Assembly: GCA_002842095.1 (NCBI GenBank)
Contig: PHCB01000011.1
Location: forward strand, 1 to 64,000
Direction of reading: 5' to 3'
Length of the DNA stretch: 64,000 bases
From: a candidate division BRC1 bacterium HGW-BRC1-1
GTDB taxonomy: Bacteria; Sumerlaeota; Sumerlaeia; Sumerlaeales; Sumerlaeaceae
This document shows positions 1 through 64,000 of the stretch, in pieces. The notes under the pieces were generated by a model that saw nothing but the letters and a program-made list of their open reading frames with translations, was not told where the DNA came from and ran no database searches. The position numbers and the translations under genes are program-made. The number at the start of each line of letters is the position of its first letter. Position 1 is the first letter of the stretch.

Positions 1-2
1 GC

Positions 3-476
3 CGTGTGGTTGCATCGCCCACTCCTCTGGCCATTGTGGAAATTGATTTGATCCGAAACCTGGTGGAGGCCGGCGAGATCATGGTTGTGGCGGGCGGCGG
101 GGGCGTTCCCGTCTGCATTACTTCATCCGGTGAAGAGCAGGGTGTTGAATGTGTGATCGACAAGGACCGCACATCCGCGCTTCTGGCGGTCGAACTTGGC
201 GCAAGTCACCTGATTATTGCCACAGGGGTGGAACACGTGTCCGTAAACTTCGGAACTCCCAGATCAAGAATTTTACGGAACGAAACCCTTGGGGATATGG
301 AGCGCTTCCTTGCGGATGGACAATTCCCGGAAGGAACCATGGGTCCCAAAATTGAAGCGGCCATCTGGTTCTTAACACGGTCCCACCGCCCCGATGCCGA
401 GGTAATTATCACGGATTTGCAGAACATGGTGAGTGCACTAAAGGGAGAAACAGGTACCCGCATTCGTCGGGGTTAA
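3..476 (+). CDS. arcC: Carbamate kinase, C-terminal part (cut by window edge)
   Basis: This is the last 157 residues of carbamate kinase, which exchanges phosphate between carbamoyl phosphate and ADP to give ATP in arginine or purine fermentation. The reading frame is open to the left edge, so the true start lies outside; the GTG at 6 is internal. Family landmarks are the RVVASPTP segment, the Gly-rich AGGGGVPV stretch, VIDKDRTSALLAVELGA, NFGTP, and GTMGPKIEAAIWFL followed by GTRI at the C-terminus. These belong to the amino-acid-kinase fold around the nucleotide site. No arcA or arcB is visible; the next gene, typA, starts 93 bases downstream and looks unrelated. Confidence 0.93.
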   Translation, partial: RVVASPTPLAIVEIDLIRNLVEAGEIMVVAGGGGVPVCITSSGEEQGVECVIDKDRTSALLAVELGASHLIIATGVEHVSVNFGTPRSRILRNETLGDMERFLADGQFPEGTMGPKIEAAIWFLTRSHRPDAEVIITDLQNMVSALKGETGTRIRRG

Positions 477-502
477 TGGATTGTTATGGACTTGATGCGA
501 TA

Positions 503-526
503 AAAGGGTGAACATCCATACCCTTT
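503..526 (+). terminator. Weak hairpin after carbamate kinase
   Basis: A seven-base inverted repeat (AAAGGGT and ACCCTTT) encloses a ten-base loop between arcC and typA. It lacks a proper T-run on its 3' side, so it may be only a weak terminator or a leader structure for typA. Confidence 0.3.
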
Positions 527-569
527 CCATTGTTCCAAAAACGGGTCATAACCCCTTAGGTAACGGTAT

Positions 570-2447
570 TTGAATTCGCATATCCGAAATGTAGCCGTCG
601 TGGCGCACATCGACCACGGCAAGACAACTCTTCTTGATGCAGTACTTCGCCAGTCGGGAATTTTCCGCGAGAATGAGCATGTAGAACGTCGCGTCATGGA
701 TTCCAACGATCTCGAACGAGAGCGTGGAATTACGATTTTCTCCAAACACACCGCCGTCATGCATGGCGACACGAAAATTAATTTCGTCGACACACCGGGC
801 CACGCTGATTTCTCGGGCGAGGTGGAGCGTGTTCTGGCCATGGTCAACGGTGTGTTGTTGCTCGTTGATGCCAGCGAGGGGCCCATGCCCCAAACGCGTT
901 TTGTGCTCAAGAAATCGATGGAAATGCACCTCAAGCCGATCGTGGTGATCAACAAAATCGATCGCCCCACGGCCCGCTGCACGGAAGTGCTGGATATGGT
1001 GTTGGACCTGTTCATCGAATTAGGCGCGGATGAAAACCAAATCGACTATCCCGTGGTGTACGCCAGTGCGCTTCAAGGCACCGCAAAAATGCGCATGGAT
1101 GACCCCGATGTGGATCTTGATCCCCTGTTCGACACAATCATTTCGCACATACCGGCACCGTTAGGCGATCCCACCTCACCTTTTCTGCTTCAGGTGGCAA
1201 CCCTTGAGTATAGCGATTACCTTGGAAAAATGGGATGTGGACGTATTCTGCAAGGGAGCATCAAGCCCGGCGATACGATAGCCCAATTATTGAACGTTGA
1301 CCCTGAAGCGGCTCGCGATGCAGGAGATACCATCCTGAAACCCGAGCGCCGGACGGGCAAGATCACCCGTGTTTTTGGCTACCAGGGCATGAAGCGAGTG
1401 GACCTGGCAGAAGGCTTCGCCGGGGATATCGTGCTTATGGTCGGCTTGGAAGACCCGAATATTGGCGACACCCTGGGAGACCTGGTGGCGACCACCACTC
1501 CCCTGCCCGCCGTGGAAATTGGTCTTCCGACTCTTAGCATGAACTTCATGGCCAACACGAGCCCGTTCGCTGGTAGGGATGGGAAGTTTGTCACCATGCG
1601 CAAAATACGCGAGCGGCTTGATCGCGAGTTGAAAACGAACGTAAGTCTACGTGTGGAAGAGACCGAAGCTCCCGACAGCCTGAAAGTTTCCGGTCGTGGA
1701 GAATTGCACCTTTCGATACTCATAGAGACCATGCGTCGCGAGGGTTATGAACTGGCAATTTCGCGTCCACGAGTCATCACTCGTAACATCGATAACGAAG
1801 TTCATGAGCCAATCGAATACCTCTGCCTGGATCTTCAGGAAGAATACGTTGGCACGATGATGGAAGAAGTTGGGCGCCGTCGTGGCGAGATCATGAACAT
1901 GGTCAACTACGGCACGGGCCTCGTGCGGATTGAGTACTACGTGCCTACGCGCGGACTGATTGGTCTGCGCAGCGTTTTGCTGAACTCAACCCGTGGCACG
2001 GGCATCATGAGTCACCGGTATGAACGTTACGAAAAATGGCGTGGAGCCATTGCCGACCGTTCACGCGGGGTTCTCGTGGCTCAAGAGCATGGCCGCAGCA
2101 CGGGTTACGCGATCAACAAGCTTCAGGAACGCTCGACATTCTTCATCGCTCCCGGTGTGGAGTGTTATGAGGGAATGATCATTGGCGAGAACTCTCGACC
2201 CGATGATATGGTGGTTAATATCTCCCGCGAGAAAAAGCTGACCAATATGCGTGCGTCGGGAAGCGATGACAATATCATGCTGACGCCCCCGCGAGAATTT
2301 TCTCTCGAACAAGCTCTCGAATTCATCGGTGACGATGAGTTGGTTGAGGTGACACCGGCTTTCATACGCTTGCGGAAGCGGTTCCTTAGCCACGAGGACC
2401 GTGTCCGGGCCGGCAAGGTTGCCGCGTCCCTGGCCGAGAGCGCCTGA
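570..2447 (+). CDS. typA: GTP-binding protein TypA/BipA
   Basis: This is a ribosome-associated translational GTPase of the TypA/BipA family, implicated in ribosome assembly and growth under stress or cold. At 625 residues it is close to the usual length of about 610. The N-terminal G domain shows G1 (AHIDHGKT, residues 12-19), the RGITI switch, DTPGHADF, NKID and a SAL motif. The EF-G-like domains and the BipA-specific C-terminal region with SHRYERYEKW and GYAINKLQERSTFFI follow. The start is TTG at 570 with AGG about 10 bases upstream; it places the canonical IRNVAVVAHIDHGK at the N-terminus. It appears to be transcribed alone. Confidence 0.96.
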   Translation: MNSHIRNVAVVAHIDHGKTTLLDAVLRQSGIFRENEHVERRVMDSNDLERERGITIFSKHTAVMHGDTKINFVDTPGHADFSGEVERVLAMVNGVLLLVDASEGPMPQTRFVLKKSMEMHLKPIVVINKIDRPTARCTEVLDMVLDLFIELGADENQIDYPVVYASALQGTAKMRMDDPDVDLDPLFDTIISHIPAPLGDPTSPFLLQVATLEYSDYLGKMGCGRILQGSIKPGDTIAQLLNVDPEAARDAGDTILKPERRTGKITRVFGYQGMKRVDLAEGFAGDIVLMVGLEDPNIGDTLGDLVATTTPLPAVEIGLPTLSMNFMANTSPFAGRDGKFVTMRKIRERLDRELKTNVSLRVEETEAPDSLKVSGRGELHLSILIETMRREGYELAISRPRVITRNIDNEVHEPIEYLCLDLQEEYVGTMMEEVGRRRGEIMNMVNYGTGLVRIEYYVPTRGLIGLRSVLLNSTRGTGIMSHRYERYEKWRGAIADRSRGVLVAQEHGRSTGYAINKLQERSTFFIAPGVECYEGMIIGENSRPDDMVVNISREKKLTNMRASGSDDNIMLTPPREFSLEQALEFIGDDELVEVTPAFIRLRKRFLSHEDRVRAGKVAASLAESA

Positions 2448-2618
2448 CCGCCCGGATCAAACAACCGCACCCCCTTCATCGAGCATGTTAAATCTCAGTC
2501 ACTAACTTCAATTATCTTAGCGTTCTTGGCTCGATATGGGCGGTGCAAATTTCCCCTGTGCTTACGGGTAATTCTGCACCGGTGAGATGTGTAACACAGG
2601 CGTCCATCCATCACATCC

Positions 2619-3884
2619 ATGACTCCCATCAAAAAAATAGTTCTCTCTAACGGGGTTCGGATCCTCTTCGAACGCATTCCCTCCGTGCGAAGTGCGTCGC
2701 TGGGTTTATGGTTGGACGTGGGCAGCCGCAATGAGAACCAAGCGGAAAACGGGCTTTCCCATTTCATCGAGCACATGTTCTTCAAAGGTACCGATTCGAA
2801 GGATGCCTATCAGCTTTCCAACGAAATGAACCGCATTGGGGGCAACTTCAACGCCTTCACCACGCAGGAGAACATCTGCCTTTCAGCCAAGGTCGTCGAC
2901 GAGAACGTGGGTCGCGCGATCGATCTGCTTACAGAAATTTATCTGCACAGCAGTTTCGCCCCCGAGGAGATTATCCGCGAAAGAAACGTGATCCTCGAAG
3001 AGGTGAAAATGTACAATGACACCCCCGACGAGTTGGTCATCGATCATTTCCTGCATCTCCTTTATGCGGATAATCCCATCGGACGCCCGATTCTTGGACC
3101 ACCGGAGAACATATCCGCTTTCACCCGGGAGGATGTGCGCCGCTATCAAAAACGGGAATTTGCCCCGGACAGAATCGTTGTCGCTCTGGCGGGAAATTTT
3201 GACCTGAGAAGGGTGGAGCCACAACTCCGGCGCATTTTTGAACGGCTGACCCCAAACGGGTGGGAACGTAATCCGGTTCTGCCCCCCACCCCTGCTTTTC
3301 AAACGCACAATGAGGATCGCAAACTCGAACAATTGCATTTTTGCATGGGAACCATTGCCCCCCATCGAGACAGCGACGACCGATATGCTTTTGCTGTGAT
3401 GAACACCATCCTTGGCGGTGGCCCGGCTTCGCGCATCTTTCAGGAGGTTCGCGAAAACAGGGGCCTTGCATATTCAATCGGCAGCTTTGAGTTCGCCTTC
3501 AAGGACGCCGGATGTTTCGCCATCAGTGGAGGGTCGAGTCCAAGGAACATTCGCAAGGTTCTCGACGTTTGCCTCTCGGAAGTACGCAAACTCTACACGG
3601 AAGGCGTGACCGAAGACGAGCTGGAGAGTGCACGCCAACAGTTGAAAACAGGTGTGTTACTGGGCATGGAGAGCAGTTCTACTCGAATGACCCGGCTGGC
3701 TGAATCGGAATTAATCTTTGGAGAATACCTGCCCATCGATTACGTTTTGCATCGCGTCAACTCCATCACCCGCGACGATGTGATGCGCATGGCGCAGACC
3801 TACTTGAAACAACATCCGGTGGCCTTTGCGGGAATCGGTCAGGAAAAGCGCTTCGAGCCATACCTGCACGGGATTACATTTTAA
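2619..3884 (+). CDS. M16 family zinc metallopeptidase (processing-peptidase-like)
   Basis: This is a zinc peptidase of the pitrilysin M16 family, single-module type like the bacterial MppA/YmxG proteins and mitochondrial processing peptidase beta. The inverted zinc motif HFIEH is seen at residues 48-52 (His48, Glu51, His52), with the distal glutamate expected in NVILEEVKMYNDTP. The C-terminal half keeps the M16 R/Y region (GGGPASRIFQEVRENRGLAYSIGSF). Length is 421 residues, normal for the family, and no signal peptide is visible, so it is probably cytoplasmic. The start is the ATG at 2619. It is followed by tRNA-Gly. The substrate cannot be read from the sequence. Confidence 0.93.
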   Translation: MTPIKKIVLSNGVRILFERIPSVRSASLGLWLDVGSRNENQAENGLSHFIEHMFFKGTDSKDAYQLSNEMNRIGGNFNAFTTQENICLSAKVVDENVGRAIDLLTEIYLHSSFAPEEIIRERNVILEEVKMYNDTPDELVIDHFLHLLYADNPIGRPILGPPENISAFTREDVRRYQKREFAPDRIVVALAGNFDLRRVEPQLRRIFERLTPNGWERNPVLPPTPAFQTHNEDRKLEQLHFCMGTIAPHRDSDDRYAFAVMNTILGGGPASRIFQEVRENRGLAYSIGSFEFAFKDAGCFAISGGSSPRNIRKVLDVCLSEVRKLYTEGVTEDELESARQQLKTGVLLGMESSSTRMTRLAESELIFGEYLPIDYVLHRVNSITRDDVMRMAQTYLKQHPVAFAGIGQEKRFEPYLHGITF

Positions 3885-3958
3885 CAGGTCTGCTGCCCTA
3901 CTTGCGATGCAGGTCCGATGAATTCCGAAGCAGGGCAAAGGTAATAGCAGCCCGGAAT

Positions 3959-4034
3959 GCGGGAGTAGCTCAGCTGGTAGAGCACTAGCCTTCCAAGCTT
4001 GATGTCGCGGGTTCGAGCCCCGTCTCCCGCTCCA
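3959..4034 (+). tRNA. tRNA-Gly (anticodon TCC)
   Basis: This is a complete 76-base cloverleaf. It has a seven-pair acceptor stem (GCGGGAG with CTCCCGC), a GCTC/GAGC D stem, an anticodon loop CTTCCAA with TCC in the centre, a T arm with TTCGAGC, discriminator T, and encoded CCA. The anticodon stem has one mismatch (T28 against T42), so the call rests on the other three arms. A short T-run follows the CCA. The minus-strand open frame across it is spurious. Confidence 0.95.
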
Positions 4035-4131
4035 CTTTTTCTGTCAATTTCCCCATGCGAAACTCTCTCGAAACCGTCCGCAATGCGGTATTTCCTTGAA
4101 TGGGTGTGTCGCCAGATTGCTTCTTCTTTGC

Positions 4132-6090
4132 ATGAAAACTTCTGCCGCATTTTTCCTTTTTTCTTTCCTTTCAATAGCACCCTTGTGGGCTCAGAATGCC
4201 CCCTCCTCCAATAAACAAGAAGTCCTGATGTCAAGGTACGGCCTCAATTCTCCGGCTCTGGTAACCAAAACCAGCAACAAACTATTAGCTGTGCGAGAGG
4301 GAGTGGCAAAAGGCTTGTCTCTGAAAGCTGCCGCATCGAAACAAACTGCGGCTGCTATGAGGGGTGACAAGCTTCAGGTGATTCTTGTCGTCGACGATTT
4401 TTCGGACGATCTTCTGAACGCGGCAGCACAGGCGAAACTCGAAATTGTGGGCAGATATGAGTTGGCCCACGGCACACGTCATTTGGTGGTGCGGTGTTCC
4501 TCCCCCGCGCAATTGGATTCCCTGCTCCTCAGACCTGACGTGAAGCGTGCTCAGGAAGAGCCCAAGCGGCGGACACGCGCAGGCACGGTGGTTACCCAGG
4601 GCGATGCATCCATGCGCGCTCCTCAGGCGCGTTCAACGTATGGTGTGGACGGCTCGGGATTGCGCATTGGAGTAATCAGCGACAGCCTGAATCGCACTCT
4701 CGGTGGAACGGTACTCCCCGCCTTCGGCGTTGGAACTGTGACTGGTTCTACTCCCCAGATAGCAAACGAACTTCCGGCCTCAATCCGCGTGGTCGATGCT
4801 GGCCCCACGGACCTGTCCGAAGTTATAGATGAGGGTTCAGGCATGGCGGAAATCATTCACGATGTTGCCCCTGGTGCCGCCCTTTCATTCGCGTCGGCTT
4901 TTAAGGGCTATTCGGATTTTGCCACCAACATCACCAAGCTGCGCACCGATCCCGGGTTTGAGTGTGACATAATCGTGGATGATGTCGGTTACTTTGCGGA
5001 ACCCATTTTTCAAAATGGATTCATTGGACAGGCCGCCAACGCCGCCTTTGCGGCGGGTGTGCCCTATTTTGCAGCCCTTGGTAACGACGGCGACAGTGCC
5101 CATGAGGCAGACTACGTGGATTCCAACACCGGCTCTGCTGACACAGCATATCCTGCCACCGGGGTGGATTTCCATGACTTCGGCCTGGCCAAGGCCACGG
5201 CTTCCGATAAATATCTGACATTTCTCCTGCAACCAGGTGACATCTTGAGCTGCATTCTGAAATGGGACGATCCGGGTGATGGCGTTTTTGCCCCCGGACC
5301 GGGTTCGGCGGCCGATCTGGATATGTATATTGTCTCCAATTTCACGCTCCCTCTCACTTCCTCAAACATCCTTTCGGAGGGAATAGATGCACAGGGGACA
5401 GTGGCTTCGCCAAGCGGCGAACCATTCGAGTATGCCGAGTACGAGAACACCGGCACCACAGCGCGTACTGTCCATGTGGTCATCGACCATTATGACGGGC
5501 GACGGCCCGTGCATCTTCATTTCTCTGCCTGGACTGATGGAACTGAAACCGATGCGGCGCTGATGCGAGGACGCACGGCCTACGGCCATACGATCGCTGA
5601 AAATGCAATGGGTGTGGCGGCGATCGATTATCTGGAAATCGACACGAACGGTCTTCTCCAATCCCCCATCACACAGATTAACGCGCAAACATATTCGTCA
5701 GAAGCGGGCAACAGTCCCCTGCTTCTCAGCGACGATGGCCTGACGCGTTTGGCGACCCCGCTCGCGCGTATGAAGCCGGACATCTCCGCACCTGACGGAG
5801 CCAACACCAGCACGTTCTATCCGGGTGCAGACCGTTCGGGCGATGCCGATTCCTACCCCAATTTTTTCGGAACATCCGCTGCAGCCCCGCATGCAGCTGC
5901 CGTGGCCGCGCTTATGATGCAGGCCAACCCCCTGATGACGGCCTCGCAGGTATATAGTATTATGCGCACGACGGCCGTTGATGTGGAAACCGTCGGTTTC
6001 GATGCACGCACGGGACCGGGTCTCATTAACGCAGAAACAGCAGTGGGAGCCGCGAACGCCTCGGGAGTTGCCGACTGGCAGATATACTGA
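4132..6090 (+). CDS. Secreted S8/S53-like serine peptidase with Glu in the His position
   Basis: This is an exported subtilase-fold protein of about 652 residues. I prefer the ATG at 4132 over the upstream TTG at 4096 because it begins a clean signal peptide (Lys, hydrophobic run, cleavage near PLWA-QN). Two subtilisin landmarks are clear: the Asp in VISDSL (Asp184) and the serine in GTSAAAP (Ser582). Where subtilisins have HGTHVAG, this protein has EGSGMAEII followed by VAPGA, so Glu234 occupies the usual histidine position, as in the Ser-Glu-Asp sedolisins (S53). An insert of about 200 residues between the Glu region and the Ser motif looks like a beta-rich domain. It stands 19 bases before the helicase gene. 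Activity and cargo are unknown. Confidence 0.82.
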   Translation: MKTSAAFFLFSFLSIAPLWAQNAPSSNKQEVLMSRYGLNSPALVTKTSNKLLAVREGVAKGLSLKAAASKQTAAAMRGDKLQVILVVDDFSDDLLNAAAQAKLEIVGRYELAHGTRHLVVRCSSPAQLDSLLLRPDVKRAQEEPKRRTRAGTVVTQGDASMRAPQARSTYGVDGSGLRIGVISDSLNRTLGGTVLPAFGVGTVTGSTPQIANELPASIRVVDAGPTDLSEVIDEGSGMAEIIHDVAPGAALSFASAFKGYSDFATNITKLRTDPGFECDIIVDDVGYFAEPIFQNGFIGQAANAAFAAGVPYFAALGNDGDSAHEADYVDSNTGSADTAYPATGVDFHDFGLAKATASDKYLTFLLQPGDILSCILKWDDPGDGVFAPGPGSAADLDMYIVSNFTLPLTSSNILSEGIDAQGTVASPSGEPFEYAEYENTGTTARTVHVVIDHYDGRRPVHLHFSAWTDGTETDAALMRGRTAYGHTIAENAMGVAAIDYLEIDTNGLLQSPITQINAQTYSSEAGNSPLLLSDDGLTRLATPLARMKPDISAPDGANTSTFYPGADRSGDADSYPNFFGTSAAAPHAAAVAALMMQANPLMTASQVYSIMRTTAVDVETVGFDARTGPGLINAETAVGAANASGVADWQIY

Positions 6091-6109
6091 GGGTACGTAG
6101 CGAAAGAAT

Positions 6110-8659
6110 ATGAGCAGTAACCTGAGTCCACAATCAGAGGCTGATGAGCCGGCAAGAGTGTTGCTGGAATCACTTTTGCGCGTTCCGCACATTCGCAACA
6201 ACGTGGCTCATGTGCATGAGATTCCTCCGCGCGAAGCGAAGTATGGGGAGTTTCCCGGGGACTTGGACCCGCGTCTGATCCAGGCTTTACAAGCGCGAGG
6301 TTACAACCGGCCTTATACGCACCAGGCTGCCGCCATCCAGCACGCCATGAATGAAAAAAACGTGGTGGTGGTTACGCCGACGGCGTCGGGGAAAACGCTT
6401 TGCTTTAATGTGCCCGTGATTCAACGGGTGCTCGAGGAACCCGAAGCCCGGGCACTATATCTTTTTCCCACGAAGGCTCTCGCGCAGGATCAATATGGTG
6501 AACTCCACCAGCTAACGCAGGCAGCGGACGGCCAGATCAAGGTCTACACGTTTGACGGGGACACACCCTCCAGTGCACGCAAAGCCATTCGATCAGCGGG
6601 TAGTCTCATCCTGACAAACCCCGACATGTTGCACGTAGGCATTCTTCCGCTTCACACCCAATGGATTCGTCTTTTCGAAAACCTGCGCTATATCGTTATC
6701 GATGAAATCCACGCATACCGCGGGGTGTTCGGAAGCCACGTGGCCAACGTGCTGCGACGTCTTCAGAGGATATGCGCCTTCTACGGCTCAGCCCCCACTT
6801 TCATCTGCGCATCGGCCACGATTGCCAATCCACGGGAAATTTCCGAGCAACTACTTGGCGCGGACGTGGAGCTTGTCAGTGAAAACGGTGCTCCGTCGGG
6901 GCGCAAATATTTCATGCTCTACAATCCGCCGGTCATAAACGAAGAGTTGGGAATTCGCCGGGGCGTGGTAAACGAGACGCGCCGTCTGGCGGCACGCACG
7001 CTGGCGGCCGAGGCCCAAACTATCGTCTTTGCTCGCAGCCGTATGAGGGTTGAGGTACTGCTGAACTACCTGCGCAAGACCATGCGCAAGCTGCACAAGA
7101 ATCCCATGAGAGTCGCCGGCTACCGGGGCGGTTACCTGCCGAATGAACGACGCCTGATTGAGCAGGGCGTAAAGAGCGGAGAAATTCTTGGGGTTGTCAG
7201 CACGAACGCCCTCGAGTTGGGCATCGACATAGGCCAGCTTCGCGTGGCAATTATCGCAGGATATCCCGGTTCCATTTCCGCAACCTGGCAACAGGCCGGC
7301 CGCGCCGGACGAAAAGCTGAATCGTCGCTGGCCATCATGGTGGCAAGCTCGGCACCGCTGGACCAATATCTTGCGGCAAATCCACATTTCTTATTTGGAC
7401 AGGCGCCGGAATCTGCAGTGGTGAATCCTGACCATGTTCAGATTTATGCCGAACATGTGAAGTGCGCGGCCTTTGAACTGCCTTTTGAAGATGGCGAGCA
7501 TTTCGGAGGGTTTCACCCACTGCCTTTGCTCCAGTATCTCGAAGACCAGCAGATTCTGCGTCACACGGGTAACCGGTGGCATTGGTCGAGCGACGTGTAC
7601 CCAAGCGAGCATGTATCCCTGCGTAGTGCCAGTTCGGAGAATTTTGTGGTGGTGAACACTTCCGACCGCAATCAGGTGATGGCCGAAGTGGATTTCGATT
7701 CGGCACCCATGCTCATCCACACCGAGGCGATTTACATGCATCTCGGAGAGACCTATTACATCGACAAGCTCGACTGGGACCGGCGCACCGCCTACGCGCG
7801 TCCGCAACAGTCAGATTACTACACCGATGCACTTTCGAAAACGGACATTCGAGTCCTGCGTGTGGATCAAACCTGCGACGCTTTTGCCGCGTCTTCCGAG
7901 GATGAAACTGCATCGGAGGATCAACCCTCAACGAAGCACGAGCGTCTGAAGGCCGGCGAAGAATATCCGTTGACCGCCACCCCGACGGCGGGACTGCCCG
8001 CAAGCAAAGACCTCCCTCCTTACGGGCCTGAGGAAATCCGACGACAAATGCAGGGATCTGGACCAGAAGAGAACGAGGCCGGCATTCCTCTTCCCGCCGC
8101 TACCGTGCCCATGATCGGACAGCCGATGTTGTCGCGAAACTTCGGTGAGGTCGTGGTTTCGACCCTGGTGGCCAAGTTCAAAAAGATCCGCTTCGAGACT
8201 CACGAAAACATCGGCTACGGCGATGTCAGCGTCCCTGTTCTGGAAACCCAGACGGAGGCCTATTGGCTGACGCTGTCGGCTGAAACAAAGGATCGTATCG
8301 AAGTTGCGGGCGGTGATCTCGGGGCGGCGCTGAATGGCATGGCGACGCTTCTTGCACAGGCCGCACCGTTGCACCTGCTGTGCGACCCGTCAGATTTGCG
8401 GGCTGTACCGATGGTTCGCGCTCCCCATGACGACCTTCCCGCCGTTTACTTGTGCGATCGTTACCCGGGCGGAATTGGTCTCGCGCGCAAGTTTTTCGAC
8501 ATCGATCTTCAAGTTCTCGCTGCCGCTCGAGACATTCTTGCCGGCTGTCCGTGCGCGACTGGTTGTCCTTCCTGCGTCGGTCCGGAAATTGAATTAGGGA
8601 CGAATGCGAAACGTGGCGCCATGATCCTGCTGGAGAGCATAGTGCGCCGCGCGGGGTGA
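6110..8659 (+). CDS. DEAD/DEAH-box helicase with DUF1998 zinc module (MrfA/YprA type)
   Basis: This is a superfamily 2 helicase of the YprA/MrfA group; B. subtilis MrfA acts in repair of mitomycin-type DNA damage. It is 849 residues, somewhat longer than MrfA. Visible motifs are Walker A (TPTASGKT, residues 89-96), DEIH (198-201), SATI, and the motif VI region QQAGRAGR. The C-terminus has the four-cysteine MrfA signature: Cys813, Cys815, Cys819 and Cys822 within CPCATGCPSC. An acidic, proline-rich insert around residues 585-660 separates the helicase core from the DUF1998 part and probably accounts for the extra length. Its stop codon abuts that of argH on the other strand, with no terminator between. 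Confidence 0.9.
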   Translation: MSSNLSPQSEADEPARVLLESLLRVPHIRNNVAHVHEIPPREAKYGEFPGDLDPRLIQALQARGYNRPYTHQAAAIQHAMNEKNVVVVTPTASGKTLCFNVPVIQRVLEEPEARALYLFPTKALAQDQYGELHQLTQAADGQIKVYTFDGDTPSSARKAIRSAGSLILTNPDMLHVGILPLHTQWIRLFENLRYIVIDEIHAYRGVFGSHVANVLRRLQRICAFYGSAPTFICASATIANPREISEQLLGADVELVSENGAPSGRKYFMLYNPPVINEELGIRRGVVNETRRLAARTLAAEAQTIVFARSRMRVEVLLNYLRKTMRKLHKNPMRVAGYRGGYLPNERRLIEQGVKSGEILGVVSTNALELGIDIGQLRVAIIAGYPGSISATWQQAGRAGRKAESSLAIMVASSAPLDQYLAANPHFLFGQAPESAVVNPDHVQIYAEHVKCAAFELPFEDGEHFGGFHPLPLLQYLEDQQILRHTGNRWHWSSDVYPSEHVSLRSASSENFVVVNTSDRNQVMAEVDFDSAPMLIHTEAIYMHLGETYYIDKLDWDRRTAYARPQQSDYYTDALSKTDIRVLRVDQTCDAFAASSEDETASEDQPSTKHERLKAGEEYPLTATPTAGLPASKDLPPYGPEEIRRQMQGSGPEENEAGIPLPAATVPMIGQPMLSRNFGEVVVSTLVAKFKKIRFETHENIGYGDVSVPVLETQTEAYWLTLSAETKDRIEVAGGDLGAALNGMATLLAQAAPLHLLCDPSDLRAVPMVRAPHDDLPAVYLCDRYPGGIGLARKFFDIDLQVLAAARDILAGCPCATGCPSCVGPEIELGTNAKRGAMILLESIVRRAG

Positions 8660-10195
8660 TCAGCCGATCAGTTTTTTCGCCATTTCCTTGGTCATTCTCC
8701 GAGCGACCAGAAGCTCGTCAGTGTGTGCTATCAGTGCATTGCTGATTGAGGAAAGCGTCTCCTTCATCGGTTTGAGGTCGCGCCGAAGAGCATCCGGTGC
8801 CGGCGCACCAACGTGGGTCTTGGCAGCAATAATGGTTTCGGGTGCATCCATGGCGAGATTCACCCGACCATGCCCAGCCTCTTCAGTCAGTTGAGCGACC
8901 ACATCGGGAATAATATGTCCCTGCCCTTCGCTAAGGCGCACCGCTTTCGAAACGATATCGTACGCAGAGCGGAAGGGCAGACCTGCCACACGGGAAAGTG
9001 CGTCCGCCACGTCCACAGCATCCACAAAGTTTTCCTTTGCGAAAGCAGCGGTGCGGATTTCATCGACTTTCATGGAACTCACCACTCCGGCAAATATGTC
9101 AGGCGTCTGCATGGCTTCGTCGAAGATATCCATGACCACATACTTGGTCCACTGGGTATCGCGATTGTAACCAGAGAGCGCACCCCGCGCCATGCCGAAC
9201 AGCGAGTTGGTCAGGTTTTGGATCAGCACCGTTTTCGCGCGCGTCACCTCGGCAAAGTCGGGATTTCGTTTTTGAGGCATGATGGAAGAACCGGTCACAT
9301 AACGGTCGGCAACGCGCAAAATGGCCAGGTAGGGGGCACTGAGGACGATTATGTCCTGCGCCAGAATGCTGAGATGTGTCATGGCGAAGGAAATGCAATT
9401 CGCAACGTCGGCTTCCATTTCCCAACGGTTGGTAATGCAATCGAGCGTATTGGCCTGCACACTACGGAAGCCGAGGAGATCGGCCGTAAGTTCGCGATCA
9501 ATGGGCCAGGATGTCCCGAACGAGGCGGCAGCGCCGAGGGGCGAAATATTGATGCGCTCGTAACATGATTGCAGGCGGTCGAGATCTCGGAGGAGAGCCT
9601 GAGCATGGGAGGCCAGCCAGTGCCCTATGGTCGTGAGACTGGCAGGCTGGTAATGGGTGAAGCCTGTGAGGGGAATGTCTGCGTGGGCCTCTGCTGAATC
9701 GAGCAAGGCCTGCACGACGTTCGCCACGGCCCGGCTAAATTGCAGGAGGTTTTGGCGCAAATACATGCGAACAACCGTGGCGCTTTGATCATTGCGACTG
9801 CGGCCCGTGTGCATGAAACCCGATACGGCGGTCGTGGCTTTCTCCGCGACGAAATGTTCGATATTGGTGTGCACGTCCTCTTTGCGAGGGTCGAGCTGCA
9901 GTTGGCCGGATTTAGTCTGCTCTTCGAATTCATCGAGTGACGAGAGAATCTTCTGCAAAACCTCCGGGGGCGTAATGCCTGCGCGGGTCAGCATGATGCT
10001 GTGAACGCGGTTTTGCCAGATGTCGAAAGGGATAAGCACTGCATCTGCCATGGGACGGGTGGCCACATCGCGGCCTGCGCAGAAGGAAACGTTCATCTCT
10101 TCGGGGGCTTCATCCATACGGCCACCCCAGAATGTTTCTTTCGATGGGGCAGACTTCTCGTCGGAGTGTTCGTCTTTTGCTTTGTCCGCTTTCAT
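8660..10195 (-). CDS. argH: Argininosuccinate lyase (somewhat divergent)
   Basis: This is a lyase of the fumarase/aspartase superfamily, best matched to argininosuccinate lyase, which releases arginine and fumarate in arginine synthesis. The chain shows FWGGR near residue 22, HTGRSRND (129-136), the FTHYQPA histidine loop (His181) and the mobile catalytic loop GSSIMPQKRNP (302-312). At 511 residues it is about 45 longer than most ArgH, and some family positions differ (for example FTHYQ rather than YTHLQ), so a related lyase is possible. The start ATG overlaps the epimerase stop by four bases (ATGA), which argues for translational coupling. Confidence 0.85.
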   Translation of the reverse strand: MKADKAKDEHSDEKSAPSKETFWGGRMDEAPEEMNVSFCAGRDVATRPMADAVLIPFDIWQNRVHSIMLTRAGITPPEVLQKILSSLDEFEEQTKSGQLQLDPRKEDVHTNIEHFVAEKATTAVSGFMHTGRSRNDQSATVVRMYLRQNLLQFSRAVANVVQALLDSAEAHADIPLTGFTHYQPASLTTIGHWLASHAQALLRDLDRLQSCYERINISPLGAAASFGTSWPIDRELTADLLGFRSVQANTLDCITNRWEMEADVANCISFAMTHLSILAQDIIVLSAPYLAILRVADRYVTGSSIMPQKRNPDFAEVTRAKTVLIQNLTNSLFGMARGALSGYNRDTQWTKYVVMDIFDEAMQTPDIFAGVVSSMKVDEIRTAAFAKENFVDAVDVADALSRVAGLPFRSAYDIVSKAVRLSEGQGHIIPDVVAQLTEEAGHGRVNLAMDAPETIIAAKTHVGAPAPDALRRDLKPMKETLSSISNALIAHTDELLVARRMTKEMAKKLIG

Positions 10196-11163
10196 GCGTT
10201 CAATCCTCGTTGATATGCAATGACCTGTTCGACAATTTCTTCGATGCCGAAACGGGGATGGTAGTCGATGATCGCCCGGATACGCGAGAGATCTGGAACA
10301 CGCCGCTGGAGGTCTTCGAAGTTTTCGTCATAAGCTTCTTCGAAGGGAATGAATCGGAGTTCACTGGTGCTTTGCGCCTTTTTCACGATGAGACGGGCAA
10401 GGTCAGCCATGGAAATCTCGCCATCATTGCCGACATTGAAAACGCGACCAACCGCAGCGGGTTCGTTCATTAATCCCCGCAGAGCTTTCACCACGTCCAG
10501 AACATGTCCGAAAGATCGTGTTTGGGTGCCGTCGCCATAAACGGTGATCGGTTCACCCGCCAATGCTTGCTGCACGAATCGGGGAATCACCATGCCGTAA
10601 CGGCCGGTTTGGCGCGGGCCGACGGTATTAAACAACCTCACCACCACCACCGGCAGATCGTGCTCGCGGTGATAGGCCAGGGCGAGAAATTCATCTATAG
10701 CCTTACTGCACGCATAAGACCAACGCGGGCGGCTGGTGGCGCCCAAAACAAGGTCGTCCTCTTCGCCAAACGGAATTTTGGAACCCTTGCCGTACACCTC
10801 GCTGGTGGAGGCAATGATGACCCGCCGACCCTTGCGGGCCGCCAGTTCCAGCGCGATTTCCGAACCGCGGATGTTGGTCGAAATGGTGTGGATGGGTTTG
10901 TCGAGGATCAGCCGCACTCCCACGGCCGCAGCCAGATGGTATATCTCGTCCGCCCGATCAACCAACTCGGCCATCAGCGAATAGTGCATGATGGTGTCGA
11001 TGTGATAGTGGAAGCGGGGGTTGGCGCGGCAGGCGTCCAGGTTTTCAATGGCCCCGGTGGAAAGATCGTCGATAACGGTAACTGTGTGACCGGCGTCGAG
11101 CAGTTGCTCGGCGAGATGCGACCCGATAAAGCCGGCGCCACCGGTAATGAGTGTGTGTGTCAT
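10192..11163 (-). CDS. NAD-dependent nucleotide-sugar epimerase/dehydratase
   Basis: This is an extended short-chain dehydrogenase acting on an NDP-sugar, of the UDP-glucuronate decarboxylase or dTDP-glucose dehydratase neighbourhood. It has the N-terminal NAD motif TGGAGFIGSH, the catalytic YACSK (Tyr-x-x-x-Lys), and the substrate-loop segment NTVGPRQTGRYGMVIPRF. The ATG at 11163 starts the Rossmann fold directly (MTHTLITGG) with GGAG just upstream. A longer frame reaching 11334 overlaps the membrane-protein gene and adds only low-complexity sequence, so I rejected it. It lies between the small membrane protein and argH; the exact sugar is not determinable. Confidence 0.88.
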   Translation of the reverse strand: MTHTLITGGAGFIGSHLAEQLLDAGHTVTVIDDLSTGAIENLDACRANPRFHYHIDTIMHYSLMAELVDRADEIYHLAAAVGVRLILDKPIHTISTNIRGSEIALELAARKGRRVIIASTSEVYGKGSKIPFGEEDDLVLGATSRPRWSYACSKAIDEFLALAYHREHDLPVVVVRLFNTVGPRQTGRYGMVIPRFVQQALAGEPITVYGDGTQTRSFGHVLDVVKALRGLMNEPAAVGRVFNVGNDGEISMADLARLIVKKAQSTSELRFIPFEEAYDENFEDLQRRVPDLSRIRAIIDYHPRFGIEEIVEQVIAYQRGLNA

Positions 11164-11224
11164 AGCTCCCACTTCGTTTCGGTTGGAATGAGCAAATGCA
11201 ATGAGAAGCAGAAAACGGGTGAAC

Positions 11225-11578
11225 TCACCGCTCGGTTCTCGTGGGTGTGGGTTGACTGGTTTCGCCGGTGGCGAGGTCTGCGGTGCGTCGGGTGTTCTCC
11301 TCAATGTCGAGGAGAACATGGATTCCGTGAGCAAAGGCCATGATGAACAAGGTCAGCAAAGAACCGCCCAGCAGAGATGTGAACGCCGGGATCAGGTGCG
11401 TATGCAGAAATGACGAACCAAGCAATCCGGGGGTGGTGGAAATGACCTGTGGGGCTTGCGGCAGGGAGCCGACCACAAGCAGGTATGCAGACGAAAGCAG
11501 GGTGACAACCAATACGACATAGGAGAGGATCTTGAGGATGATTGCAATGATGGGTAATGCCGTGTAACGCGGTACCAT
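11225..11578 (-). CDS. Small membrane protein, unrecognised
   Basis: I do not recognise the family. The 117-residue product has two clear hydrophobic segments, one near residues 8-35 and one near 68-92, separated by a polar stretch, and a hydrophilic tail rich in Thr, Glu and Arg. This predicts a two-pass inner-membrane protein with both ends probably cytoplasmic. It is the first gene of a minus-strand run, 61 bases ahead of the epimerase, and is divergent from the large glycosyltransferase. The good hydrophobic pattern and lack of competing frames support it as real. Confidence 0.65.
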   Translation of the reverse strand: MVPRYTALPIIAIILKILSYVVLVVTLLSSAYLLVVGSLPQAPQVISTTPGLLGSSFLHTHLIPAFTSLLGGSLLTLFIMAFAHGIHVLLDIEENTRRTADLATGETSQPTPTRTER

Positions 11579-11668
11579 GATTTACGCCTCGCTCAGATTC
11601 TTTTGCGTTGGAATTCCACAACGACTGGCTTGGGGTTTGCCAAGAAAAACATGAGGAGTTCCGATCCT

Positions 11669-14200
11669 ATGCCTTCCAACCGCAATGAAGTTCCTCAAGC
11701 AAAGCATCTTCTTTCGTCCCAACAAAGCAATTTCGTATCATGGGGTTCGCTGGGCAACGCACTGCTGGGGATAGTTGTGGTGGCTTGGGCAGGGGAGTTG
11801 AGTCTTTACTTCTGGAGGAAAGAGGGCCTGTTTAATTGGACCCCGGTCCAGGCACCCAACGTTCCTGAAAAGATGTTGGAGGGGCGATTTGCCACTGCTC
11901 TGAACCATCTCACAGCTCCTTTTTCGGTGGGGTGGAGCAATGTACCATGGTTGGAACTGGGGATTTCAGCGGCCATGATAGTGGCATTTATACTGCTTGG
12001 CTACCTGCTGCTTGAGGCGGTTCGCATGGACCTCTCCCCTCTCGCCCGCATTTGCACAGCGTTACCTCTGGGTGCGGGAGCGGTTGGTTACGCAACGATG
12101 CTGGTGGGGTTGACCGGATATCTCAACCGCTGGCCGGTGCTGGGGGCATGGGTTGCGCTGATTGTGCTCGGATTTTATCTGCGGCAGCGAAGGAAACATC
12201 GGGAGCGCTTTGAATGTGGTGGTAATGACTGGATGGTGAAAGCCCGCAATGAGCAAAGGTGCCTGGGCGCGCGCGAATTCTATCGCAGGGCCCTCACTCC
12301 CCTTTCCCGGGTGGATGTTGTTTTCTGTTCTATCGCGGCGGCCCTCATCGCGGTGATCAGCGCCCTGGTCTTCGTCCATGCTGTTGGGCAAACGGAAACT
12401 TATTGGGACTCCCTGATTCTGTACATGGGCTATGCCCGCAAGATGTTCCTGCAGCATGGCTATCCCGTGAAGATTGTCGGTCAGGTGGGAATCGGGCTGG
12501 GGGCCAACTATCCGCATCTGTACCCCACCCTGACTGCCCAAACTGCTGCCATCGCGGGTTATTGGAGCGATTCGTTCGCCCAGATGTTGCCGCCGATAGC
12601 TTCGCTCGCATCCACGTTGTTCGTCTATCTGATCGGTGTGGAACTCACCCGAAGCCGGGTGGTGGGATGGGCCTCAGCGCTCCTCTTCCGCGCCGTTCCG
12701 TATGGTATCGCCTACGGTCAGTATGCCAGCGATTACGCTTTGGCGATTATGTACACGGCGGCTTTCCTGTATTTCGCGCTTCTCTATCTGAGATATGGGA
12801 GGTCCGGATCGCTGTGGCTGATATTCCTCATGGCAGCTTTCGCAGTGAACATCAATTACCTTATGGGAGCACTTTGGCCCCTTGGGGCGCTGGTTGCTGT
12901 CCTGGCGCATCTTTCCACGGGGGCCTTCGAGCAGTCCTCTTATATTCGGAATTCAAACGAAGTGGGGGCCGACGAGATGGACTCGTTTGAACTGGAACCG
13001 AGTCCTGCTCGATCAAATCCAATGCATGACCTGTTTGAAAAAGAACGTCTGCCCCTGGGCCGTTTTCTGCGCTCGATTCGCTTGTGGTTGCCCGTGGGAA
13101 TTTCCCTTCTGGTGGCAAGCCCCTGGTACATTCGGAACATCGTGCTGACGGGGAATCCGGTCTACGCATTTTTCTACAACCTCTTCCCCAGCAAGTACGT
13201 CAACCCGGACGTCATGAAGTCGGCCGAGGTCGAATGGTTGATGAACGGAGATGGCCTGGGCCGGGTCGGTAGCACCGTGGCGGAAAAGCTTTCAGGTTCC
13301 TGGCTCTATTTTGTGACGGGAGCCCAACATTGGAAACTCGCCCCCGTGTTTGTGGCGTTCGTATTGCCGGGAGTTTTATTATCCTGCATAATGCTGATCT
13401 CTATGGTTTTCGCAAGCCGGCGTGCCCCGACCGACCCCGCATTCCAAGGCAGCAAACGTTTCGTCTTGGTTGCCCTTTCGCTATTTTTCCTGCTCTGGTT
13501 CTATGCCTATGTGGTGGCGGATTTTTACCTCTACCAGATCATCGTCGTTCTGCCATTGTTCGGTGTTTTTGGAGGATGGCTGCTCCATCAAATAACCTTT
13601 CGGCCAGCGCGACTTGCACTGATGCTGCTCGTGCTGGGCATCGGGTTCGCGCCAGGAGTTGTGATGGCGCTTATGGGATCGAAGCTGACGGCAGGGCACA
13701 ATTCCATGCGGCCCATGGCTCCGCAATTAGAGCTGACCGCGTTGCGTCACCTGTTCCTGCCGGCTGACACCGTGCTTACCTATCAGTACGATGGAGACAT
13801 GCGGGCGCTGGATTGGGTTAATGGGCTTCCATCAGGCCGACGAATTCTGACCCACGAGAATCGCCATCTGCTGTTGAACGAGAACCTCGTCATCGTGCAT
13901 CTCGACGATTGGGATGTGCAGACAGCGTATGGCAAACCAGCGGATGAACGCCTTCGCATCCTGGACGATCTTGGCATCGATTACTATTTCTACGTCACGA
14001 ACGAAGACAAACATCGCGCCAATTCCTGGTTGGGAATGGATGAATTGATCGGCCGGGGCGACTTCGAGCTCGTGGAGAAATGGCCCAGCGGCGGATCGAG
14101 CTCGCGTGAAGTCCTCCCCTACAAAAAAATCCTAATCGATGCTCTCGATTACAAAAATATCCCGGTCGATTCAAACGCGCTTTACAAACGCGAGCGTTAG
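11669..14200 (+). CDS. Large multispanning glycosyltransferase-like membrane protein (ArnT/PMT-like)
   Basis: This integral membrane protein of about 843 residues has many hydrophobic segments. It resembles GT-C fold enzymes that transfer sugars from lipid carriers (ArnT/PMT/GT83 type): the first periplasmic loop after TM1, the TETYWDSLILY segment and the repeated short loops are typical. The extreme C-terminus (about 180 residues) is soluble. I chose the ATG at 11669 because AGGAG lies 10 bases upstream; TTG 11603 and ATG 11651 have poorer sites. It is divergent from the epimerase operon, so it may act on a sugar made there, though that is inference. Its stop overlaps that of the BI-1 gene. 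Confidence 0.7.
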   Translation: MPSNRNEVPQAKHLLSSQQSNFVSWGSLGNALLGIVVVAWAGELSLYFWRKEGLFNWTPVQAPNVPEKMLEGRFATALNHLTAPFSVGWSNVPWLELGISAAMIVAFILLGYLLLEAVRMDLSPLARICTALPLGAGAVGYATMLVGLTGYLNRWPVLGAWVALIVLGFYLRQRRKHRERFECGGNDWMVKARNEQRCLGAREFYRRALTPLSRVDVVFCSIAAALIAVISALVFVHAVGQTETYWDSLILYMGYARKMFLQHGYPVKIVGQVGIGLGANYPHLYPTLTAQTAAIAGYWSDSFAQMLPPIASLASTLFVYLIGVELTRSRVVGWASALLFRAVPYGIAYGQYASDYALAIMYTAAFLYFALLYLRYGRSGSLWLIFLMAAFAVNINYLMGALWPLGALVAVLAHLSTGAFEQSSYIRNSNEVGADEMDSFELEPSPARSNPMHDLFEKERLPLGRFLRSIRLWLPVGISLLVASPWYIRNIVLTGNPVYAFFYNLFPSKYVNPDVMKSAEVEWLMNGDGLGRVGSTVAEKLSGSWLYFVTGAQHWKLAPVFVAFVLPGVLLSCIMLISMVFASRRAPTDPAFQGSKRFVLVALSLFFLLWFYAYVVADFYLYQIIVVLPLFGVFGGWLLHQITFRPARLALMLLVLGIGFAPGVVMALMGSKLTAGHNSMRPMAPQLELTALRHLFLPADTVLTYQYDGDMRALDWVNGLPSGRRILTHENRHLLLNENLVIVHLDDWDVQTAYGKPADERLRILDDLGIDYYFYVTNEDKHRANSWLGMDELIGRGDFELVEKWPSGGSSSREVLPYKKILIDALDYKNIPVDSNALYKRER

Positions 14201-14967
14201 TTGCGACGCCCCAGCAGCGAGAGAATGCGGATGAACATGTTGATGAAATCGATAAACAGGCTCAGCGCGCCGGCCACCCATTCATCGGGACCGAGTTTGT
14301 GAATGATGCGTGAAGTGTCATAGAGGACGAAAAGAGCAAAGAGCAGCAGACCACCGACGGTTACGGCGGTCACGAAGACATCGGCCTTGAAGAAGAAGGT
14401 GGCGACCATAAACCCGAGCAGAACGAAAATCCCGACGGTAAGGAAACCACCGAGGAAGCTGAAATTCTGGCGTGTGATGAGCACATAGCCGGTGAGTCCA
14501 CCGAATACTAAACCGGTGAGTGCCAGGGCGTTCCAGACGATTCCAAAGGAATTTCCCGCGACCACATAAGCCCACAGAAACATGGGGGCGAGCATGAGGC
14601 CGGTGACGGCGGTGAAGGCCGCGTAGACGATAACATTAACGGTGCGAATGCGCGAGACCGCTCCGGCTGCCATGGCCATGACAATGTAGAGGATGAAGAC
14701 TCCCCAGATCGCTCCCTTTCCCGTTATCAGGGAGCGCATCCATTCTGCATCTCCGGCAAGGAACCTGCTCACCAGATGAAACGCTGTGAACATGGTAATG
14801 GCGATGCCGCCGCTGAGAGTCAGATAAACCTTCTGCAGAAATGCGGCCCGAACGGCGCCAGAGGCCGCGGCGACGACGGGTGCGCCAACGCTGGGATCGT
14901 ACTGATCCGAATAACGTTCGCCTACCTGCTTGTCGTAATCAGAGTTTTGTCCGGGGACGTATTTCAT
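14197..14967 (-). CDS. Bax inhibitor-1/YccA family membrane protein
   Basis: This is an integral membrane protein of the BI-1 (TMBIM/YccA/YbhL) family, 256 residues with about seven transmembrane segments. Characteristic stretches are the LTGLVFGGLTGYVL core, TRQNFSFLGGFLTVG, and the C-terminal ALSLFIDFINMFIRILSLLG with its conserved aspartates, the pH-sensing pair in the structurally studied BsYetJ. Bacterial roles are thought to involve calcium leak or interaction with the FtsH protease system. It ends tail-to-tail with the glycosyltransferase gene, the two stop codons sharing bases. Confidence 0.93.
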   Translation of the reverse strand: MKYVPGQNSDYDKQVGERYSDQYDPSVGAPVVAAASGAVRAAFLQKVYLTLSGGIAITMFTAFHLVSRFLAGDAEWMRSLITGKGAIWGVFILYIVMAMAAGAVSRIRTVNVIVYAAFTAVTGLMLAPMFLWAYVVAGNSFGIVWNALALTGLVFGGLTGYVLITRQNFSFLGGFLTVGIFVLLGFMVATFFFKADVFVTAVTVGGLLLFALFVLYDTSRIIHKLGPDEWVAGALSLFIDFINMFIRILSLLGRRN

Positions 14968-15034
14968 TGCAGCACCTCAGCATTGTTCGAGTCGTTGTGT
15001 TCGGGAGGAATTACACACCAAGATCGGTGCTCAA

Positions 15035-15853
15035 TCAAGACAATCGAGATGGTGAACTCCGAAAGTCGACGTTTCCAAACAGGCACCGCGCTGTTGCGGT
15101 CGTGACGTTAACGACCTCATCCTTCGGAATTTGTTTCAGTTCTGCAATGCGATCCGCCACGAGGGGCAGATACGACGGTTCGTTGCGTTTCCCACGATGA
15201 GGAATGGGCGCCATATAGGGCGCATCGGTTTCCAGAACCATCTTGTTGAGCGGAACCTGCCGCACCACCTCATGCAACTCTTCCGCTTTTTTAAACGTCG
15301 CGGCTCCCCCGATGCCGAGCACGAAACCCATATCGATGAACTCCTCGGCTTGAGCAACAGTTCCGAAATAACAGTGCATGACTCCGCGGATGCCACCCGG
15401 CATGGGCGTTGCATGGGGGAAGAAGTCGCGAAAGATGCCAAGGATGTCCTCATAGGCCTCACGGCAATGAACCACCACAGGCAACTTTGCAGCATTGGCC
15501 AGCGACAACTGCTCCAGAAGGGCGTCGAACTGTTGGCGATGGGTGGCAAAATCGTAATGGTAATCCAACCCGATTTCACCAACCGCCACTACGCTGGGAT
15601 GTACCATCAAGTCTTCCTTGAGGGCCCGAGATACTTCGGCACTCCAGGAAGCGGCGGCGTGGGGATGAACGCCCACAACGCTCCGAAAACCCGACCACAC
15701 CGCTGCGCGCTCCACGACCCGACGACTGTCGTCCAGATCGCATCCGACCAACGCTATACCTTCTACGCCCGCGCTTTGAGCGCGCTGCAACACTTCGTCG
15801 AAGTCTGAGTCGTATTCTTTACCATGCATGTGGCAATGGGTGTCGATGATCAT
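15035..15853 (-). CDS. tatD: TatD family metal-dependent hydrolase
   Basis: This is an amidohydrolase-fold nuclease of the TatD/YcfH family, 272 residues. It begins IIDTHCHMHG, giving the first metal pair His6 and His8. It continues with GEIGLDYHYD (metal-binding Glu), PVVVHCREA, GVMHCYFG, and the ETDAPYMAPIPHRGKRNEPSYL block near the C-terminus, all standard for the family. Such proteins are metal-dependent DNases with reported roles in repair and 3' exonuclease activity. Divergent from the acyltransferase gene; about 105 bases between the starts must hold both promoters. Confidence 0.94.
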   Translation of the reverse strand: MIIDTHCHMHGKEYDSDFDEVLQRAQSAGVEGIALVGCDLDDSRRVVERAAVWSGFRSVVGVHPHAAASWSAEVSRALKEDLMVHPSVVAVGEIGLDYHYDFATHRQQFDALLEQLSLANAAKLPVVVHCREAYEDILGIFRDFFPHATPMPGGIRGVMHCYFGTVAQAEEFIDMGFVLGIGGAATFKKAEELHEVVRQVPLNKMVLETDAPYMAPIPHRGKRNEPSYLPLVADRIAELKQIPKDEVVNVTTATARCLFGNVDFRSSPSRLS

Positions 15854-15958
15854 GAGCCGTGTCTAAACAGACGAGGCCGGCTTATTTATCCAGGTGATGT
15901 TGGCTGTGGCCACACTCGCCTGTTGACCGCCTCTCCCTCAGAACCTGTAGTGGCACCC

Positions 15959-16894
15959 ATGTCCCGCCGAAAAGCGACCTTCACGCACTATCTATCCTAC
16001 GTTGTTTGGCATTTGGTGTCCGCAATTTTGTGGATCATGCCACGACGCACGGTTGTAATTTTAGCGGATTTTCTGGCCTTCCTCTTGCATCGGGTGACAC
16101 GCATACGCCGCAAAGAGGTTTATGGGAATTTGCAACTCGCCCTCGGCGATACCCATTCACCGGAGGAAATCTCGCGGATCGCACGGGATTCCTATCGAAA
16201 CGGTGTTCTGACCTTTCTCGAATTCATAAGACCTCATGCGCTCTTTTGGGAAGTGGTGGGTATTTTCCGGGGTTTCGATGGGTGGGATCAATTTGAGGCG
16301 ATGGGTGATAAACCCTATATTATCGTCACCGGCCACATGGGAAATTGGGAATCGCTGGGTGAGATCGGGATTCGTAAAGCGGGCATACCTCATTTCGTGG
16401 CTTTCATGAAACCAATGCACAATCCTCTCGTAAACGATTCCATCGTAAAACAACGCATGAAAATCGGACTGGAGCTCATTTCCACATCCGCCGGGAGCTT
16501 TAAGGCAGCGGTAACCGCCGCGCGCGAAAAAAAGATTCTCGTCTTTCTGGCCGATCAGGACGCCCGTCGCAATGGGATCTTTGTGGATTTCTTCGGCACA
16601 CCGGCCTCCACGGCAGAAGGTGCCGCAATGTTTGCACACCGACTCAACCTACCGCTTCTCTGCACTTTCAGCATCAGGAATAATGATGCTCTGCGAACGC
16701 TTCGCATCGAAATAGCCCCGGCCATTTTCCCCGATCCGACAACAGAACGCGATGCCGACGTGTTGCGTTTAACGCAAACTCACGCGAAATATCTGGAAGA
16801 TGTGGTGCGGCGGCACCCGGGAAGTTATTTCTGGCTTCACCGCCGATGGAAAACGCGTCCGAAGAACAAGCGGCAAAAGAGCGTAGATGAATGA
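15959..16894 (+). CDS. LpxL/HtrB-like lysophospholipid/lipid A acyltransferase
   Basis: This acyltransferase of the LpxL/LpxM (LPLAT) family transfers a secondary acyl chain, most likely to lipid A. The 311-residue protein has one N-terminal membrane segment and then the catalytic HMGNWE box (His and acidic residue four apart). LADQDARRNGIFVDFFG follows, matching the Asp-Gln and phosphate-binding box, and PGSYFWLHRRWKTRP is the normal C-terminus. I chose the ATG at 15959; the longer frame begins inside the tatD gene. Presence of such an enzyme supports an outer membrane with LPS. Confidence 0.9.
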   Translation: MSRRKATFTHYLSYVVWHLVSAILWIMPRRTVVILADFLAFLLHRVTRIRRKEVYGNLQLALGDTHSPEEISRIARDSYRNGVLTFLEFIRPHALFWEVVGIFRGFDGWDQFEAMGDKPYIIVTGHMGNWESLGEIGIRKAGIPHFVAFMKPMHNPLVNDSIVKQRMKIGLELISTSAGSFKAAVTAAREKKILVFLADQDARRNGIFVDFFGTPASTAEGAAMFAHRLNLPLLCTFSIRNNDALRTLRIEIAPAIFPDPTTERDADVLRLTQTHAKYLEDVVRRHPGSYFWLHRRWKTRPKNKRQKSVDE

Positions 16895-16964
16895 GACGGG
16901 ATTCATCCCCGTCGCATGACTCAACAAACTTTACATCGCTGCGGCTTCGGCACACAAAGGCTTC

Positions 16965-17489
16965 ATGACCATCTCGAAAACAATTCTTGGATACACGCTC
17001 GCACTTCGCAGGACTGTTTCTGAAGTTGTCCAAACGATTCCTGAAAAACATTGGGAGACCATACCATCTGGCTGGTCCAACAATGCCCGATGGCATGTGG
17101 GCCATCTGATCATAACCCCGCAGCGATTGACTTATGGTCAGCTTAAGCAACCGGTGGCGGTGTCTCAAGAATACCAGAAATGGTTCGCGAGGGGCAGTTC
17201 TCCTGCTGCTTGGGCAGACGACGTCCTTCCCGAAATGGTTCATCTTTTGGATGAAATGATTACCTCCACTGAGGCGCTGTTTGAAAGTATGACCAGTCGA
17301 TGGGACGATCCCTACTCACAGCCGATGGTCACGAGTTCTGGTGCGATTTTGCACACGCCTGGAGAAGCGCTTACATTCAACACGGCCCATGACGGTATTC
17401 ATTTGGGATGTCTTTACGGCCTGCGACATGCATTATCAGCAGAAGCTCCCCAATCCAATCAAGACCGGCGAAAGAGTGCCATGCGATGA
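16965..17489 (+). CDS. DinB-fold protein (putative metal-dependent enzyme)
   Basis: This is a four-helix DinB/YfiT-like protein of 174 residues. A probable metal triad is His47 (WHVGH), His142 and His146 (AHDGIHLG), the spacing seen in this superfamily; related proteins include thiol-dependent transferases. It opens a tight five-gene operon: its stop shares the sequence ATGA with the start of the ABC ATPase. Whether its function relates to the exporter is unknown; the coupling suggests equal production rather than a shared reaction. Confidence 0.8.
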   Translation: MTISKTILGYTLALRRTVSEVVQTIPEKHWETIPSGWSNNARWHVGHLIITPQRLTYGQLKQPVAVSQEYQKWFARGSSPAAWADDVLPEMVHLLDEMITSTEALFESMTSRWDDPYSQPMVTSSGAILHTPGEALTFNTAHDGIHLGCLYGLRHALSAEAPQSNQDRRKSAMR

Positions 17490-18514
17490 TTCGAGTTCAA
17501 AACCTGACCAAGGAATATGGCGATGTACGAGCCATCGACGATCTCTCTTTCGAAGTTCTGGAGGGAGAAATCCTTGGATTCCTCGGCCCCAACGGTGCAG
17601 GCAAAACATCCACCATGCGTATCCTGACCTGCTTCTTCCCACCAACATCGGGGCAAGCCCGCGTGGGTGGATTTGACGTTGTCGAGGATCCCCACGAAGT
17701 TCGGCGCTTGATTGGTTATCTGCCCGAGGGTGTGCCGCTTTACCGCGAGATGACAGTGGCCTCGGCGCTGGATTTTGTCGCCCATGCGAAAGGCTTCAAG
17801 AGCGCCCAACGCGGCAAGGTGGTGGATTTAGCGATGGAAGAAACCGGTCTGGGTAGTGTTCGCAACCGCATTATCGGACACCTTTCCAAGGGCTATCGGC
17901 AGCGGGTGGGATTGGCTCAGGCTGTTCTTGGTGAACCGAAGGTGCTCATACTGGACGAGCCAACCGTGGGTCTTGATCCGCGCCAGATTTCTGAAATTCG
18001 ATCACTGATCCGAAGCATGGCGGGGCGGCGTACGGTGATTTTAAGCACGCACATCCTGCCCGAAGTGCAGATGACCTGCAACAAAGTCATCATCATCAAC
18101 CGTGGTCACATTGCCGCGCAGGGAACACCGGAGCGCCTTACGACAGAAATGCAAAGTGAACGACAAATCGCGCTGCGCGTAAACGGTCCGCCCGACCAGG
18201 TATTAGCGGGTTTGCGTTCCATCGAGGATGTGCGGTCAGCCAACATCTCCCGCGCACCCGGTGAATCGGATGAATTGAAACCATCGGGGGATCCAACGGA
18301 TCACGAATACACCGTATCCACTCACGCGGCAGGACCCGATCTCGGTCCCGCATTAGCCGCGCTGGTGGTTCGGCGCGGTTGGCTGTTGAAGGAAATTCGT
18401 CCCATTGGTTTGTCGCTTGAGGATCTTTTCCTGAAGGTCATCGCCGGAGAATCCCCCACGCCATCCGTCCAAGCCCCCATCTCAGAATCAGAGAGTGTCC
18501 AAAATGCCGTTTAG
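17486..18514 (+). CDS. ABC exporter ATP-binding protein (GldA-like)
   Basis: This nucleotide-binding subunit of an ABC-2 type exporter has Walker A GPNGAGKT (residues 34-41), signature LSKGYRQR, Walker B VLILDEPTVGLD and a switch histidine in STHI. The protein is 342 residues. The C-terminal part after the NBD is an additional domain of roughly 100 residues, as in the CcmA/GldA group. The start is ATG 17486, overlapping the DinB-fold gene by ATGA; the frame open from 17408 lies inside that gene. It is followed by its permease with overlapping reading frames. Confidence 0.94.
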   Translation: MIRVQNLTKEYGDVRAIDDLSFEVLEGEILGFLGPNGAGKTSTMRILTCFFPPTSGQARVGGFDVVEDPHEVRRLIGYLPEGVPLYREMTVASALDFVAHAKGFKSAQRGKVVDLAMEETGLGSVRNRIIGHLSKGYRQRVGLAQAVLGEPKVLILDEPTVGLDPRQISEIRSLIRSMAGRRTVILSTHILPEVQMTCNKVIIINRGHIAAQGTPERLTTEMQSERQIALRVNGPPDQVLAGLRSIEDVRSANISRAPGESDELKPSGDPTDHEYTVSTHAAGPDLGPALAALVVRRGWLLKEIRPIGLSLEDLFLKVIAGESPTPSVQAPISESESVQNAV

Positions 18515-19280
18515 GTTTTACCCCATATTTCGCCGAGAGATGAAAAGCTACCTCACGTCACCCTCGGTCTACGTCGCCATTGCGATGTATCTTTTTCTCA
18601 GCGGCATCTTTTTCTACGGTATCCTTGTGAACTTCACGGAAATGTCGACGAACGCTGAGTACCGCCGGATGGCAGGCGTGGAAACTGAGAATTTCACACA
18701 ACACGTGGTATCACAGGTTTTCTGGGCCATCAACTTTCTACTGCTGTTTCTGGTGCCAATGATCACCATGCGACTGTTGGCAGAAGAGAAAAAGAGCGGG
18801 ACTTTTGAGTTACTCAAGTCCCTGCCTTTCACCGATTGGAATATCGTGACCGCAAAGTTTCTGGCGGCCTATTCGCTCATCGCCGGCATGCTTCTGCTGT
18901 CTGGCTATTATGTGGGAATCATGGCCCGGTTTGGATCTCCGGAAATGCCGGTTGTGCTTGTGAGCGTATTGGGGCTACTTATCTCTTCCGCAGCTTACGT
19001 TTCCATTGGCCTCTTTGCTTCGGCCCTCACGGAGAATCAGATCGTAGCCGCCATCGTGTCGTTTGTTCTGCTGTTCGGGTTATTTCTCGTGGGCGATCTC
19101 ACCACGCCTGCATCGGGCGGCATCAATCGAATTCTCGAGACCCTTTCCATGAGAGCCCACGCCGACAATTTCACCAAGGGACTTTTTCGGCTGGAGGACG
19201 TGATTTACTTTCTCACGATCACCACCGTGTTTCTTTTCATGACGTGTCGAACTCTCGAGATCCGGAGGTGGCGCGTATGA
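18504..19280 (+). CDS. ABC-2 type permease (GldF-like)
   Basis: This is the membrane subunit of the exporter, about 258 residues with six predicted transmembrane segments. The N-terminal FYPIFRREMKSYLTSPSVYV motif, an amphipathic entry followed by the first helix, and the RLLAEEKKSGTFELL coupling segment are typical of ABC-2 permeases of the GldF/NosY kind. The start is either GTG 18495 or ATG 18504; both lie within the end of the ATPase gene. The stop overlaps the GldG-like start by ATGA. Confidence 0.9.
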   Translation: MPFRFYPIFRREMKSYLTSPSVYVAIAMYLFLSGIFFYGILVNFTEMSTNAEYRRMAGVETENFTQHVVSQVFWAINFLLLFLVPMITMRLLAEEKKSGTFELLKSLPFTDWNIVTAKFLAAYSLIAGMLLLSGYYVGIMARFGSPEMPVVLVSVLGLLISSAAYVSIGLFASALTENQIVAAIVSFVLLFGLFLVGDLTTPASGGINRILETLSMRAHADNFTKGLFRLEDVIYFLTITTVFLFMTCRTLEIRRWRV

Positions 19281-20887
19281 AAACCTGGATGAAACGCACC
19301 GCTTATATAGGCTTCATCTTGTTTCTGACCGGATTGATAACCACCGCATTTCAAGGTCGGTTCACTGAGCTTTCTGCGGGTCTGTGCATTGCAGGATTGG
19401 CTGCGGGAAGCATGCTGTTCGTGCGACGTCTCAGTCGCAACGCCGGACTTTACGCCAACGTCATGCTCTATTCGCTGTTCTTTGTCCTCACCCTTTTTAC
19501 GATTTTTGTAATCGTGCAGCGCCACCCCGTGGTGTTCGATGCAACAAAGGCAAAGCTATACAGTATTTCGCCCCTTACCCGCAATTTCCTGGGGAGACTG
19601 AGTCAGCCAGTCCACATCACTGCCTTCGTGACTGAAGCGGAGAAGGCTTCGGTCTCTGACTTGCTGCGGGAGTACCACCGACATTCTCGTCAGGTGACGT
19701 TCGATGTTTTTAATCCGTACCGGGAAGTGACCAGAGCCCAGCGTTTCGGCCCGACGGTTGTGCCAGGCGATGCATTCGTGGAAGCCCTTACGACACAATC
19801 AGAAACCTTGGGACGTGTTGTGAAGGTTAACAAACTTAATGAAGAAGAGATGACGAATGCCATCGTCCAACTTCTTCGCAATGAAACCATCACGCTCTAT
19901 TTTTTAAGCAACCACGGCGAGATGTCTCTCGAACGCAATACGGCATCGGCGATGATATCCGGGCGTCGCGTAACTCTGGACGAGCTGGATGTTTTGAAAC
20001 AGCAACTCGAACGGAACTATATCCGCGTACAACCCCTTAACCTTGCACAGAGGGGGCGGGTGCCCGCCGATGCCAGCGCGATTGTATGCATCGCTCCTCA
20101 GACCGATATAACTTCCTCCGAGCGAGAGGCGATCTCCTCCTATCTGGATGATGGTGGCCGAGCAATTTTTATGCTGAACCCCGAACTCCAGACTGTTGGT
20201 GGGGGGTCCCGTATGCCCCTACGTAACATGGCTCAGATGTTGGAGCAATATGGGGTGCTTCTCCCTCCTGAGATGATCGTTCGTGAGAACACACGACAGC
20301 GGGGCGGATCAGGAGCCGCGACCTTCAACATCCCAGTTGCCCTGCTGAGACATCCGGTCACCGATGTGGAGTCTGGTGTTCCATTGATCTTCACGCAAGC
20401 ACGACCTGTGTTGTCGTCTCGCAATCCGGATCCCTCAATTCGAGTCGAACCTATTCTTACAACCGCCGAGTCTGCCTGGCTGCTGTCCGTGGATGATGTG
20501 GCACGAGCCGTTCTGAGAGGCCAAAAACTAAGCATGCCCAACGATCCGAAAGAACAGGGAATCCAACAGCTTGGTGTTGCCGTAACCAAACGATCTGCAG
20601 GACAACCGGATGACAAGGCGACACGCATCGTAGTGGTTGGCAGCGGCGACTTCATTGCGTCATCTGTCATCGATCAGACCAGCTGGATGATGTTTCAACG
20701 GGCCGTGAACTGGTTGTCCAATGCCGGTGACCTCGTTGCAATTCCAGCCACGAAAATCGAAAGAACGCCCATGGTGCTTTCACCCGGACAGAGGCAGTTT
20801 CTTTTCCTCATGCTGGTCATCGTGGCCCCTGCCCTTGTTGGATTTCTCGGGTTGGGATATAGTCTTGCGCGGAGGGAACTACAGTGA
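19277..20887 (+). CDS. GldG-like ABC-associated protein
   Basis: This is an exporter-associated membrane protein of the GldG family (ABC_transp_aux domain), about 536 residues. It has two N-terminal hydrophobic segments and one near the C-terminus (FLFLMLVIVAPALVGFLGLGY). Between them is a long soluble region that includes the family-like segments KLYSISPLTRNFL and LYFLSNHGEMSLE. The start is ATG 19277; the frame open from 18836 runs antiparallel in meaning to the permease and is not the gene. In Flavobacterium, GldA/GldF/GldG are needed for gliding, but the same trio is common in non-gliding phyla, so no gliding is claimed. Confidence 0.88.
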   Translation: MKTWMKRTAYIGFILFLTGLITTAFQGRFTELSAGLCIAGLAAGSMLFVRRLSRNAGLYANVMLYSLFFVLTLFTIFVIVQRHPVVFDATKAKLYSISPLTRNFLGRLSQPVHITAFVTEAEKASVSDLLREYHRHSRQVTFDVFNPYREVTRAQRFGPTVVPGDAFVEALTTQSETLGRVVKVNKLNEEEMTNAIVQLLRNETITLYFLSNHGEMSLERNTASAMISGRRVTLDELDVLKQQLERNYIRVQPLNLAQRGRVPADASAIVCIAPQTDITSSEREAISSYLDDGGRAIFMLNPELQTVGGGSRMPLRNMAQMLEQYGVLLPPEMIVRENTRQRGGSGAATFNIPVALLRHPVTDVESGVPLIFTQARPVLSSRNPDPSIRVEPILTTAESAWLLSVDDVARAVLRGQKLSMPNDPKEQGIQQLGVAVTKRSAGQPDDKATRIVVVGSGDFIASSVIDQTSWMMFQRAVNWLSNAGDLVAIPATKIERTPMVLSPGQRQFLFLMLVIVAPALVGFLGLGYSLARRELQ

Positions 20888-22659
20888 CCTGGAAGCGAAC
20901 GGTTTTGGCAGCTATGGTCTTAGCGGTCTGTGTGCTGCTGTTGGTTCTCGATCGGCAACTGATCGAACAGCGCATTCTGCAAAGGGTGGAGGAAACCTCT
21001 CTGGCCCCGGGCATTAATGAAACTCAGGTGGTTGAAGCGCGGATAAAAAACTCCAGCGGAGAAACCTTGTTGGTGAAAGAAGGTGATTCTTGGAAAATTC
21101 GCACGCCTTTCGACGCTCAAGCCGATCCTGAACTGGTTAAGCAACTGCTCGTGAACGTAACCGCAGCCCGACGCAATAATGAGTTGGAAGTTAAGAATCT
21201 TGCGCAATACGGGCTCTCCGATGCAGAGATTACGCTTTCCCTCAAGACCAACAAAGCTCAATCCTTCGAGCTTCAATTAGGCAACGAATCCACTTACACC
21301 GGTCAGGTTTTTGCGCGCTATCCCAAGGGGAGTACCATCTTTACGGTGGGAGACCATGTGCGCAGTGTGCTGCTTCGGTCACCCCGAGATTGGCGACGGG
21401 CGCGCCTGATTGACGTAGATACGGGAAGGTTGGATTCTTACAAACGCATCGAACTTCAGAGCAATGGTAAAACCGTGGAACTGCGTGCTGATGCGGGCTG
21501 TTGGAGTGTGACTATTCCGGTAACCACCGTGGCTGAAACCGACGCGGTAAACGATTTCCTGAGAAAAACAGGATTGCTGCGAGCGACAACGTTTCTCACA
21601 GCAGATTCTGACAAACCCACAAGCATGGCCACCGCCCTGCAAGCATTGGCCACACCTTTCCTGACTGTGTCACTGGAACGGGCCGATGGTACCAATGCGA
21701 AACTGATCGTGGGTAAAGCAACAGACGCTAACGATGATACTGTTTACGTGGCACAACGCGGGAACGAACCTGAAATCATGGTGATAACCGCCTCGACTTT
21801 CAATGATCTCAATCAGGATGAAAATCATTTCAGGTCGCGTAGTATCTTTTCGCTTAAGCCCGATGATGTTAAAAGCTTCTCCATCGAGATTGGTCAGCTT
21901 CGCACCAATCTGGAGCGAAACGATGAGGGGAAGTGGATTTTTCGCGACAATCCCGATCGTCGGGTTGATCAAACGCAGGTCGACCTCAGGCTGGAAAACC
22001 TGCTGAACAGTCGGGCGCGGGATTATGTCGATCTCAAACCCACAGACGCGGGAGGCTATGGCTTTGCACCTCCTCAATTCCGTTACACCGTCATTGCAAA
22101 GGCTGGCGACCAAACCGAAGGGCTCGAAGTAGGCAAGCGCGAGAGTGGCAATGTTGGCTCGGTGTTTGCCCGCAGAATGGGAGATCAGGCTATCTTCAGC
22201 ATGGATCTCTCCCCCGAATTGGTGATTTCACCTGAAGCCGTGGCTGACCGGAAATTTGCCCGCATGAACCCGGCCAGCATTCATCGTTTCGATGTAGAAA
22301 ACGGTGGGAAGAAATACTCCTTCAAGCGCGAAGGCAACGAGTGGATGGTTCAGAAGCCGGGACAACCTGCGTTCTCATCCGCCAACGCCGGGCGGGTCCA
22401 GCGCATTGTATCCATCATCAACGAACTTGAATTTGACCGTGACCACGCAGCGAAAGGTGAAACGGTCATTGCCCCTCCGGACCCCGATAGCACGACGCTG
22501 TCGTTCTTCGATGACAAAGAAACCCAGATTCAGAGCCTACGATTAGGCAAAAGATTGGCCGAGACGACCTATGTCACGACCAATGACAGGCAGACCTATG
22601 ATGTGGGAAACCGCGACGTGGACTCACTAAGCGGAGCAATTCAAACTCTGCTCCAGTAA
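20884..22659 (+). CDS. DUF4340 domain protein, membrane anchored
   Basis: This is a 591-residue protein with one N-terminal hydrophobic anchor (about residues 7-23) and then repeated soluble modules of the DUF4340 type: the pattern 'Val-Glu...Ile...Gly...Trp.Ile..P' recurs about three times (for example GDSWKIRTPF, DEGKWIFRD, EGNEWMVQKP). DUF4340 proteins nearly always accompany GldG-like genes, as here. The GTG start overlaps the GldG stop (GTGA). It is the last gene of the operon; a strong hairpin follows. The likely location is the periplasmic face; the function is unknown. Confidence 0.85.
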   Translation: MTWKRTVLAAMVLAVCVLLLVLDRQLIEQRILQRVEETSLAPGINETQVVEARIKNSSGETLLVKEGDSWKIRTPFDAQADPELVKQLLVNVTAARRNNELEVKNLAQYGLSDAEITLSLKTNKAQSFELQLGNESTYTGQVFARYPKGSTIFTVGDHVRSVLLRSPRDWRRARLIDVDTGRLDSYKRIELQSNGKTVELRADAGCWSVTIPVTTVAETDAVNDFLRKTGLLRATTFLTADSDKPTSMATALQALATPFLTVSLERADGTNAKLIVGKATDANDDTVYVAQRGNEPEIMVITASTFNDLNQDENHFRSRSIFSLKPDDVKSFSIEIGQLRTNLERNDEGKWIFRDNPDRRVDQTQVDLRLENLLNSRARDYVDLKPTDAGGYGFAPPQFRYTVIAKAGDQTEGLEVGKRESGNVGSVFARRMGDQAIFSMDLSPELVISPEAVADRKFARMNPASIHRFDVENGGKKYSFKREGNEWMVQKPGQPAFSSANAGRVQRIVSIINELEFDRDHAAKGETVIAPPDPDSTTLSFFDDKETQIQSLRLGKRLAETTYVTTNDRQTYDVGNRDVDSLSGAIQTLLQ

Positions 22660-22673
22660 GAATCACGAGTTAG

Positions 22674-22709
22674 TCTGCGTGCGCGGCGAACGATCACCGC
22701 GCACGCAGA
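22674..22709. terminator. Strong hairpin between convergent DUF4340 and argC genes
   Basis: A perfect 13-base inverted repeat (TCTGCGTGCGCGG and its complement) encloses ten bases. There is no T-run on either side, so it may act as a bidirectional barrier or an mRNA 3' stabiliser rather than a classical terminator. Confidence 0.7.
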
Positions 22710-22717
22710 AATTCGAG

Positions 22718-23758
22718 CTAAGCCATCAAGCCCGCTGTCTCATCGAGATTGAACATGATGTTCATGTTTTGCACCGCCTGACCGGCGGCTCCCTTGACGA
22801 GATTATCGGCAACGGCAATCGCTACGATGGTTCCCGTGCGCTCATCAAACGTGGCTGAAACATCCACGAAATTTGTGTCCACAATGAACTCGATTTGAGG
22901 CAACACGCCGGGCTCGTAAACTCTCACAAAAGGCTCATGAGCATAGCGTTCCTGAAGGCAATCGTACAGTTTCTGGTTGGACAGGCCCTTTGTGTTCTCG
23001 GGTCGGAGATAACAGTTGGCCATGATGCCGACTTTATACGGACCCACGTGCGGCACGAAGAGGGCTTTCACCGGTTCTTTAGTGGGAGCCACACCCGAGA
23101 GTTGCTGTTCGATCTCCGGCGTGTGCTGGTGGCTTCCAATTCGATAAGCCCGAATGTTTTCACCGACATTGATAAATAGATTCTCCGCCTTTGCCATGCG
23201 ACCGGCTCCCGATACGCCGGAAATCGCATCGATAATAATGGGCGCAGAGCCGGACGCGTAACCAGCTTCGACCAACGGTACCAGGCCCAGAATGCTGGTG
23301 GTGGTGTAACATCCCGGATTGGCGACCAGGCGTGCTTTTCGAATCGCCTCACGATGGAGTTCAGGCATCCCATACACAGCTTCAGCCAGGTGCTCCCGGC
23401 GCGTGTGAGGGACCTTGTACCACTCCTCATAAGTTTCGGCCAGAAGACGATAGTCTCCACTGAGGTCGATAAATTTTGCGCCGGTGGAAAGAACCTCCTC
23501 CACGTAGGCGAAGGTATCCCCTGCGCGCTTGCAGGAGAAAACCACATCGCACTCACCCAGACGCGCCAGATCGAAAGCGTCGAAGTTCAGATCAACGCGG
23601 CCACGCAACTTCGGATGAGATGAAAACAGCGGCTTGCCCGGTGAGGAATCGCTGACACATGAGTGCAATTCTGCATGGGGGTGATTGAGGATGATCTCCA
23701 TCAATTTGCCCGCGCTGATTGCGGCAGCCCCGATGATTCCAACTTTCAATTTTTCCAC
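22718..23758 (-). CDS. argC: N-acetyl-gamma-glutamyl-phosphate reductase
   Basis: ArgC reduces N-acetylglutamyl phosphate to the semialdehyde, third step of arginine synthesis. The 346-residue protein has its catalytic Cys150 in NPGCYTT, the FIDLSGDYR segment, and the conserved GSHQHTPEIEQ. The N-terminal dinucleotide loop is degenerate (IGAAAISAGKL). Translation starts at GTG 23758 with AGGAG seven bases upstream. It lies 42 bases behind a nucleotide-sugar epimerase on the same strand, probably co-transcribed with it; other arg genes are not adjacent. Confidence 0.94.
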   Translation of the reverse strand: MEKLKVGIIGAAAISAGKLMEIILNHPHAELHSCVSDSSPGKPLFSSHPKLRGRVDLNFDAFDLARLGECDVVFSCKRAGDTFAYVEEVLSTGAKFIDLSGDYRLLAETYEEWYKVPHTRREHLAEAVYGMPELHREAIRKARLVANPGCYTTTSILGLVPLVEAGYASGSAPIIIDAISGVSGAGRMAKAENLFINVGENIRAYRIGSHQHTPEIEQQLSGVAPTKEPVKALFVPHVGPYKVGIMANCYLRPENTKGLSNQKLYDCLQERYAHEPFVRVYEPGVLPQIEFIVDTNFVDVSATFDERTGTIVAIAVADNLVKGAAGQAVQNMNIMFNLDETAGLMA

Positions 23759-23800
23759 AATTAATCTCCTTCGTAAAAGCTGATACCTGAATCGAACCTG

Positions 23801-24742
23801 TTAGCCGGCCAGTGCCTTACGGTACCATTCGATGGTGCGTCGCAAGCCCTCTTCGAAATTTACAGAAACCTCATAGCCAATTGCAGCACGGGCGCGGCTG
23901 ATATCTGCCAGAGAATGCTTAACGTCGCCGGCGCGGGGTGGCGCGAACGTCGGTTCAACCCTGGTGCCGAGAACTTCGTTGATAGCCGTGAGTAGATCGA
24001 GCAGGCTGTAGGATGTCCCGCAGGCAACGTTCATCACTTCGCTTTTCAGCCCCGGCGCCTCAGAGGCGGCCACATTTGCCCGCACGTTGTTCTCCACATA
24101 AGTGAAGTCACGTGTTTGCAAACCGTCTCCAAAGATCGTGGGCGACTCCCCTTTCAGCACCTTGCTGATAAAAAGGGGAATGACTGCGCTGTATTCCGAG
24201 TTCGGATCTTGTCGAGGGCCGAACACGTTGAAGTAACGCAGCGCTGCTGTTTCAAGCCCGTAGCAATCGCTGAACGCCTGCAGGTAATACTCGGCGGATA
24301 GTTTGGCAACAGCGTAAGGAGATTTGGGGCGAGGCAAAAGATCCTCGGTTTTCACAGGGGCCGGTTGATCGCCATAGGCGGACGAGGACGCCGCATACAC
24401 AACGCGTTTCACTCCGGACTTCACGCAGGCGTGAAGCAATTCGACGGTTCCAAGCACATTAACCTGTGCGGACGTTACGGGGTCTTCCACACTGCGTTGC
24501 ACGCTCGGCAGGGCCGCTTGGTGAAGAACATAATCGATCCCTTCAACCGCACGAGTTACAGCGCCGGCGTCAAGGAGGGAGGCCTCAATCAGTTCAACAT
24601 CCTTGTCAAAACCGACGAGATTCTTTTTGGATCCCGTAGAGAGATCATCAATAACTCGAACTGCATCGCCTCGTTTGACCAAATGCTCGACAATGTTCGA
24701 ACCAATAAAACCACAACCGCCGGTCACCAGATACTTCGCCAT
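23801..24742 (-). CDS. NAD-dependent UDP-sugar 4-epimerase-like protein
   Basis: This is a 313-residue extended SDR with GGCGFIGSN at the N-terminus, YAASSSAYG, and the catalytic YAVAK (Tyr-x-x-x-Lys). It resembles UDP-glucose or UDP-N-acetylglucosamine 4-epimerases (GalE/WbpP) by NVFGPRQDPNSEYSAVIP. The start ATG at 24742 has AGGAG six bases upstream. argC follows closely. It is the second SDR epimerase in this window placed directly upstream of an arginine gene. The precise substrate is not readable. Confidence 0.88.
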   Translation of the reverse strand: MAKYLVTGGCGFIGSNIVEHLVKRGDAVRVIDDLSTGSKKNLVGFDKDVELIEASLLDAGAVTRAVEGIDYVLHQAALPSVQRSVEDPVTSAQVNVLGTVELLHACVKSGVKRVVYAASSSAYGDQPAPVKTEDLLPRPKSPYAVAKLSAEYYLQAFSDCYGLETAALRYFNVFGPRQDPNSEYSAVIPLFISKVLKGESPTIFGDGLQTRDFTYVENNVRANVAASEAPGLKSEVMNVACGTSYSLLDLLTAINEVLGTRVEPTFAPPRAGDVKHSLADISRARAAIGYEVSVNFEEGLRRTIEWYRKALAG

Positions 24743-24956
24743 TCTTTACTCCTGAGTGGATATATTCAGCCATCCAAAAGCGCGGGTGAGGTGTGGGTTA
24801 TGCAACCATAAAAAACCTCTCGAACGTCTGCTCATGAGCAAGCGGCGGACAGGGCTCGAAATTACAACAAGGTAGCACCGCAACCTTGACTTATCCAACG
24901 ATAACGCTTCATCTCGTCCGTACCCATTACGCTATTCTAAATCGGAGATGATCTTA

Positions 24957-26174
24957 ATGCTCGCCCCTATTTTTCGCTGCTTGCTCGCATCGCTTACCGT
25001 TGCGATATTTCTTTCAGGCACCCACGCCTACGCCGCCCCCCCACCGTCTCAAGAGGCACCCGAGCCGAAATCCTTAATGGACGGGGCATTCGCCGCTCAC
25101 GTTTGGAACATGAAGCCCAAGGCCAAAGAAACAACGTCTGCGTTGCATGCTCGTGCACGCACAGAAATTCGAAAACTGATGGCCAATGGCGATCCCGATC
25201 AGCTCAAGAAGAATGCCGAGCATTGGCGCCTGCTCACATACCTGCACGATTATCCGTGGAAGAAGCTGCCCACGCGTTGGCAAGCTTGGTATTTGCAAGA
25301 GATGCCCAACCCTCGATTGACGGATGAACAGTCGTCGTCGGCCCTCACCAAGCTGGAGAAAACACCTATTTATAAAATGGAACCTAAAGAGGTGGACCTG
25401 TATCTGGGGAACCTTTGCAAAACCCAACCATCACTGCGTGAACGAGTGGTTCACATCGCGCGAAAAAATCTGGGACAACCCTATGACATGTATCTCCTCG
25501 GCGAATTCCCCTACGAGATCCATGACGACCAACCCCTGTTTGATCTGACCCATGGCGACTGCGTCGTTTTCTCCGAGCATACTTATGCCATGGCGCTCTC
25601 CTGCAACTGGACGGCTTTCTTCGCAAATCTGCAGAAGCTTCGCTATAAGAATGGCGAGATCGGTCTTGTGACACGCAACCATTTCACCGAGGCGGACTGG
25701 ATCGTGAACAATCGCTGGTTGCTGACTGACATGACAACAAAACTGGACGCAACCACCGTGACGCATTATCGCGAAAAGATCGATCGTTCATCGTTTTTCG
25801 CAAAATTCGGAGTTGGACAAGGCATCCCTGTTCAGACCCTCGAAGACGAATACATCCCCGCAGAAGCCATTGCCAGTGTGGCCGGGAAGCTGAAAGACGG
25901 AGACTTCGTCAATATCGTGCGGGGGGTTGGCGATGGCGGCGTTTGGGTTGGACACGTTGGTCTCATCGCCCACGGGAAAGATGGCGAAGTTCATTTTATC
26001 CACTCGACCTCACCGAAATCTGTAGAGGTTCCCCTGCTCAAGTACGTGAACGACAACATCAAAAAGAATGTCGAACGTCGTCGCAAAGGCAATGCAGAAT
26101 TCAAAGGGATGAAGTTCCTGACACTGAACGAAGACCTCCTGAAGAGCGGTCAAACTCCAGCCTCTTCACATTGA
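24957..26174 (+). CDS. Secreted DUF1460 (NlpC/P60-like) amidase-like protein
   Basis: This is an exported cell-wall hydrolase-like protein of about 405 residues. ATG 24957 follows GGAG by nine bases and starts a signal peptide (cleavage near AYA-AP); ATG 24948 is too close to that site. The C-terminal two thirds matches the DUF1460 group of papain-like N-acetylmuramoyl-alanine amidases: Cys202 in HGDCVVFSE and His333 in VGHVGLIAH, followed by the HFIHST strand. Related enzymes cut the amide bond of muropeptides. The first 140 residues have no recognised fold. Confidence 0.78.
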   Translation: MLAPIFRCLLASLTVAIFLSGTHAYAAPPPSQEAPEPKSLMDGAFAAHVWNMKPKAKETTSALHARARTEIRKLMANGDPDQLKKNAEHWRLLTYLHDYPWKKLPTRWQAWYLQEMPNPRLTDEQSSSALTKLEKTPIYKMEPKEVDLYLGNLCKTQPSLRERVVHIARKNLGQPYDMYLLGEFPYEIHDDQPLFDLTHGDCVVFSEHTYAMALSCNWTAFFANLQKLRYKNGEIGLVTRNHFTEADWIVNNRWLLTDMTTKLDATTVTHYREKIDRSSFFAKFGVGQGIPVQTLEDEYIPAEAIASVAGKLKDGDFVNIVRGVGDGGVWVGHVGLIAHGKDGEVHFIHSTSPKSVEVPLLKYVNDNIKKNVERRRKGNAEFKGMKFLTLNEDLLKSGQTPASSH

Positions 26175-26257
26175 TGGCTTTCAAATTTTGCGTCGTATGG
26201 TCGTTCGCACTTTTTCCCAAAAATTGAAATGCAGATAATTTAGCTTTTCGATTTGTT

Positions 26258-26287
26258 TTGACGGGAACAAATCCAGACCATTAGACA
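26258..26287 (+). promoter_or_regulatory. Candidate sigma-70-like promoter for the histone-like gene
   Basis: TTGACG (26258-26263) is followed after 17-18 bases by TTAGACAT, a moderate -10 match. This leaves a leader of about 110 bases that contains a small GTGTTT/AAACAC hairpin. Judged by eye only. Confidence 0.35.
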
Positions 26288-26407
26288 TATTAACAAGTGA
26301 CGTTCTGCGGTGGTGTGTTTCTTAACAAAACACATTTTCTCGCTTACCGGGAGCGTCAGTACCAGGTCAGCCGAAAGGCTGCACATTTCTCGTGAGAGGT
26401 AATAGCG

Positions 26408-26578
26408 ATGGCTGAGAAGAAGGCTGCTCCCGCAAAGAAGGCTGCAGTAAAGAAACCCGCTGCAAAGAAAGCTGCTCCCAAGAAGGCAGCCGTGAAGAAA
26501 CCCGCTGCTCCCAAGAAGGCAGCCGTGAAGAAACCCGTTGCAAAGAAAGCTGCCCCCAAGAAGGCAGCAGCGAAGTAA
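26408..26578 (+). CDS. Lys/Ala/Pro-repeat histone H1-like protein, 56 residues
   Basis: This small gene encodes a protein made almost only of Lys, Ala, Pro and Val: MAEKKAAPAKKAAVKK, then repeats of KKPAAKKAAPKKAAV. About 40% of residues are lysine and there is a single acidic residue. It resembles the tails of bacterial H1-like proteins (chlamydial Hc2, AlgP, kinetoplastid H1), which bind DNA electrostatically. GAGAGG lies eight bases before the ATG. It has its own leader and a very strong terminator, so it looks like an independently and possibly highly expressed gene. The tract includes a perfect 33-base tandem repeat. DNA binding is inference from composition. Confidence 0.82.
   Translation: MAEKKAAPAKKAAVKKPAAKKAAPKKAAVKKPAAPKKAAVKKPVAKKAAPKKAAAK
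26471..26537 (+). repeat. Two perfect 33-base (11-codon) tandem units in the histone-like gene
   Basis: The 34 bases from 26471 recur exactly from 26504, a period of 33 bases encoding 11 residues of the Lys/Ala/Pro array. A third, diverged copy follows. Identity at the DNA level suggests recent duplication by slippage, so length may vary between strains. Confidence 0.9.
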
Positions 26579-26612
26579 TTTCAAAGGTGCCAACAAAGCC
26601 CTGATGGGCTAC

Positions 26613-26647
26613 AAAAAAGGGTGTGGACTGAGTCCGCACCCTTTTTT
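26613..26647. terminator. Strong bidirectional terminator between histone-like gene and ftsY
   Basis: A ten-base-pair stem (GGGTGTGGAC with GTCCGCACCC, one G-T pair) has a three-base loop and is flanked by six A on the left and six T on the right. It can therefore stop transcription in both directions and serves convergent genes. Confidence 0.93.
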
Positions 26648-26680
26648 CATTGTTTCCCAGTCACTCGATTTATGACCCAC

Positions 26681-27751
26681 TCACGATTCATCAAAGAGTG
26701 CATCGACAAATTCTACGGGAACAAAGTCGCGCAGATCTTCGACGGACTCCCCCACACCAATCTTAACGATGGGCACATCGAAAAGATTCCGAATGCCAAT
26801 CAGCACGCCACCTTTGGCGGTGCCGTCAAGCTTCGTCATTACCAACCCGGTTATAGGAATCGCCTCGGTGAAAACCTTCGCCTGAGAAATCGCGTTTTGT
26901 CCCGTTGTTGCATCGAGTACGAGTAGCGTCTCGTGGGGAGCACCGGGCTGGAGTTTGCCGAGCACTCGCACAACTTTTTTCAACTCTTCCATAAGATTAT
27001 TCTTCGTGTGCAACCGGCCTGCCGTATCAATCAGGACAATATCGTTTTTTTCTGCACGGGCTGTTTCCACAGCATCGTACGCTACCCCTGCGGGATCAGC
27101 ACCCATCTCCTTCGAGAGAAAATCTGAGCCCGTCCGTTGAGACCAGATTTCGAGTTGCTCAACGGCGGCGGCACGAAATGTGTCGGCGGCAGCAAGGAGA
27201 ACGCTGTTGCCAGCGTCACGCATTTCTGCGGCGATTTTTCCAATCGTGGTCGTCTTGCCGACACCGTTCACACCAATAACTAATACGACATACGGTCTTT
27301 CAGGTCCGACTTGCAGCCTATGAGGTTCACGACCCAATATATCGAGAAGTTGTTTTTTAAAGCTATCGAGCAGTTCTTGTGGGGCAGCACCGCGCGCTTC
27401 AAACTCCCGCATGGCCTCCATCATTTTCATGGTGGTTTCGGCGCCCACATCGGCCTGGATGAGAATCTCCTCAATCCGCTCGATGAGATGTTCGTCCACC
27501 ACACTTGCAGCTTTAACGGCTGCGCGAATCTGGCCGACAAAATCTTCGCGTGTTTTACGAAGACGATCGCTCAGGGCACTTTTCACCCGACCGAACAGAC
27601 CGCCCGAAGCAACCGTTGATGGGTTCTGCTGTACCGTATCGTCTGGCGGCGGTTCAACTATGGGAGTTTTCACTTCTGCCGCTGAATCTACCAGTTCGGT
27701 GTTTTTCACAAACTCTGGTGATTGGTCCTTCCGTTTCCAGAATAAGGCCAT
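26681..27751 (-). CDS. ftsY: Signal recognition particle receptor FtsY
   Basis: FtsY is the SRP receptor GTPase that delivers ribosome-nascent chains to the Sec translocon at the inner membrane. The 356-residue protein has an acidic, Pro-rich A domain, the N domain helices, and the G domain with GVNGVGKTTTIGK, the insertion-box region DTAGRLHTK, and TKLDGTAKGG. The ATG at 27751 (MALFWKRK) has GGGAGA about nine bases upstream; the frame continues to 27865 without family similarity. It converges with the histone-like gene at the shared terminator. Confidence 0.96.
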   Translation of the reverse strand: MALFWKRKDQSPEFVKNTELVDSAAEVKTPIVEPPPDDTVQQNPSTVASGGLFGRVKSALSDRLRKTREDFVGQIRAAVKAASVVDEHLIERIEEILIQADVGAETTMKMMEAMREFEARGAAPQELLDSFKKQLLDILGREPHRLQVGPERPYVVLVIGVNGVGKTTTIGKIAAEMRDAGNSVLLAAADTFRAAAVEQLEIWSQRTGSDFLSKEMGADPAGVAYDAVETARAEKNDIVLIDTAGRLHTKNNLMEELKKVVRVLGKLQPGAPHETLLVLDATTGQNAISQAKVFTEAIPITGLVMTKLDGTAKGGVLIGIRNLFDVPIVKIGVGESVEDLRDFVPVEFVDALFDES

Positions 27752-27881
27752 GAAGCAAGATTCTCCCTTATAGTAATTAAGAAAAGTTCTGTGTCCTACC
27801 ACCCATGCGGCAAGTTTTATTTGGTTTGTTATCAACGGGTACTGCCCGTCACATTTGCACGTCAATAGTCAGGAGACTTCT

Positions 27882-29231
27882 TTGAACCACACTGCTTCCT
27901 CAACAATGCATCTCATTGCGGCTGCCTTGTTCTGCCTCACCCCAGCTTTCGCCACCGCCGCCGAAAACCCTTACACCATGCCAGTGGGCACCCATCTGGT
28001 TTATGAAACAACTGCAACCATAGGCGTTGAGTCCAACGACCAGAAGCAAAATCAGTCCATCGCCTTTCGTCCCGAGTACACCGTATTGAATGAGAACGGT
28101 GCGATGCGGACCGTATTCTGTTCTTTGGAAGCGGGCAATGCTGAAACCATAACCACTGAACCACTCTCGGCAGCAGGCCGGTTCACTTTTGAACTGGGCG
28201 CAGATGGCCAGATCAGCGAGCGCACCGCAGGTTTCACGCCCCGCCAGTTGCCAGGGTGGAATCCCGCCGTCGAATTCCCGGCCTTCATCGGATCCGACGC
28301 GACCACAGCTTCTGTTAGTTCAACCATGGGCGAACCCGTGGATGTGAACGTCACAAAATCTGAAGCCGGTGGCTTGGTCACGTACAAGCTGACCAAGATC
28401 GACACGAAATCCACCGATACAATCGCTGACGCAGCCATCAAAAGCTACACCGCGACGGTTGTCTACTCCCTCGCCGACAAACAGGTGAAGTCCCACGACT
28501 CAGTTCTCGAAGCGGAGATCGCTCAGGGCCCAGCGGGCAAAACTTCGTTCAAACTCGTCGTCAAGAGCGTGGCAAAAGAACGTTCGGTCGTTCCCGCTAC
28601 CGAATTGCCAGCCCTTCAGAAGGACATCCTTGCCGGCATCAAGGTTATGGAAACCCTGCAGCAAGGCGGAATGCAGTCCGGGAAATTGCCCGAAGAGCTT
28701 GAGCAATACCTGAAGGATAATCCCAAGGGAAAGTTCGCGAAAATCTTTTCCGATCTGAAAGAGTCCTTCGAGATGCAGACGACCATGGCCAAAAACAAAG
28801 CCAATCTGGCCGAGGGCAAGGCCGCTCCCGACTTCACAGCCAAAACGGTCAAGGGCGACGAAGTAAAGCTTTCGTCCCTCAAGGGGCAGGTTGTGCTTCT
28901 GGATTTCTGGGCTTCCTGGTGCGGACCGTGTCTGGCCGAACTGCCTGAGCTTAAGAACATCTATGACAAGCACAATGGCAAGGGTCTGACCATCATCGGC
29001 ATCAGCGCAGACCATGATGAAGAGACGCTGGTAAACTTCGTGAAGGAAAACGACATCAAGTGGATGCAAATCTACGACGCGGACCGCAAGCCCGGTTCAC
29101 CGGGTACGATCTACGGCGTCATGAGCTTCCCGACCACTGTTCTCATTGATGCCGAGGGTAACATCAGCGCGATGAATCTGCGCGCCGCGGAACTGGCCGA
29201 GGCCATCGATAAGCTTCTCGAAAAGAAGTAG
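27882..29231 (+). CDS. Secreted TlpA/ResA-like thioredoxin-domain protein
   Basis: This is an exported 449-residue protein. TTG 27882 follows AGGAG by six bases and starts a signal peptide ending near TATA-EN; the frame upstream to 27855 has no such site. Residues 25 to about 310 form an unrecognised region rich in beta-strand patterns. The C-terminal 135 residues are a TlpA/ResA thioredoxin domain with the active site CGPC (Cys347, Cys350) in FWASWCGPC and the cis-Pro loop SFPTTVLID. It probably acts as a periplasmic disulfide reductase or thiol-exchange partner. A terminator follows directly. Confidence 0.88.
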   Translation: MNHTASSTMHLIAAALFCLTPAFATAAENPYTMPVGTHLVYETTATIGVESNDQKQNQSIAFRPEYTVLNENGAMRTVFCSLEAGNAETITTEPLSAAGRFTFELGADGQISERTAGFTPRQLPGWNPAVEFPAFIGSDATTASVSSTMGEPVDVNVTKSEAGGLVTYKLTKIDTKSTDTIADAAIKSYTATVVYSLADKQVKSHDSVLEAEIAQGPAGKTSFKLVVKSVAKERSVVPATELPALQKDILAGIKVMETLQQGGMQSGKLPEELEQYLKDNPKGKFAKIFSDLKESFEMQTTMAKNKANLAEGKAAPDFTAKTVKGDEVKLSSLKGQVVLLDFWASWCGPCLAELPELKNIYDKHNGKGLTIIGISADHDEETLVNFVKENDIKWMQIYDADRKPGSPGTIYGVMSFPTTVLIDAEGNISAMNLRAAELAEAIDKLLEKK

Positions 29232-29259
29232 TTTTTCACCATCGAAAACTAAAAAACAA

Positions 29260-29306
29260 AACCCGGTTGGGGCCAGAAAATCAGGCTTCAACCGGGTTCT
29301 TTTTTT
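29260..29306. terminator. Bidirectional terminator between TlpA-like gene and suf operon end
   Basis: A ten-base inverted repeat (AACCCGGTTG, CAACCGGGTT) surrounds a 19-base loop, with seven T after it on the plus strand and an A-rich tract before it that serves the minus strand. It lies between convergent genes. Confidence 0.9.
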
Positions 29307-29336
29307 AAGAGAATCGTCTGCTGCGGATTGATGAGA

Positions 29337-29738
29337 TCAGAAAAGATTGAGCTGCAGGCGGGCAGCTTCGGTCATCATCGCCATGTTCCACGCGGGTTCC
29401 CAAACGAGTTCTACGCATGCATCGGTTACGCCTGGAACCGATTGCACTTTCATTTCCACCTCGGGAGGCAGGGTTCCTGCAACCGGGCACATGGGCGAGG
29501 TGAGCGTCATGACAACGGAAACGAAACCATTGGGTTTCACATCCACCTGGTAAACCAACCCTAATTCGTAAATGTTAACCGGGATTTCAGGGTCGTAAAT
29601 GGTGCGAAGAACTTTTATGACTTCCTCACGAAGAGCTTCCGGGTCGCCATTCGCTGACGCCTCACTCTCCATGCCAGGAGTGGGATCAGACTTGGCGGTT
29701 TCTTCTATGGGGTCAGAAGATTTGTTTTCATCGGTCAT
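29337..29738 (-). CDS. sufT: SufT/MIP18-family (DUF59) Fe-S assembly protein
   Basis: This DUF59 (MIP18) domain protein is the SufT type that assists maturation of Fe-S proteins. The first 35 residues are low complexity; the core runs from VIKVLRTIYDPEIPVNIYEL through the Cys-bearing TSPMCPVAG to VELVWEPAWN. It ends the suf operon, with sufU about 50 bases upstream. ATG 29738 is chosen because AAAGGG sits seven bases before it; ATG 29744 is almost on top of that site. Confidence 0.9.
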   Translation of the reverse strand: MTDENKSSDPIEETAKSDPTPGMESEASANGDPEALREEVIKVLRTIYDPEIPVNIYELGLVYQVDVKPNGFVSVVMTLTSPMCPVAGTLPPEVEMKVQSVPGVTDACVELVWEPAWNMAMMTEAARLQLNLF

Positions 29739-29786
29739 CGTCATGCCCTTTCTTTTCGGGGGGTTTTCTGAGGAGGCTTTCCCCTC

Positions 29787-30239
29787 TCACTCAGAGGATA
29801 CAGGTGCATCCTGATCTTTCGTGGCAGCCACGAAAGTGTGCCATGCAAGCGTGGCGCATTTAACACGCGCGGGATAATCGCATACACCCGAAAATGCCGC
29901 AAGCTTGCCCAACTCGGCGGCGGCGCCACCGGGACAACCCTTGCCGGTAACCAGACCGTGAAATGTTTCAAATACGTGCCTGGCGTCTTCTAACGTACGG
30001 CCCTTCAGGGTCTCTGTCATGATGGACGCCGATGCTGTGCTGATGGCACACCCACTCCCCTCAAAGCGGACATTGGTTACGATTCCGTCTTCCACCTGCA
30101 GATGGATGGTGATGCGATCGCCACACAGTCGATTGTGCCCAATCGCATGATGGGTAGCCTCGGGGAGTTCCCCGTAATTTCTCGGCTTTTTATTATGGTC
30201 CAGAATCACTTCCTGGTATAATTCTCTTAAGTCTGACAT
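29787..30239 (-). CDS. sufU: SufU iron-sulfur scaffold / zinc sulfurtransferase
   Basis: This 150-residue SufU/NifU-like protein has ligands Cys39, Asp41, Cys64 and Cys128, and the 18-20 residue insertion between the second and third cysteine that distinguishes SufU from IscU (GRTLEDARHVF region). SufU accepts persulfide sulfur from SufS through its zinc site. It sits three bases downstream of sufS, the expected partner. Confidence 0.94.
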   Translation of the reverse strand: MSDLRELYQEVILDHNKKPRNYGELPEATHHAIGHNRLCGDRITIHLQVEDGIVTNVRFEGSGCAISTASASIMTETLKGRTLEDARHVFETFHGLVTGKGCPGGAAAELGKLAAFSGVCDYPARVKCATLAWHTFVAATKDQDAPVSSE

Positions 30240-30242
30240 ACG

Positions 30243-31505
30243 TCAGGTAAACACCTCAAAGACCTTTCTTATGCCTTCCGCCAAAGCATCGATTTCCTCT
30301 TTGGTGTTATACAGCCCCAGCGAAGCACGGGCCGTAGCGGGAATTTCGTAACGATCCATGACCGGCTGCGCACAATGATGACCGGTTCGGATAGCAATTC
30401 CTCTTTCATCCATGATGGTTCCGATGTCGTGGGGATGCACGCCCTTCAAGATGAAGGAAAGAACTCCAGCCTTTTGGGCGGCTGTTCCGATGATGGTCAA
30501 TCCATCGATATCCTGCAACCGCGAGGTTCCATAAGCGAGAAGCTCGCTTTCGTGGGCAGCGATCCGATCGAGGCCAATGGCTGTCACGTAATTCAATGCG
30601 GCTCCCAGCCCGATAGTGCCGGCAATATTGGGGGTGCCGGCTTCAAACTTATATGGTAGTTCGTTGTACGCGGTCTTCTCGAATGTGACATAACTTATCA
30701 TGTCGCCACCGCCCTGATAGGGTGGCATCTCCTCGAGCAATTCCCGGCGCCCGTACAGAACCCCGATACCCGTGGGAGCGTAAATCTTGTGCCCCGAGAA
30801 AACAAAGAAATCGCATCCCATTTTTTGGACATCGACTGAGGTATGGGGAGCGGATTGGGCCCCATCCACCAGAGTTATCGCACCTACTTTACGGGCAGCC
30901 TCCACCATGCGCTCAACAGGATTGATCGTACCCAGAGCATTGGAAATTTGCGTGAAAGCGGTAATCTTCGTTTTCTCATTGAGAAGAGATTCATACTCAT
31001 CCCAGAGAAGTTCGCCCGCGTCATTCATGGGAGCCACACGCAGCCGGGCCCCATGTTGGGCACAGACCATTTGCCACGGTACGATGTTGGAGTGGTGCTC
31101 CATCGCCGTGATAACCACTTCGTCACCCGGAGTCAGGCGGATGCGACCCAACGACTGGGCGACCAGGTTTATCCCTTCGGTGGCTCCACGGACAAAAATG
31201 ATCTCGCTTACTTGCCGGGCATTGATGAACGCGCGGACGGTCTCGCGCACAGCCTCATACTGCTCGGTGGCGTTCTGGCTCAGCTGATGCACGCCGCGAT
31301 GGATGTTCGCGTTTGTCGTGGTATAATAATTCGTCAGCGCATCGATGACAACCCGGGGCTTCTGGGTCGTCGCAGCGTTATCCAGATAGACCAGCGGATA
31401 GCCGTTCATGACCGTCGACAGGATCGGAAAATCCTTCCGAAGATTCAGGAAGTCTCTCGAAACTGAAGAGGCGTTGGCAATGTTAGCGGGTGTAGAAGCA
31501 GACAC
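30243..31505 (-). CDS. sufS: Cysteine desulfurase SufS
   Basis: This PLP enzyme removes sulfur from cysteine for Fe-S assembly. The 420-residue type II desulfurase shows the PLP lysine (Lys240) in SGHKIYAPTGIG, the HHSNIVPWQ block near residue 137, and the mobile active-site cysteine (Cys378) in RTGHHCAQP. It is the usual length for SufS (about 405). Gene order sufD-sufS-sufU is conserved in SUF operons. Confidence 0.96.
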   Translation of the reverse strand: MSASTPANIANASSVSRDFLNLRKDFPILSTVMNGYPLVYLDNAATTQKPRVVIDALTNYYTTTNANIHRGVHQLSQNATEQYEAVRETVRAFINARQVSEIIFVRGATEGINLVAQSLGRIRLTPGDEVVITAMEHHSNIVPWQMVCAQHGARLRVAPMNDAGELLWDEYESLLNEKTKITAFTQISNALGTINPVERMVEAARKVGAITLVDGAQSAPHTSVDVQKMGCDFFVFSGHKIYAPTGIGVLYGRRELLEEMPPYQGGGDMISYVTFEKTAYNELPYKFEAGTPNIAGTIGLGAALNYVTAIGLDRIAAHESELLAYGTSRLQDIDGLTIIGTAAQKAGVLSFILKGVHPHDIGTIMDERGIAIRTGHHCAQPVMDRYEIPATARASLGLYNTKEEIDALAEGIRKVFEVFT

Positions 31506-31511
31506 GGAGAA

Positions 31512-32867
31512 TTATTTCACCTCCAGCGTGGAAGGCTTGGCCTTCACGTCCTGCGCCACGAGCACAATATCCTCCAATTGATTACGTAGCGGCTCGATTT
31601 TGATGCGTCGGATGATGTCGTTGGCAAAGGCATAGGTGAGCAGACAACGGGCATCATGCTCTTCAATACCACGGGACCGCAGATAAAATATGGAGTTTTC
31701 GTCAAGTTGCCCGATGGTTGCGCCGTGGGTACATTTCACGTCATCGGCGTAGATTTCGAGTTGGGGGTTCGTATTTATCTGCGCCGTGGGCGATAACAGT
31801 AAGCACTTGTTGGTCTGCTTGGCATCGGTCTTCTGTGCGTCGGGGCGAACGAGGATGTAGCCATTGAAGACCCCACGGGCATCATCCTTCAAAATCCCCT
31901 TGTACAGCTCATGGCTAAGGCAATTGGGAACCGCATGATCAATGCGTGTATGGGTGTCAGCCAACTGCTTTTGCCCAATCATATATAAACCATTCAGGGT
32001 CCCTTCGCAATTTTCACCCACAAGGGTCAATCCAAGGTCGTTGCGAGAAAGGGATGCACCGAGGGTAATCGCATGAGATCTGAAATTACTTTGCTCCTCC
32101 TGCTGCACCTGAAGGCTGCCAAAATGGAAGGCACCGGGGTCCTCACACTGAAGGCGATAATAGTCGACGTTGGCGTGAGCACGCACAACTATCTCGGTTA
32201 CTGCGTTTGTCAGATAGGTGTTGCCCGCGTTCACGCCCTCATAATTTTCCAGAACGGTGAGTTGCCCCTGCTCCTCAACGACAATCAGATTTCGGGGAAA
32301 TGAAACGGTTGGCTGGTCCCCACCGGTTGAAAGATACAGGATCTCAAGAGGATCAGCTAACACAACTCCCTTGGGAATGTGGACGAAGGCACCGTCGCTG
32401 ACGAAAGCCAGGTTGAGTGCTTGGAATGCACTCTTATCAAATCCCGTCTGACGACCCAGTTCCGCAGAAACCGTTTTGTTGCCTCCCTCGCGGAGGATTT
32501 CAGCAAGGCTGCAAACGATAACACCCTGGGGCAGTTTTTGAAGATTTGATAATTCTGCTGAGAAATGACCGTTAACAAAGACAATCTCGTGGGAGTCGAG
32601 GCCGCGCACGCCTGCGAGGGAGACCTGATCAGGCGATATTTCACCAGCGGCAGGTTTCGCCAACTCGAATGACAGGCGTTCAACCGGAGCGACGTTTGTG
32701 AAACGCCACTCTTCTTCTCGGACAGACGGAAAGCCCGTGGCACAGAACTGTTTGAACGCAGCATCGCGCAAGGCAGTCAGCTCAGCGGGTTGACGACGAG
32801 CCGCCTCCTCATGAAATGAAGAGAAAAGTCCGTTGAAGCATTGATCAGTTTTGGTAGCAGTGGTCAT
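31512..32867 (-). CDS. sufD: SufD, Fe-S scaffold subunit
   Basis: SufD pairs with SufB in the SufBC2D scaffold. The 451-residue protein shows SREEEWRFTN-like VREEEWRFTN near residue 50, the beta-helix core, HVDHxxP-like RIDHAVPNCLSHELYKGIL, and the conserved CTHGATIGQLDENSIFYLRSRGI with the cluster-associated His/Cys region. It starts at ATG 32867, in a spacer with an AT-rich stretch behind sufC. Confidence 0.95.
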   Translation of the reverse strand: MTTATKTDQCFNGLFSSFHEEAARRQPAELTALRDAAFKQFCATGFPSVREEEWRFTNVAPVERLSFELAKPAAGEISPDQVSLAGVRGLDSHEIVFVNGHFSAELSNLQKLPQGVIVCSLAEILREGGNKTVSAELGRQTGFDKSAFQALNLAFVSDGAFVHIPKGVVLADPLEILYLSTGGDQPTVSFPRNLIVVEEQGQLTVLENYEGVNAGNTYLTNAVTEIVVRAHANVDYYRLQCEDPGAFHFGSLQVQQEEQSNFRSHAITLGASLSRNDLGLTLVGENCEGTLNGLYMIGQKQLADTHTRIDHAVPNCLSHELYKGILKDDARGVFNGYILVRPDAQKTDAKQTNKCLLLSPTAQINTNPQLEIYADDVKCTHGATIGQLDENSIFYLRSRGIEEHDARCLLTYAFANDIIRRIKIEPLRNQLEDIVLVAQDVKAKPSTLEVK

Positions 32868-32962
32868 TAGATAGCCATTATATTAACAATATATTAGGTG
32901 CGGCCAAGATTTATATCGGCCGGAAATTGCAAAGAACAAACTACTCGTCCGAGAAACCGTGG

Positions 32963-33715
32963 TCAGGCGTTTACAGGCTCTTCCAACCAACTATAACCCT
33001 TGGCTTCGAGCTCTTGGGCAAGTTCCTTGCCACCGGATTTTACGATGCGCCCCGCAGAGAGAACGTGAACAAAGTCGGGAACGATGTAGTCCAGCAGTCT
33101 CTGGTAGTGGGTCACGAGAACGACGGCACGATCGGGGCTGCGCAGAGCATTGACTCCATTCGCCACCAGTTTCAATGCATCGATGTCCAACCCCGAGTCC
33201 GTTTCGTCCAGAAGAGCAAGCTTGGGGTCAAGCACCGCCATCTGGAAAATCTCATTACGCTTCTTTTCGCCGCCAGAAAACCCTTCGTTAACGGAACGAT
33301 TAAGCAAGTCGTTGTCCATGTTGAGCAACTGCATCTTCGACTTGACGAGGGCGAGAAAGTCCATCGCATCCAGTTCTTCCAATCCCTGATGCTTCCGGAT
33401 GGAATTCAGCGCGGCCTTGAGGAAGTAAGTGTTGCTCACACCCGGGATTTCTACCGGATATTGAAAGGCGAGAAAGATGCCCTCGCAGGCCCTCTCTTCG
33501 GGTTCCATTTCAAGCAGGTCCTTCCCCTCAAAGAGAACCTCGCCGGACGTGACCTCGTAAATTTCGCGGCCAGAAATAACCCCTGCAAGGGTGCTCTTAC
33601 CTGACCCGTTGGGTCCCATGATGGCGTGTACTTCGCCGGGACGAACCGTGAGGTCGAGACCTTTGAGGATTTCCTTGTCTGCGACATTGGCACGCAGGTT
33701 CCTGATCTCAAGCAT
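32963..33715 (-). CDS. sufC: SufC, ATPase of the SUF complex
   Basis: This ABC-type ATPase drives SufB-SufD remodelling. The 250-residue protein has Walker A GPNGSGKST, the signature NEGFSGGEKKRNE, and Walker B ALLDETDSGLDID; the ETDSGLD form is the SufC hallmark. It starts at ATG 33715, 73 bases after sufB. Confidence 0.97.
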   Translation of the reverse strand: MLEIRNLRANVADKEILKGLDLTVRPGEVHAIMGPNGSGKSTLAGVISGREIYEVTSGEVLFEGKDLLEMEPEERACEGIFLAFQYPVEIPGVSNTYFLKAALNSIRKHQGLEELDAMDFLALVKSKMQLLNMDNDLLNRSVNEGFSGGEKKRNEIFQMAVLDPKLALLDETDSGLDIDALKLVANGVNALRSPDRAVVLVTHYQRLLDYIVPDFVHVLSAGRIVKSGGKELAQELEAKGYSWLEEPVNA

Positions 33716-33788
33716 TCAACGCATCCTTTATTAATTCCGATTATTGATTGGGGCTCTCTCCTCGCCAAGTTTGGCAAGGCAGCCCCGA

Positions 33789-35234
33789 TTATCCGACGCT
33801 TCCTTCGAGACTCACACCCAGAAGCTTTTGTGCTTCCACGGCAAATTCCATGGGTAACTCACGGAAGACTTCTTTACAGAACCCATTCACGATCATCCCC
33901 ACGGCGTCCTCATGGCTGATGCCACGCTGGCGGCAGTAGAAGAGTTGGTCCTCGCCGATCTTTGAGGTGGAAGCCTCGTGCTCAAGGGTTGCGGTGGGGT
34001 TACTCACCTCCACATAGGGGAAGGTGTGTGCCCCGCACTTGTCACCCAGCAGCATGGAATCGCATTGCGAAAAATTACGGGCACCCTCGGCAGACTTCAT
34101 GATGCGGACCTGGCCGCGATAAGTGTTCTGCCCCACACCAGCACTGATGCCCTTGCTGACGATGGTGCTGCGGGTGTTGCGGCCAATGTGAATCATCTTG
34201 GTCCCTGTGTCCGCCTGCTGGTGGTGATTCGTCAGGGCAACCGAGTAGAACTCGCCGACAGAATTATCTCCCAGCAAAATGCACGAGGGGTATTTCCATG
34301 TGATTGCAGAGCCGGTTTCGACCTGAGTCCACGAGATTTTAGAATTCGCACCGGCGCATTTACCGCGCTTGGTCACGAAATTGTAAATCCCACCACGGCC
34401 TTCCTTATCACCCGGATACCAATTTTGAACCGTGGAGTATTTCACGGTGGCGTCCTTCATGGCTACAAGTTCAACCACGGCTGCGTGCAACTGATGCTCG
34501 TCGCGCATCGGAGCTGTGCAGCCTTCGAGGTAACTCACATGAGCGCCCTCGTCGGCCACAATCAGCGTACGCTCGAACTGGCCCGTGTTGGCGGCATTGA
34601 TCCGGAAGTAGGTCGACAACTCCATGGGGCAACGCACCCCCTTGGGGATGTAGCAGAATGATCCATCGCTAAAAACAGCGCTGTTCAAAGTGGCGTAAAA
34701 GTTGTCGGTGTAGGGCACGACGGAGCCGAGATATTTTTTGACGAGATCGGGGTGCTCTCGCACGGCCTCGGAAAATGAGGAGAAGATGATACCCAACTTC
34801 GCCAAATGACCCCGATAGGTGGTGGCCACGGAGACACTGTCGAACACTGCATCGACAGCAACACCAGCCAGCAATTCCTGCTCATGGAGAGGAACGCCCA
34901 ACTTTTCGTAAGTCTTGAGAAGTTCGGGATCAACCTCAGCCAGACTCTTGGGTTGGTCCTTCATCTTGGGAGCCGCGTAGTAATATTGGTCCTGATAGTC
35001 GATGGGCGAAATTTTCAACATTGCCCAGTCCGGCACTTTCATCGTCAGCCAATGGCGATAGGCTTTCAGTCGCCACTCGAGAAGCCACTCAGGCTCCTCT
35101 TTTTTAGCAGAGATCATCCGGACGATTTTTTCGTCCAATCCCTTGGGGAAGTCTTCTGTCTCAATGTCGGTGATAAAACCGTGCTGGTATTCTTTTTTCG
35201 CAAACTCTTCAACAGAGTTGGTTGAGGTTGTCAT
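33789..35234 (-). CDS. sufB: SufB, Fe-S scaffold subunit
   Basis: This is the core scaffold of the SUF system, where the [4Fe-4S] cluster is built. At 481 residues it is normal for the family. Conserved blocks include [43 protein letters not shown] (cluster-region Cys) and [22 protein letters not shown]. The true start is ATG 35234; the frame continuing to 35429 overlaps the regulator gene and lacks similarity. It starts four bases after the regulator stop, so the two are probably coupled. Confidence 0.97.
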
Positions 35235-35238
35235 TTGT

Positions 35239-35832
35239 TTAGTCCTTCGCCGCCCCACGCTGCGGGGCTTCAACACCCCGGGGGCGGTCCTTTGTTTCGT
35301 CCGAGGTATGGTCACCCTCGGCATGGTGCGCCGTTTGGGATCGGTTCGGTTTCTGAAGTCGTTTCGACGGAACGGCCCGTTCATGTTCGGCTTCATCCGC
35401 CAGCAGAGCCCCCTCGGGAACCTGTGCAACCATTTCAGCCAATGACATTTTTTGCAAGGCTTCGACGATGATGTCGTTCACGCCCTTCCATTTCAGACGC
35501 ATGGGGCAAAAAAGTTCAAGCATGCAGCTGCGGGTGACCTGCTCGTCGTTGATACAATCGGTCATCGAAACCGGGCCCTCAAGGGCGGTTATGATATCTG
35601 CGACCGTAATTTCCTCGGGAGCGCGGGCCAGGCTGTAGCCACCCTTTACACCCCTGTGGGCAGTCAGCAAACCGTTACGGGCCAGAGTTTTTAACAACTT
35701 GCTGACAGTTGGCAGGGGGAGATGAACGTCCGCTGCCACATCGCGAGCATTGTTCACTCGTCCCACCCCTTCTTTAACGAACCGGGTGAGTATTACAAAA
35801 CCATAGTCGGTGAGTTTTGACAGACGTATCAT
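35239..35832 (-). CDS. sufR: Rrf2-family Fe-S-sensing repressor of the suf operon
   Basis: This winged-helix Rrf2-family regulator of 197 residues opens the suf operon. The N-terminal HTH ([10 protein letters not shown] to [15 protein letters not shown]) matches IscR-like proteins. Three cysteines at 93, 103 and 109 correspond to the IscR Cys92/98/104 [2Fe-2S] site, consistent with cluster sensing, though the first spacing is longer. Residues 145-197 are a charged, Pro/Lys-rich extension not found in most IscR proteins. The start is ATG 35832; an upstream extension lacks similarity. It most likely represses the operon when clusters are sufficient. Confidence 0.9.
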
Positions 35833-36041
35833 GATGCCCTCTTCGAAATACAGGACTGAAAACGTGCACAATTATTCGTGGAATCAGACCTATAATCAGT
35901 CCTTTTTCAATGGGAGCCCGAAAAAGCAGCTGTGCCACCATTCCACCATTCAGTTCCGCTGGGAAAAGAGGACCCTGAAAGAACGCATTTCAACGTAAAT
36001 CAGCGTGGTTCGGTCCACTATACAGGAATGCGTGAAAAACG

Positions 36042-36075
36042 AAAAAAGCCCCATCCATTGAAAACCGGATGGGGC
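36042..36075 (-). terminator. Terminator for the tetra-Cys acidic protein gene
   Basis: A nine-base inverted repeat (GCCCCATCC with GGATGGGGC, ten-base loop) has six A on its left, which become six U when read on the minus strand. It ends transcripts coming from 36159. Confidence 0.92.
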
Positions 36076-36087
36076 CTGGAAAAACGC

Positions 36088-36114
36088 GACCGGTGAGTTC
36101 TTGGATCACCGGTC
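36088..36114. other. Second hairpin in the 3' region of the acidic protein gene
   Basis: A nine-base inverted repeat (GACCGGTGA with TCACCGGTC, nine-base loop) sits between the acidic-protein stop codon and the terminator. It has no T-run. It may stabilise the mRNA 3' end or act as a tandem terminator stem. Confidence 0.6.
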
Positions 36115-36158
36115 AAATTGCTTACAGCGGGTAACTGACCTGCGGACGAGGCAGAAGA

Positions 36159-36443
36159 TTAATAAGCGTCTTCCTTGTCTTCATCCTCTTCTTCGTCCTC
36201 GTCCTCTTCTTCGTCTTCGTATTCGGAGGCAGGTTCGAAAAGATTACATCCGCTATCCCCGGAGACGGTCAGAGTATACTCTTCCAGATCGGGATGGAGG
36301 CAGGAGGCAAGGTTGTCGTCAGAGATATCTTCGCCGTCTCGTTCCACGTCGTAGTGAATGCAATCTTTGCACTGACCCGTTTGGATTTCGAATTCCTCGT
36401 CCTCATCCTCGTCGTCGTAGGGTTTGGTTGCCTTGGCCATCAT
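36159..36443 (-). CDS. Small acidic tetra-cysteine protein
   Basis: This is a 94-residue protein of unknown function. Four cysteines (25, 28, 48, 66) in the pattern C-x2-C-x19-C-x17-C, with CKDCIHYD and SGCNLFEP contexts, look like a small zinc or Fe-S knuckle. Both ends are strongly acidic: an Asp/Glu run near residues 10-18 and another from 75 to 92. AAGGA lies upstream of two consecutive ATG codons (36443 and 36440). It is monocistronic with its own terminator. Confidence 0.75.
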   Translation of the reverse strand: MMAKATKPYDDEDEDEEFEIQTGQCKDCIHYDVERDGEDISDDNLASCLHPDLEEYTLTVSGDSGCNLFEPASEYEDEEEDEDEEEDEDKEDAY

Positions 36444-36615
36444 CGGGTCCTTTCTGCGATGGAAAATTTCATGCGCCGGGGTTGATCATTTCTTCAACAA
36501 TCCGGAGGTGTTCAAGCGACACTATAGGTGAAACTTGCTAGGTTATGCGATGCAGTTTTTGAAAAAACGACACCACGAACTTTCCCAAACATTTCGGACA
36601 ATACGAAAGGGGGTT

Positions 36616-38712
36616 TTATCGGGGTGAAACAGGCTCAATGGGTATTTCAAAAATGCGATTTCCCATGGATGAAATGAGCAGTTTGTCGCCCCAAGCCGCA
36701 GGTCCTGTGAAGATGAAGCCGGGTTGCAGAGCCACACTCCAGGCAACTTTTTGGGAGGGTATATCGATGCAATACACGTTCCCGCCAACCGACCCGATGT
36801 ACAATTTATCTCCACGAATGAGAGGTGCTGAGTCGAACAAGGCGTCTGTCTTCTCGGGGCGCACATCCACGTCGAAACTTTTCTCGCCGGTCACCATGTT
36901 ATAGCCAACCACGTGACCGTTGATCGAGCCGAGGTAGGCCATATCACCAACCAGCACGGCCGACGAATAGCTGGGACCCAATTCATCCTTGGCAGGCTTG
37001 TACATCCAGAGATGACTGCCATTGCGCGCATCCAGGCAACGGACGCTGTAGTCGTGGGTCACCATGAGGACACGACCATCTTTTACTGCCGGGTTGCAGG
37101 TGGCGGATGAGAGGCCAACCGAGCGCGATGCGGGCACTTTCCACACCAGTTCCCCCGACTTGGCATCGACGCAATAAAACCAGTTGTCCCACGCGCCGAA
37201 GTATAACTTCCCATTTTCCAAGGCAGGGGTCATCTTGATATGTTTCTGAGCGGCGAACTTCCACAGGATGTCGCCGGTGTCAGCGGACATGGCATACATG
37301 TGAAAGTCGCCACTGCCGATATACACTCGCCCATCGGCCACCAGGGGGGACGCAAGAATAGCGTTGTCCGTCCCGGTTTTCCAGATTTCTTTGCCCGTCT
37401 CGGCGTCAAAGCAGTACACATTGCCATCCAGCGCAGCGGTATAAACGCGACCGTCTACAACCACGGGTGTGCTCAGTGTTTCCCGCGTCAGGTCCGCATT
37501 CCATTTGATGTCACCGGTTTTCAGATCGATAGCGCGGAACAGGCCGTCGTTCGCTCCCACGTACATCACGTCACCGTTGACAGTCGGATTCGCCTGTCCA
37601 CCCGAACCCAATGCCCATTCACGGGTGATTGTTGAAATTGGATCGAAAAGTGATGAGGAGTCTGCTGTAACCGCGCTGGTGTCGAACAAACATGCACGAA
37701 GATGCTTGAGGCCATCACCCGTTTCGGCAGTCACCACAATTTCATGGCGTCCGACCGGCAGCTTTTTCACATCCACCTCAAACCGTCCAGTCTCCAGCGA
37801 AGTTGCCGTGCCAGTCACTAGATCATCGATCTTGTACGAGGCCGATTTAAACTCATATCCGCTTGCAGGCTTCAGTTCGAAGACGCCAGCACTCGCTTGC
37901 TTTAAGTCGCCCGGCGCCGAGTCCGTAGCCCGCGTCATGGGGATAGGGTCTTCACTCTCGACTTCACTCTTGCCGAACCGGTGAATCTCGCCGTTGATGG
38001 CATCGGGGGAAACTTTCCAAACCCGGTAACCAGCATTCGCTCCGAAAGTGGAGCCGCCCATGGCATAGCTGGTTCCATTGTAGGCGTAACGAACGTAACT
38101 GTGACCGTGTCCGTCCAAAACCAGTGGGACGTTGTACTTCCGGATCAACTCCGCGAACTCCAGGTCGTTGTCGAAAAACCGACTGGAATGAAATGGCGGG
38201 TGGTGGAAGGAGATGATTGCCGGGGCGCCTTCAGGAAGCGAACTTAGATCTGCTTCCAGTTTCTTCATCTGAGCTCCGTCGAAATGGGCGTACTGTTCCA
38301 CCAACATCGAAACGTCCATCGAGATGAAGCGAATGCCGTTATTGTCCCACTTCTCATAGCTCGGACCCACGATCTTTTTAAACATTTCCTTGCCGCTCTC
38401 ACTCCAGCGGCCGTCGTGGTTGCCTGGCACCGAATATACTTTTTTCTTCGTGGCCTTGAGAGCTTCCACATAACTCGTCAACTCGTCACCCGAACCGAGG
38501 TCGGTCACGTCACCGGTAATAATTATGAATTCGGCTTCTGGAACGGCCTTGTCGATTTCCTTGAGACCCTTCCTCAGTGCCTCTTCGTTATTGCCGGAAC
38601 CCACGTGCACATCGGAAATATGGACGAAAGTGAAAGGCGTCACTTCTGCGGAGGCCAATCCCGCCGAAAGCATGAAGCAGATGCCTGCGAAAGCTCCAAA
38701 AAGTTTTCTCAT
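36616..38712 (-). CDS. Secreted metallophosphoesterase fused to PQQ-like beta-propeller
   Basis: This 698-residue exported protein (signal peptide ending near ASA-EV) has two parts. Residues 25 to about 240 are a calcineurin-like phosphoesterase: D34-x-H36 in HISDVH, GDVTD (Asp68), GNHD (98-100), FHHPP and DGHGHS, so all five metal-ligand blocks are present. After a beta-rich linker domain, residues of about 375-690 form a PQQ-like propeller with seven clear blade repeats, each ending in a DxxTGxxxWK-type turn, and a partial closing strand. No PQQ cofactor residues are evident, so the propeller is probably a binding platform. It probably acts in the periplasm. Confidence 0.87.
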   Translation of the reverse strand: MRKLFGAFAGICFMLSAGLASAEVTPFTFVHISDVHVGSGNNEEALRKGLKEIDKAVPEAEFIIITGDVTDLGSGDELTSYVEALKATKKKVYSVPGNHDGRWSESGKEMFKKIVGPSYEKWDNNGIRFISMDVSMLVEQYAHFDGAQMKKLEADLSSLPEGAPAIISFHHPPFHSSRFFDNDLEFAELIRKYNVPLVLDGHGHSYVRYAYNGTSYAMGGSTFGANAGYRVWKVSPDAINGEIHRFGKSEVESEDPIPMTRATDSAPGDLKQASAGVFELKPASGYEFKSASYKIDDLVTGTATSLETGRFEVDVKKLPVGRHEIVVTAETGDGLKHLRACLFDTSAVTADSSSLFDPISTITREWALGSGGQANPTVNGDVMYVGANDGLFRAIDLKTGDIKWNADLTRETLSTPVVVDGRVYTAALDGNVYCFDAETGKEIWKTGTDNAILASPLVADGRVYIGSGDFHMYAMSADTGDILWKFAAQKHIKMTPALENGKLYFGAWDNWFYCVDAKSGELVWKVPASRSVGLSSATCNPAVKDGRVLMVTHDYSVRCLDARNGSHLWMYKPAKDELGPSYSSAVLVGDMAYLGSINGHVVGYNMVTGEKSFDVDVRPEKTDALFDSAPLIRGDKLYIGSVGGNVYCIDIPSQKVAWSVALQPGFIFTGPAAWGDKLLISSMGNRIFEIPIEPVSPR

Positions 38713-38797
38713 TCTGAGTCACTCCTCCAATTATTAAAGGCAGGATGCCGTTTGAATCGGGTGGCATTCTTTCCGGGTTATACGGGTGAAACTGTTT

Positions 38798-40312
38798 TCA
38801 ATCAGGCCATGCGACCACAGGTTGTCTGGCGGCGGCAAGCTCATCCATGCGACTCACGGGAGTTGTTTGAGGTGCCGCAGTCACCTCGGTAGCATCGGTC
38901 GCAGCCAGACGCGCGATCTCAATCATGGCAGCGGCAAACAGATCCAACATCTCCCTGTTTTCCGTCTCTGTAGGTTCTATCATTAAAGCCTCTGGAACAA
39001 TCAGGGGGAAATATGTGGTCGGCGGATGGAATCCATAATCGAGTAACTTCTTCGCGATGTCTGTCGCCTTCACACCCTGCGACTTTTGCTTGGATGCATT
39101 GATCACAAATTCGTGCATGCAGCGCCGTCCGAAGGGAATGTCATAACGTCCGGCGAGCAGCGCCAGCAGGTAGTTAGCATTCAGCACGGCGTGATCACCC
39201 ACCTGCCGTAAACCATCGCCACCCAACTGGGTCACATAGGCATAAGACCGAATGACATTGTTTACGTTCCCCAGAAACGCCCGCACTTTTCCAATGGAGT
39301 GCGGCAGGTCCGTTTTCAGGCTATACTGGCCATCCTCGTGTACCACATGCGGGGAGGGCAAAAAGGGAGCGAGAAAATCCCTGACACAGATTGGTCCGCT
39401 GCCTGGTCCTCCCCCACCGTGGGGAACCGAGAAGGTCTTGTGCAGATTGATGTGCATGAGATCTGCACCGAAATCACCCGGACGGACTCGGCCCAGGATA
39501 GCGTTGAAGTTGGCACCATCCATATAGAGGAGCGCCCCGGCTCCATGAATGATTTTGGCAACCTCGCCAATGCGGTCCTCAAACAATCCGAGGGTGTTGG
39601 GATTTGTGATCATCACGCAGGCGGTGTCGGGACCAAGCTTCTCCTTCAGGGCCTCCAGACTCACCCGGCCACGGGAGTCGCTTTTCATCTCAACGGGTTC
39701 TAACCCGCAGCGAATGGCTGAGGCGGGGTTTGTGCCGTGAGCCGTGTCAGGAATGATGACCTTGTTTCTGTGGGATTCGCCACGCTGCTCGAAGTAAGCC
39801 TTCAGAACCAACAATGCGGTGAATTCGCCGTGAGCTCCAGCGGCGGGCTGAAGGCTCACACCGGGCAAGCCGGTCAGTTCTCCCAGCGCATGCGCCAGAT
39901 CATGGTATGCCTGGAGGATACCCTGAATCGTCGACTCCGGTTGTTCGGGGTGGGTTTGGACAAAGCCCGGTAGCGAGGCGACGTCTTCGTTAATCTTCGG
40001 ATTGTATTTCATGGTGCAGGAACCCAGTGGATAAAAAACCGTGTCGACCCCGAGGGTCCGCATGGACAAGTGCGTGAAGTGGCGCACCACAGAGAATTCG
40101 CTCACCTCGGGCAGCGCCGGTGCGTTGGCCCTCAGCGCCTGCGAAGGAATGGCTGTCTTCACGGCTTCATCGGTGTCGGGCGATTCTGCTGCCAACGAAA
40201 ATCCCCGACGGCCGGGAACGCTCTTTTCGAAAATGGTGGCCGTATCCACCCGTGGCTGCACACGCGGATTATCGTCATCAAAGAGGGGGCTAATTTGGAT
40301 ATTTTTGTTCAT
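38798..40312 (-). CDS. gcvPB: Glycine dehydrogenase (decarboxylating) subunit 2
   Basis: This is the PLP-bearing half of the split P-protein of the glycine cleavage system; it decarboxylates glycine and passes the aminomethyl group to GcvH. The 504-residue protein has the PLP lysine Lys292 in NLHKTFSVPHGGGGPG, DTAHGTNPASA near 189, and the MDGANFNAI block. GcvPB is the last of four gcv genes, 45 bases after gcvPA. Confidence 0.96.
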   Translation of the reverse strand: MNKNIQISPLFDDDNPRVQPRVDTATIFEKSVPGRRGFSLAAESPDTDEAVKTAIPSQALRANAPALPEVSEFSVVRHFTHLSMRTLGVDTVFYPLGSCTMKYNPKINEDVASLPGFVQTHPEQPESTIQGILQAYHDLAHALGELTGLPGVSLQPAAGAHGEFTALLVLKAYFEQRGESHRNKVIIPDTAHGTNPASAIRCGLEPVEMKSDSRGRVSLEALKEKLGPDTACVMITNPNTLGLFEDRIGEVAKIIHGAGALLYMDGANFNAILGRVRPGDFGADLMHINLHKTFSVPHGGGGPGSGPICVRDFLAPFLPSPHVVHEDGQYSLKTDLPHSIGKVRAFLGNVNNVIRSYAYVTQLGGDGLRQVGDHAVLNANYLLALLAGRYDIPFGRRCMHEFVINASKQKSQGVKATDIAKKLLDYGFHPPTTYFPLIVPEALMIEPTETENREMLDLFAAAMIEIARLAATDATEVTAAPQTTPVSRMDELAAARQPVVAWPD

Positions 40313-40357
40313 GAACAGTCAGTTTGCTTTCCGGTGTCACAACCATAAGGCTTTGGG

Positions 40358-41710
40358 TTAAAGATGCGGGCGAAGGGCTTTGGCGAACGCTGTGATTTCC
40401 TCGTCAGTGCGTTGGTCCGTTGCGCAAACCAGCAGCATGTTTTCGAATTGCGGGCCGAGACGCTGGAGGGGAATCCCCGCAAGGAAGCCTTCTTCCAGCA
40501 GAGCATCGCGAACGGCAGATGCAGGGCCGGCTGTGCGCACGACGAACTCTTTGAAGACCGGCCCTTCAAAAGCAATGGCTTCAGGTTTGTGCGAATCGAT
40601 GGCGTTGCGCAATTTTTGCGTGTTACGAACACATGCGCGGGCCATTTGACGAAGCCCCTCGGGTCCCATCAGGGCCATGAAGATCGTGGCGCGCAGCGCA
40701 TTGTGTGCGTGGTTCGTGCAGATATTGCTGGTCGCACGGTCACGCCGGATATGCTGCTCGCGGGTTTGCAAGGTGAGCACAAACCCCCGGCGTCCCTCGC
40801 GGTCCTTGGCCAAACCCACGAGACGACCAGGCATACGACGAACAAAATCCTTGCGACACAGAAAGAGCCCCAGCGACTCGCCTCCAAGCCATTGACGCAA
40901 CCCCAAACCCTGTCCTTCGGCAACCGCGATGTCCGCATCGTACTCGCCGGGAGGAGCCAGCAACCCGAGTGAAATCGGATCGCACACGGCCACCAACAGA
41001 GCGTCTGCTTCATGAGTGATGCGCGAAATTTCGTGTGCTTGTTCGATGATGCCAAGATAGTTTGGTGTCTGCAGCACCACCGCCGCAGCCTCGCCGGCCC
41101 GGGCTGCCAGTGCCTCAAGGTCCAATCGACCGTCCTCACCAGCGGGAATCGTCACCAACTCGATCTCAAAATGTTTCATGTAAGTGTGAGCGAGAGCGGC
41201 ATAGTCCGGATGCAAGGTGGATGGCAGAAGAACCAGCCGTCGCTCGGGGCGCACTTGAAGCGCCATGAACAAAGCTTCGCCCAAGGCCGAGGCGCCATCG
41301 TACAGCGAGGCGTTGGAAACATCCATAGCGAACAGACGCGTTGCCATGGTCTGAAATTCAAAGAAGGCCTGAAGCGTTCCCTGGCTCGCTTCGGGCTGAT
41401 AGGGTGTGTATGCGGTTACAAACTCAGACCGGTTGGCCAATGCCCCGACGGCAGAAGGGATGAAATGGTCGTAGATCCCTCCGCCAAGAAAGGAAACAGC
41501 CTGTTGGGTGGAAGTGTTTCGAGCCGCCAACCGCGAGGTCCAGTTCATCAACTGCGACTCGCTCATGGCAGGCGGCAGATTGAAAGGCCCTTCAAACTCA
41601 AACTCGGCCGGAACCTGCTCCGCAAAGAGGGCATCGATGGAATCCACACCCACTTTTTCCAGCATTTCCTTTAATTGAACGGGGGTGGTTTGGATATACG
41701 GATTCGTCAA
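40358..41710 (-). CDS. gcvPA: Glycine dehydrogenase (decarboxylating) subunit 1
   Basis: This is the non-PLP-lysine half of the split P-protein, 450 residues. It carries the characteristic FLGGGIYDHFIPSAVGALANRSEF and YTPYQPEASQGTLQAFFEFQT blocks, and pairs with GcvPB as an alpha2beta2 complex. Its ATG overlaps the gcvH stop (ATGA), indicating coupled translation. Confidence 0.96.
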   Translation of the reverse strand: MTNPYIQTTPVQLKEMLEKVGVDSIDALFAEQVPAEFEFEGPFNLPPAMSESQLMNWTSRLAARNTSTQQAVSFLGGGIYDHFIPSAVGALANRSEFVTAYTPYQPEASQGTLQAFFEFQTMATRLFAMDVSNASLYDGASALGEALFMALQVRPERRLVLLPSTLHPDYAALAHTYMKHFEIELVTIPAGEDGRLDLEALAARAGEAAAVVLQTPNYLGIIEQAHEISRITHEADALLVAVCDPISLGLLAPPGEYDADIAVAEGQGLGLRQWLGGESLGLFLCRKDFVRRMPGRLVGLAKDREGRRGFVLTLQTREQHIRRDRATSNICTNHAHNALRATIFMALMGPEGLRQMARACVRNTQKLRNAIDSHKPEAIAFEGPVFKEFVVRTAGPASAVRDALLEEGFLAGIPLQRLGPQFENMLLVCATDQRTDEEITAFAKALRPHL

Positions 41711-42102
41711 TGCGCCTCACCTGATTCGATAAGTTTTGTATATTCCTCTGAGGAAAGCAGCGCGTCCCACTCCCCCGCCGCAGACGGAGCAATTTTTACC
41801 AGCCAACCTTCAGCGAACGGATCCTGAGCCACAACCATGGGATCGTTCACCGCGACATCGTTCACGGCGATAATCTTACCCGACAACGGTGCGTACAAAT
41901 CCGACGCCGCCTTCACCGCTTCGATGACTCCAAAGGTTTCACCGGCCTTCACTTGCTGACCGACCGAGGGCAATTCCAGATAAACGATCTCGTGGTTGAG
42001 CTGTTCGATCGCGAATTCAGACACGCCGAACACCACGTCGTCTCGGTCTTTGCGCGCCCATTCGTGACTCTTCAGAAACTTCACATCCACCGGTGCCGCC
42101 AT
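41707..42102 (-). CDS. gcvH: Glycine cleavage system H protein
   Basis: This is the lipoyl carrier of the glycine cleavage system, 131 residues. The lipoylated lysine is Lys64 in GVIEAVKAASDLYAP; the HEWA segment near the start and the GWLVKI segment near the end match the family. It sits one base after gcvT and overlaps gcvPA. Confidence 0.97.
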   Translation of the reverse strand: MAAPVDVKFLKSHEWARKDRDDVVFGVSEFAIEQLNHEIVYLELPSVGQQVKAGETFGVIEAVKAASDLYAPLSGKIIAVNDVAVNDPMVVAQDPFAEGWLVKIAPSAAGEWDALLSSEEYTKLIESGEAH

Positions 42103-42103
42103 C

Positions 42104-43213
42104 TCAATCGCTCCTCTTATAGAAAGGTCTTTTCACCACAACCGCGGGATGCCTGCGTCCGCGAATTTCAAATTCCAGATGGGTGCCGAGGCGTGCCCAA
42201 TCACGGGCGACGTATGCCATGGCGATGTTCTTCTGAAGGCAGGGCGACATGGCACCGCTGGTAACAACCCCCACAGGGTCCTCCACGTCAGGCGCGCATA
42301 CGGCATAATCCTGTCGGGGGACGGGGCCGCGCTGGGTCATTTCCAAACAAACCAAACGCTGCTCGGCCCCGCCGCTGTCGCGAAGAGCAAGTAGAGCGTC
42401 GCGCCCCACAAAAGCCGGCTTATCAAAATTAATGAACTTCTTTAGGCCGGCCTCGATGGGTGTGGTTTCCTCATTCAGCTCGTGGCCGTACAAAGGCATG
42501 GAAGCTTCGAGACGCAACGTGTCGCGGGCACCCAGCCCCACCGCTCCGCCACCCAACGGGGCGCTGGCTGCGATCAATTTTTCCCACAGTCGTGAAACCT
42601 CGCCCCATGGAAGATAGATCTCATAACCCAATTCTCCCGTATAACCGGTGGATGACACGATGGCCGGTGCCCCGGCAAACTTGAGTGTGACGTGATGGTA
42701 ATAAGAGAGCTTGGTCGCGCAGCCCAATCCAACGGAATGCATCACCTCGTCCGAGGCCGGCCCCTGCACGGCCACCATTCCCCACTTGGTGGAGTAATCC
42801 TCCACCTCCACCTTGGGATTACCGCGAGCGGCTTTCTCCATGATTTCCATGTCTCTGTCATGGTTGCCCGCATTCACAACGACCAGGTGCTCATCGGTCC
42901 CCACATAGATCGTGATGTCGTCCATCGTCCGGCCTTCCTCGTTGAGGAGGAAAGAATACAAAACCTGGCCGAGACGACCATCGTCTAAAAAAGCCGGAGT
43001 TAGTTTATTGAGATAATCGAGAGCGCCGGAGCCACGAACCATCACGCGGCCCATGTGACAGAGGTCGAAGATGCCGACCGAATTTCGGGTTTCCAAATGC
43101 TCCTCGGTCATGCCTTTCATCAACAGAGGCATATGCCATCCGTTGAAGTCGGTCATGGTTGCACCGGCGTCCACATGCCACGCGTGTAGCGGTGTCTGCT
43201 TTAACTCCGTCAT
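42104..43213 (-). CDS. gcvT: Aminomethyltransferase (glycine cleavage T protein)
   Basis: GcvT releases ammonia from the aminomethyl-lipoyl GcvH and transfers the carbon to tetrahydrofolate. The 369-residue protein shows FDLCHMGR near residue 50, [17 protein letters not shown], and [19 protein letters not shown], all standard. It is the first gene of the gcv operon and is divergent from glpK. Confidence 0.96.
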
Positions 43214-43241
43214 AGCCGTTTATGCCCTTTCGCCGCGTCGA

Positions 43242-43270
43242 ATTCCGAATGTAAGCCCAAGGCTTGTCAA
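43242..43270 (-). promoter_or_regulatory. Candidate promoter for gcvT operon
   Basis: On the minus strand, TTGACA (43265-43270) is followed after 17 bases by CGGAAT (43242-43247), a weak -10. The start codon lies about 30 bases on. Found by eye; the -10 match is poor. Confidence 0.28.
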
Positions 43271-43336
43271 ACGACAAATCAAAACCGACACTGCGCCTGC
43301 TTGACACGCATCAGATGGTTGGTCATGGGTCAAAAT

Positions 43337-44830
43337 ATGTCCAAATACATTCTTGCTCTCGATCAAGGAACCACCAGTTCGCGCGCGATTCTATTCGACC
43401 GGGCTGCACATCCGCTGGCAATGGCTCAGAAAGAAATCACCCAGATATTTCCGCAACCGGGTTGGGTTGAACACGACCCACGAGAAATCTGGTCCTCACA
43501 GATTGGCGTGGTAGCTGAAGTATTAAGTCACGCTGCGATTTCTCCCAAAGATGTTGCTACCATCGGGATAACAAATCAGCGCGAAACCGTAATCCTTTGG
43601 GATCGCGAATCTGGGGATCCCGTTTCCAACGCCATCGTCTGGCAAGACCGACGCACCGCCGAGGCAATGGAAAAGCTGAAGCAGGATGGTTTGGAACCGC
43701 TGTTGAGAGAAAAAACGGGTCTTGTGGCGGATGCGTATTTCTCCGCCAGCAAAATCCAATGGCTGCTCGACAATGTGCCCGGTGCCCGCAACCGCGCCTC
43801 CGCCGGCAAGCTGGCCTTCGGCACTGTGGATTCATGGCTGCTGTACAAACTCACCGGAGGTCAGACCCACGCCACCGATGTGTCCAACGCTTCACGCACC
43901 CTGCTTTACAACATTCACACCTGTGATTGGGACGAGGAACTGCTAAATCTTTTCAACATACCTCGCGAGATATTGCCAGAGGGCAGGCCATCAAGCGGGT
44001 TGTTCGCCGAGACGAGTTCGGACATTGGCTTCGCAGGAATCCCGGTAGCGGGAATCGCGGGAGACCAACAGTCGGCACTATTCGGACAACTTTGCACGAA
44101 ACCGGGTCTCATGAAAAACACCTATGGAACGGGTTGTTTTCTATTGATGAACACCGGACAACAGCCTGCCGTGTCCACCAACGGTCTGCTTTCCACCATC
44201 GGATATATGCGCGATGGCGTCGTGGATTATGCTCTCGAAGGCAGCGTGTTCATTGGAGGGGCCGTCGTTCAATGGCTTCGTGATGGACTCCAACTCATCC
44301 GCACGGCATCCGAAGTGGAGGCCCTTGCTGCCACGGTGAAGGATAACGGCGGAGTATATCTTGTCCCGGCGTTCTCAGGACTGGGAGCCCCCCACTGGAA
44401 CCAGTATGCACGCGGCACCATCGTGGGAATAACCCGTGGCACAACCGCCGGACATTTCGCGCGGGCAGCTCTGGAAGCGATCGCCTTTCAGGTGGCTGAT
44501 CTGGCCCAGGCGATGAACGCCGACACTCGAATTAACATGACCGAATTGCGCGTGGATGGCGGTGCGGCGGCTAATAACGTACTCATGCAACTCCAGGCTG
44601 ACATCCTTCAGGTGCCCATCGTGCGGCCACGGAACCTCGAAACGACCGCATTAGGTGCAGCATTTCTGGCAGGACTGGCAGTCGGCTTCTGGAAAGACCT
44701 CGATGAGTTGGCGAATCTCTGGGAGAAGGACCGTTCGTTCGAACCCCAAATGCCCGAAGCGCAGGCCGCTGAACTTCGCGCAAATTGGTCACGCGCAGTT
44801 CAACGATCCTGCGACTGGGAGACAGATTAA
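43337..44830 (+). CDS. glpK: Glycerol kinase
   Basis: GlpK phosphorylates glycerol to glycerol-3-phosphate with ATP. The 497-residue protein opens with [18 protein letters not shown] and shows QDRRTA, the [14 protein letters not shown] block, [13 protein letters not shown], and the C-terminal [20 protein letters not shown] motif. I chose ATG 43337; the frame open from TTG 43301 adds unlikely residues. It is solitary: no glpF or glpD lies beside it. It converges with the aminotransferase gene. Confidence 0.96.
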
Positions 44831-44840
44831 CTAAGGCAGA

Positions 44841-46046
44841 TTATCGAACCACTTCCGAAATTGCGTCGCAGATATAATCGAGATTATTCTCGTTCAAAGC
44901 TGCCACGCAGATGCGGCCGCTGTTTACAATGTAAAGGCTCTTCTCGGCCTTCAACTTGCGCACCATCTCAAGATCCAATCCCGAGAAAGAGAACATGCCG
45001 CATTGGCGTTCGATAAAGCTGAAGTCGCGTTCAACACCTTTCTCTTTCAGCCTGGCCACCATCAGTTTCCTCATGGCGAGAATACGATTGCGCATAGTGG
45101 ACAGCTCTTCCAGCCACTGGACGCGCAACTGCGCATCGCCAAGAACCAGGGCAACAACCTGTGCGCCATGGGAAGCCGGGCTGGAATAGTTGGTACGAAT
45201 CACGCGCTTCAACTGACTTTGCACACGCTTCGTCTCGTCGGCATCCGCGGTGACAATTGTCAATCCACCCACGCGCTCGCGATAGAGTGAGAAAGATTTC
45301 GAAAAAGAGTTTGCGATGATGCACTGCAAGCCGCTCTCGGCAAAGGCACGCACAGCAAAAGCATCGGATTCCGGATCGACCGCAAAGCCCTGATAGGCGA
45401 AATCGAGAAAAGGGATCAGTTTCCGTTCGCGACAAACCTCGACAACCTTCATCCACTGATCGTGAGAAAGATCAACGCCGGTCGGGTTGTGGCATGATGC
45501 GTGAAGCAGTATAATGGACTGCGATTCCAACCGCTTCAAAGCGCTCATCATTTCATCAAATTCGATCCCGTGAGTTTTGGGATCGTAATAAGGATACGTC
45601 TGAACTTCGAAGCCGGCGGCCTCAAAAATGGCGCGGTGATTTTCCCAACTGGGTGTGCTGATGTAAACTTTAGATTCGGAAAAAAACCTCTTCAGAAAGT
45701 CAGCCCCGATTTTCAACGCGCCGGTGCCTCCCAGTGCCTGTGCAGTGAGCGCACGGCCTGAAGCCATCACCTCGGAATTCTCCCCGAGCACCAGGCGCTG
45801 CACCAATTTATTGTATGCAGGAACCCCATCGATGGGAATGTAAGATTTGGTTTCTTCTTTCTGCTGCCAGCGGCGCTCGGCCTCGCGAACCACTTCAAGG
45901 ATGGGAACCTTGCCCGAGCCATCCTGATAAACCCCAACCCCGAGATTCACTTTTGCAGGATTAGTGTCGGCGTTGAAAGCCTCGGTAAGTCCGAGAATTG
46001 GATCAGCAGGAGCGAGCGCGATTTGCGAAAAAACAGAGGAGTTCAT
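44841..46046 (-). CDS. Aromatic/aspartate aminotransferase (AspC/TyrB type)
   Basis: This fold-type I PLP transaminase of the aspartate/tyrosine subgroup Ia is 401 residues. The PLP lysine is Lys250 in ANSFSKSFSLYRERVG; HASCHNPTG (182-190) and FSFSGLDLEMV near the C-terminus are family features. The full-length match to bacterial AspC/TyrB suggests use of aspartate and phenylalanine or tyrosine, which would fit with pheA elsewhere in the window. The last ten bases before it separate it from glpK. Confidence 0.92.
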   Translation of the reverse strand: MNSSVFSQIALAPADPILGLTEAFNADTNPAKVNLGVGVYQDGSGKVPILEVVREAERRWQQKEETKSYIPIDGVPAYNKLVQRLVLGENSEVMASGRALTAQALGGTGALKIGADFLKRFFSESKVYISTPSWENHRAIFEAAGFEVQTYPYYDPKTHGIEFDEMMSALKRLESQSIILLHASCHNPTGVDLSHDQWMKVVEVCRERKLIPFLDFAYQGFAVDPESDAFAVRAFAESGLQCIIANSFSKSFSLYRERVGGLTIVTADADETKRVQSQLKRVIRTNYSSPASHGAQVVALVLGDAQLRVQWLEELSTMRNRILAMRKLMVARLKEKGVERDFSFIERQCGMFSFSGLDLEMVRKLKAEKSLYIVNSGRICVAALNENNLDYICDAISEVVR

Positions 46047-46153
46047 GTTTCAGGTCACCTTGAGTTAGTATGCTTGGGTGATGACGGTGAAACGATGAAG
46101 GCAATCCTTCAACCCGAATCTTGAGCAGTTGCGATGGAATTATGGCGGGTGAT

Positions 46154-47245
46154 TCAGGAGCGCCGCCGAAGCATATCCTCTGCACCGATGGAACATCCCC
46201 GCGCGATTCTGCCCAGAACCTTGAACCGGTTCCCCTCACAAACTCCCACATCTTCCGTTTGTAGAAAACAGACGCTGGCAAGGTTGGCCAGATCCGTGAT
46301 TCGCAGAAGTCCCTGTTCTCCGTCAGGCAGGGGAGATCCCGTCATCGGATTAACCGCTCTGACTTTGGCCCAGGGCGGACCTTCTTTCCACTCTGACGAT
46401 TGCCCTTCGATAATGCTCACATCGTAAAACTGCGAAGAGAGTTCGGTCATCCCGTATTCGTTTACGATGCAGTGAAGCGGGATGTTAAACGCCGCGGCCA
46501 GTTGGGGATAAAATATTTTACGCGGAATTTCCCTCGAGCGCCCTTTGAATCCACCGGTCTCCATGATGCGGCTGCCAGCCGGAAGGGCCAATGAGAAATT
46601 CTGCTTATCGAGTTCATCCAGCAGGTGAACCAGTCCAAACCCGGTGCCGGCGACAATCACACGAGATTGGGAGCCCGCAACGGCCTCGATGGATTGGACC
46701 AGAGATTCAAAATCCAGGCGTCCCGCGCTCATAAAAAAACCACTCGTATCGTTCCCGATTTCGCCCCGCAGGGTCTCCATCATATGCGACAACGATGAAC
46801 GAGGAGCCTCATCGGGACTTGGCATAAGCATCAGCAACGCGAATTTTTCGTCGCTCATACTCAGCCCCATATATTTCCCGAACGCACCACCGAGAGCAGC
46901 CTCGTATAGGGAAAAGGACTCGAAATAATGGCGGCCACTTTGGGCCTCCGTCGTTCCACTGGTCTGAAAGTAATGAGGAGCGACCTCTTCCGGAAGGGAG
47001 AGAACGCGACTTCTCTTGAAGGCAGATGTCGGCAGATGGGGAATATCCCGCCAAGATGCAATCTCAGCGCCATTGTGGATAGCCAGACAGCAGTTACGAT
47101 AAACATCGTTGGCGTTGAGCTGAAAATCGAAGACGCGCAACGCAAACGACTCGAAGTCGTTTCCCGACCACGCCTCCGCACCGCAGGCGGTTCGTTCGAG
47201 GAACTCAGCCTTCAGTTCACTGTATCTTTTAAAACGGTTTGTCAA
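46154..47245 (-). CDS. LuxE-like acyl-protein synthetase
   Basis: This 363-residue member of the LuxE family (acyl-protein synthetase, Pfam LuxE) is related to PaaK-like adenylating enzymes. In luminous bacteria LuxE activates fatty acids as acyl-AMP and moves them to its own cysteine for LuxC reduction. Here the adenylate loop TSGTTEAQSG is seen near residue 94, the VNEYGMTEL block near 262, and a late Cys351 in ARGCSIGAEDML that fits the acyl-accepting position. There is no luxC or luciferase nearby. It lies between dgt and the aminotransferase. The substrate is unknown. Confidence 0.84.
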   Translation of the reverse strand: MTNRFKRYSELKAEFLERTACGAEAWSGNDFESFALRVFDFQLNANDVYRNCCLAIHNGAEIASWRDIPHLPTSAFKRSRVLSLPEEVAPHYFQTSGTTEAQSGRHYFESFSLYEAALGGAFGKYMGLSMSDEKFALLMLMPSPDEAPRSSLSHMMETLRGEIGNDTSGFFMSAGRLDFESLVQSIEAVAGSQSRVIVAGTGFGLVHLLDELDKQNFSLALPAGSRIMETGGFKGRSREIPRKIFYPQLAAAFNIPLHCIVNEYGMTELSSQFYDVSIIEGQSSEWKEGPPWAKVRAVNPMTGSPLPDGEQGLLRITDLANLASVCFLQTEDVGVCEGNRFKVLGRIARGCSIGAEDMLRRRS

Positions 47246-47260
47246 AAAGCTCTCCGAATT

Positions 47261-48424
47261 CTACGCACCATGTCGCGTGGGTTCGAAAGCCCGTGAATAG
47301 TCATCGATCAGATAGCGATCCGTCATGCCGCTGATGTAATCGATAACGACCCGATGAAGACCATCACGTTCGATGCGCGCCTGATATTTCAGGGGGAGCT
47401 GCTCTGGAATCTCGGTGTAGAGAGTGAACATCTTCTCCACTAAACGCTCCGACTTCGTCGACATGCGCACAACAATCGGGTGGCGGTAAACACGACGCAT
47501 GAGGAAATCATTCAACACCCGCATCTTCATCTTCATTTCGTCGGAGTAGGAGACGAGATGCACGCCACGCAAACGACGCACATCGGCCAAATCCTTCACG
47601 TTGTGTTGGACTAAATTCGCCTGAGTGGTTCCCAGAACGTCGCGCACGTGCATATCAATGAGTGAGCCGATCGCGCGATATTTTACAAACTTATCCGCCA
47701 CTCCCCCGCCCAATGCCTCGCGGGCCTTCTCAAATACCTCGTAAACCCAATCGACCTCCTTGAGATCATCTATGTGCAGGAGGTCCATTTTCAGCGCGTC
47801 ATCAATATCGTGGTTATTGTACGCGATCTCGTCCGCCAAATCGCAGATCTGACTCTCCATGGTGGGCGCTTCCAATGGGGAAAATCTCTCGGGCACGCTC
47901 GGGGAATCGTACTCAGTATCATGCTTGATGATCCCTTCACGAACCTCGTAGGTCAGGTTGAGGCCGGGGATGTCGTGGTATCGCTCCTCGAGGAACTCCA
48001 CCACGCGAAGCCCCTGCTCGTTGTGTTCGAATCCACCTTCCGCCACAAGAAGCCTCTTCAATGCGGCTTCTCCGCTGTGTCCAAAAGGCGTGTGACCAAG
48101 ATCATGCGCCAGGGCGATGGCCTCGGTGAGATCCATGTTCAACCGCAGGCTGCGTGAAAGGCTCCGTGCAATCTGCGCGACTTCGAGGGTATGCGTGATG
48201 CGCGTACGGAAGTAGTCACCGAAGTGGGGAATATAAACCTGAGTTTTGTACTCCAACTTGCGAAACGCCGCCGAATGGATAATCCGGTCACGGTCGCGCT
48301 GGTATTCGGTCCGGAGTTCGTCGGCTTCGATTTCATATTCGCGCCCCCGAGTCTGACTACTGCGCATGGCAAACAGCGCGAGATTTTCATTCTCGAATTG
48401 CTCAAGTTCAATACGAGTCAGCAT
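47261..48424 (-). CDS. dgt: Deoxyguanosinetriphosphate triphosphohydrolase-like HD protein
   Basis: This HD-domain phosphohydrolase of the Dgt family splits dNTPs into deoxynucleoside and tripolyphosphate. The 387-residue protein has RDRDRIIHSAAFRKLEYKTQV, the first histidine in RITHTLEVAQIA, the HD doublet in LAHDLGHTPFGHSGE, and a later aspartate in CDLADEIAYNNHDIDD. The shorter, type 2 family often shows dATPase activity, so the exact nucleotide is uncertain. Divergent from mltG. Confidence 0.93.
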   Translation of the reverse strand: MLTRIELEQFENENLALFAMRSSQTRGREYEIEADELRTEYQRDRDRIIHSAAFRKLEYKTQVYIPHFGDYFRTRITHTLEVAQIARSLSRSLRLNMDLTEAIALAHDLGHTPFGHSGEAALKRLLVAEGGFEHNEQGLRVVEFLEERYHDIPGLNLTYEVREGIIKHDTEYDSPSVPERFSPLEAPTMESQICDLADEIAYNNHDIDDALKMDLLHIDDLKEVDWVYEVFEKAREALGGGVADKFVKYRAIGSLIDMHVRDVLGTTQANLVQHNVKDLADVRRLRGVHLVSYSDEMKMKMRVLNDFLMRRVYRHPIVVRMSTKSERLVEKMFTLYTEIPEQLPLKYQARIERDGLHRVVIDYISGMTDRYLIDDYSRAFEPTRHGA

Positions 48425-48565
48425 TTTAAAACCCTCAAGCTTTCTTGGGCGCGGATGAATTCAACGCAGTCATCCCAAGTTCACCTCGGCATCGACAGGG
48501 TCAAACCTTTTGTATTGAAGTAAACCGAAAGGAAGATTTATCCACAGGGGTGAAGATAAACAAGT

Positions 48566-50518
48566 GTGAGCGACGCCATGGCGCGGGATGAAGAAACTGG
48601 TCGGGAGCCAGAACCACGCCCCGATGACGAAGAAACGAAATCCCTGTCTCCCCACGAAGACATCGATGGTGATACGCCGTCGGATTCGTGGGATGAGATA
48701 GATGCGTTCATTGATCCGTTCGACCCGTCATACCGGCCTCCTCAGGGTGAGGAGGACTCGGCCAATGATCAACTCATCAAGCCTGGAGAAATTACTCGAT
48801 TTCTCGCCTCATCGCTTGCGGGAGAAGCCCCCATTCATCCCGAGCGAGAGCTCACCCACGAAAATTCCGCCGCCGAAATTGAACCGACTCCTTCCGACGA
48901 AACAACGGGCGATGTTGTGGAGTCAGCACATGGGGAAGGCGACCCACTCTCTGAAGAAGAGCAACCTTTTGATGAAGCGGCTAACGTGCCGACCTCAGAG
49001 GCTATGGAAGAAGGTTTAGCCGCGGCTCTCGGTGTGGAGCCACCTCCCACTCCAAACGTCGACGAAACTCCGGCTGCCACCGAATCTTTTTTCCCGATCC
49101 CGGATGAAGTGGCTCCCCCCTCGGCCCATGAGGATACAGCGGAGATCGTGCACCGCAGGCGACGCAGACGTCCGCGGACAGGTGCAAGCGGACCAATATC
49201 CACCTTATTGAACCTTTTGCTCTGGTTCGTGCTCATCGTATTTCTGCTTTTGCTCGGCACCGCTGCTCTCTATGGCAAGTATGCGCGCGACAGGCTCTAC
49301 GCCGAGCAGCCTGAGATAGAGCGGACCTTTATTGTGACCGTTAATCAGGGCGACCGCCTGCCTCAAATTATTGATCGATTGCGCGAGAAGCGGCTACTGC
49401 GCAGCTACATGGGCGTGGATGACGCATACCTGTTGAAGTTTCTCGCCCGGGTGAATGAAAACTCGCACCAGATCAAGGCTGGCATTTACAAATTCAACTC
49501 GACCATGGGCCTCAATGACGTTTACGCGAAACTTGTCAAAGGGTCTCAGGACTTCAAGATAACCATTCCCGAGGGGAAGACCGTAGCCGAAACAGCAGAT
49601 ATTCTGAAAAGCAAAATCGAAGATTTTGACACAGGACGCTTTGTTGATCTTGCGCGGAATCCCGCATTCATCAAAAGCCTCAAACTGGATATCCCCTCCC
49701 TTGAGGGTTACCTCATGCCGAGCACATACTTTTTCGGCCCGGCAATGCGCGAAGAAGAACTAATGCGCAAGATGGTGGAGGCCTTCGAGGTTGCGGTTAA
49801 GGAAAGCCTTCAAAGTGTGGCCAATGACGACTTCTCCTTCCAGGAACATCTCATCATGGCTTCCCTCATCGAACGCGAAGCCCGACTCGATGAGGATCGA
49901 CCCATCATCGCATCCGTGATTTTCAACCGTCTCAAAAAAGAGATGCCGTTGCAAATCGATGCGACCGTTCACTATGCGCTTAAGGACTGGTCACGGCCGC
50001 TTACTTTTGCGGACCTTAAAATCGACTCACCGTACAACACCTACAAGCACAAGGGTCTTCCTCCCGGTCCCATTTGCAGTCCCCGCATTGCCTCCTTGAG
50101 GGCCACCTATGAAACCCAGCCCACCGACTATCTGTTCTATGTCTTAAAGGGCGACGGTAAACACGCCTTCGCAGCGACCGGGGCAGAACACGAAAAGAAT
50201 GTTCAGTTTTATCGAAAATCGCTTAAAGAAGCCCGGCGCGAAGAGAAAAAATCAGAGGCATCGGACGAGGAACATAATAGCGGGGTTCCGGAAAAAACCG
50301 AAACATCCGATTCTTCGAATGCTTCAGCGGACGTGAATTCTTCAGGCTCGAAATCCACTAACGACGAGAACTCGTCCGGAGTTGAATCCCTGGAAATCGA
50401 ATCACCATCCTCCGACTCGAAGGTGAAACCCAAGGGGGAGGTTGTTGTCGAAAAGGCAAACTCGAGGAAGTCACCTGTGCCTGAAAAGACCCCCTCGAAA
50501 CCGAAGAAAAAGGATTAA
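48566..50518 (+). CDS. mltG: Endolytic transglycosylase MltG with extended N- and C-terminal tails
   Basis: MltG/YceG cuts nascent glycan strands at the inner membrane. The 650-residue protein is nearly twice the usual size. Residues 1 to about 205 are acidic, Pro/Glu/Ser-rich and probably disordered in the cytoplasm. A single transmembrane helix (about 208-232) and then the LysM-like and YceG domains follow, with catalytic Glu in SLIEREARLDEDRPIIASV, and FNRL then MPLQIDATVHYAL. The last 95 residues are Ser/Glu/Lys-rich. It starts at GTG 48566, with ATG 48578 as an alternative. It heads mltG-psd-pssA. Confidence 0.93.
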   Translation: MSDAMARDEETGREPEPRPDDEETKSLSPHEDIDGDTPSDSWDEIDAFIDPFDPSYRPPQGEEDSANDQLIKPGEITRFLASSLAGEAPIHPERELTHENSAAEIEPTPSDETTGDVVESAHGEGDPLSEEEQPFDEAANVPTSEAMEEGLAAALGVEPPPTPNVDETPAATESFFPIPDEVAPPSAHEDTAEIVHRRRRRRPRTGASGPISTLLNLLLWFVLIVFLLLLGTAALYGKYARDRLYAEQPEIERTFIVTVNQGDRLPQIIDRLREKRLLRSYMGVDDAYLLKFLARVNENSHQIKAGIYKFNSTMGLNDVYAKLVKGSQDFKITIPEGKTVAETADILKSKIEDFDTGRFVDLARNPAFIKSLKLDIPSLEGYLMPSTYFFGPAMREEELMRKMVEAFEVAVKESLQSVANDDFSFQEHLIMASLIEREARLDEDRPIIASVIFNRLKKEMPLQIDATVHYALKDWSRPLTFADLKIDSPYNTYKHKGLPPGPICSPRIASLRATYETQPTDYLFYVLKGDGKHAFAATGAEHEKNVQFYRKSLKEARREEKKSEASDEEHNSGVPEKTETSDSSNASADVNSSGSKSTNDENSSGVESLEIESPSSDSKVKPKGEVVVEKANSRKSPVPEKTPSKPKKKD

Positions 50519-50524
50519 GTGCCC

Positions 50525-51217
50525 ATGAAATACGCTGATTCCAAGTCTCCCGTAGCGCGAGAGGCTCATCCATTTTTCTTCCCATTGCTGCTGGCTGCTC
50601 TCGCCACACTTCTTCTTCAATGGTATGCGTGGGCGTTGCTGCTTCTCATTCTCGCCCTATATGTGCTTTGGTTTTTTCGGAACCCCCAGCGGACTCCGGC
50701 CAGTGCCTCCGCGCTCGCAGTAATCTCTCCCGCAGATGGCAAGATTACTGCCATCGGGCTTGTTCCGGCAGAAGGTTTCGATGACGGCCAGGCGCTTCGA
50801 ATAGCTGTGTTCATGTCGCTTTTTAACGTCCACATGAACTGGTCCCCCATGAGTGGAACGATCACCAGCGATAAGTATTTCCCCGGAAAATTTCTCAACG
50901 CCATGGATGACAAGGCCGGCGATGAAAATGAACGCAAGATTCTACATCTGCGCACAACCCAGGGAAAAAACATCATCATAAAATTGATAGCCGGTCTGGT
51001 GGCGCGGCGGATTGTCTCGCCCGTAAAGTCTGGAGATGATCTCAAGCAAGGCGAAAAAATCGGGCTCATCCGGTTCGGATCAAGAGTCGAAGTTCTTCTT
51101 CCTTCGGATAGCGAACTGAAGGTTTCTCTGGGCGAGATGGTTCAGGGTGGTCACACACTTCTCGCCATTCTGAAAGACTCTTCGACCCCCATAATCCTCC
51201 CCGAGAATCCCGAATAA
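50525..51217 (+). CDS. psd: Phosphatidylserine decarboxylase proenzyme (short, GS-cleaving type)
   Basis: Psd turns phosphatidylserine into phosphatidylethanolamine. This is the short archaeal-like form, 230 residues, with two N-terminal hydrophobic segments and the self-cleavage site RFGSRVEV (Ser186 becomes the pyruvoyl group). AVISPADGKI and FMSLFNVHMNW are the usual earlier blocks. ATG 50525 lies seven bases past the mltG stop; GTG 50519 is also possible. It is followed three bases later by pssA, which makes its substrate. Confidence 0.95.
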   Translation: MKYADSKSPVAREAHPFFFPLLLAALATLLLQWYAWALLLLILALYVLWFFRNPQRTPASASALAVISPADGKITAIGLVPAEGFDDGQALRIAVFMSLFNVHMNWSPMSGTITSDKYFPGKFLNAMDDKAGDENERKILHLRTTQGKNIIIKLIAGLVARRIVSPVKSGDDLKQGEKIGLIRFGSRVEVLLPSDSELKVSLGEMVQGGHTLLAILKDSSTPIILPENPE

Positions 51218-51220
51218 CCC

Positions 51221-51988
51221 ATGCGAAAAATCTATCTTCTCCCCAACCTCTTCACCACCGCCAGCCTGTTTTGCGGATTGCTGGCAATTCTCAATGTGTT
51301 CAATGTTTCCTTCAGCGGCGATCTTGAAACCCACCGCTACGAGATCAGCTGCTGGCTGATTCTCGGCGCCGCAGTTTTAGATATGCTCGACGGATGGGTG
51401 GCCCGTATGACCCATACCGAAAGCTCATTCGGCGTGCAGTATGATTCGCTGGCGGACCTCGTAGCCTTCGGCGTGGCACCGGCGGTTCTGATATACACAC
51501 GTCTCGTTGAAATGGAAAACCTTCAAGCCGCTGAGGTGATCACCACCGTCTATGTTATTTGCGGTGCGCTGCGTCTGGCGAGGTTCAACGTTCAGAAGTA
51601 TAGGATCGAAAAACTTTCCTTTACCGGTCTCCCGATCCCGGCAGCAGCCGGCGCCGTGGTTTCCAGCTTCCTCTATTTCCAGACCATAGACCCCGAATGG
51701 AACAAGGAGTTCGTCCTGCGGGTTTTGCCCGTCTTCATGATGCTGCTGTCCTATCTCATGGTCAGTAACGTCAACTACTTCAGCTTCAAACAGCTTCACC
51801 TCGAACGTCGGAAACCGTTCAACGTTCTTCCGGTGGTCGCTCTGTTCTTGGCTGGAATGTTCCTCTTGAAGAACCATATCCCCGACGTCGTTTTCTTCGG
51901 GTTCTGCGGATACATCATTTGGGGCTTGGTTGCTGCTTTGATTTCCAAAATGAAGAAGACCGAAAAAGTTCCTCCGCCCTCCGTTTAA
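51221..51988 (+). CDS. pssA: CDP-diacylglycerol--serine O-phosphatidyltransferase
   Basis: PssA joins CDP-diacylglycerol and serine to make phosphatidylserine. The 255-residue integral membrane protein has the CDP-alcohol phosphotransferase signature DGWVARMTHTESSFGVQYDS, with Asp-Gly-x2-Ala-Arg, Gly and paired Asp in the required positions, and about six transmembrane segments. It completes the two-gene PE pathway beside psd. Confidence 0.95.
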   Translation: MRKIYLLPNLFTTASLFCGLLAILNVFNVSFSGDLETHRYEISCWLILGAAVLDMLDGWVARMTHTESSFGVQYDSLADLVAFGVAPAVLIYTRLVEMENLQAAEVITTVYVICGALRLARFNVQKYRIEKLSFTGLPIPAAAGAVVSSFLYFQTIDPEWNKEFVLRVLPVFMMLLSYLMVSNVNYFSFKQLHLERRKPFNVLPVVALFLAGMFLLKNHIPDVVFFGFCGYIIWGLVAALISKMKKTEKVPPPSV

Positions 51989-52030
51989 TTCCACCCCAGC
52001 CTGATGGTGACATCTGGCGAACCGGCCTGA

Positions 52031-53116
52031 TTAAGGATCTTCGGCATCGCCGGAAGTGGATGACGACTCGGAATCTTCATAAAAATTAGGAGTTACCCCT
52101 TTTTGTTTCGGGTCCCCCGGACCCGATTCCAAGGCATCGTCCTCTCCTTCATCCGGGGAAGATTCGGGTTTTTCTATCGTCCCCGTCGTCTCCTTACCCG
52201 CGAAAGACTTGTCACTTATGTTCTCCAATCTTCCCTGCGCCACCGTAACCGGAGACGAAGTCACCCCGTCCTGGGGTGCAGTAAAGGACTGCACGATAAA
52301 CTTCCCCTCACCCTGCCACTTTACACGCAAATCCGGTGGTGGGCTTTCCTTCAACATTGCCTGAATGTTGGCAGGCAGAGGGTATCGCTTGACGCGATTA
52401 AACATCTCCGCCGCCGACTCGGCCCCCGCCGGGAAATAAATGACCTCTGCCCGGCCGTCTACCTGCGCGACGAAAATTGCCCCGTGGGAAGTTTCTATGT
52501 CCGCATCGGACAATATGTCGATTCGTGAGATGCCCCGTTGCTTGCGATAAGCATTGTAAGTCTCGATGGCCACCGCCACTTCGCGCACGAAATCGGCCAT
52601 AAAAAACCCGGCCTCATTATCCGGAACGGTGCGCAGCAAGATGGGAAACAAAGAAGTGCGTCCCCGCGAGATATTGGCAATCGATGCGCTGGAAACAGCA
52701 TCGCTGGAAGCCGCGCTGAATATCCAATCCGTACGCGGGTCGGGCGCCACAATCTCCAACAGGTAACCTCTCCCCGACGGTGCATGGACATAATAAAAAC
52801 CACTTCCATTGTGCCCAATAAAACTGTCGCACGCGACCCACTCATCGTCCAACCAAAGCAAATTGGCGGGAGATGGATTAATTTCCGGAACGTCCACGGA
52901 TCGCAGAAACTTGCCGGATTTGTCATAAATCCGCATCGAAAGCAAACCCACGAAACCGGCCTCGTCCCATTGGACATTTGCCGCCAGGACACCATTGGGA
53001 GCTGGCTTGGGTTCAGGGAGAAGTGTTCGAGGAGCCGCTGTAGCGTCCTGGATCCATGCTGTGACAAGCAGCAGTGATAGGGTCAAAACCAGAAATTTTT
53101 TAGAGATTCGTACCAT
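52031..53116 (-). CDS. Secreted protein of unknown function
   Basis: I do not recognise this protein of about 361 residues. It has a clear signal peptide (Lys-rich start, hydrophobic run, cleavage near TAA-PR). The mature part alternates short beta-strand-like segments (for example MRIYDKSGKFLRSVDVPEI and ANLLWLDDEWVACDSFIG), which loosely suggests a propeller-like or TolB-like region up to about residue 150. An alpha/beta portion and an acidic Ser/Glu/Gly tail follow. ATG 53116 is more likely than 53122, since MVRISKK is the usual signal start. It is in tandem with another secreted gene upstream. Confidence 0.6.
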   Translation of the reverse strand: MVRISKKFLVLTLSLLLVTAWIQDATAAPRTLLPEPKPAPNGVLAANVQWDEAGFVGLLSMRIYDKSGKFLRSVDVPEINPSPANLLWLDDEWVACDSFIGHNGSGFYYVHAPSGRGYLLEIVAPDPRTDWIFSAASSDAVSSASIANISRGRTSLFPILLRTVPDNEAGFFMADFVREVAVAIETYNAYRKQRGISRIDILSDADIETSHGAIFVAQVDGRAEVIYFPAGAESAAEMFNRVKRYPLPANIQAMLKESPPPDLRVKWQGEGKFIVQSFTAPQDGVTSSPVTVAQGRLENISDKSFAGKETTGTIEKPESSPDEGEDDALESGPGDPKQKGVTPNFYEDSESSSTSGDAEDP

Positions 53117-53198
53117 GCTCAATTCAGACGATCGTTGTTGTTTGTATTGGACTGCAAAATAGTTGAGTCGCTTGGAGGATGCAAGTCTTCCTCACAAC

Positions 53199-53234
53199 AA
53201 AAAAGCACCGACCGCTTCATGACACGGTCGGTGC
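53199..53234 (-). terminator. Terminator for the 53280-54194 gene
   Basis: A nine-base inverted repeat (GCACCGACC with GGTCGGTGC) with a 12-base loop has six A on its left side, read as U on the minus strand. Confidence 0.92.
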
Positions 53235-53279
53235 TACGTTTACGAAATTCATGTGCGACCGTTTGCACGGCAATAAAAA

Positions 53280-54194
53280 CTAATCCTGTTTGGCTCCGGG
53301 AGGAGGGGTGGGGGCCGCATTGCGCTTCTGAAGTTCTTCTTCTGTGACCTCTTCGCGAACGATCTTTACTGTAACTTCTTTTTCGCCACCCTCGAAAACA
53401 AATGATCCGTCGTCGACGATGGGCACATAGGGCTTGTCTCCCGAGTCGGGAGCGGGTTTGGTCGGTTCGCCAAACGCGTCATAACGCTGGGTGAATACGT
53501 CGTGATAGACGTAAGTCCCGAGTTCACTTACAGTGGGCGGGTGGGATTCGTAAATTTCCCCATTCTTGCCACGAAGCTTAATTATCGCAGGATACGGCAG
53601 AGGTTTACCGTCTTCAGCCAATGCCTTCACGGTGACACGGTTGACGGCTCCGAGAATCATTTCGCCAAATTCTGAGACCGGGGGCTTGATGATCCGATTT
53701 TCGATTACGAAACCACCGGGAAGTGCTCCATTCACGACGGCCAGACCTTGCTCCGCACTTCGCTTCATGAGTGCCACGCGCTTGTCGATCTGTTCCTTGG
53801 TCAGTTTTTTCGCGACGGCCTGACTATCAGCGCCGGGCTTCAGGTCAGAAGTCACATTCTCGAAAGGATCGTAAACTAACAGGTAGTTTCCGGGAGCCAT
53901 TTCCAGCGAGAAACTGCCACCCTTATCAATGGCAACGGCCGCTTCAGCCATCTCTTTCACACGAGCCATGGCGCCCTCAGTGGGAATCTCGGAAATGCGG
54001 CGTTGGAAAACGAAATACACGACGCCACCGGTCGTTGGGACATCAGCTTCCAGAAGCAGACGACCTGAAACTTGGGTTAACTCCGGCGGCTTGACCGACT
54101 CGGAAGTTGGCTTGGCGGAGTCTTGGGCACCAGCGGTCGCAATACCACCAGCCAGTAGACCAATCGTGACTACTTCTCGCACGTTTTTGAACAT
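53280..54194 (-). CDS. Secreted protein of unknown function
   Basis: The 304-residue product has a signal peptide ending near AGAQ-DS. The mature part contains a carboxypeptidase-regulatory-like beta-sandwich pattern: SGRLLLEADVPTTGGVVYF, GGSFSLEMAPGNYLLVYDP, and a second such unit near VTVKALAEDGKPLPYP. A Lys-rich helical segment lies between them. This suggests a two-domain extracytoplasmic binding or surface protein. It is monocistronic with its own terminator. No reliable family is recognised. Confidence 0.65.
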   Translation of the reverse strand: MFKNVREVVTIGLLAGGIATAGAQDSAKPTSESVKPPELTQVSGRLLLEADVPTTGGVVYFVFQRRISEIPTEGAMARVKEMAEAAVAIDKGGSFSLEMAPGNYLLVYDPFENVTSDLKPGADSQAVAKKLTKEQIDKRVALMKRSAEQGLAVVNGALPGGFVIENRIIKPPVSEFGEMILGAVNRVTVKALAEDGKPLPYPAIIKLRGKNGEIYESHPPTVSELGTYVYHDVFTQRYDAFGEPTKPAPDSGDKPYVPIVDDGSFVFEGGEKEVTVKIVREEVTEEELQKRNAAPTPPPGAKQD

Positions 54195-54339
54195 GTTGTT
54201 GTCTCCAATAAGTTGAACTCTGTACGGGGACCTGACACGACTGCCCCAGATAGTCGGGCGTTTGCATGCCCTGCATCATTTTTAGCAAGGATAGTGCCCG
54301 AGTTTTAAAGCGTTGGCTAAAGCGAGAGCAGAATATCAG

Positions 54340-55044
54340 TCACTTGATATTCTGCAGACGATAATCACCCTCGGGGAATTCAACCGCGACGCACATCTCG
54401 CAAATTCTCGATGCGATACGGGGGCCGATTTGCGCCCTCAGTTCATCCAGGGTTCGATTGGTCGTTATGATTGTTGCCGTATCATTTTGATAACGGCCAT
54501 TGATAAGAACATACAACCGATCAATGACATAATCACTCACCCGCTCAGCCCCCAAGTCATCCAAAACCAACAAATCAGCGTTAGTGGCTTCATCAAACAG
54601 ATCAGCCTCGGTCAGCTCGGCGTCATCGCGCATCAGCCGCCGAAGTTCCAGAAACAGCTCGGGAACGTTCCAATACAGACCGGTGTACCCACGGCGTATG
54701 ACATCTTTCAGAATACCCACCGCCACATGGGTTTTACCCGTTCCTTCCTTCCCCATCAGCAACAGTCCCCGACCGGGGTGGTCCGCATGCCGTCCACGAA
54801 AAGTTTGAACAAATTGGCCGGCACCGGTCACTATCTCTTTGTGCCGTCTTGACTTAGATTGAAAACCTTCAAGTGATTTTTGAAGGAACTTGCGAGGAAT
54901 GCGCGCATCGCGAAAAGCATTTAGGGTCCGATGATCGAGACGGCAATCACAAGGGGCCGCCCCCTCATCTGTCACAACATATCCAACTCCCCCACATTTC
55001 GGGCAGAGGGCTGGCGCTATTTTATTGGCGATTTTCCTGGGCAT
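54340..55044 (-). CDS. DnaC/DnaI-like helicase-loader ATPase
   Basis: This is an AAA+ ATPase of the DnaC/IstB family, 234 residues. It has an N-terminal zinc-ribbon-like CPKC...CDC (Cys14, 17, 32, 34), then Walker A GKEGTGKT (98-105) and Walker B LLVLDDLGAE (Asp162, Asp163). Residues 194-203 have TNRTLDELRA and the Arg-rich end GPRIASRICEMC. The N-terminal zinc element and length match chromosomal or phage helicase loaders rather than IS21 IstB, and no transposase is nearby. It overlaps its partner by 23 bases. Confidence 0.85.
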   Translation of the reverse strand: MPRKIANKIAPALCPKCGGVGYVVTDEGAAPCDCRLDHRTLNAFRDARIPRKFLQKSLEGFQSKSRRHKEIVTGAGQFVQTFRGRHADHPGRGLLLMGKEGTGKTHVAVGILKDVIRRGYTGLYWNVPELFLELRRLMRDDAELTEADLFDEATNADLLVLDDLGAERVSDYVIDRLYVLINGRYQNDTATIITTNRTLDELRAQIGPRIASRICEMCVAVEFPEGDYRLQNIK

Positions 55045-55690
55045 TTTTTTGACGGCTTCGGACCAACTCCTTAACGACCCAACTCAAAGAGTGGATTTCA
55101 TTTTGCTGCGCACGACGAAACTGACGCCGCAATGCATCCAACGGGTATCTCTCGCGGATCAATTTCAACTCGTCCAGAATGAAAGCGTTCATTTTCAATC
55201 CGACTGTGTTGAAATACAGATCAACCACTTCCTGCAACACCGGATCAACCCTCGGGTTGGTCTCGCCCTGTTCACGCGTTTCGATCTCTGCCCAGGGAGC
55301 ACTGTAGCGGAATGCCCGAGGGTCATTCGGAAACAGCGAGGGCCACTTTGTCAGGATTTCAGCCATTCCATCGGGAGTTTCCAAGGGAATACGGATCCGG
55401 ATAAGAGCCTCTTCTTCGTTGGTCTCCGGCAAAAAACAGGAAATCAGTTTTAGCTTTCGAAGCGAAAGAATGGCTTTTCGCGCCGCTCCGGGAGCCACGC
55501 CGCTTCGCCAACCCAACTCATCCAGCGTGATCTCCACTGTGTCCGGGATCAGGTTGCCTTCCAGATCCAATTCGACAATTTTTTTGAACACAGGCCAAGC
55601 CGCACCACCGCGTACCTTTGCGGCCAGGATGCTCGGCAACCCGCTGAATTCCAGCCACAACGGGAAAATTGCCTGCGGTTCAGTGATCAT
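55022..55690 (-). CDS. Winged-helix primosome-like partner of the loader
   Basis: This 222-residue protein is not assigned to a family with certainty. The first 90 residues fit a winged-helix fold, with ITLDELGWRSGVAPGAARKAILSL as a recognition-helix candidate. The C-terminal half has a DnaD-like helical segment (LDELKLIRERYPLDALRRQFRRA). It shares 23 bases with the loader gene, so the two are likely translated together. The pairing resembles DnaD/DnaB with DnaI in Firmicutes, but that link is inference. Confidence 0.6.
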   Translation of the reverse strand: MITEPQAIFPLWLEFSGLPSILAAKVRGGAAWPVFKKIVELDLEGNLIPDTVEITLDELGWRSGVAPGAARKAILSLRKLKLISCFLPETNEEEALIRIRIPLETPDGMAEILTKWPSLFPNDPRAFRYSAPWAEIETREQGETNPRVDPVLQEVVDLYFNTVGLKMNAFILDELKLIRERYPLDALRRQFRRAQQNEIHSLSWVVKELVRSRQKNAQENRQ

Positions 55691-55705
55691 CAGGACCTTT
55701 CCGGT

Positions 55706-56836
55706 CTATTCCAGATTACGGTCGGTCTTGATGTCGCGCGGGTAGCTACCCATTATGCGCATGTTCCGCGTGTGAGTTCCCAAAGCCTCGAGCGCCTCAC
55801 TGACCTTGGCCTCACTCTGATGACCCTCCATATCCACAAAGAACACAAGGTCCCAGGCTTTGCGGCGCGTCGGTCGGCTCTCAATCTTGGTCAGGTTGAT
55901 GCCGCGCTCGGCAAACGCTTGCAGAAGGTCAAACAGAGCTCCCGGTCGATCCTGGATGGAGAACATTACGCTGGTCTTGTCCTGACCTGTCGGCTGTGAC
56001 TTCTGTTTTCCGATCACGAGGAAGCGTGTTGTGTTATCCTTCATATCCTCGATGCCCGCAGCCAGAACCGGTACGTTGAACATGCGCGCGGCAATGTCAC
56101 TGCCGATGGCAGCGGCATAATCGCGACTGCTGGCCAGTTCGACGCCCTTCGCCGTGCTTGCCACTTCGATGTGCTGGGCGGCGGGCAGGTTTTCCTTGAG
56201 CCAGATCTGACACTGCAAAAACACTTCAGACTTGGAGTAGATGGTTTTGATCCGCGAGAGCGGGTTCTTCGAGATCAGGTTCTGATGGATGTTCAAATAG
56301 ATCTCGCTGCAGATCAGCAGATCGTATTCGAGGAACATATCCAGCGTGGTGTGGATGACGCCTCCCGTGGAATTCTCAATGGGCACCACGCCGAAGTCGA
56401 TCCAATCGCGATCCATCGCGAGGAAGACGTCCACGATGGAATTGAACGTTTTTAATTCTGCGGAATTTCCAAATTCGCTCAAGGCAGCAAGATGCGAGAA
56501 GGTTGCTTCCGGCCCCAGGTAACCCACCGTTGTGGGCTTTTCCCGAGCCAGACACCCCGACATAATTTCCACGTAGACGTTACGGAGACTTTCTTGCGGG
56601 AACGAGCTATTGCTCATTGATATCGCGTTTTGGATGACCTGCTTCTGGCGTGATGGATCGAAAAACTTCTGCTTGCCGACCGAAATCTTGGCCTGACCAA
56701 TTTCTCTGGCCACCTCCGCCCTCTCATCGAGAAGAGAAACGAGTTGCTTGTCGATGCTATCGATTTTGGTGCGATAATCATCGATAGATTTACCACTCGA
56801 TGCCCCCTGGGGGGGATTGCTTTTTTCGGTACTCAT
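55706..56836 (-). CDS. pheA: Bifunctional chorismate mutase/prephenate dehydratase
   Basis: PheA makes phenylpyruvate from chorismate for phenylalanine. The 376-residue protein has an AroQ chorismate mutase domain (about residues 18-95, including KFFDPSRQKQVI), then prephenate dehydratase (VGYLGPEATFSHLAAL to DNTTRFLVIG, about 103-275) and a C-terminal ACT domain (SVMFSIQDRPGALFDLLQAF and KIESRPTRRKAWDL) for Phe feedback. This is the fused enterobacterial-style arrangement. Confidence 0.95.
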   Translation of the reverse strand: MSTEKSNPPQGASSGKSIDDYRTKIDSIDKQLVSLLDERAEVAREIGQAKISVGKQKFFDPSRQKQVIQNAISMSNSSFPQESLRNVYVEIMSGCLAREKPTTVGYLGPEATFSHLAALSEFGNSAELKTFNSIVDVFLAMDRDWIDFGVVPIENSTGGVIHTTLDMFLEYDLLICSEIYLNIHQNLISKNPLSRIKTIYSKSEVFLQCQIWLKENLPAAQHIEVASTAKGVELASSRDYAAAIGSDIAARMFNVPVLAAGIEDMKDNTTRFLVIGKQKSQPTGQDKTSVMFSIQDRPGALFDLLQAFAERGINLTKIESRPTRRKAWDLVFFVDMEGHQSEAKVSEALEALGTHTRNMRIMGSYPRDIKTDRNLE

Positions 56837-56842
56837 CAGCTT

Positions 56843-57310
56843 TCAGCCGTCCTTTCGAGACCAGTCATAAGGGACCTCACCGCTATGCGGTTCAAGCCGA
56901 ATCTCGTCCGGGTCCTGATGGTTATAAACATTAGTTGGGAGGTTAACCACGAGAGCCTCGTGCTCACTGATACATTTGAAACCGTGATAAACGCCCGCGG
57001 GGATTTTCAAAATCATGGGATTAAAATCGCCCATGAAAAACTCGTTAACCACACCCTTGGTTTCCGACTCTTCCCGTGCATCGTAGAGGACGATCTTCAT
57101 CATTCCGCGCACGACCACGAAATGGTCGTCCTGAAACTTGTGATAATGCCATGCCTTAACAACGCCCGGATAGGCCGTCGTTAAATAGCACTGTCCGAAA
57201 TTATCGAACATCTCTTCATCGGAGCGGAGCATCTCCATCAACCGTCCCCGCTCGTCGCAATGCACCGATAGCTTCTTGGTGCGAACACCGGATATTATGG
57301 GCTTGTCCAT
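56843..57310 (-). CDS. dTDP-4-dehydrorhamnose 3,5-epimerase-like cupin
   Basis: This cupin of the RmlC family is 155 residues. KAWHYHKFQDDHFVVVRGMMKI is the family core, with His/Asp residues of the active-site type, followed by IPAGVYHGF. It may epimerise an NDP-4-keto sugar or act as a WxcM-like isomerase; the rest of a rhamnose cluster is not here. ATG 57310 fits; a longer frame to 57379 lacks similarity. It lies seven bases after pheA in the direction of transcription. Confidence 0.82.
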   Translation of the reverse strand: MDKPIISGVRTKKLSVHCDERGRLMEMLRSDEEMFDNFGQCYLTTAYPGVVKAWHYHKFQDDHFVVVRGMMKIVLYDAREESETKGVVNEFFMGDFNPMILKIPAGVYHGFKCISEHEALVVNLPTNVYNHQDPDEIRLEPHSGEVPYDWSRKDG

Positions 57311-57476
57311 GACCAATGAAATAATAGTCACCGCAAGCCGCACGCAACAGCAAATCGGCTTCGAAGACCATGAATTCACTTATGCTTGCAGGTCGCTCTC
57401 CATCCGATGCGAGTGAAACACGGCAACGATTGATGCGAGGCACCCCTCGCCCTTGCCGCAAGATGAGGTGGAAAAC

Positions 57477-57869
57477 ATGAACGGTTGGATGACAGCAGGC
57501 TTGGTTGGTTTGGGTGGAGCCCTTGGTTCCCTGGCACGTTATGGCGTAACCCGACTATCATATCGCCTCTGGGGAGCGGCCTTTCCCTGGGGCACCATCA
57601 TTGTGAATGTATCCGGCGCCTTTCTGCTCGGGTTCGTCGCGACTTACCTTTTTTCGCGCTTCTCTTTTCTGGCCGAGGCACTGCGCCTGTCCCTGGCCAT
57701 TGGGTTTCTGGGAGCCTACACAACCTTCTCCACCTTCGAATGGGAGAGCCATCAACTATTCCAGACCGGAAATTGGTGGGCAGCGTCCGCTAATCTCATC
57801 GGAAGTGTAGCTGCCGGCCTCGTCGCAATTCGGCTCGGTGCGATGGCCGCCCAAGTTTGGAGCCAATAG
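57477..57869 (+). CDS. crcB: CrcB/Fluc fluoride exporter
   Basis: This small membrane protein exports fluoride and works as an antiparallel dimer. The 130-residue protein has four hydrophobic segments with GGALGSLARYGVTRL, NVSGAFLLGF and GFLGAYTTFSTFEWE, including the Asn and Phe/Ser/Thr residues of the pore. GAGGTG lies upstream of ATG 57477; ATG 57453 is not used. A GCGAGG/CCTCGC hairpin sits just before the ribosome site. I do not see a convincing fluoride riboswitch. Confidence 0.94.
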   Translation: MNGWMTAGLVGLGGALGSLARYGVTRLSYRLWGAAFPWGTIIVNVSGAFLLGFVATYLFSRFSFLAEALRLSLAIGFLGAYTTFSTFEWESHQLFQTGNWWAASANLIGSVAAGLVAIRLGAMAAQVWSQ

Positions 57870-57889
57870 CCTCCGAATCAAACTCTTCA

Positions 57890-60271
57890 CTAAGGCAGGG
57901 ACAACAACCAACCCGCGGCAGCATAACCCGACAGGGCTGCACCTTCAATGCGAGGACCACCCAAACCATCGCCCGCCACGACGAGCGGTGGGTATTGCTG
58001 AACGGGCAAAATGGGTTGAGTTGAAAGCGTCTTGGGTAAGCTGAATTTCCAACGACGGAGAATCTGCTTTTTTATCGGAGATGCAAGATAAGGCATAGCC
58101 GCCGCAGCCATGACGGGCGCAAGTTGCTCATCCGTCCAACCATAATGTTCCGCACTGAAATCGGGTTGGGCGTGGATCGTTACGGCATGAGCATTCGGCG
58201 AAATGCCCTTCATGTGGTTATCAGCGATCCAGGCGATGGGCCCGGTGTTGGCGGATAGCTTGATAGCTCCAGGATCTGGCAAACCGCTTGGTCCCTCCAA
58301 AATCGCGAGCAACGCAATGCACGGGTAATAGGTGATGGGGCCCAGTTTCTCCTGAAGTTCATCCGTAATTAGATCAGATGCGGCAAGTAGCTCCACCACC
58401 TGCGGCATGGGCATGGTTAAAATCAAAGACTTCCCATGCCAGCTTGCATCTTCCCCAGCGAACACTTCCCAGCCTTTGCTGGTTCGAGCAATGCGATCTG
58501 CTTTCACCTGAAGATGAACTTCAAGATCCTGGGCCAGATACTTGGGCCCCTGAGTCATTCCACGGGTCCCGCGAAATCTTGTATGGTGATCCGAATCATC
58601 CCCGACGTCCGCCCCCGAAAAACCGAAGCCCCAGCGACTGATTACTCCCGCGTCCGCCAAGTTGAGAACATTACGCCCGAAGACAGGGTCGCGGACCGTG
58701 AAGAACTGTGCCCCGTGATCAAAGACTCCCCCTTCGAATCTCCGCGTTGCCATGCGCCCACCCACTCCCCGAGCCTTGTCCAGGAGCACTGTTTGCACAC
58801 CGTGATCCGCAAGAGTTCGGGCGGCAGACAAGCCGGCCATGCCGGCTCCGATGACGAGACAATCAGCAACTCCACCGCGCGGGCGCTTAACCCAGATCGT
58901 AAAATCCATGACATTCAGACGCCGCAAGTGCGCCTCGCTGCTTCGGGCGCGAACGGTTCCGAGACGTAGAGTGGCTTGCGGTTGCGGTGAATCGAACAAT
59001 CCGAAACACCATTGAACTCCCCCGATAGAATTAGGGTCGGATCCATCCAGAGCATAACGATTATTGAGGTCGAGGGCCAGTTGAAGGCCTTCTCCGGCAT
59101 CTTGCATCCAGGAAGCGATGCACTTGCCCCACGTCATGCGAACGTTGTTGTGGAGCGTGCCATGTCGGACGAGTGATTGTTGGACCAGATCGAACAACGG
59201 ATCACCCGTCAGTCCACGCTCGATTTCATCCAGCGACGGACGCGAACGTCGGTGATTTGCCTGGTGGAACAAAGCCTCGCGGGCCCAGGGCGGCAAAGCT
59301 TCCAGAGTATCGTGTTCGGCGTGATACCTGCAAAAACAGTAGGACATCTCCCGCCAAACCGTCAGTTCATCTAGGAACTTGGAGGCACCGGCGGTATTGG
59401 AATCTCTCGCTTCCCGTGCAATCTGCCATGATGCAATCATCCCGTGATGAAGATACGGAGACAATCCACTTACAGCATGGGGCATTGCCGCGTCTGCTCG
59501 ATCTTCAGCATATCGATCAAGAGGACCATCGAGAAAAGCTCTCCACCGATTTAGAGCGGTAGCCTCTCCCCCACGGATGTCATGAACCCGTCCCACCGAA
59601 TGATCGATTTGCATGGAAGCAAGCAGACCGGGAATCTTTTCATCGGTAATCTCAGCAGATTCAAAGCCCGGATCACCCGACCACTGCGCGGGGGTGTCGG
59701 ACAAGTGAATCATCTGGTCGATCCAACCAGCGCGACGGGTAGCCGTTGATTTGCGAAATTGCGACGCACGATCTGAAGGGTGCCCGACAATTTGCATGGG
59801 AAGAATGCAAGCGGTATCCACGACATAAACAGGGCGACCCGATGATGCCGCCAGCTTTTCTCGCCACACCGGATAAGGTTCGCAGGGGAAATCCTCTGTA
59901 ACAATCAGTCCAGCACGCTTGAACAACCCGAGCATCTCTGGGGGAACTTCGATCTCCCGATCCCGAACAATGTGAACCAAGTGGCGCATGCCACGCTCAA
60001 CGAGAGCTTGGTGCAAAGCTGGTATGCCCTCAGCCACGAAGGCGATATGACGGTCTGAAGCGTGAGGAGATGAGGCAAAGACTCCCTGATATATTAAGAA
60101 GGGCAATCCGCGATCCAGCGCGAAGGCGGCAGCAGCCTCAAGCGCCGGGTTTTCCGCAGACCGAAGTGCCGTTGCCATCCAGTAAACGACAAATTCTCCA
60201 CCCGATTCGTCCCCGATATGCTCGAGCCGGATGCGACCTCCTTGCGGATTATCAGAAGATAGGATGTTCAT
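57890..60271 (-). CDS. Class II photolyase fused to renalase-like FAD oxidoreductase
   Basis: This 793-residue protein joins two flavin enzymes. Residues 1 to about 455 match class II CPD photolyase: VVYWMATALRSAENPAL at the N-terminus, WREMSYCFCRYHAEHD near residue 330, HGTLHNNVRMTWGKCI and NNRYALDGSDPNSIGG. Residues of about 465-793 are a separate FAD-dependent oxidoreductase: GAGMAGLSAARTLADHG (dinucleotide fold near 475), VGGRMATRR, DHGAQFFTVRD and DGLGGPRIEGAALSGYAAA, the pattern of renalase-like proteins. TTG 60277 is less likely than ATG 60271. It repairs UV dimers in its first half; the second half is unassigned. A single frame with no stop shows a true fusion. Confidence 0.88.
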   Translation of the reverse strand: MNILSSDNPQGGRIRLEHIGDESGGEFVVYWMATALRSAENPALEAAAAFALDRGLPFLIYQGVFASSPHASDRHIAFVAEGIPALHQALVERGMRHLVHIVRDREIEVPPEMLGLFKRAGLIVTEDFPCEPYPVWREKLAASSGRPVYVVDTACILPMQIVGHPSDRASQFRKSTATRRAGWIDQMIHLSDTPAQWSGDPGFESAEITDEKIPGLLASMQIDHSVGRVHDIRGGEATALNRWRAFLDGPLDRYAEDRADAAMPHAVSGLSPYLHHGMIASWQIAREARDSNTAGASKFLDELTVWREMSYCFCRYHAEHDTLEALPPWAREALFHQANHRRSRPSLDEIERGLTGDPLFDLVQQSLVRHGTLHNNVRMTWGKCIASWMQDAGEGLQLALDLNNRYALDGSDPNSIGGVQWCFGLFDSPQPQATLRLGTVRARSSEAHLRRLNVMDFTIWVKRPRGGVADCLVIGAGMAGLSAARTLADHGVQTVLLDKARGVGGRMATRRFEGGVFDHGAQFFTVRDPVFGRNVLNLADAGVISRWGFGFSGADVGDDSDHHTRFRGTRGMTQGPKYLAQDLEVHLQVKADRIARTSKGWEVFAGEDASWHGKSLILTMPMPQVVELLAASDLITDELQEKLGPITYYPCIALLAILEGPSGLPDPGAIKLSANTGPIAWIADNHMKGISPNAHAVTIHAQPDFSAEHYGWTDEQLAPVMAAAAMPYLASPIKKQILRRWKFSLPKTLSTQPILPVQQYPPLVVAGDGLGGPRIEGAALSGYAAAGWLLSLP

Positions 60272-60436
60272 GATCAATTCTGGGAATGCAGACTGTTCTG
60301 CAATGGATGACTCCTTTGAGCAAGGTTTAACGGTTCAAGCTCGCCCCCGAAGATGAATCAAAGAATGATTTTTCCTTTCACCCAGCCCTACTTCTTTCAA
60401 TCATCAGAAGTGCTCTTACCACTACATGGAGTGCCC

Positions 60437-61390
60437 ATGTCCCCGAAGACGGATCTGCCGAAGAAATTACGCGACAACATCGCCCGGGTCATCATCGGCA
60501 AGGACGAGGTTATTGAACTTGCCCTGACGGCGTTCCTCGCCGGTGGCCATTTGCTGGTGGAAGACGTGCCCGGTCTGGCAAAAACACTGCTCGCGCGGGC
60601 CATCGCTCGCAGTGTGGAAGCTCAATTCCAACGGGTACAATTTACCCCCGACCTGCTCCCCTCAGACATCACGGGGGTTTCGATTTATAACGAGCGCGAG
60701 CACCTGTTCGAATTCCGCCGCGGGCCCGTATTTGCCAACATTCTCCTGGGCGACGAACTCAACCGCGCTACGCCACGCACGCAATCTGCTCTGCTGGAGG
60801 CCATGGAGGAGCGCCAGGTTACCGTCGACGGAATTTCGCATCCACTGCCCAATCCATTCTTCGTAATGGCGACGCAAAACCCTGTTGAACAACAGGGTGT
60901 ATATCCTCTGCCCGAAGCGCAGGTCGACCGCTTCCTCATGCAGATATCCATCGGATATCCCTCTGCGGCGGATGAAGTTCGCATCATCGAAAGTCGTTTG
61001 GCGGGCTCGCCCCTTGATGAACTGAAACCGGTTTTGTCCGTTGAAGAACTTCTCGATATCCAAAAAGCAGTGCGACGCATTCATGTGGACTCGACCGTTT
61101 CACAATATGTCGTGCGACTGGTTGACGCCACACGACGCCATCCCGACTTGATTCTGGGGGGCAGTCCGCGTGCTTCCCTATCACTTCTGTTATCCGGCCA
61201 GGCCCTCGCTTTCTTACGTGGCGAGCCTTTTGTAACTCCGGATCTAATAAAAGCTTTGGCACCTCCGGTACTTCGACACCGCCTGATCGTGCGGCCCCAG
61301 TCCGTTCTTGGTGGTCGAACTCCTGATCAGATTATCCGCGAATTACTTGATGAAATTCCCGTCCCTTTGCTGACCGGCGAATTCATCTGA
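60437..61390 (+). CDS. MoxR-family AAA ATPase
   Basis: This is a MoxR AAA+ ATPase of 317 residues, a chaperone-like partner of the DUF58 and von Willebrand proteins. Walker A is GHLLVEDVPGLAKTLLA, Walker B falls in ILLGDELNRATPRTQSALLEAMEE, and the sensor MATQNPVEQQGVYPLPEAQVDRFL follows. GGAG lies five bases before ATG 60437. It is followed 23 bases on by DUF58. Confidence 0.95.
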   Translation: MSPKTDLPKKLRDNIARVIIGKDEVIELALTAFLAGGHLLVEDVPGLAKTLLARAIARSVEAQFQRVQFTPDLLPSDITGVSIYNEREHLFEFRRGPVFANILLGDELNRATPRTQSALLEAMEERQVTVDGISHPLPNPFFVMATQNPVEQQGVYPLPEAQVDRFLMQISIGYPSAADEVRIIESRLAGSPLDELKPVLSVEELLDIQKAVRRIHVDSTVSQYVVRLVDATRRHPDLILGGSPRASLSLLLSGQALAFLRGEPFVTPDLIKALAPPVLRHRLIVRPQSVLGGRTPDQIIRELLDEIPVPLLTGEFI

Positions 61391-61413
61391 TCCTCTAAGC
61401 GACTCCCCCATTC

Positions 61414-62694
61414 ATGTCGAACAGCCCCGACCAAGACTTTCAGTTTCACCTCTTCACGAGGCGCAACGTCGTATTGTTTTTATCCTCCTTCACTTTGATT
61501 GCCGGGTTGGCTTCCGCTTCACGAGCCACTTTTGGTTTCGGTCTTTTTCTTCTTACGCTCGTTATCTTCGAATGGTTGGAAGGACGACGCGTGCAGAGCG
61601 GGATTTCCTTACAACGTCTCCATTATCCGAGAGCTTTTGAGGGTGACCGCGTTACGGTGGATTTAACCGCCGAGAACCGATCGAAGCGGACGGCCCATCT
61701 TGTCGAGATCATCGATTCCTTCTCCCCCTCGGGCAATTATCATCTGGGCCATGTAGCGCCCAACCTGCTGGCGGGTGAAGGCGTTCAGTTCCGATACCGG
61801 CAAACCTGCAAGCATCACCGCGGCATTTATCTGATTGGTCCACTTCGCCTTCGCACACATTCACCCGTGGGACTTTTCACCTTCAACCAAACTCGCGACA
61901 TCGTAACGACGCTGCATGTCTATCCGCAATCTGTGGGCATTATGGGATTCGAAGTTCTTGGCCGGGGAACCCTGCTGGAAATTGGCGAGGCAGTCGTGCG
62001 CCGGATCGGACGCGGAGAACAGTTTGCTCAGTTACGCGACTACCGCGCCGGCGATCCTCCGCGCTACATCCACTGGCCATCCACTGCTCGCAGAGGGTTT
62101 CCTCTCGTAAAGGAATTTGAGCAAAATGTCGTCACAGAAATTACGATTTACTGCGACCTCCATCTGCTGTCGCTGGCCGGTCTGGGTAACAACACTTCGC
62201 TGGAAATGCGCATCAAGGCAGCGGCTTCCATCGCTTCGGAAGCGATACGACACCAACATCTGGTGAGGGTTGTTGCGGTCAAAGACCCCATGGACATGAC
62301 CACCCTTGCCGCGGGCCGCGACCATTTAACCGCCATCCTCGACTGGTTGGCCCTCCTTAAGGCGGAGGGGATCGGGAGTTTCGAAGCTCCCGTTATGAAC
62401 GACGCAGAGCTGTTGAGGGCCGGGTCCACCGCGGTGCTGATTCTCAGCACAATCAACATGAGAACCGAGGCTACAGCCAGACTTGTTCAACTCCTTGTGT
62501 TGCGTCGCGTGAAAACAATCTGCGTTTTGGTCGATGACCGCTCATTTCTCAAACTTCGCACAGAGCAGGATCAGGCATTTGCAGATGCACTGCCATTGGC
62601 ACAGCAGATCGGGATCCTGAAAGAGGCGGGCGCAGATATCTTCACGGTCCTCAACCAGCAAAACCTGGCGACGCAACTCAGGCTGCCATCATGA
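61414..62694 (+). CDS. DUF58 domain protein
   Basis: This 426-residue protein has two hydrophobic segments near the N-terminus (about 14-50) and then the DUF58 region. The DUF58 hallmark is RYIHWPSTARRGFPLVKEFEQ, in a von-Willebrand-like fold; EFEQN then begins the VWA-like half. Its stop overlaps the DUF4129 start by ATGA. DUF58 with MoxR is a conserved pair; the function is not known in detail. Confidence 0.92.
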   Translation: MSNSPDQDFQFHLFTRRNVVLFLSSFTLIAGLASASRATFGFGLFLLTLVIFEWLEGRRVQSGISLQRLHYPRAFEGDRVTVDLTAENRSKRTAHLVEIIDSFSPSGNYHLGHVAPNLLAGEGVQFRYRQTCKHHRGIYLIGPLRLRTHSPVGLFTFNQTRDIVTTLHVYPQSVGIMGFEVLGRGTLLEIGEAVVRRIGRGEQFAQLRDYRAGDPPRYIHWPSTARRGFPLVKEFEQNVVTEITIYCDLHLLSLAGLGNNTSLEMRIKAAASIASEAIRHQHLVRVVAVKDPMDMTTLAAGRDHLTAILDWLALLKAEGIGSFEAPVMNDAELLRAGSTAVLILSTINMRTEATARLVQLLVLRRVKTICVLVDDRSFLKLRTEQDQAFADALPLAQQIGILKEAGADIFTVLNQQNLATQLRLPS

Positions 62695-63902
62695 CGCCCC
62701 TGCCACGAACAGAAGAACGGGCAGAAAGTCGCATCGCATTCGGACTTGGTTTTGCCTTAATCCTCACCGCTGCCATTCCGACCTCTCTGGTGCTATTGCA
62801 GAATTTCCCAGACTGGAATCTCGCCAGAGTCATCGCGATCGTTATCGGCCTTTATGCGGTCCTCCTCACCATCGGGATTGCCGGACGCGATTCAATCTCG
62901 GATTTGCTCCGCTCCGGCCCTCCGTCACAAGCCGTCTTTCTCTGGGCGGCCTCCGGCGCTCTCTTCATATCACCGGCACTCTTTCAAGGCCGCTTCAATT
63001 TCGCGGTTGGAGTGTCCTTGGTGTTGGTTCCCCTAGCCCTTGTGGTCGGAACGGAAGGAGGGATTTCACGTTTTCTTCTGCTTTGCGGAACCCTCTTCGT
63101 CGCGACCGCCACCCGCATTCCCGAGCCACAGAGTTATATCCTTCTGGGAGCGTTCAGCGCGTGTTTTCTTGCGTCTCTATCCCACGCTCATTTCTTTCTG
63201 AGACTTTCCCATTTCCGTTCCGTGGCAAAATTCGGCGCGTTCATTCCCTTCGGCAATGCAGTAAGGCAGGCCGCGTCTGCCGGTTTCGTCACCCTCACCT
63301 TGTTATGGTTAACCCCCGACCTCAAACCCCTGAAGAGTTTGCTACTGCCCGCCTCCAGAGAACTTCGGCGCCGATCTCCCATCACTCAGAATACGATAAC
63401 AGAAGTTTCGATGCTCAGGCAGGTGATCTACAGCATTCTGCTGTTGTTGGTCACCGTGGCAGCTTTGGCTTTCTCGCGTTGGATAATCGACCGCTTTCAG
63501 AAGCGACGAGAAGCCCCCTTACCGGAATCTGTCGGGGTGCCCATGGGAACACCATACGCGATAAAGCGCACCGAATCGAGAACAGCGCCTTCAATTCCAG
63601 ACGAGCCCCGCGAAAAAATTGCAGCGAAGTTTCGTCAACTCTCGCAAGATATGGAACGCGTCGGTGCGGCTCGGCGGCCTTCCCAAACTGCGGAAGAATT
63701 CCTACAGGGTCTCATCACCCGCGGTGATCTTCCGCAGGATGAGATATCCCGACTGACCCACGATTTCATTTCATCGCGCTATTCGGATGAGGCCGTCAGC
63801 CCCACAAAAGCAGCAGCGTACGCAACCCGTGTTGATCGATTCCTGAGCGGATTGAAGGTCATGAAAGCAAAATCGAGTGGCTCAGAGGAAAACGCAGATT
63901 AA
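62691..63902 (+). CDS. DUF4129-type membrane protein
   Basis: This 403-residue membrane protein has about seven hydrophobic segments and a C-terminal soluble part. The terminal portion around residues 325-390 (RRPSQTAEEFLQGL and later SSRYSDEAVSP) matches DUF4129, which often follows MoxR and DUF58 with a transglutaminase-like gene. No transglutaminase gene is in the window. Its stop codon overlaps that of ispF on the minus strand. Confidence 0.8.
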   Translation: MTPLPRTEERAESRIAFGLGFALILTAAIPTSLVLLQNFPDWNLARVIAIVIGLYAVLLTIGIAGRDSISDLLRSGPPSQAVFLWAASGALFISPALFQGRFNFAVGVSLVLVPLALVVGTEGGISRFLLLCGTLFVATATRIPEPQSYILLGAFSACFLASLSHAHFFLRLSHFRSVAKFGAFIPFGNAVRQAASAGFVTLTLLWLTPDLKPLKSLLLPASRELRRRSPITQNTITEVSMLRQVIYSILLLLVTVAALAFSRWIIDRFQKRREAPLPESVGVPMGTPYAIKRTESRTAPSIPDEPREKIAAKFRQLSQDMERVGAARRPSQTAEEFLQGLITRGDLPQDEISRLTHDFISSRYSDEAVSPTKAAAYATRVDRFLSGLKVMKAKSSGSEENAD

Positions 63903-64000
63903 CGTGACGCGTCCCGGCGTTCTAACAACACGACGGCCTGGGCAACCATTCCCTCTTCACGACCGATAGCGCCCATTGTTTCCATCGTGGTTGCCTTTAT
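63899..64000 (-). CDS. ispF: 2-C-methyl-D-erythritol 2,4-cyclodiphosphate synthase, C-terminal end
   Basis: Only the last 33 codons are present. They read KATTMETMGAIGREEGMVAQ, then AVVLL, the known IspF C-terminal block (KATT...IGREEG..AQAVVLL). IspF makes the cyclic diphosphate of the MEP isoprenoid pathway. The gene runs off the right edge; it is too short for most gene callers but the match is distinctive. TTA at 63899-63901 is the stop. Confidence 0.87.
   Translation of the reverse strand: MKATTMETMGAIGREEGMVAQAVVLLERRDASR

Follow-up and report, generated by a model that had tools for sequence, protein, structure and literature searches.

Two flavoenzymes, a class II photolyase and a renalase-like FAD enzyme, are encoded in a single chain in this Sumerlaeota genome. 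The preliminary description had read such a chain from the letters alone, and sequence, trees and fold now bear it out. Within the window (the whole stretch of DNA analysed, 64,000 nucleotides), the fused gene occupies positions 57890-60271, as first reported; its strand, absent from that description, is minus. The open frame is intact and runs from an ATG at 60271 to a stop at 57890-57892, comprising 793 codons plus the stop, with an in-frame TTG at 60277. The plus-strand frame over the same positions is riddled with stops. Judged from sequence appearance, a CrcB-like gene lies downstream of the fusion (57453-57869, plus strand), and a divergent run of MoxR, DUF58 and membrane-protein genes lies upstream (60353-63902, plus strand).

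Domains and fold of the fused protein

The check proposed earlier, a search of both halves against domain databases, was run with Pfam and NCBIfam and placed photolyase domains at the N-terminus and FAD/NAD oxidoreductase domains at the C-terminus. The photolyase half (aa 1-457; 58901-60271, minus strand) comprises an alpha/beta antenna-type domain at aa ~28-162 and a helical FAD domain at aa ~232-457. It matches DNA_photolyase, FAD_binding_7 (weakly) and the phr2 model TIGR00591, the last over aa 18-458 and nearly the whole model (E 1.1e-74). The score of this match, 252 bits, lies below the curated cut-off of 550, as do the scores of P0003, an ordinary paralogue that stands alone (524 bits), and of two other stand-alone enzymes (512 and 337). 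A linker of about 10 residues, set by the domain borders (aa 458-467; 58871-58900, minus strand), leads into the renalase-family FAD oxidoreductase half (aa 468-793; 57893-58870, minus strand). This half matches Amino_oxidase and NAD_binding_8, together an amine-oxidase-type FAD/NAD-binding domain, and finds the Pseudomonas renalase 4zcc by phmmer (E 1e-28). Its sequence carries the FAD motif GAGMAG (aa 475-480; nt 58832-58849, minus strand) and the motif GGRMATR (aa 504-510). LSD1-type matches at aa 432-525 were set aside as local similarity around the FAD motif only.

Among solved structures, aa 13-453 are closest to the class II photolyases of M. mazei and rice, and aa 472-790 to Pseudomonas renalase. 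AlphaFold modelling of the whole chain depended on input depth: 7 sequences gave a poor model (pTM 0.47), and 101 relatives gave a mean pLDDT of 95.1 and a pTM of 0.95. On this model, the full chain is confidently predicted to fold as a single unit. The class assignment of the photolyase half, whose failure had been named as a possible refutation, holds by fold: class II structures head its structural ranking (VIA-align, Z 44-46), with class I enzymes and cryptochromes at Z ~30-32. Compared with class II CPD photolyases (MmCPDII, 2xry/4cdn; rice, 3umv), the protein has a common fold over aa 2-462 (Z 45-46, reaching 46 for 3umv/4cdn; rmsd 2.3-2.5; 27-28% identity) and most lesion-site residues together with W381 and W388. 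In contrast to them, it adds the C-terminal renalase-like domain, the motif RMTWGK and the change W360F, and lacks Y345, K384, E387, W431 and R429.

The C-terminal half has a common fold with bacterial renalases (Pseudomonas 4zcc/4zcd/5krq; 3kkj) over aa 468-793 (Z 38.6-39.8, rmsd 1.9-2.1, 27-29% identity), including the FAD motif; the best match is the renalase-NADH structure 4zcc (Z 39.8 over 314 residues, rmsd 1.9). Renalase structures matched by this half, with ~310 residues aligned, were solved with NADH, NAD+ and NADPH. It differs from these enzymes in being fused to a photolyase and, in Sumerlaeota, in several otherwise conserved positions. The renalase halves of the window protein and of its sister in genome G002 carry P689G, R691S, V698T and H739R relative to the rest of the renalase family, and W538L is present in the window protein only. 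As these positions are conserved across the family, the substrate may have changed in Sumerlaeota.

Distribution and origin of the fusion

A frameshift or assembly join within about 58860-58920 had been raised as a way in which the single chain could be illusory. The chance that two genes were joined by assembly or sequencing is negligible, and we rejected such an artefact, since homologous fusions are present in about 80 genomes, which also answers the earlier suggestion to look for the same fusion elsewhere. The sister genome G002 shares its family with that of the window, its contig (L055) being deposited as a MAG of Candidatus Sumerlaeaceae. It encodes a full-length homologue in a 799-codon frame with 52% identity, and a MoxR-type gene adjoins the fusion in both genomes in the same divergent arrangement. 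Carriers belong to Sumerlaeota, Pirellulales, Myxococcota, Gemmatimonadota and one further class, with some copies on chromosome-length contigs. A scan of species genomes detected the fusion in Pirellulaceae, Planctomycetaceae, Myxococcales, Gemmatimonadaceae and one unplaced bacterium, the Planctomycetaceae and Gemmatimonadaceae copies being cut short by the end of the contig or stretch. Broader searches recovered it in ~35 of 296 genomes when aimed at Pirellulales, ~20 of 195 for Myxococcota, ~16 of 249 for Gemmatimonadota and 11 of 154 for the class of G062; these counts include a few truncated copies, and matches ending at the photolyase half were removed by eye. In the open-access literature (subscription papers lay mostly outside the search), we found no paper pairing photolyase with renalase and, among the titles and abstracts listed, none relevant to such fusions; a literature search for DUF2256 together with photolyase likewise returned none.

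A quick tree built from 126 photolyase halves has a single branch (SH-aLRT 100) that separates the fusions and three truncated members from all other rows. The clade is marked by the threonine of RMTWGK at codon 380 (59132-59134, minus strand), present in 77/78 fusions. Only four unfused rows carry Thr380: one is part of the G002 fusion, and the others are the truncated clade members L034, L035 and L138. L034 is cut by a contig end, L035 has its stop just ahead of one, and L138 (G632), which lies inside a large contig, retains only ~47 renalase-half residues. Because the photolyase halves make up one strongly supported clade with this marker, the fusion, an old one, probably arose once, as judged from these sequences.

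For the renalase halves, AU tests were run with a data set thinned to 34 rows. A clade of all fusions was rejected (p-AU 1.1e-6), and the fusions together with two stand-alone Sumerlaeota genes (L003, L004) were compatible with one clade (p-AU 0.71); the groups were picked after the first tree had been seen, so these p-values are indicative. In G009 and G018, MAGs of another Sumerlaeota family that are 92% and 82% complete, no class II photolyase match was found and the renalase half stands alone. The photolyase half therefore seems, from the trees and gene content, to have been lost later in that family.

Repair and electron-transfer residues

Lesion-binding and bubble residues were taken from PMC6126647, with M. 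mazei numbering. In the alignment, the window protein keeps R164, R256, E301, W305, M379, W381, W388, N403, R405, D409, W421, D428 and R441, and is changed at N257A, W360F, Y345P, Y380T, K384C, E387S, R429S and W431Q. In the lesion-binding set (R164, R256, N257, E301, W305, M379, W421, D428/R441), only N257 is changed, and this residue is kept in the sister G002; N403 and D409 of the FAD pocket are likewise retained. Duplex CPD repair may nevertheless be weak in the window protein, given R429S, N257A and the missing aromatic bubble residue W431.

These residues bear on whether the photolyase half has given up repair and become a light sensor controlling the oxidoreductase fused to it. Both Sumerlaeota fusions are altered at the bubble residues R429 and W431, and fusion genomes usually encode a normal class II photolyase as well. 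In the window genome and in G002, an ordinary class II photolyase whose chain is intact is encoded by a gene of its own, and a second, stand-alone class II photolyase (a few fragmentary) occurs in 63 of the 72 fusion genomes that were re-searched, a count covering fusion genomes only. The loss of several lesion-site residues in L101 and L103 points in the same direction. However, nearly all of the 78 fusions, the window protein among them, retain most lesion-contact residues, and a pure sensor would have no need of them, which leaves this reading quite improbable. In L101 and L103 (L167) themselves, E301R and a change at M379 are common to both, L101 is also changed at R441 and R256, and L103 at W388 and W421; this pattern suggests that their photolyase halves would be non-repairing. 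A separate renalase-like gene also accompanies the fusion in two genomes (G432:C54:28889-29914 and G512:C341:162-1169).

The W381-W360-W388-Y345 electron-transfer chain is described as almost strictly conserved (PMC5885780), and we treated it as typical of class II rather than class-defining. Alignment of this chain, proposed in the preliminary description, gave a divided result for the window protein: W381 and W388 are kept, whereas W360 is Phe (codon 360; 59192-59194, minus strand) and Y345 is Pro. Position 360 is Tyr in the sister G002. Across the fusions, W360 is kept in 76/78 and W381 and W388 in nearly all. Y345, K384 and E387 are altered in most fusions and kept in most stand-alone class II enzymes, where 384 is sometimes Arg; at position 380, the Thr of the fusions is usually Leu or Tyr in stand-alone enzymes.

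These changes bear on the role suggested in the preliminary description, a supply of reduced FAD: as an on-board reductase, the renalase half would pass nicotinamide electrons to the photolyase FAD and keep it as FADH- in the dark, with less or no need for photoreduction through the Trp chain. The Phe and Tyr at position 360 in the two Sumerlaeota fusions and the erosion of Y345, Y380, K384 and E387 across the fusion clade, the short linker of the confident single-unit model and the binding of NAD(P)H in renalase structures all argue for it. Trp-to-Phe mutants of MmCPDII photoreduce more slowly, and the in vivo role of Trp-chain photoreduction is controversial (PMC5885780). Against it, W360, W381 and W388 are so widely kept that photoreduction should still be possible in most of the fusions, 1,4-NAD(P)H is not oxidised by human renalase (PMC7660482), and the renalase half persists in G009 and G018, where no class II photolyase was matched. 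We consider such a reductase possible but unlikely. Its narrower form, in which the renalase-like half would feed the repair flavin after replacing light-driven Trp-chain photoreduction in Sumerlaeota, is a little more doubtful again. A general rule that the fusion compensates for a broken Trp triad was rejected, as W360 is intact in 76/78 fusions.

Light-linked surroundings and a possible dual role in photodamage repair

Photolyase-type and DUF2256 genes adjoin several fusions. In G002, a DUF2256 gene lies immediately upstream and overlaps the likely start of the fusion (L002:~1331-1499), and in the Pirellulaceae locus L156 a DUF2256 gene (6195-6410) and a full photolyase-type gene (DNA_photolyase plus FAD_binding_7) are immediately upstream. 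The fusions of L075 and L143 have a photolyase-type neighbour, and that of L150 adjoins an ordinary class II photolyase. No DUF2256 gene was found in the window genome. Beside a truncated form of the fusion there is a small DUF2256 (PF10013) gene (L166:~6725), and in two Pirellulales genomes Fpg/Nei-type glycosylase and UvrD helicase genes are situated within ~7 kb of the fusion (L161:919-1734; L158:14658-17111).

Stand-alone renalase-like genes on plasmids of Asticcacaulis, Burkholderia, Sphingobium and Rhizobium belong to the same family as the C-terminal half (26-33% identity); in Asticcacaulis and Burkholderia a photolyase or photolyase-type gene is nearby, although as a separate gene. At 11 of 12 chosen plasmid loci, with markers judged by eye and no background rate, at least one neighbour is tied to light or photo-oxidative stress or recurs in such clusters. 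The markers were photolyase, photolyase-type FAD protein, DUF2256, FolE, MerR, ECF sigma factor with ChrR, PAS, bacteriorhodopsin, carotenoid genes, katG and AarF/UbiB kinase. Proximity of photolyase and renalase is clear at only three of the 12 loci. On two Asticcacaulis plasmids (L168:4070-6176, L177:1749-3855), there is an 11-base overlap between the renalase-like gene and a gene for a 390-aa FAD-binding-domain protein, in which Pfam detected FAD_binding_7 and no DNA_photolyase domain (L168). On the Burkholderia plasmid, the photolyase is ~5 kb from the renalase-like gene, with DUF2256, FolE, MerR and a sigma factor close by. Eight other loci have looser links (FolE, SDR, DUF3429, AarF/UbiB kinase, ChrR, PAS, bacteriorhodopsin, carotenoid genes, katG), and the Deinococcus locus showed no light-linked neighbour. 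In Pseudomonas, a light-response region combines phrB with an SDR and an FAD oxidoreductase (PMC9758184), which may or may not be renalase-like.

The frequent placement of folE, SDR and DUF3429 genes beside the stand-alone relatives, together with folE, folM and folX in the Pseudomonas light-response system (PMC9758184), is consistent with a C-terminal half that acts not on nicotinamides but on another small molecule of the light response, such as a reduced pterin or an antenna chromophore. Yet at the few fusion loci inspected, which lack systematic annotation, folE and SDR neighbours were not identified, and both fold and sequence indicate NAD(P)H-binding renalases; a substrate of this kind is improbable.

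We favour, tentatively and at slightly less than even probability, a bifunctional flavoprotein for photodamage repair that would act on DNA dimers and on mis-reduced NAD(P)H isomers. The N-terminal half would carry out light-driven repair of UV dimers in DNA, and the C-terminal half, like known renalases, would oxidise mis-reduced 1,2-/1,6-NAD(P)H isomers and return NAD(P)+. Renalases oxidise these isomers, which arise also by photochemical reduction (PMC7660482); in the cell they would stem from photochemical or radical redox events, so that both activities may be directed at the same cause, strong light. Elsewhere, separate genes would serve the two functions, often in light-response clusters, and gene fusion would fix their 1:1 expression and co-location; electrons would not need to pass between the two flavins. 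This two-activity account draws on the light-linked surroundings, the substrate range of renalases, the triad intact in most fusions, the lesion-site and FAD-pocket residues retained in the window protein, the match to nicotinamide-bound renalase structures, the stand-alone class II photolyase that usually accompanies the fusion, and the persistence in Sumerlaeota of a lone renalase half without a class II photolyase match, which fits an independent activity. Against it stand the changed family positions of the Sumerlaeota renalase halves, the possibly weak duplex repair by the window protein and the looseness of most plasmid links; co-expression alone also leaves the changes on the photoreduction side of the fusion clade (Y345, Y380, K384, E387) unexplained.

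By what means photolyases maintain a reduced flavin in the cell is controversial, as is the in vivo importance of Trp-chain photoreduction (PMC5885780). A widespread natural photolyase joined to a flavoenzyme of the nicotinamide-binding type, and lacking the middle Trp in one of its branches, allows a direct test of this controversy. The fusion also connects bacterial light stress with the renalase family, whose members have otherwise been studied mainly in the context of human physiology.
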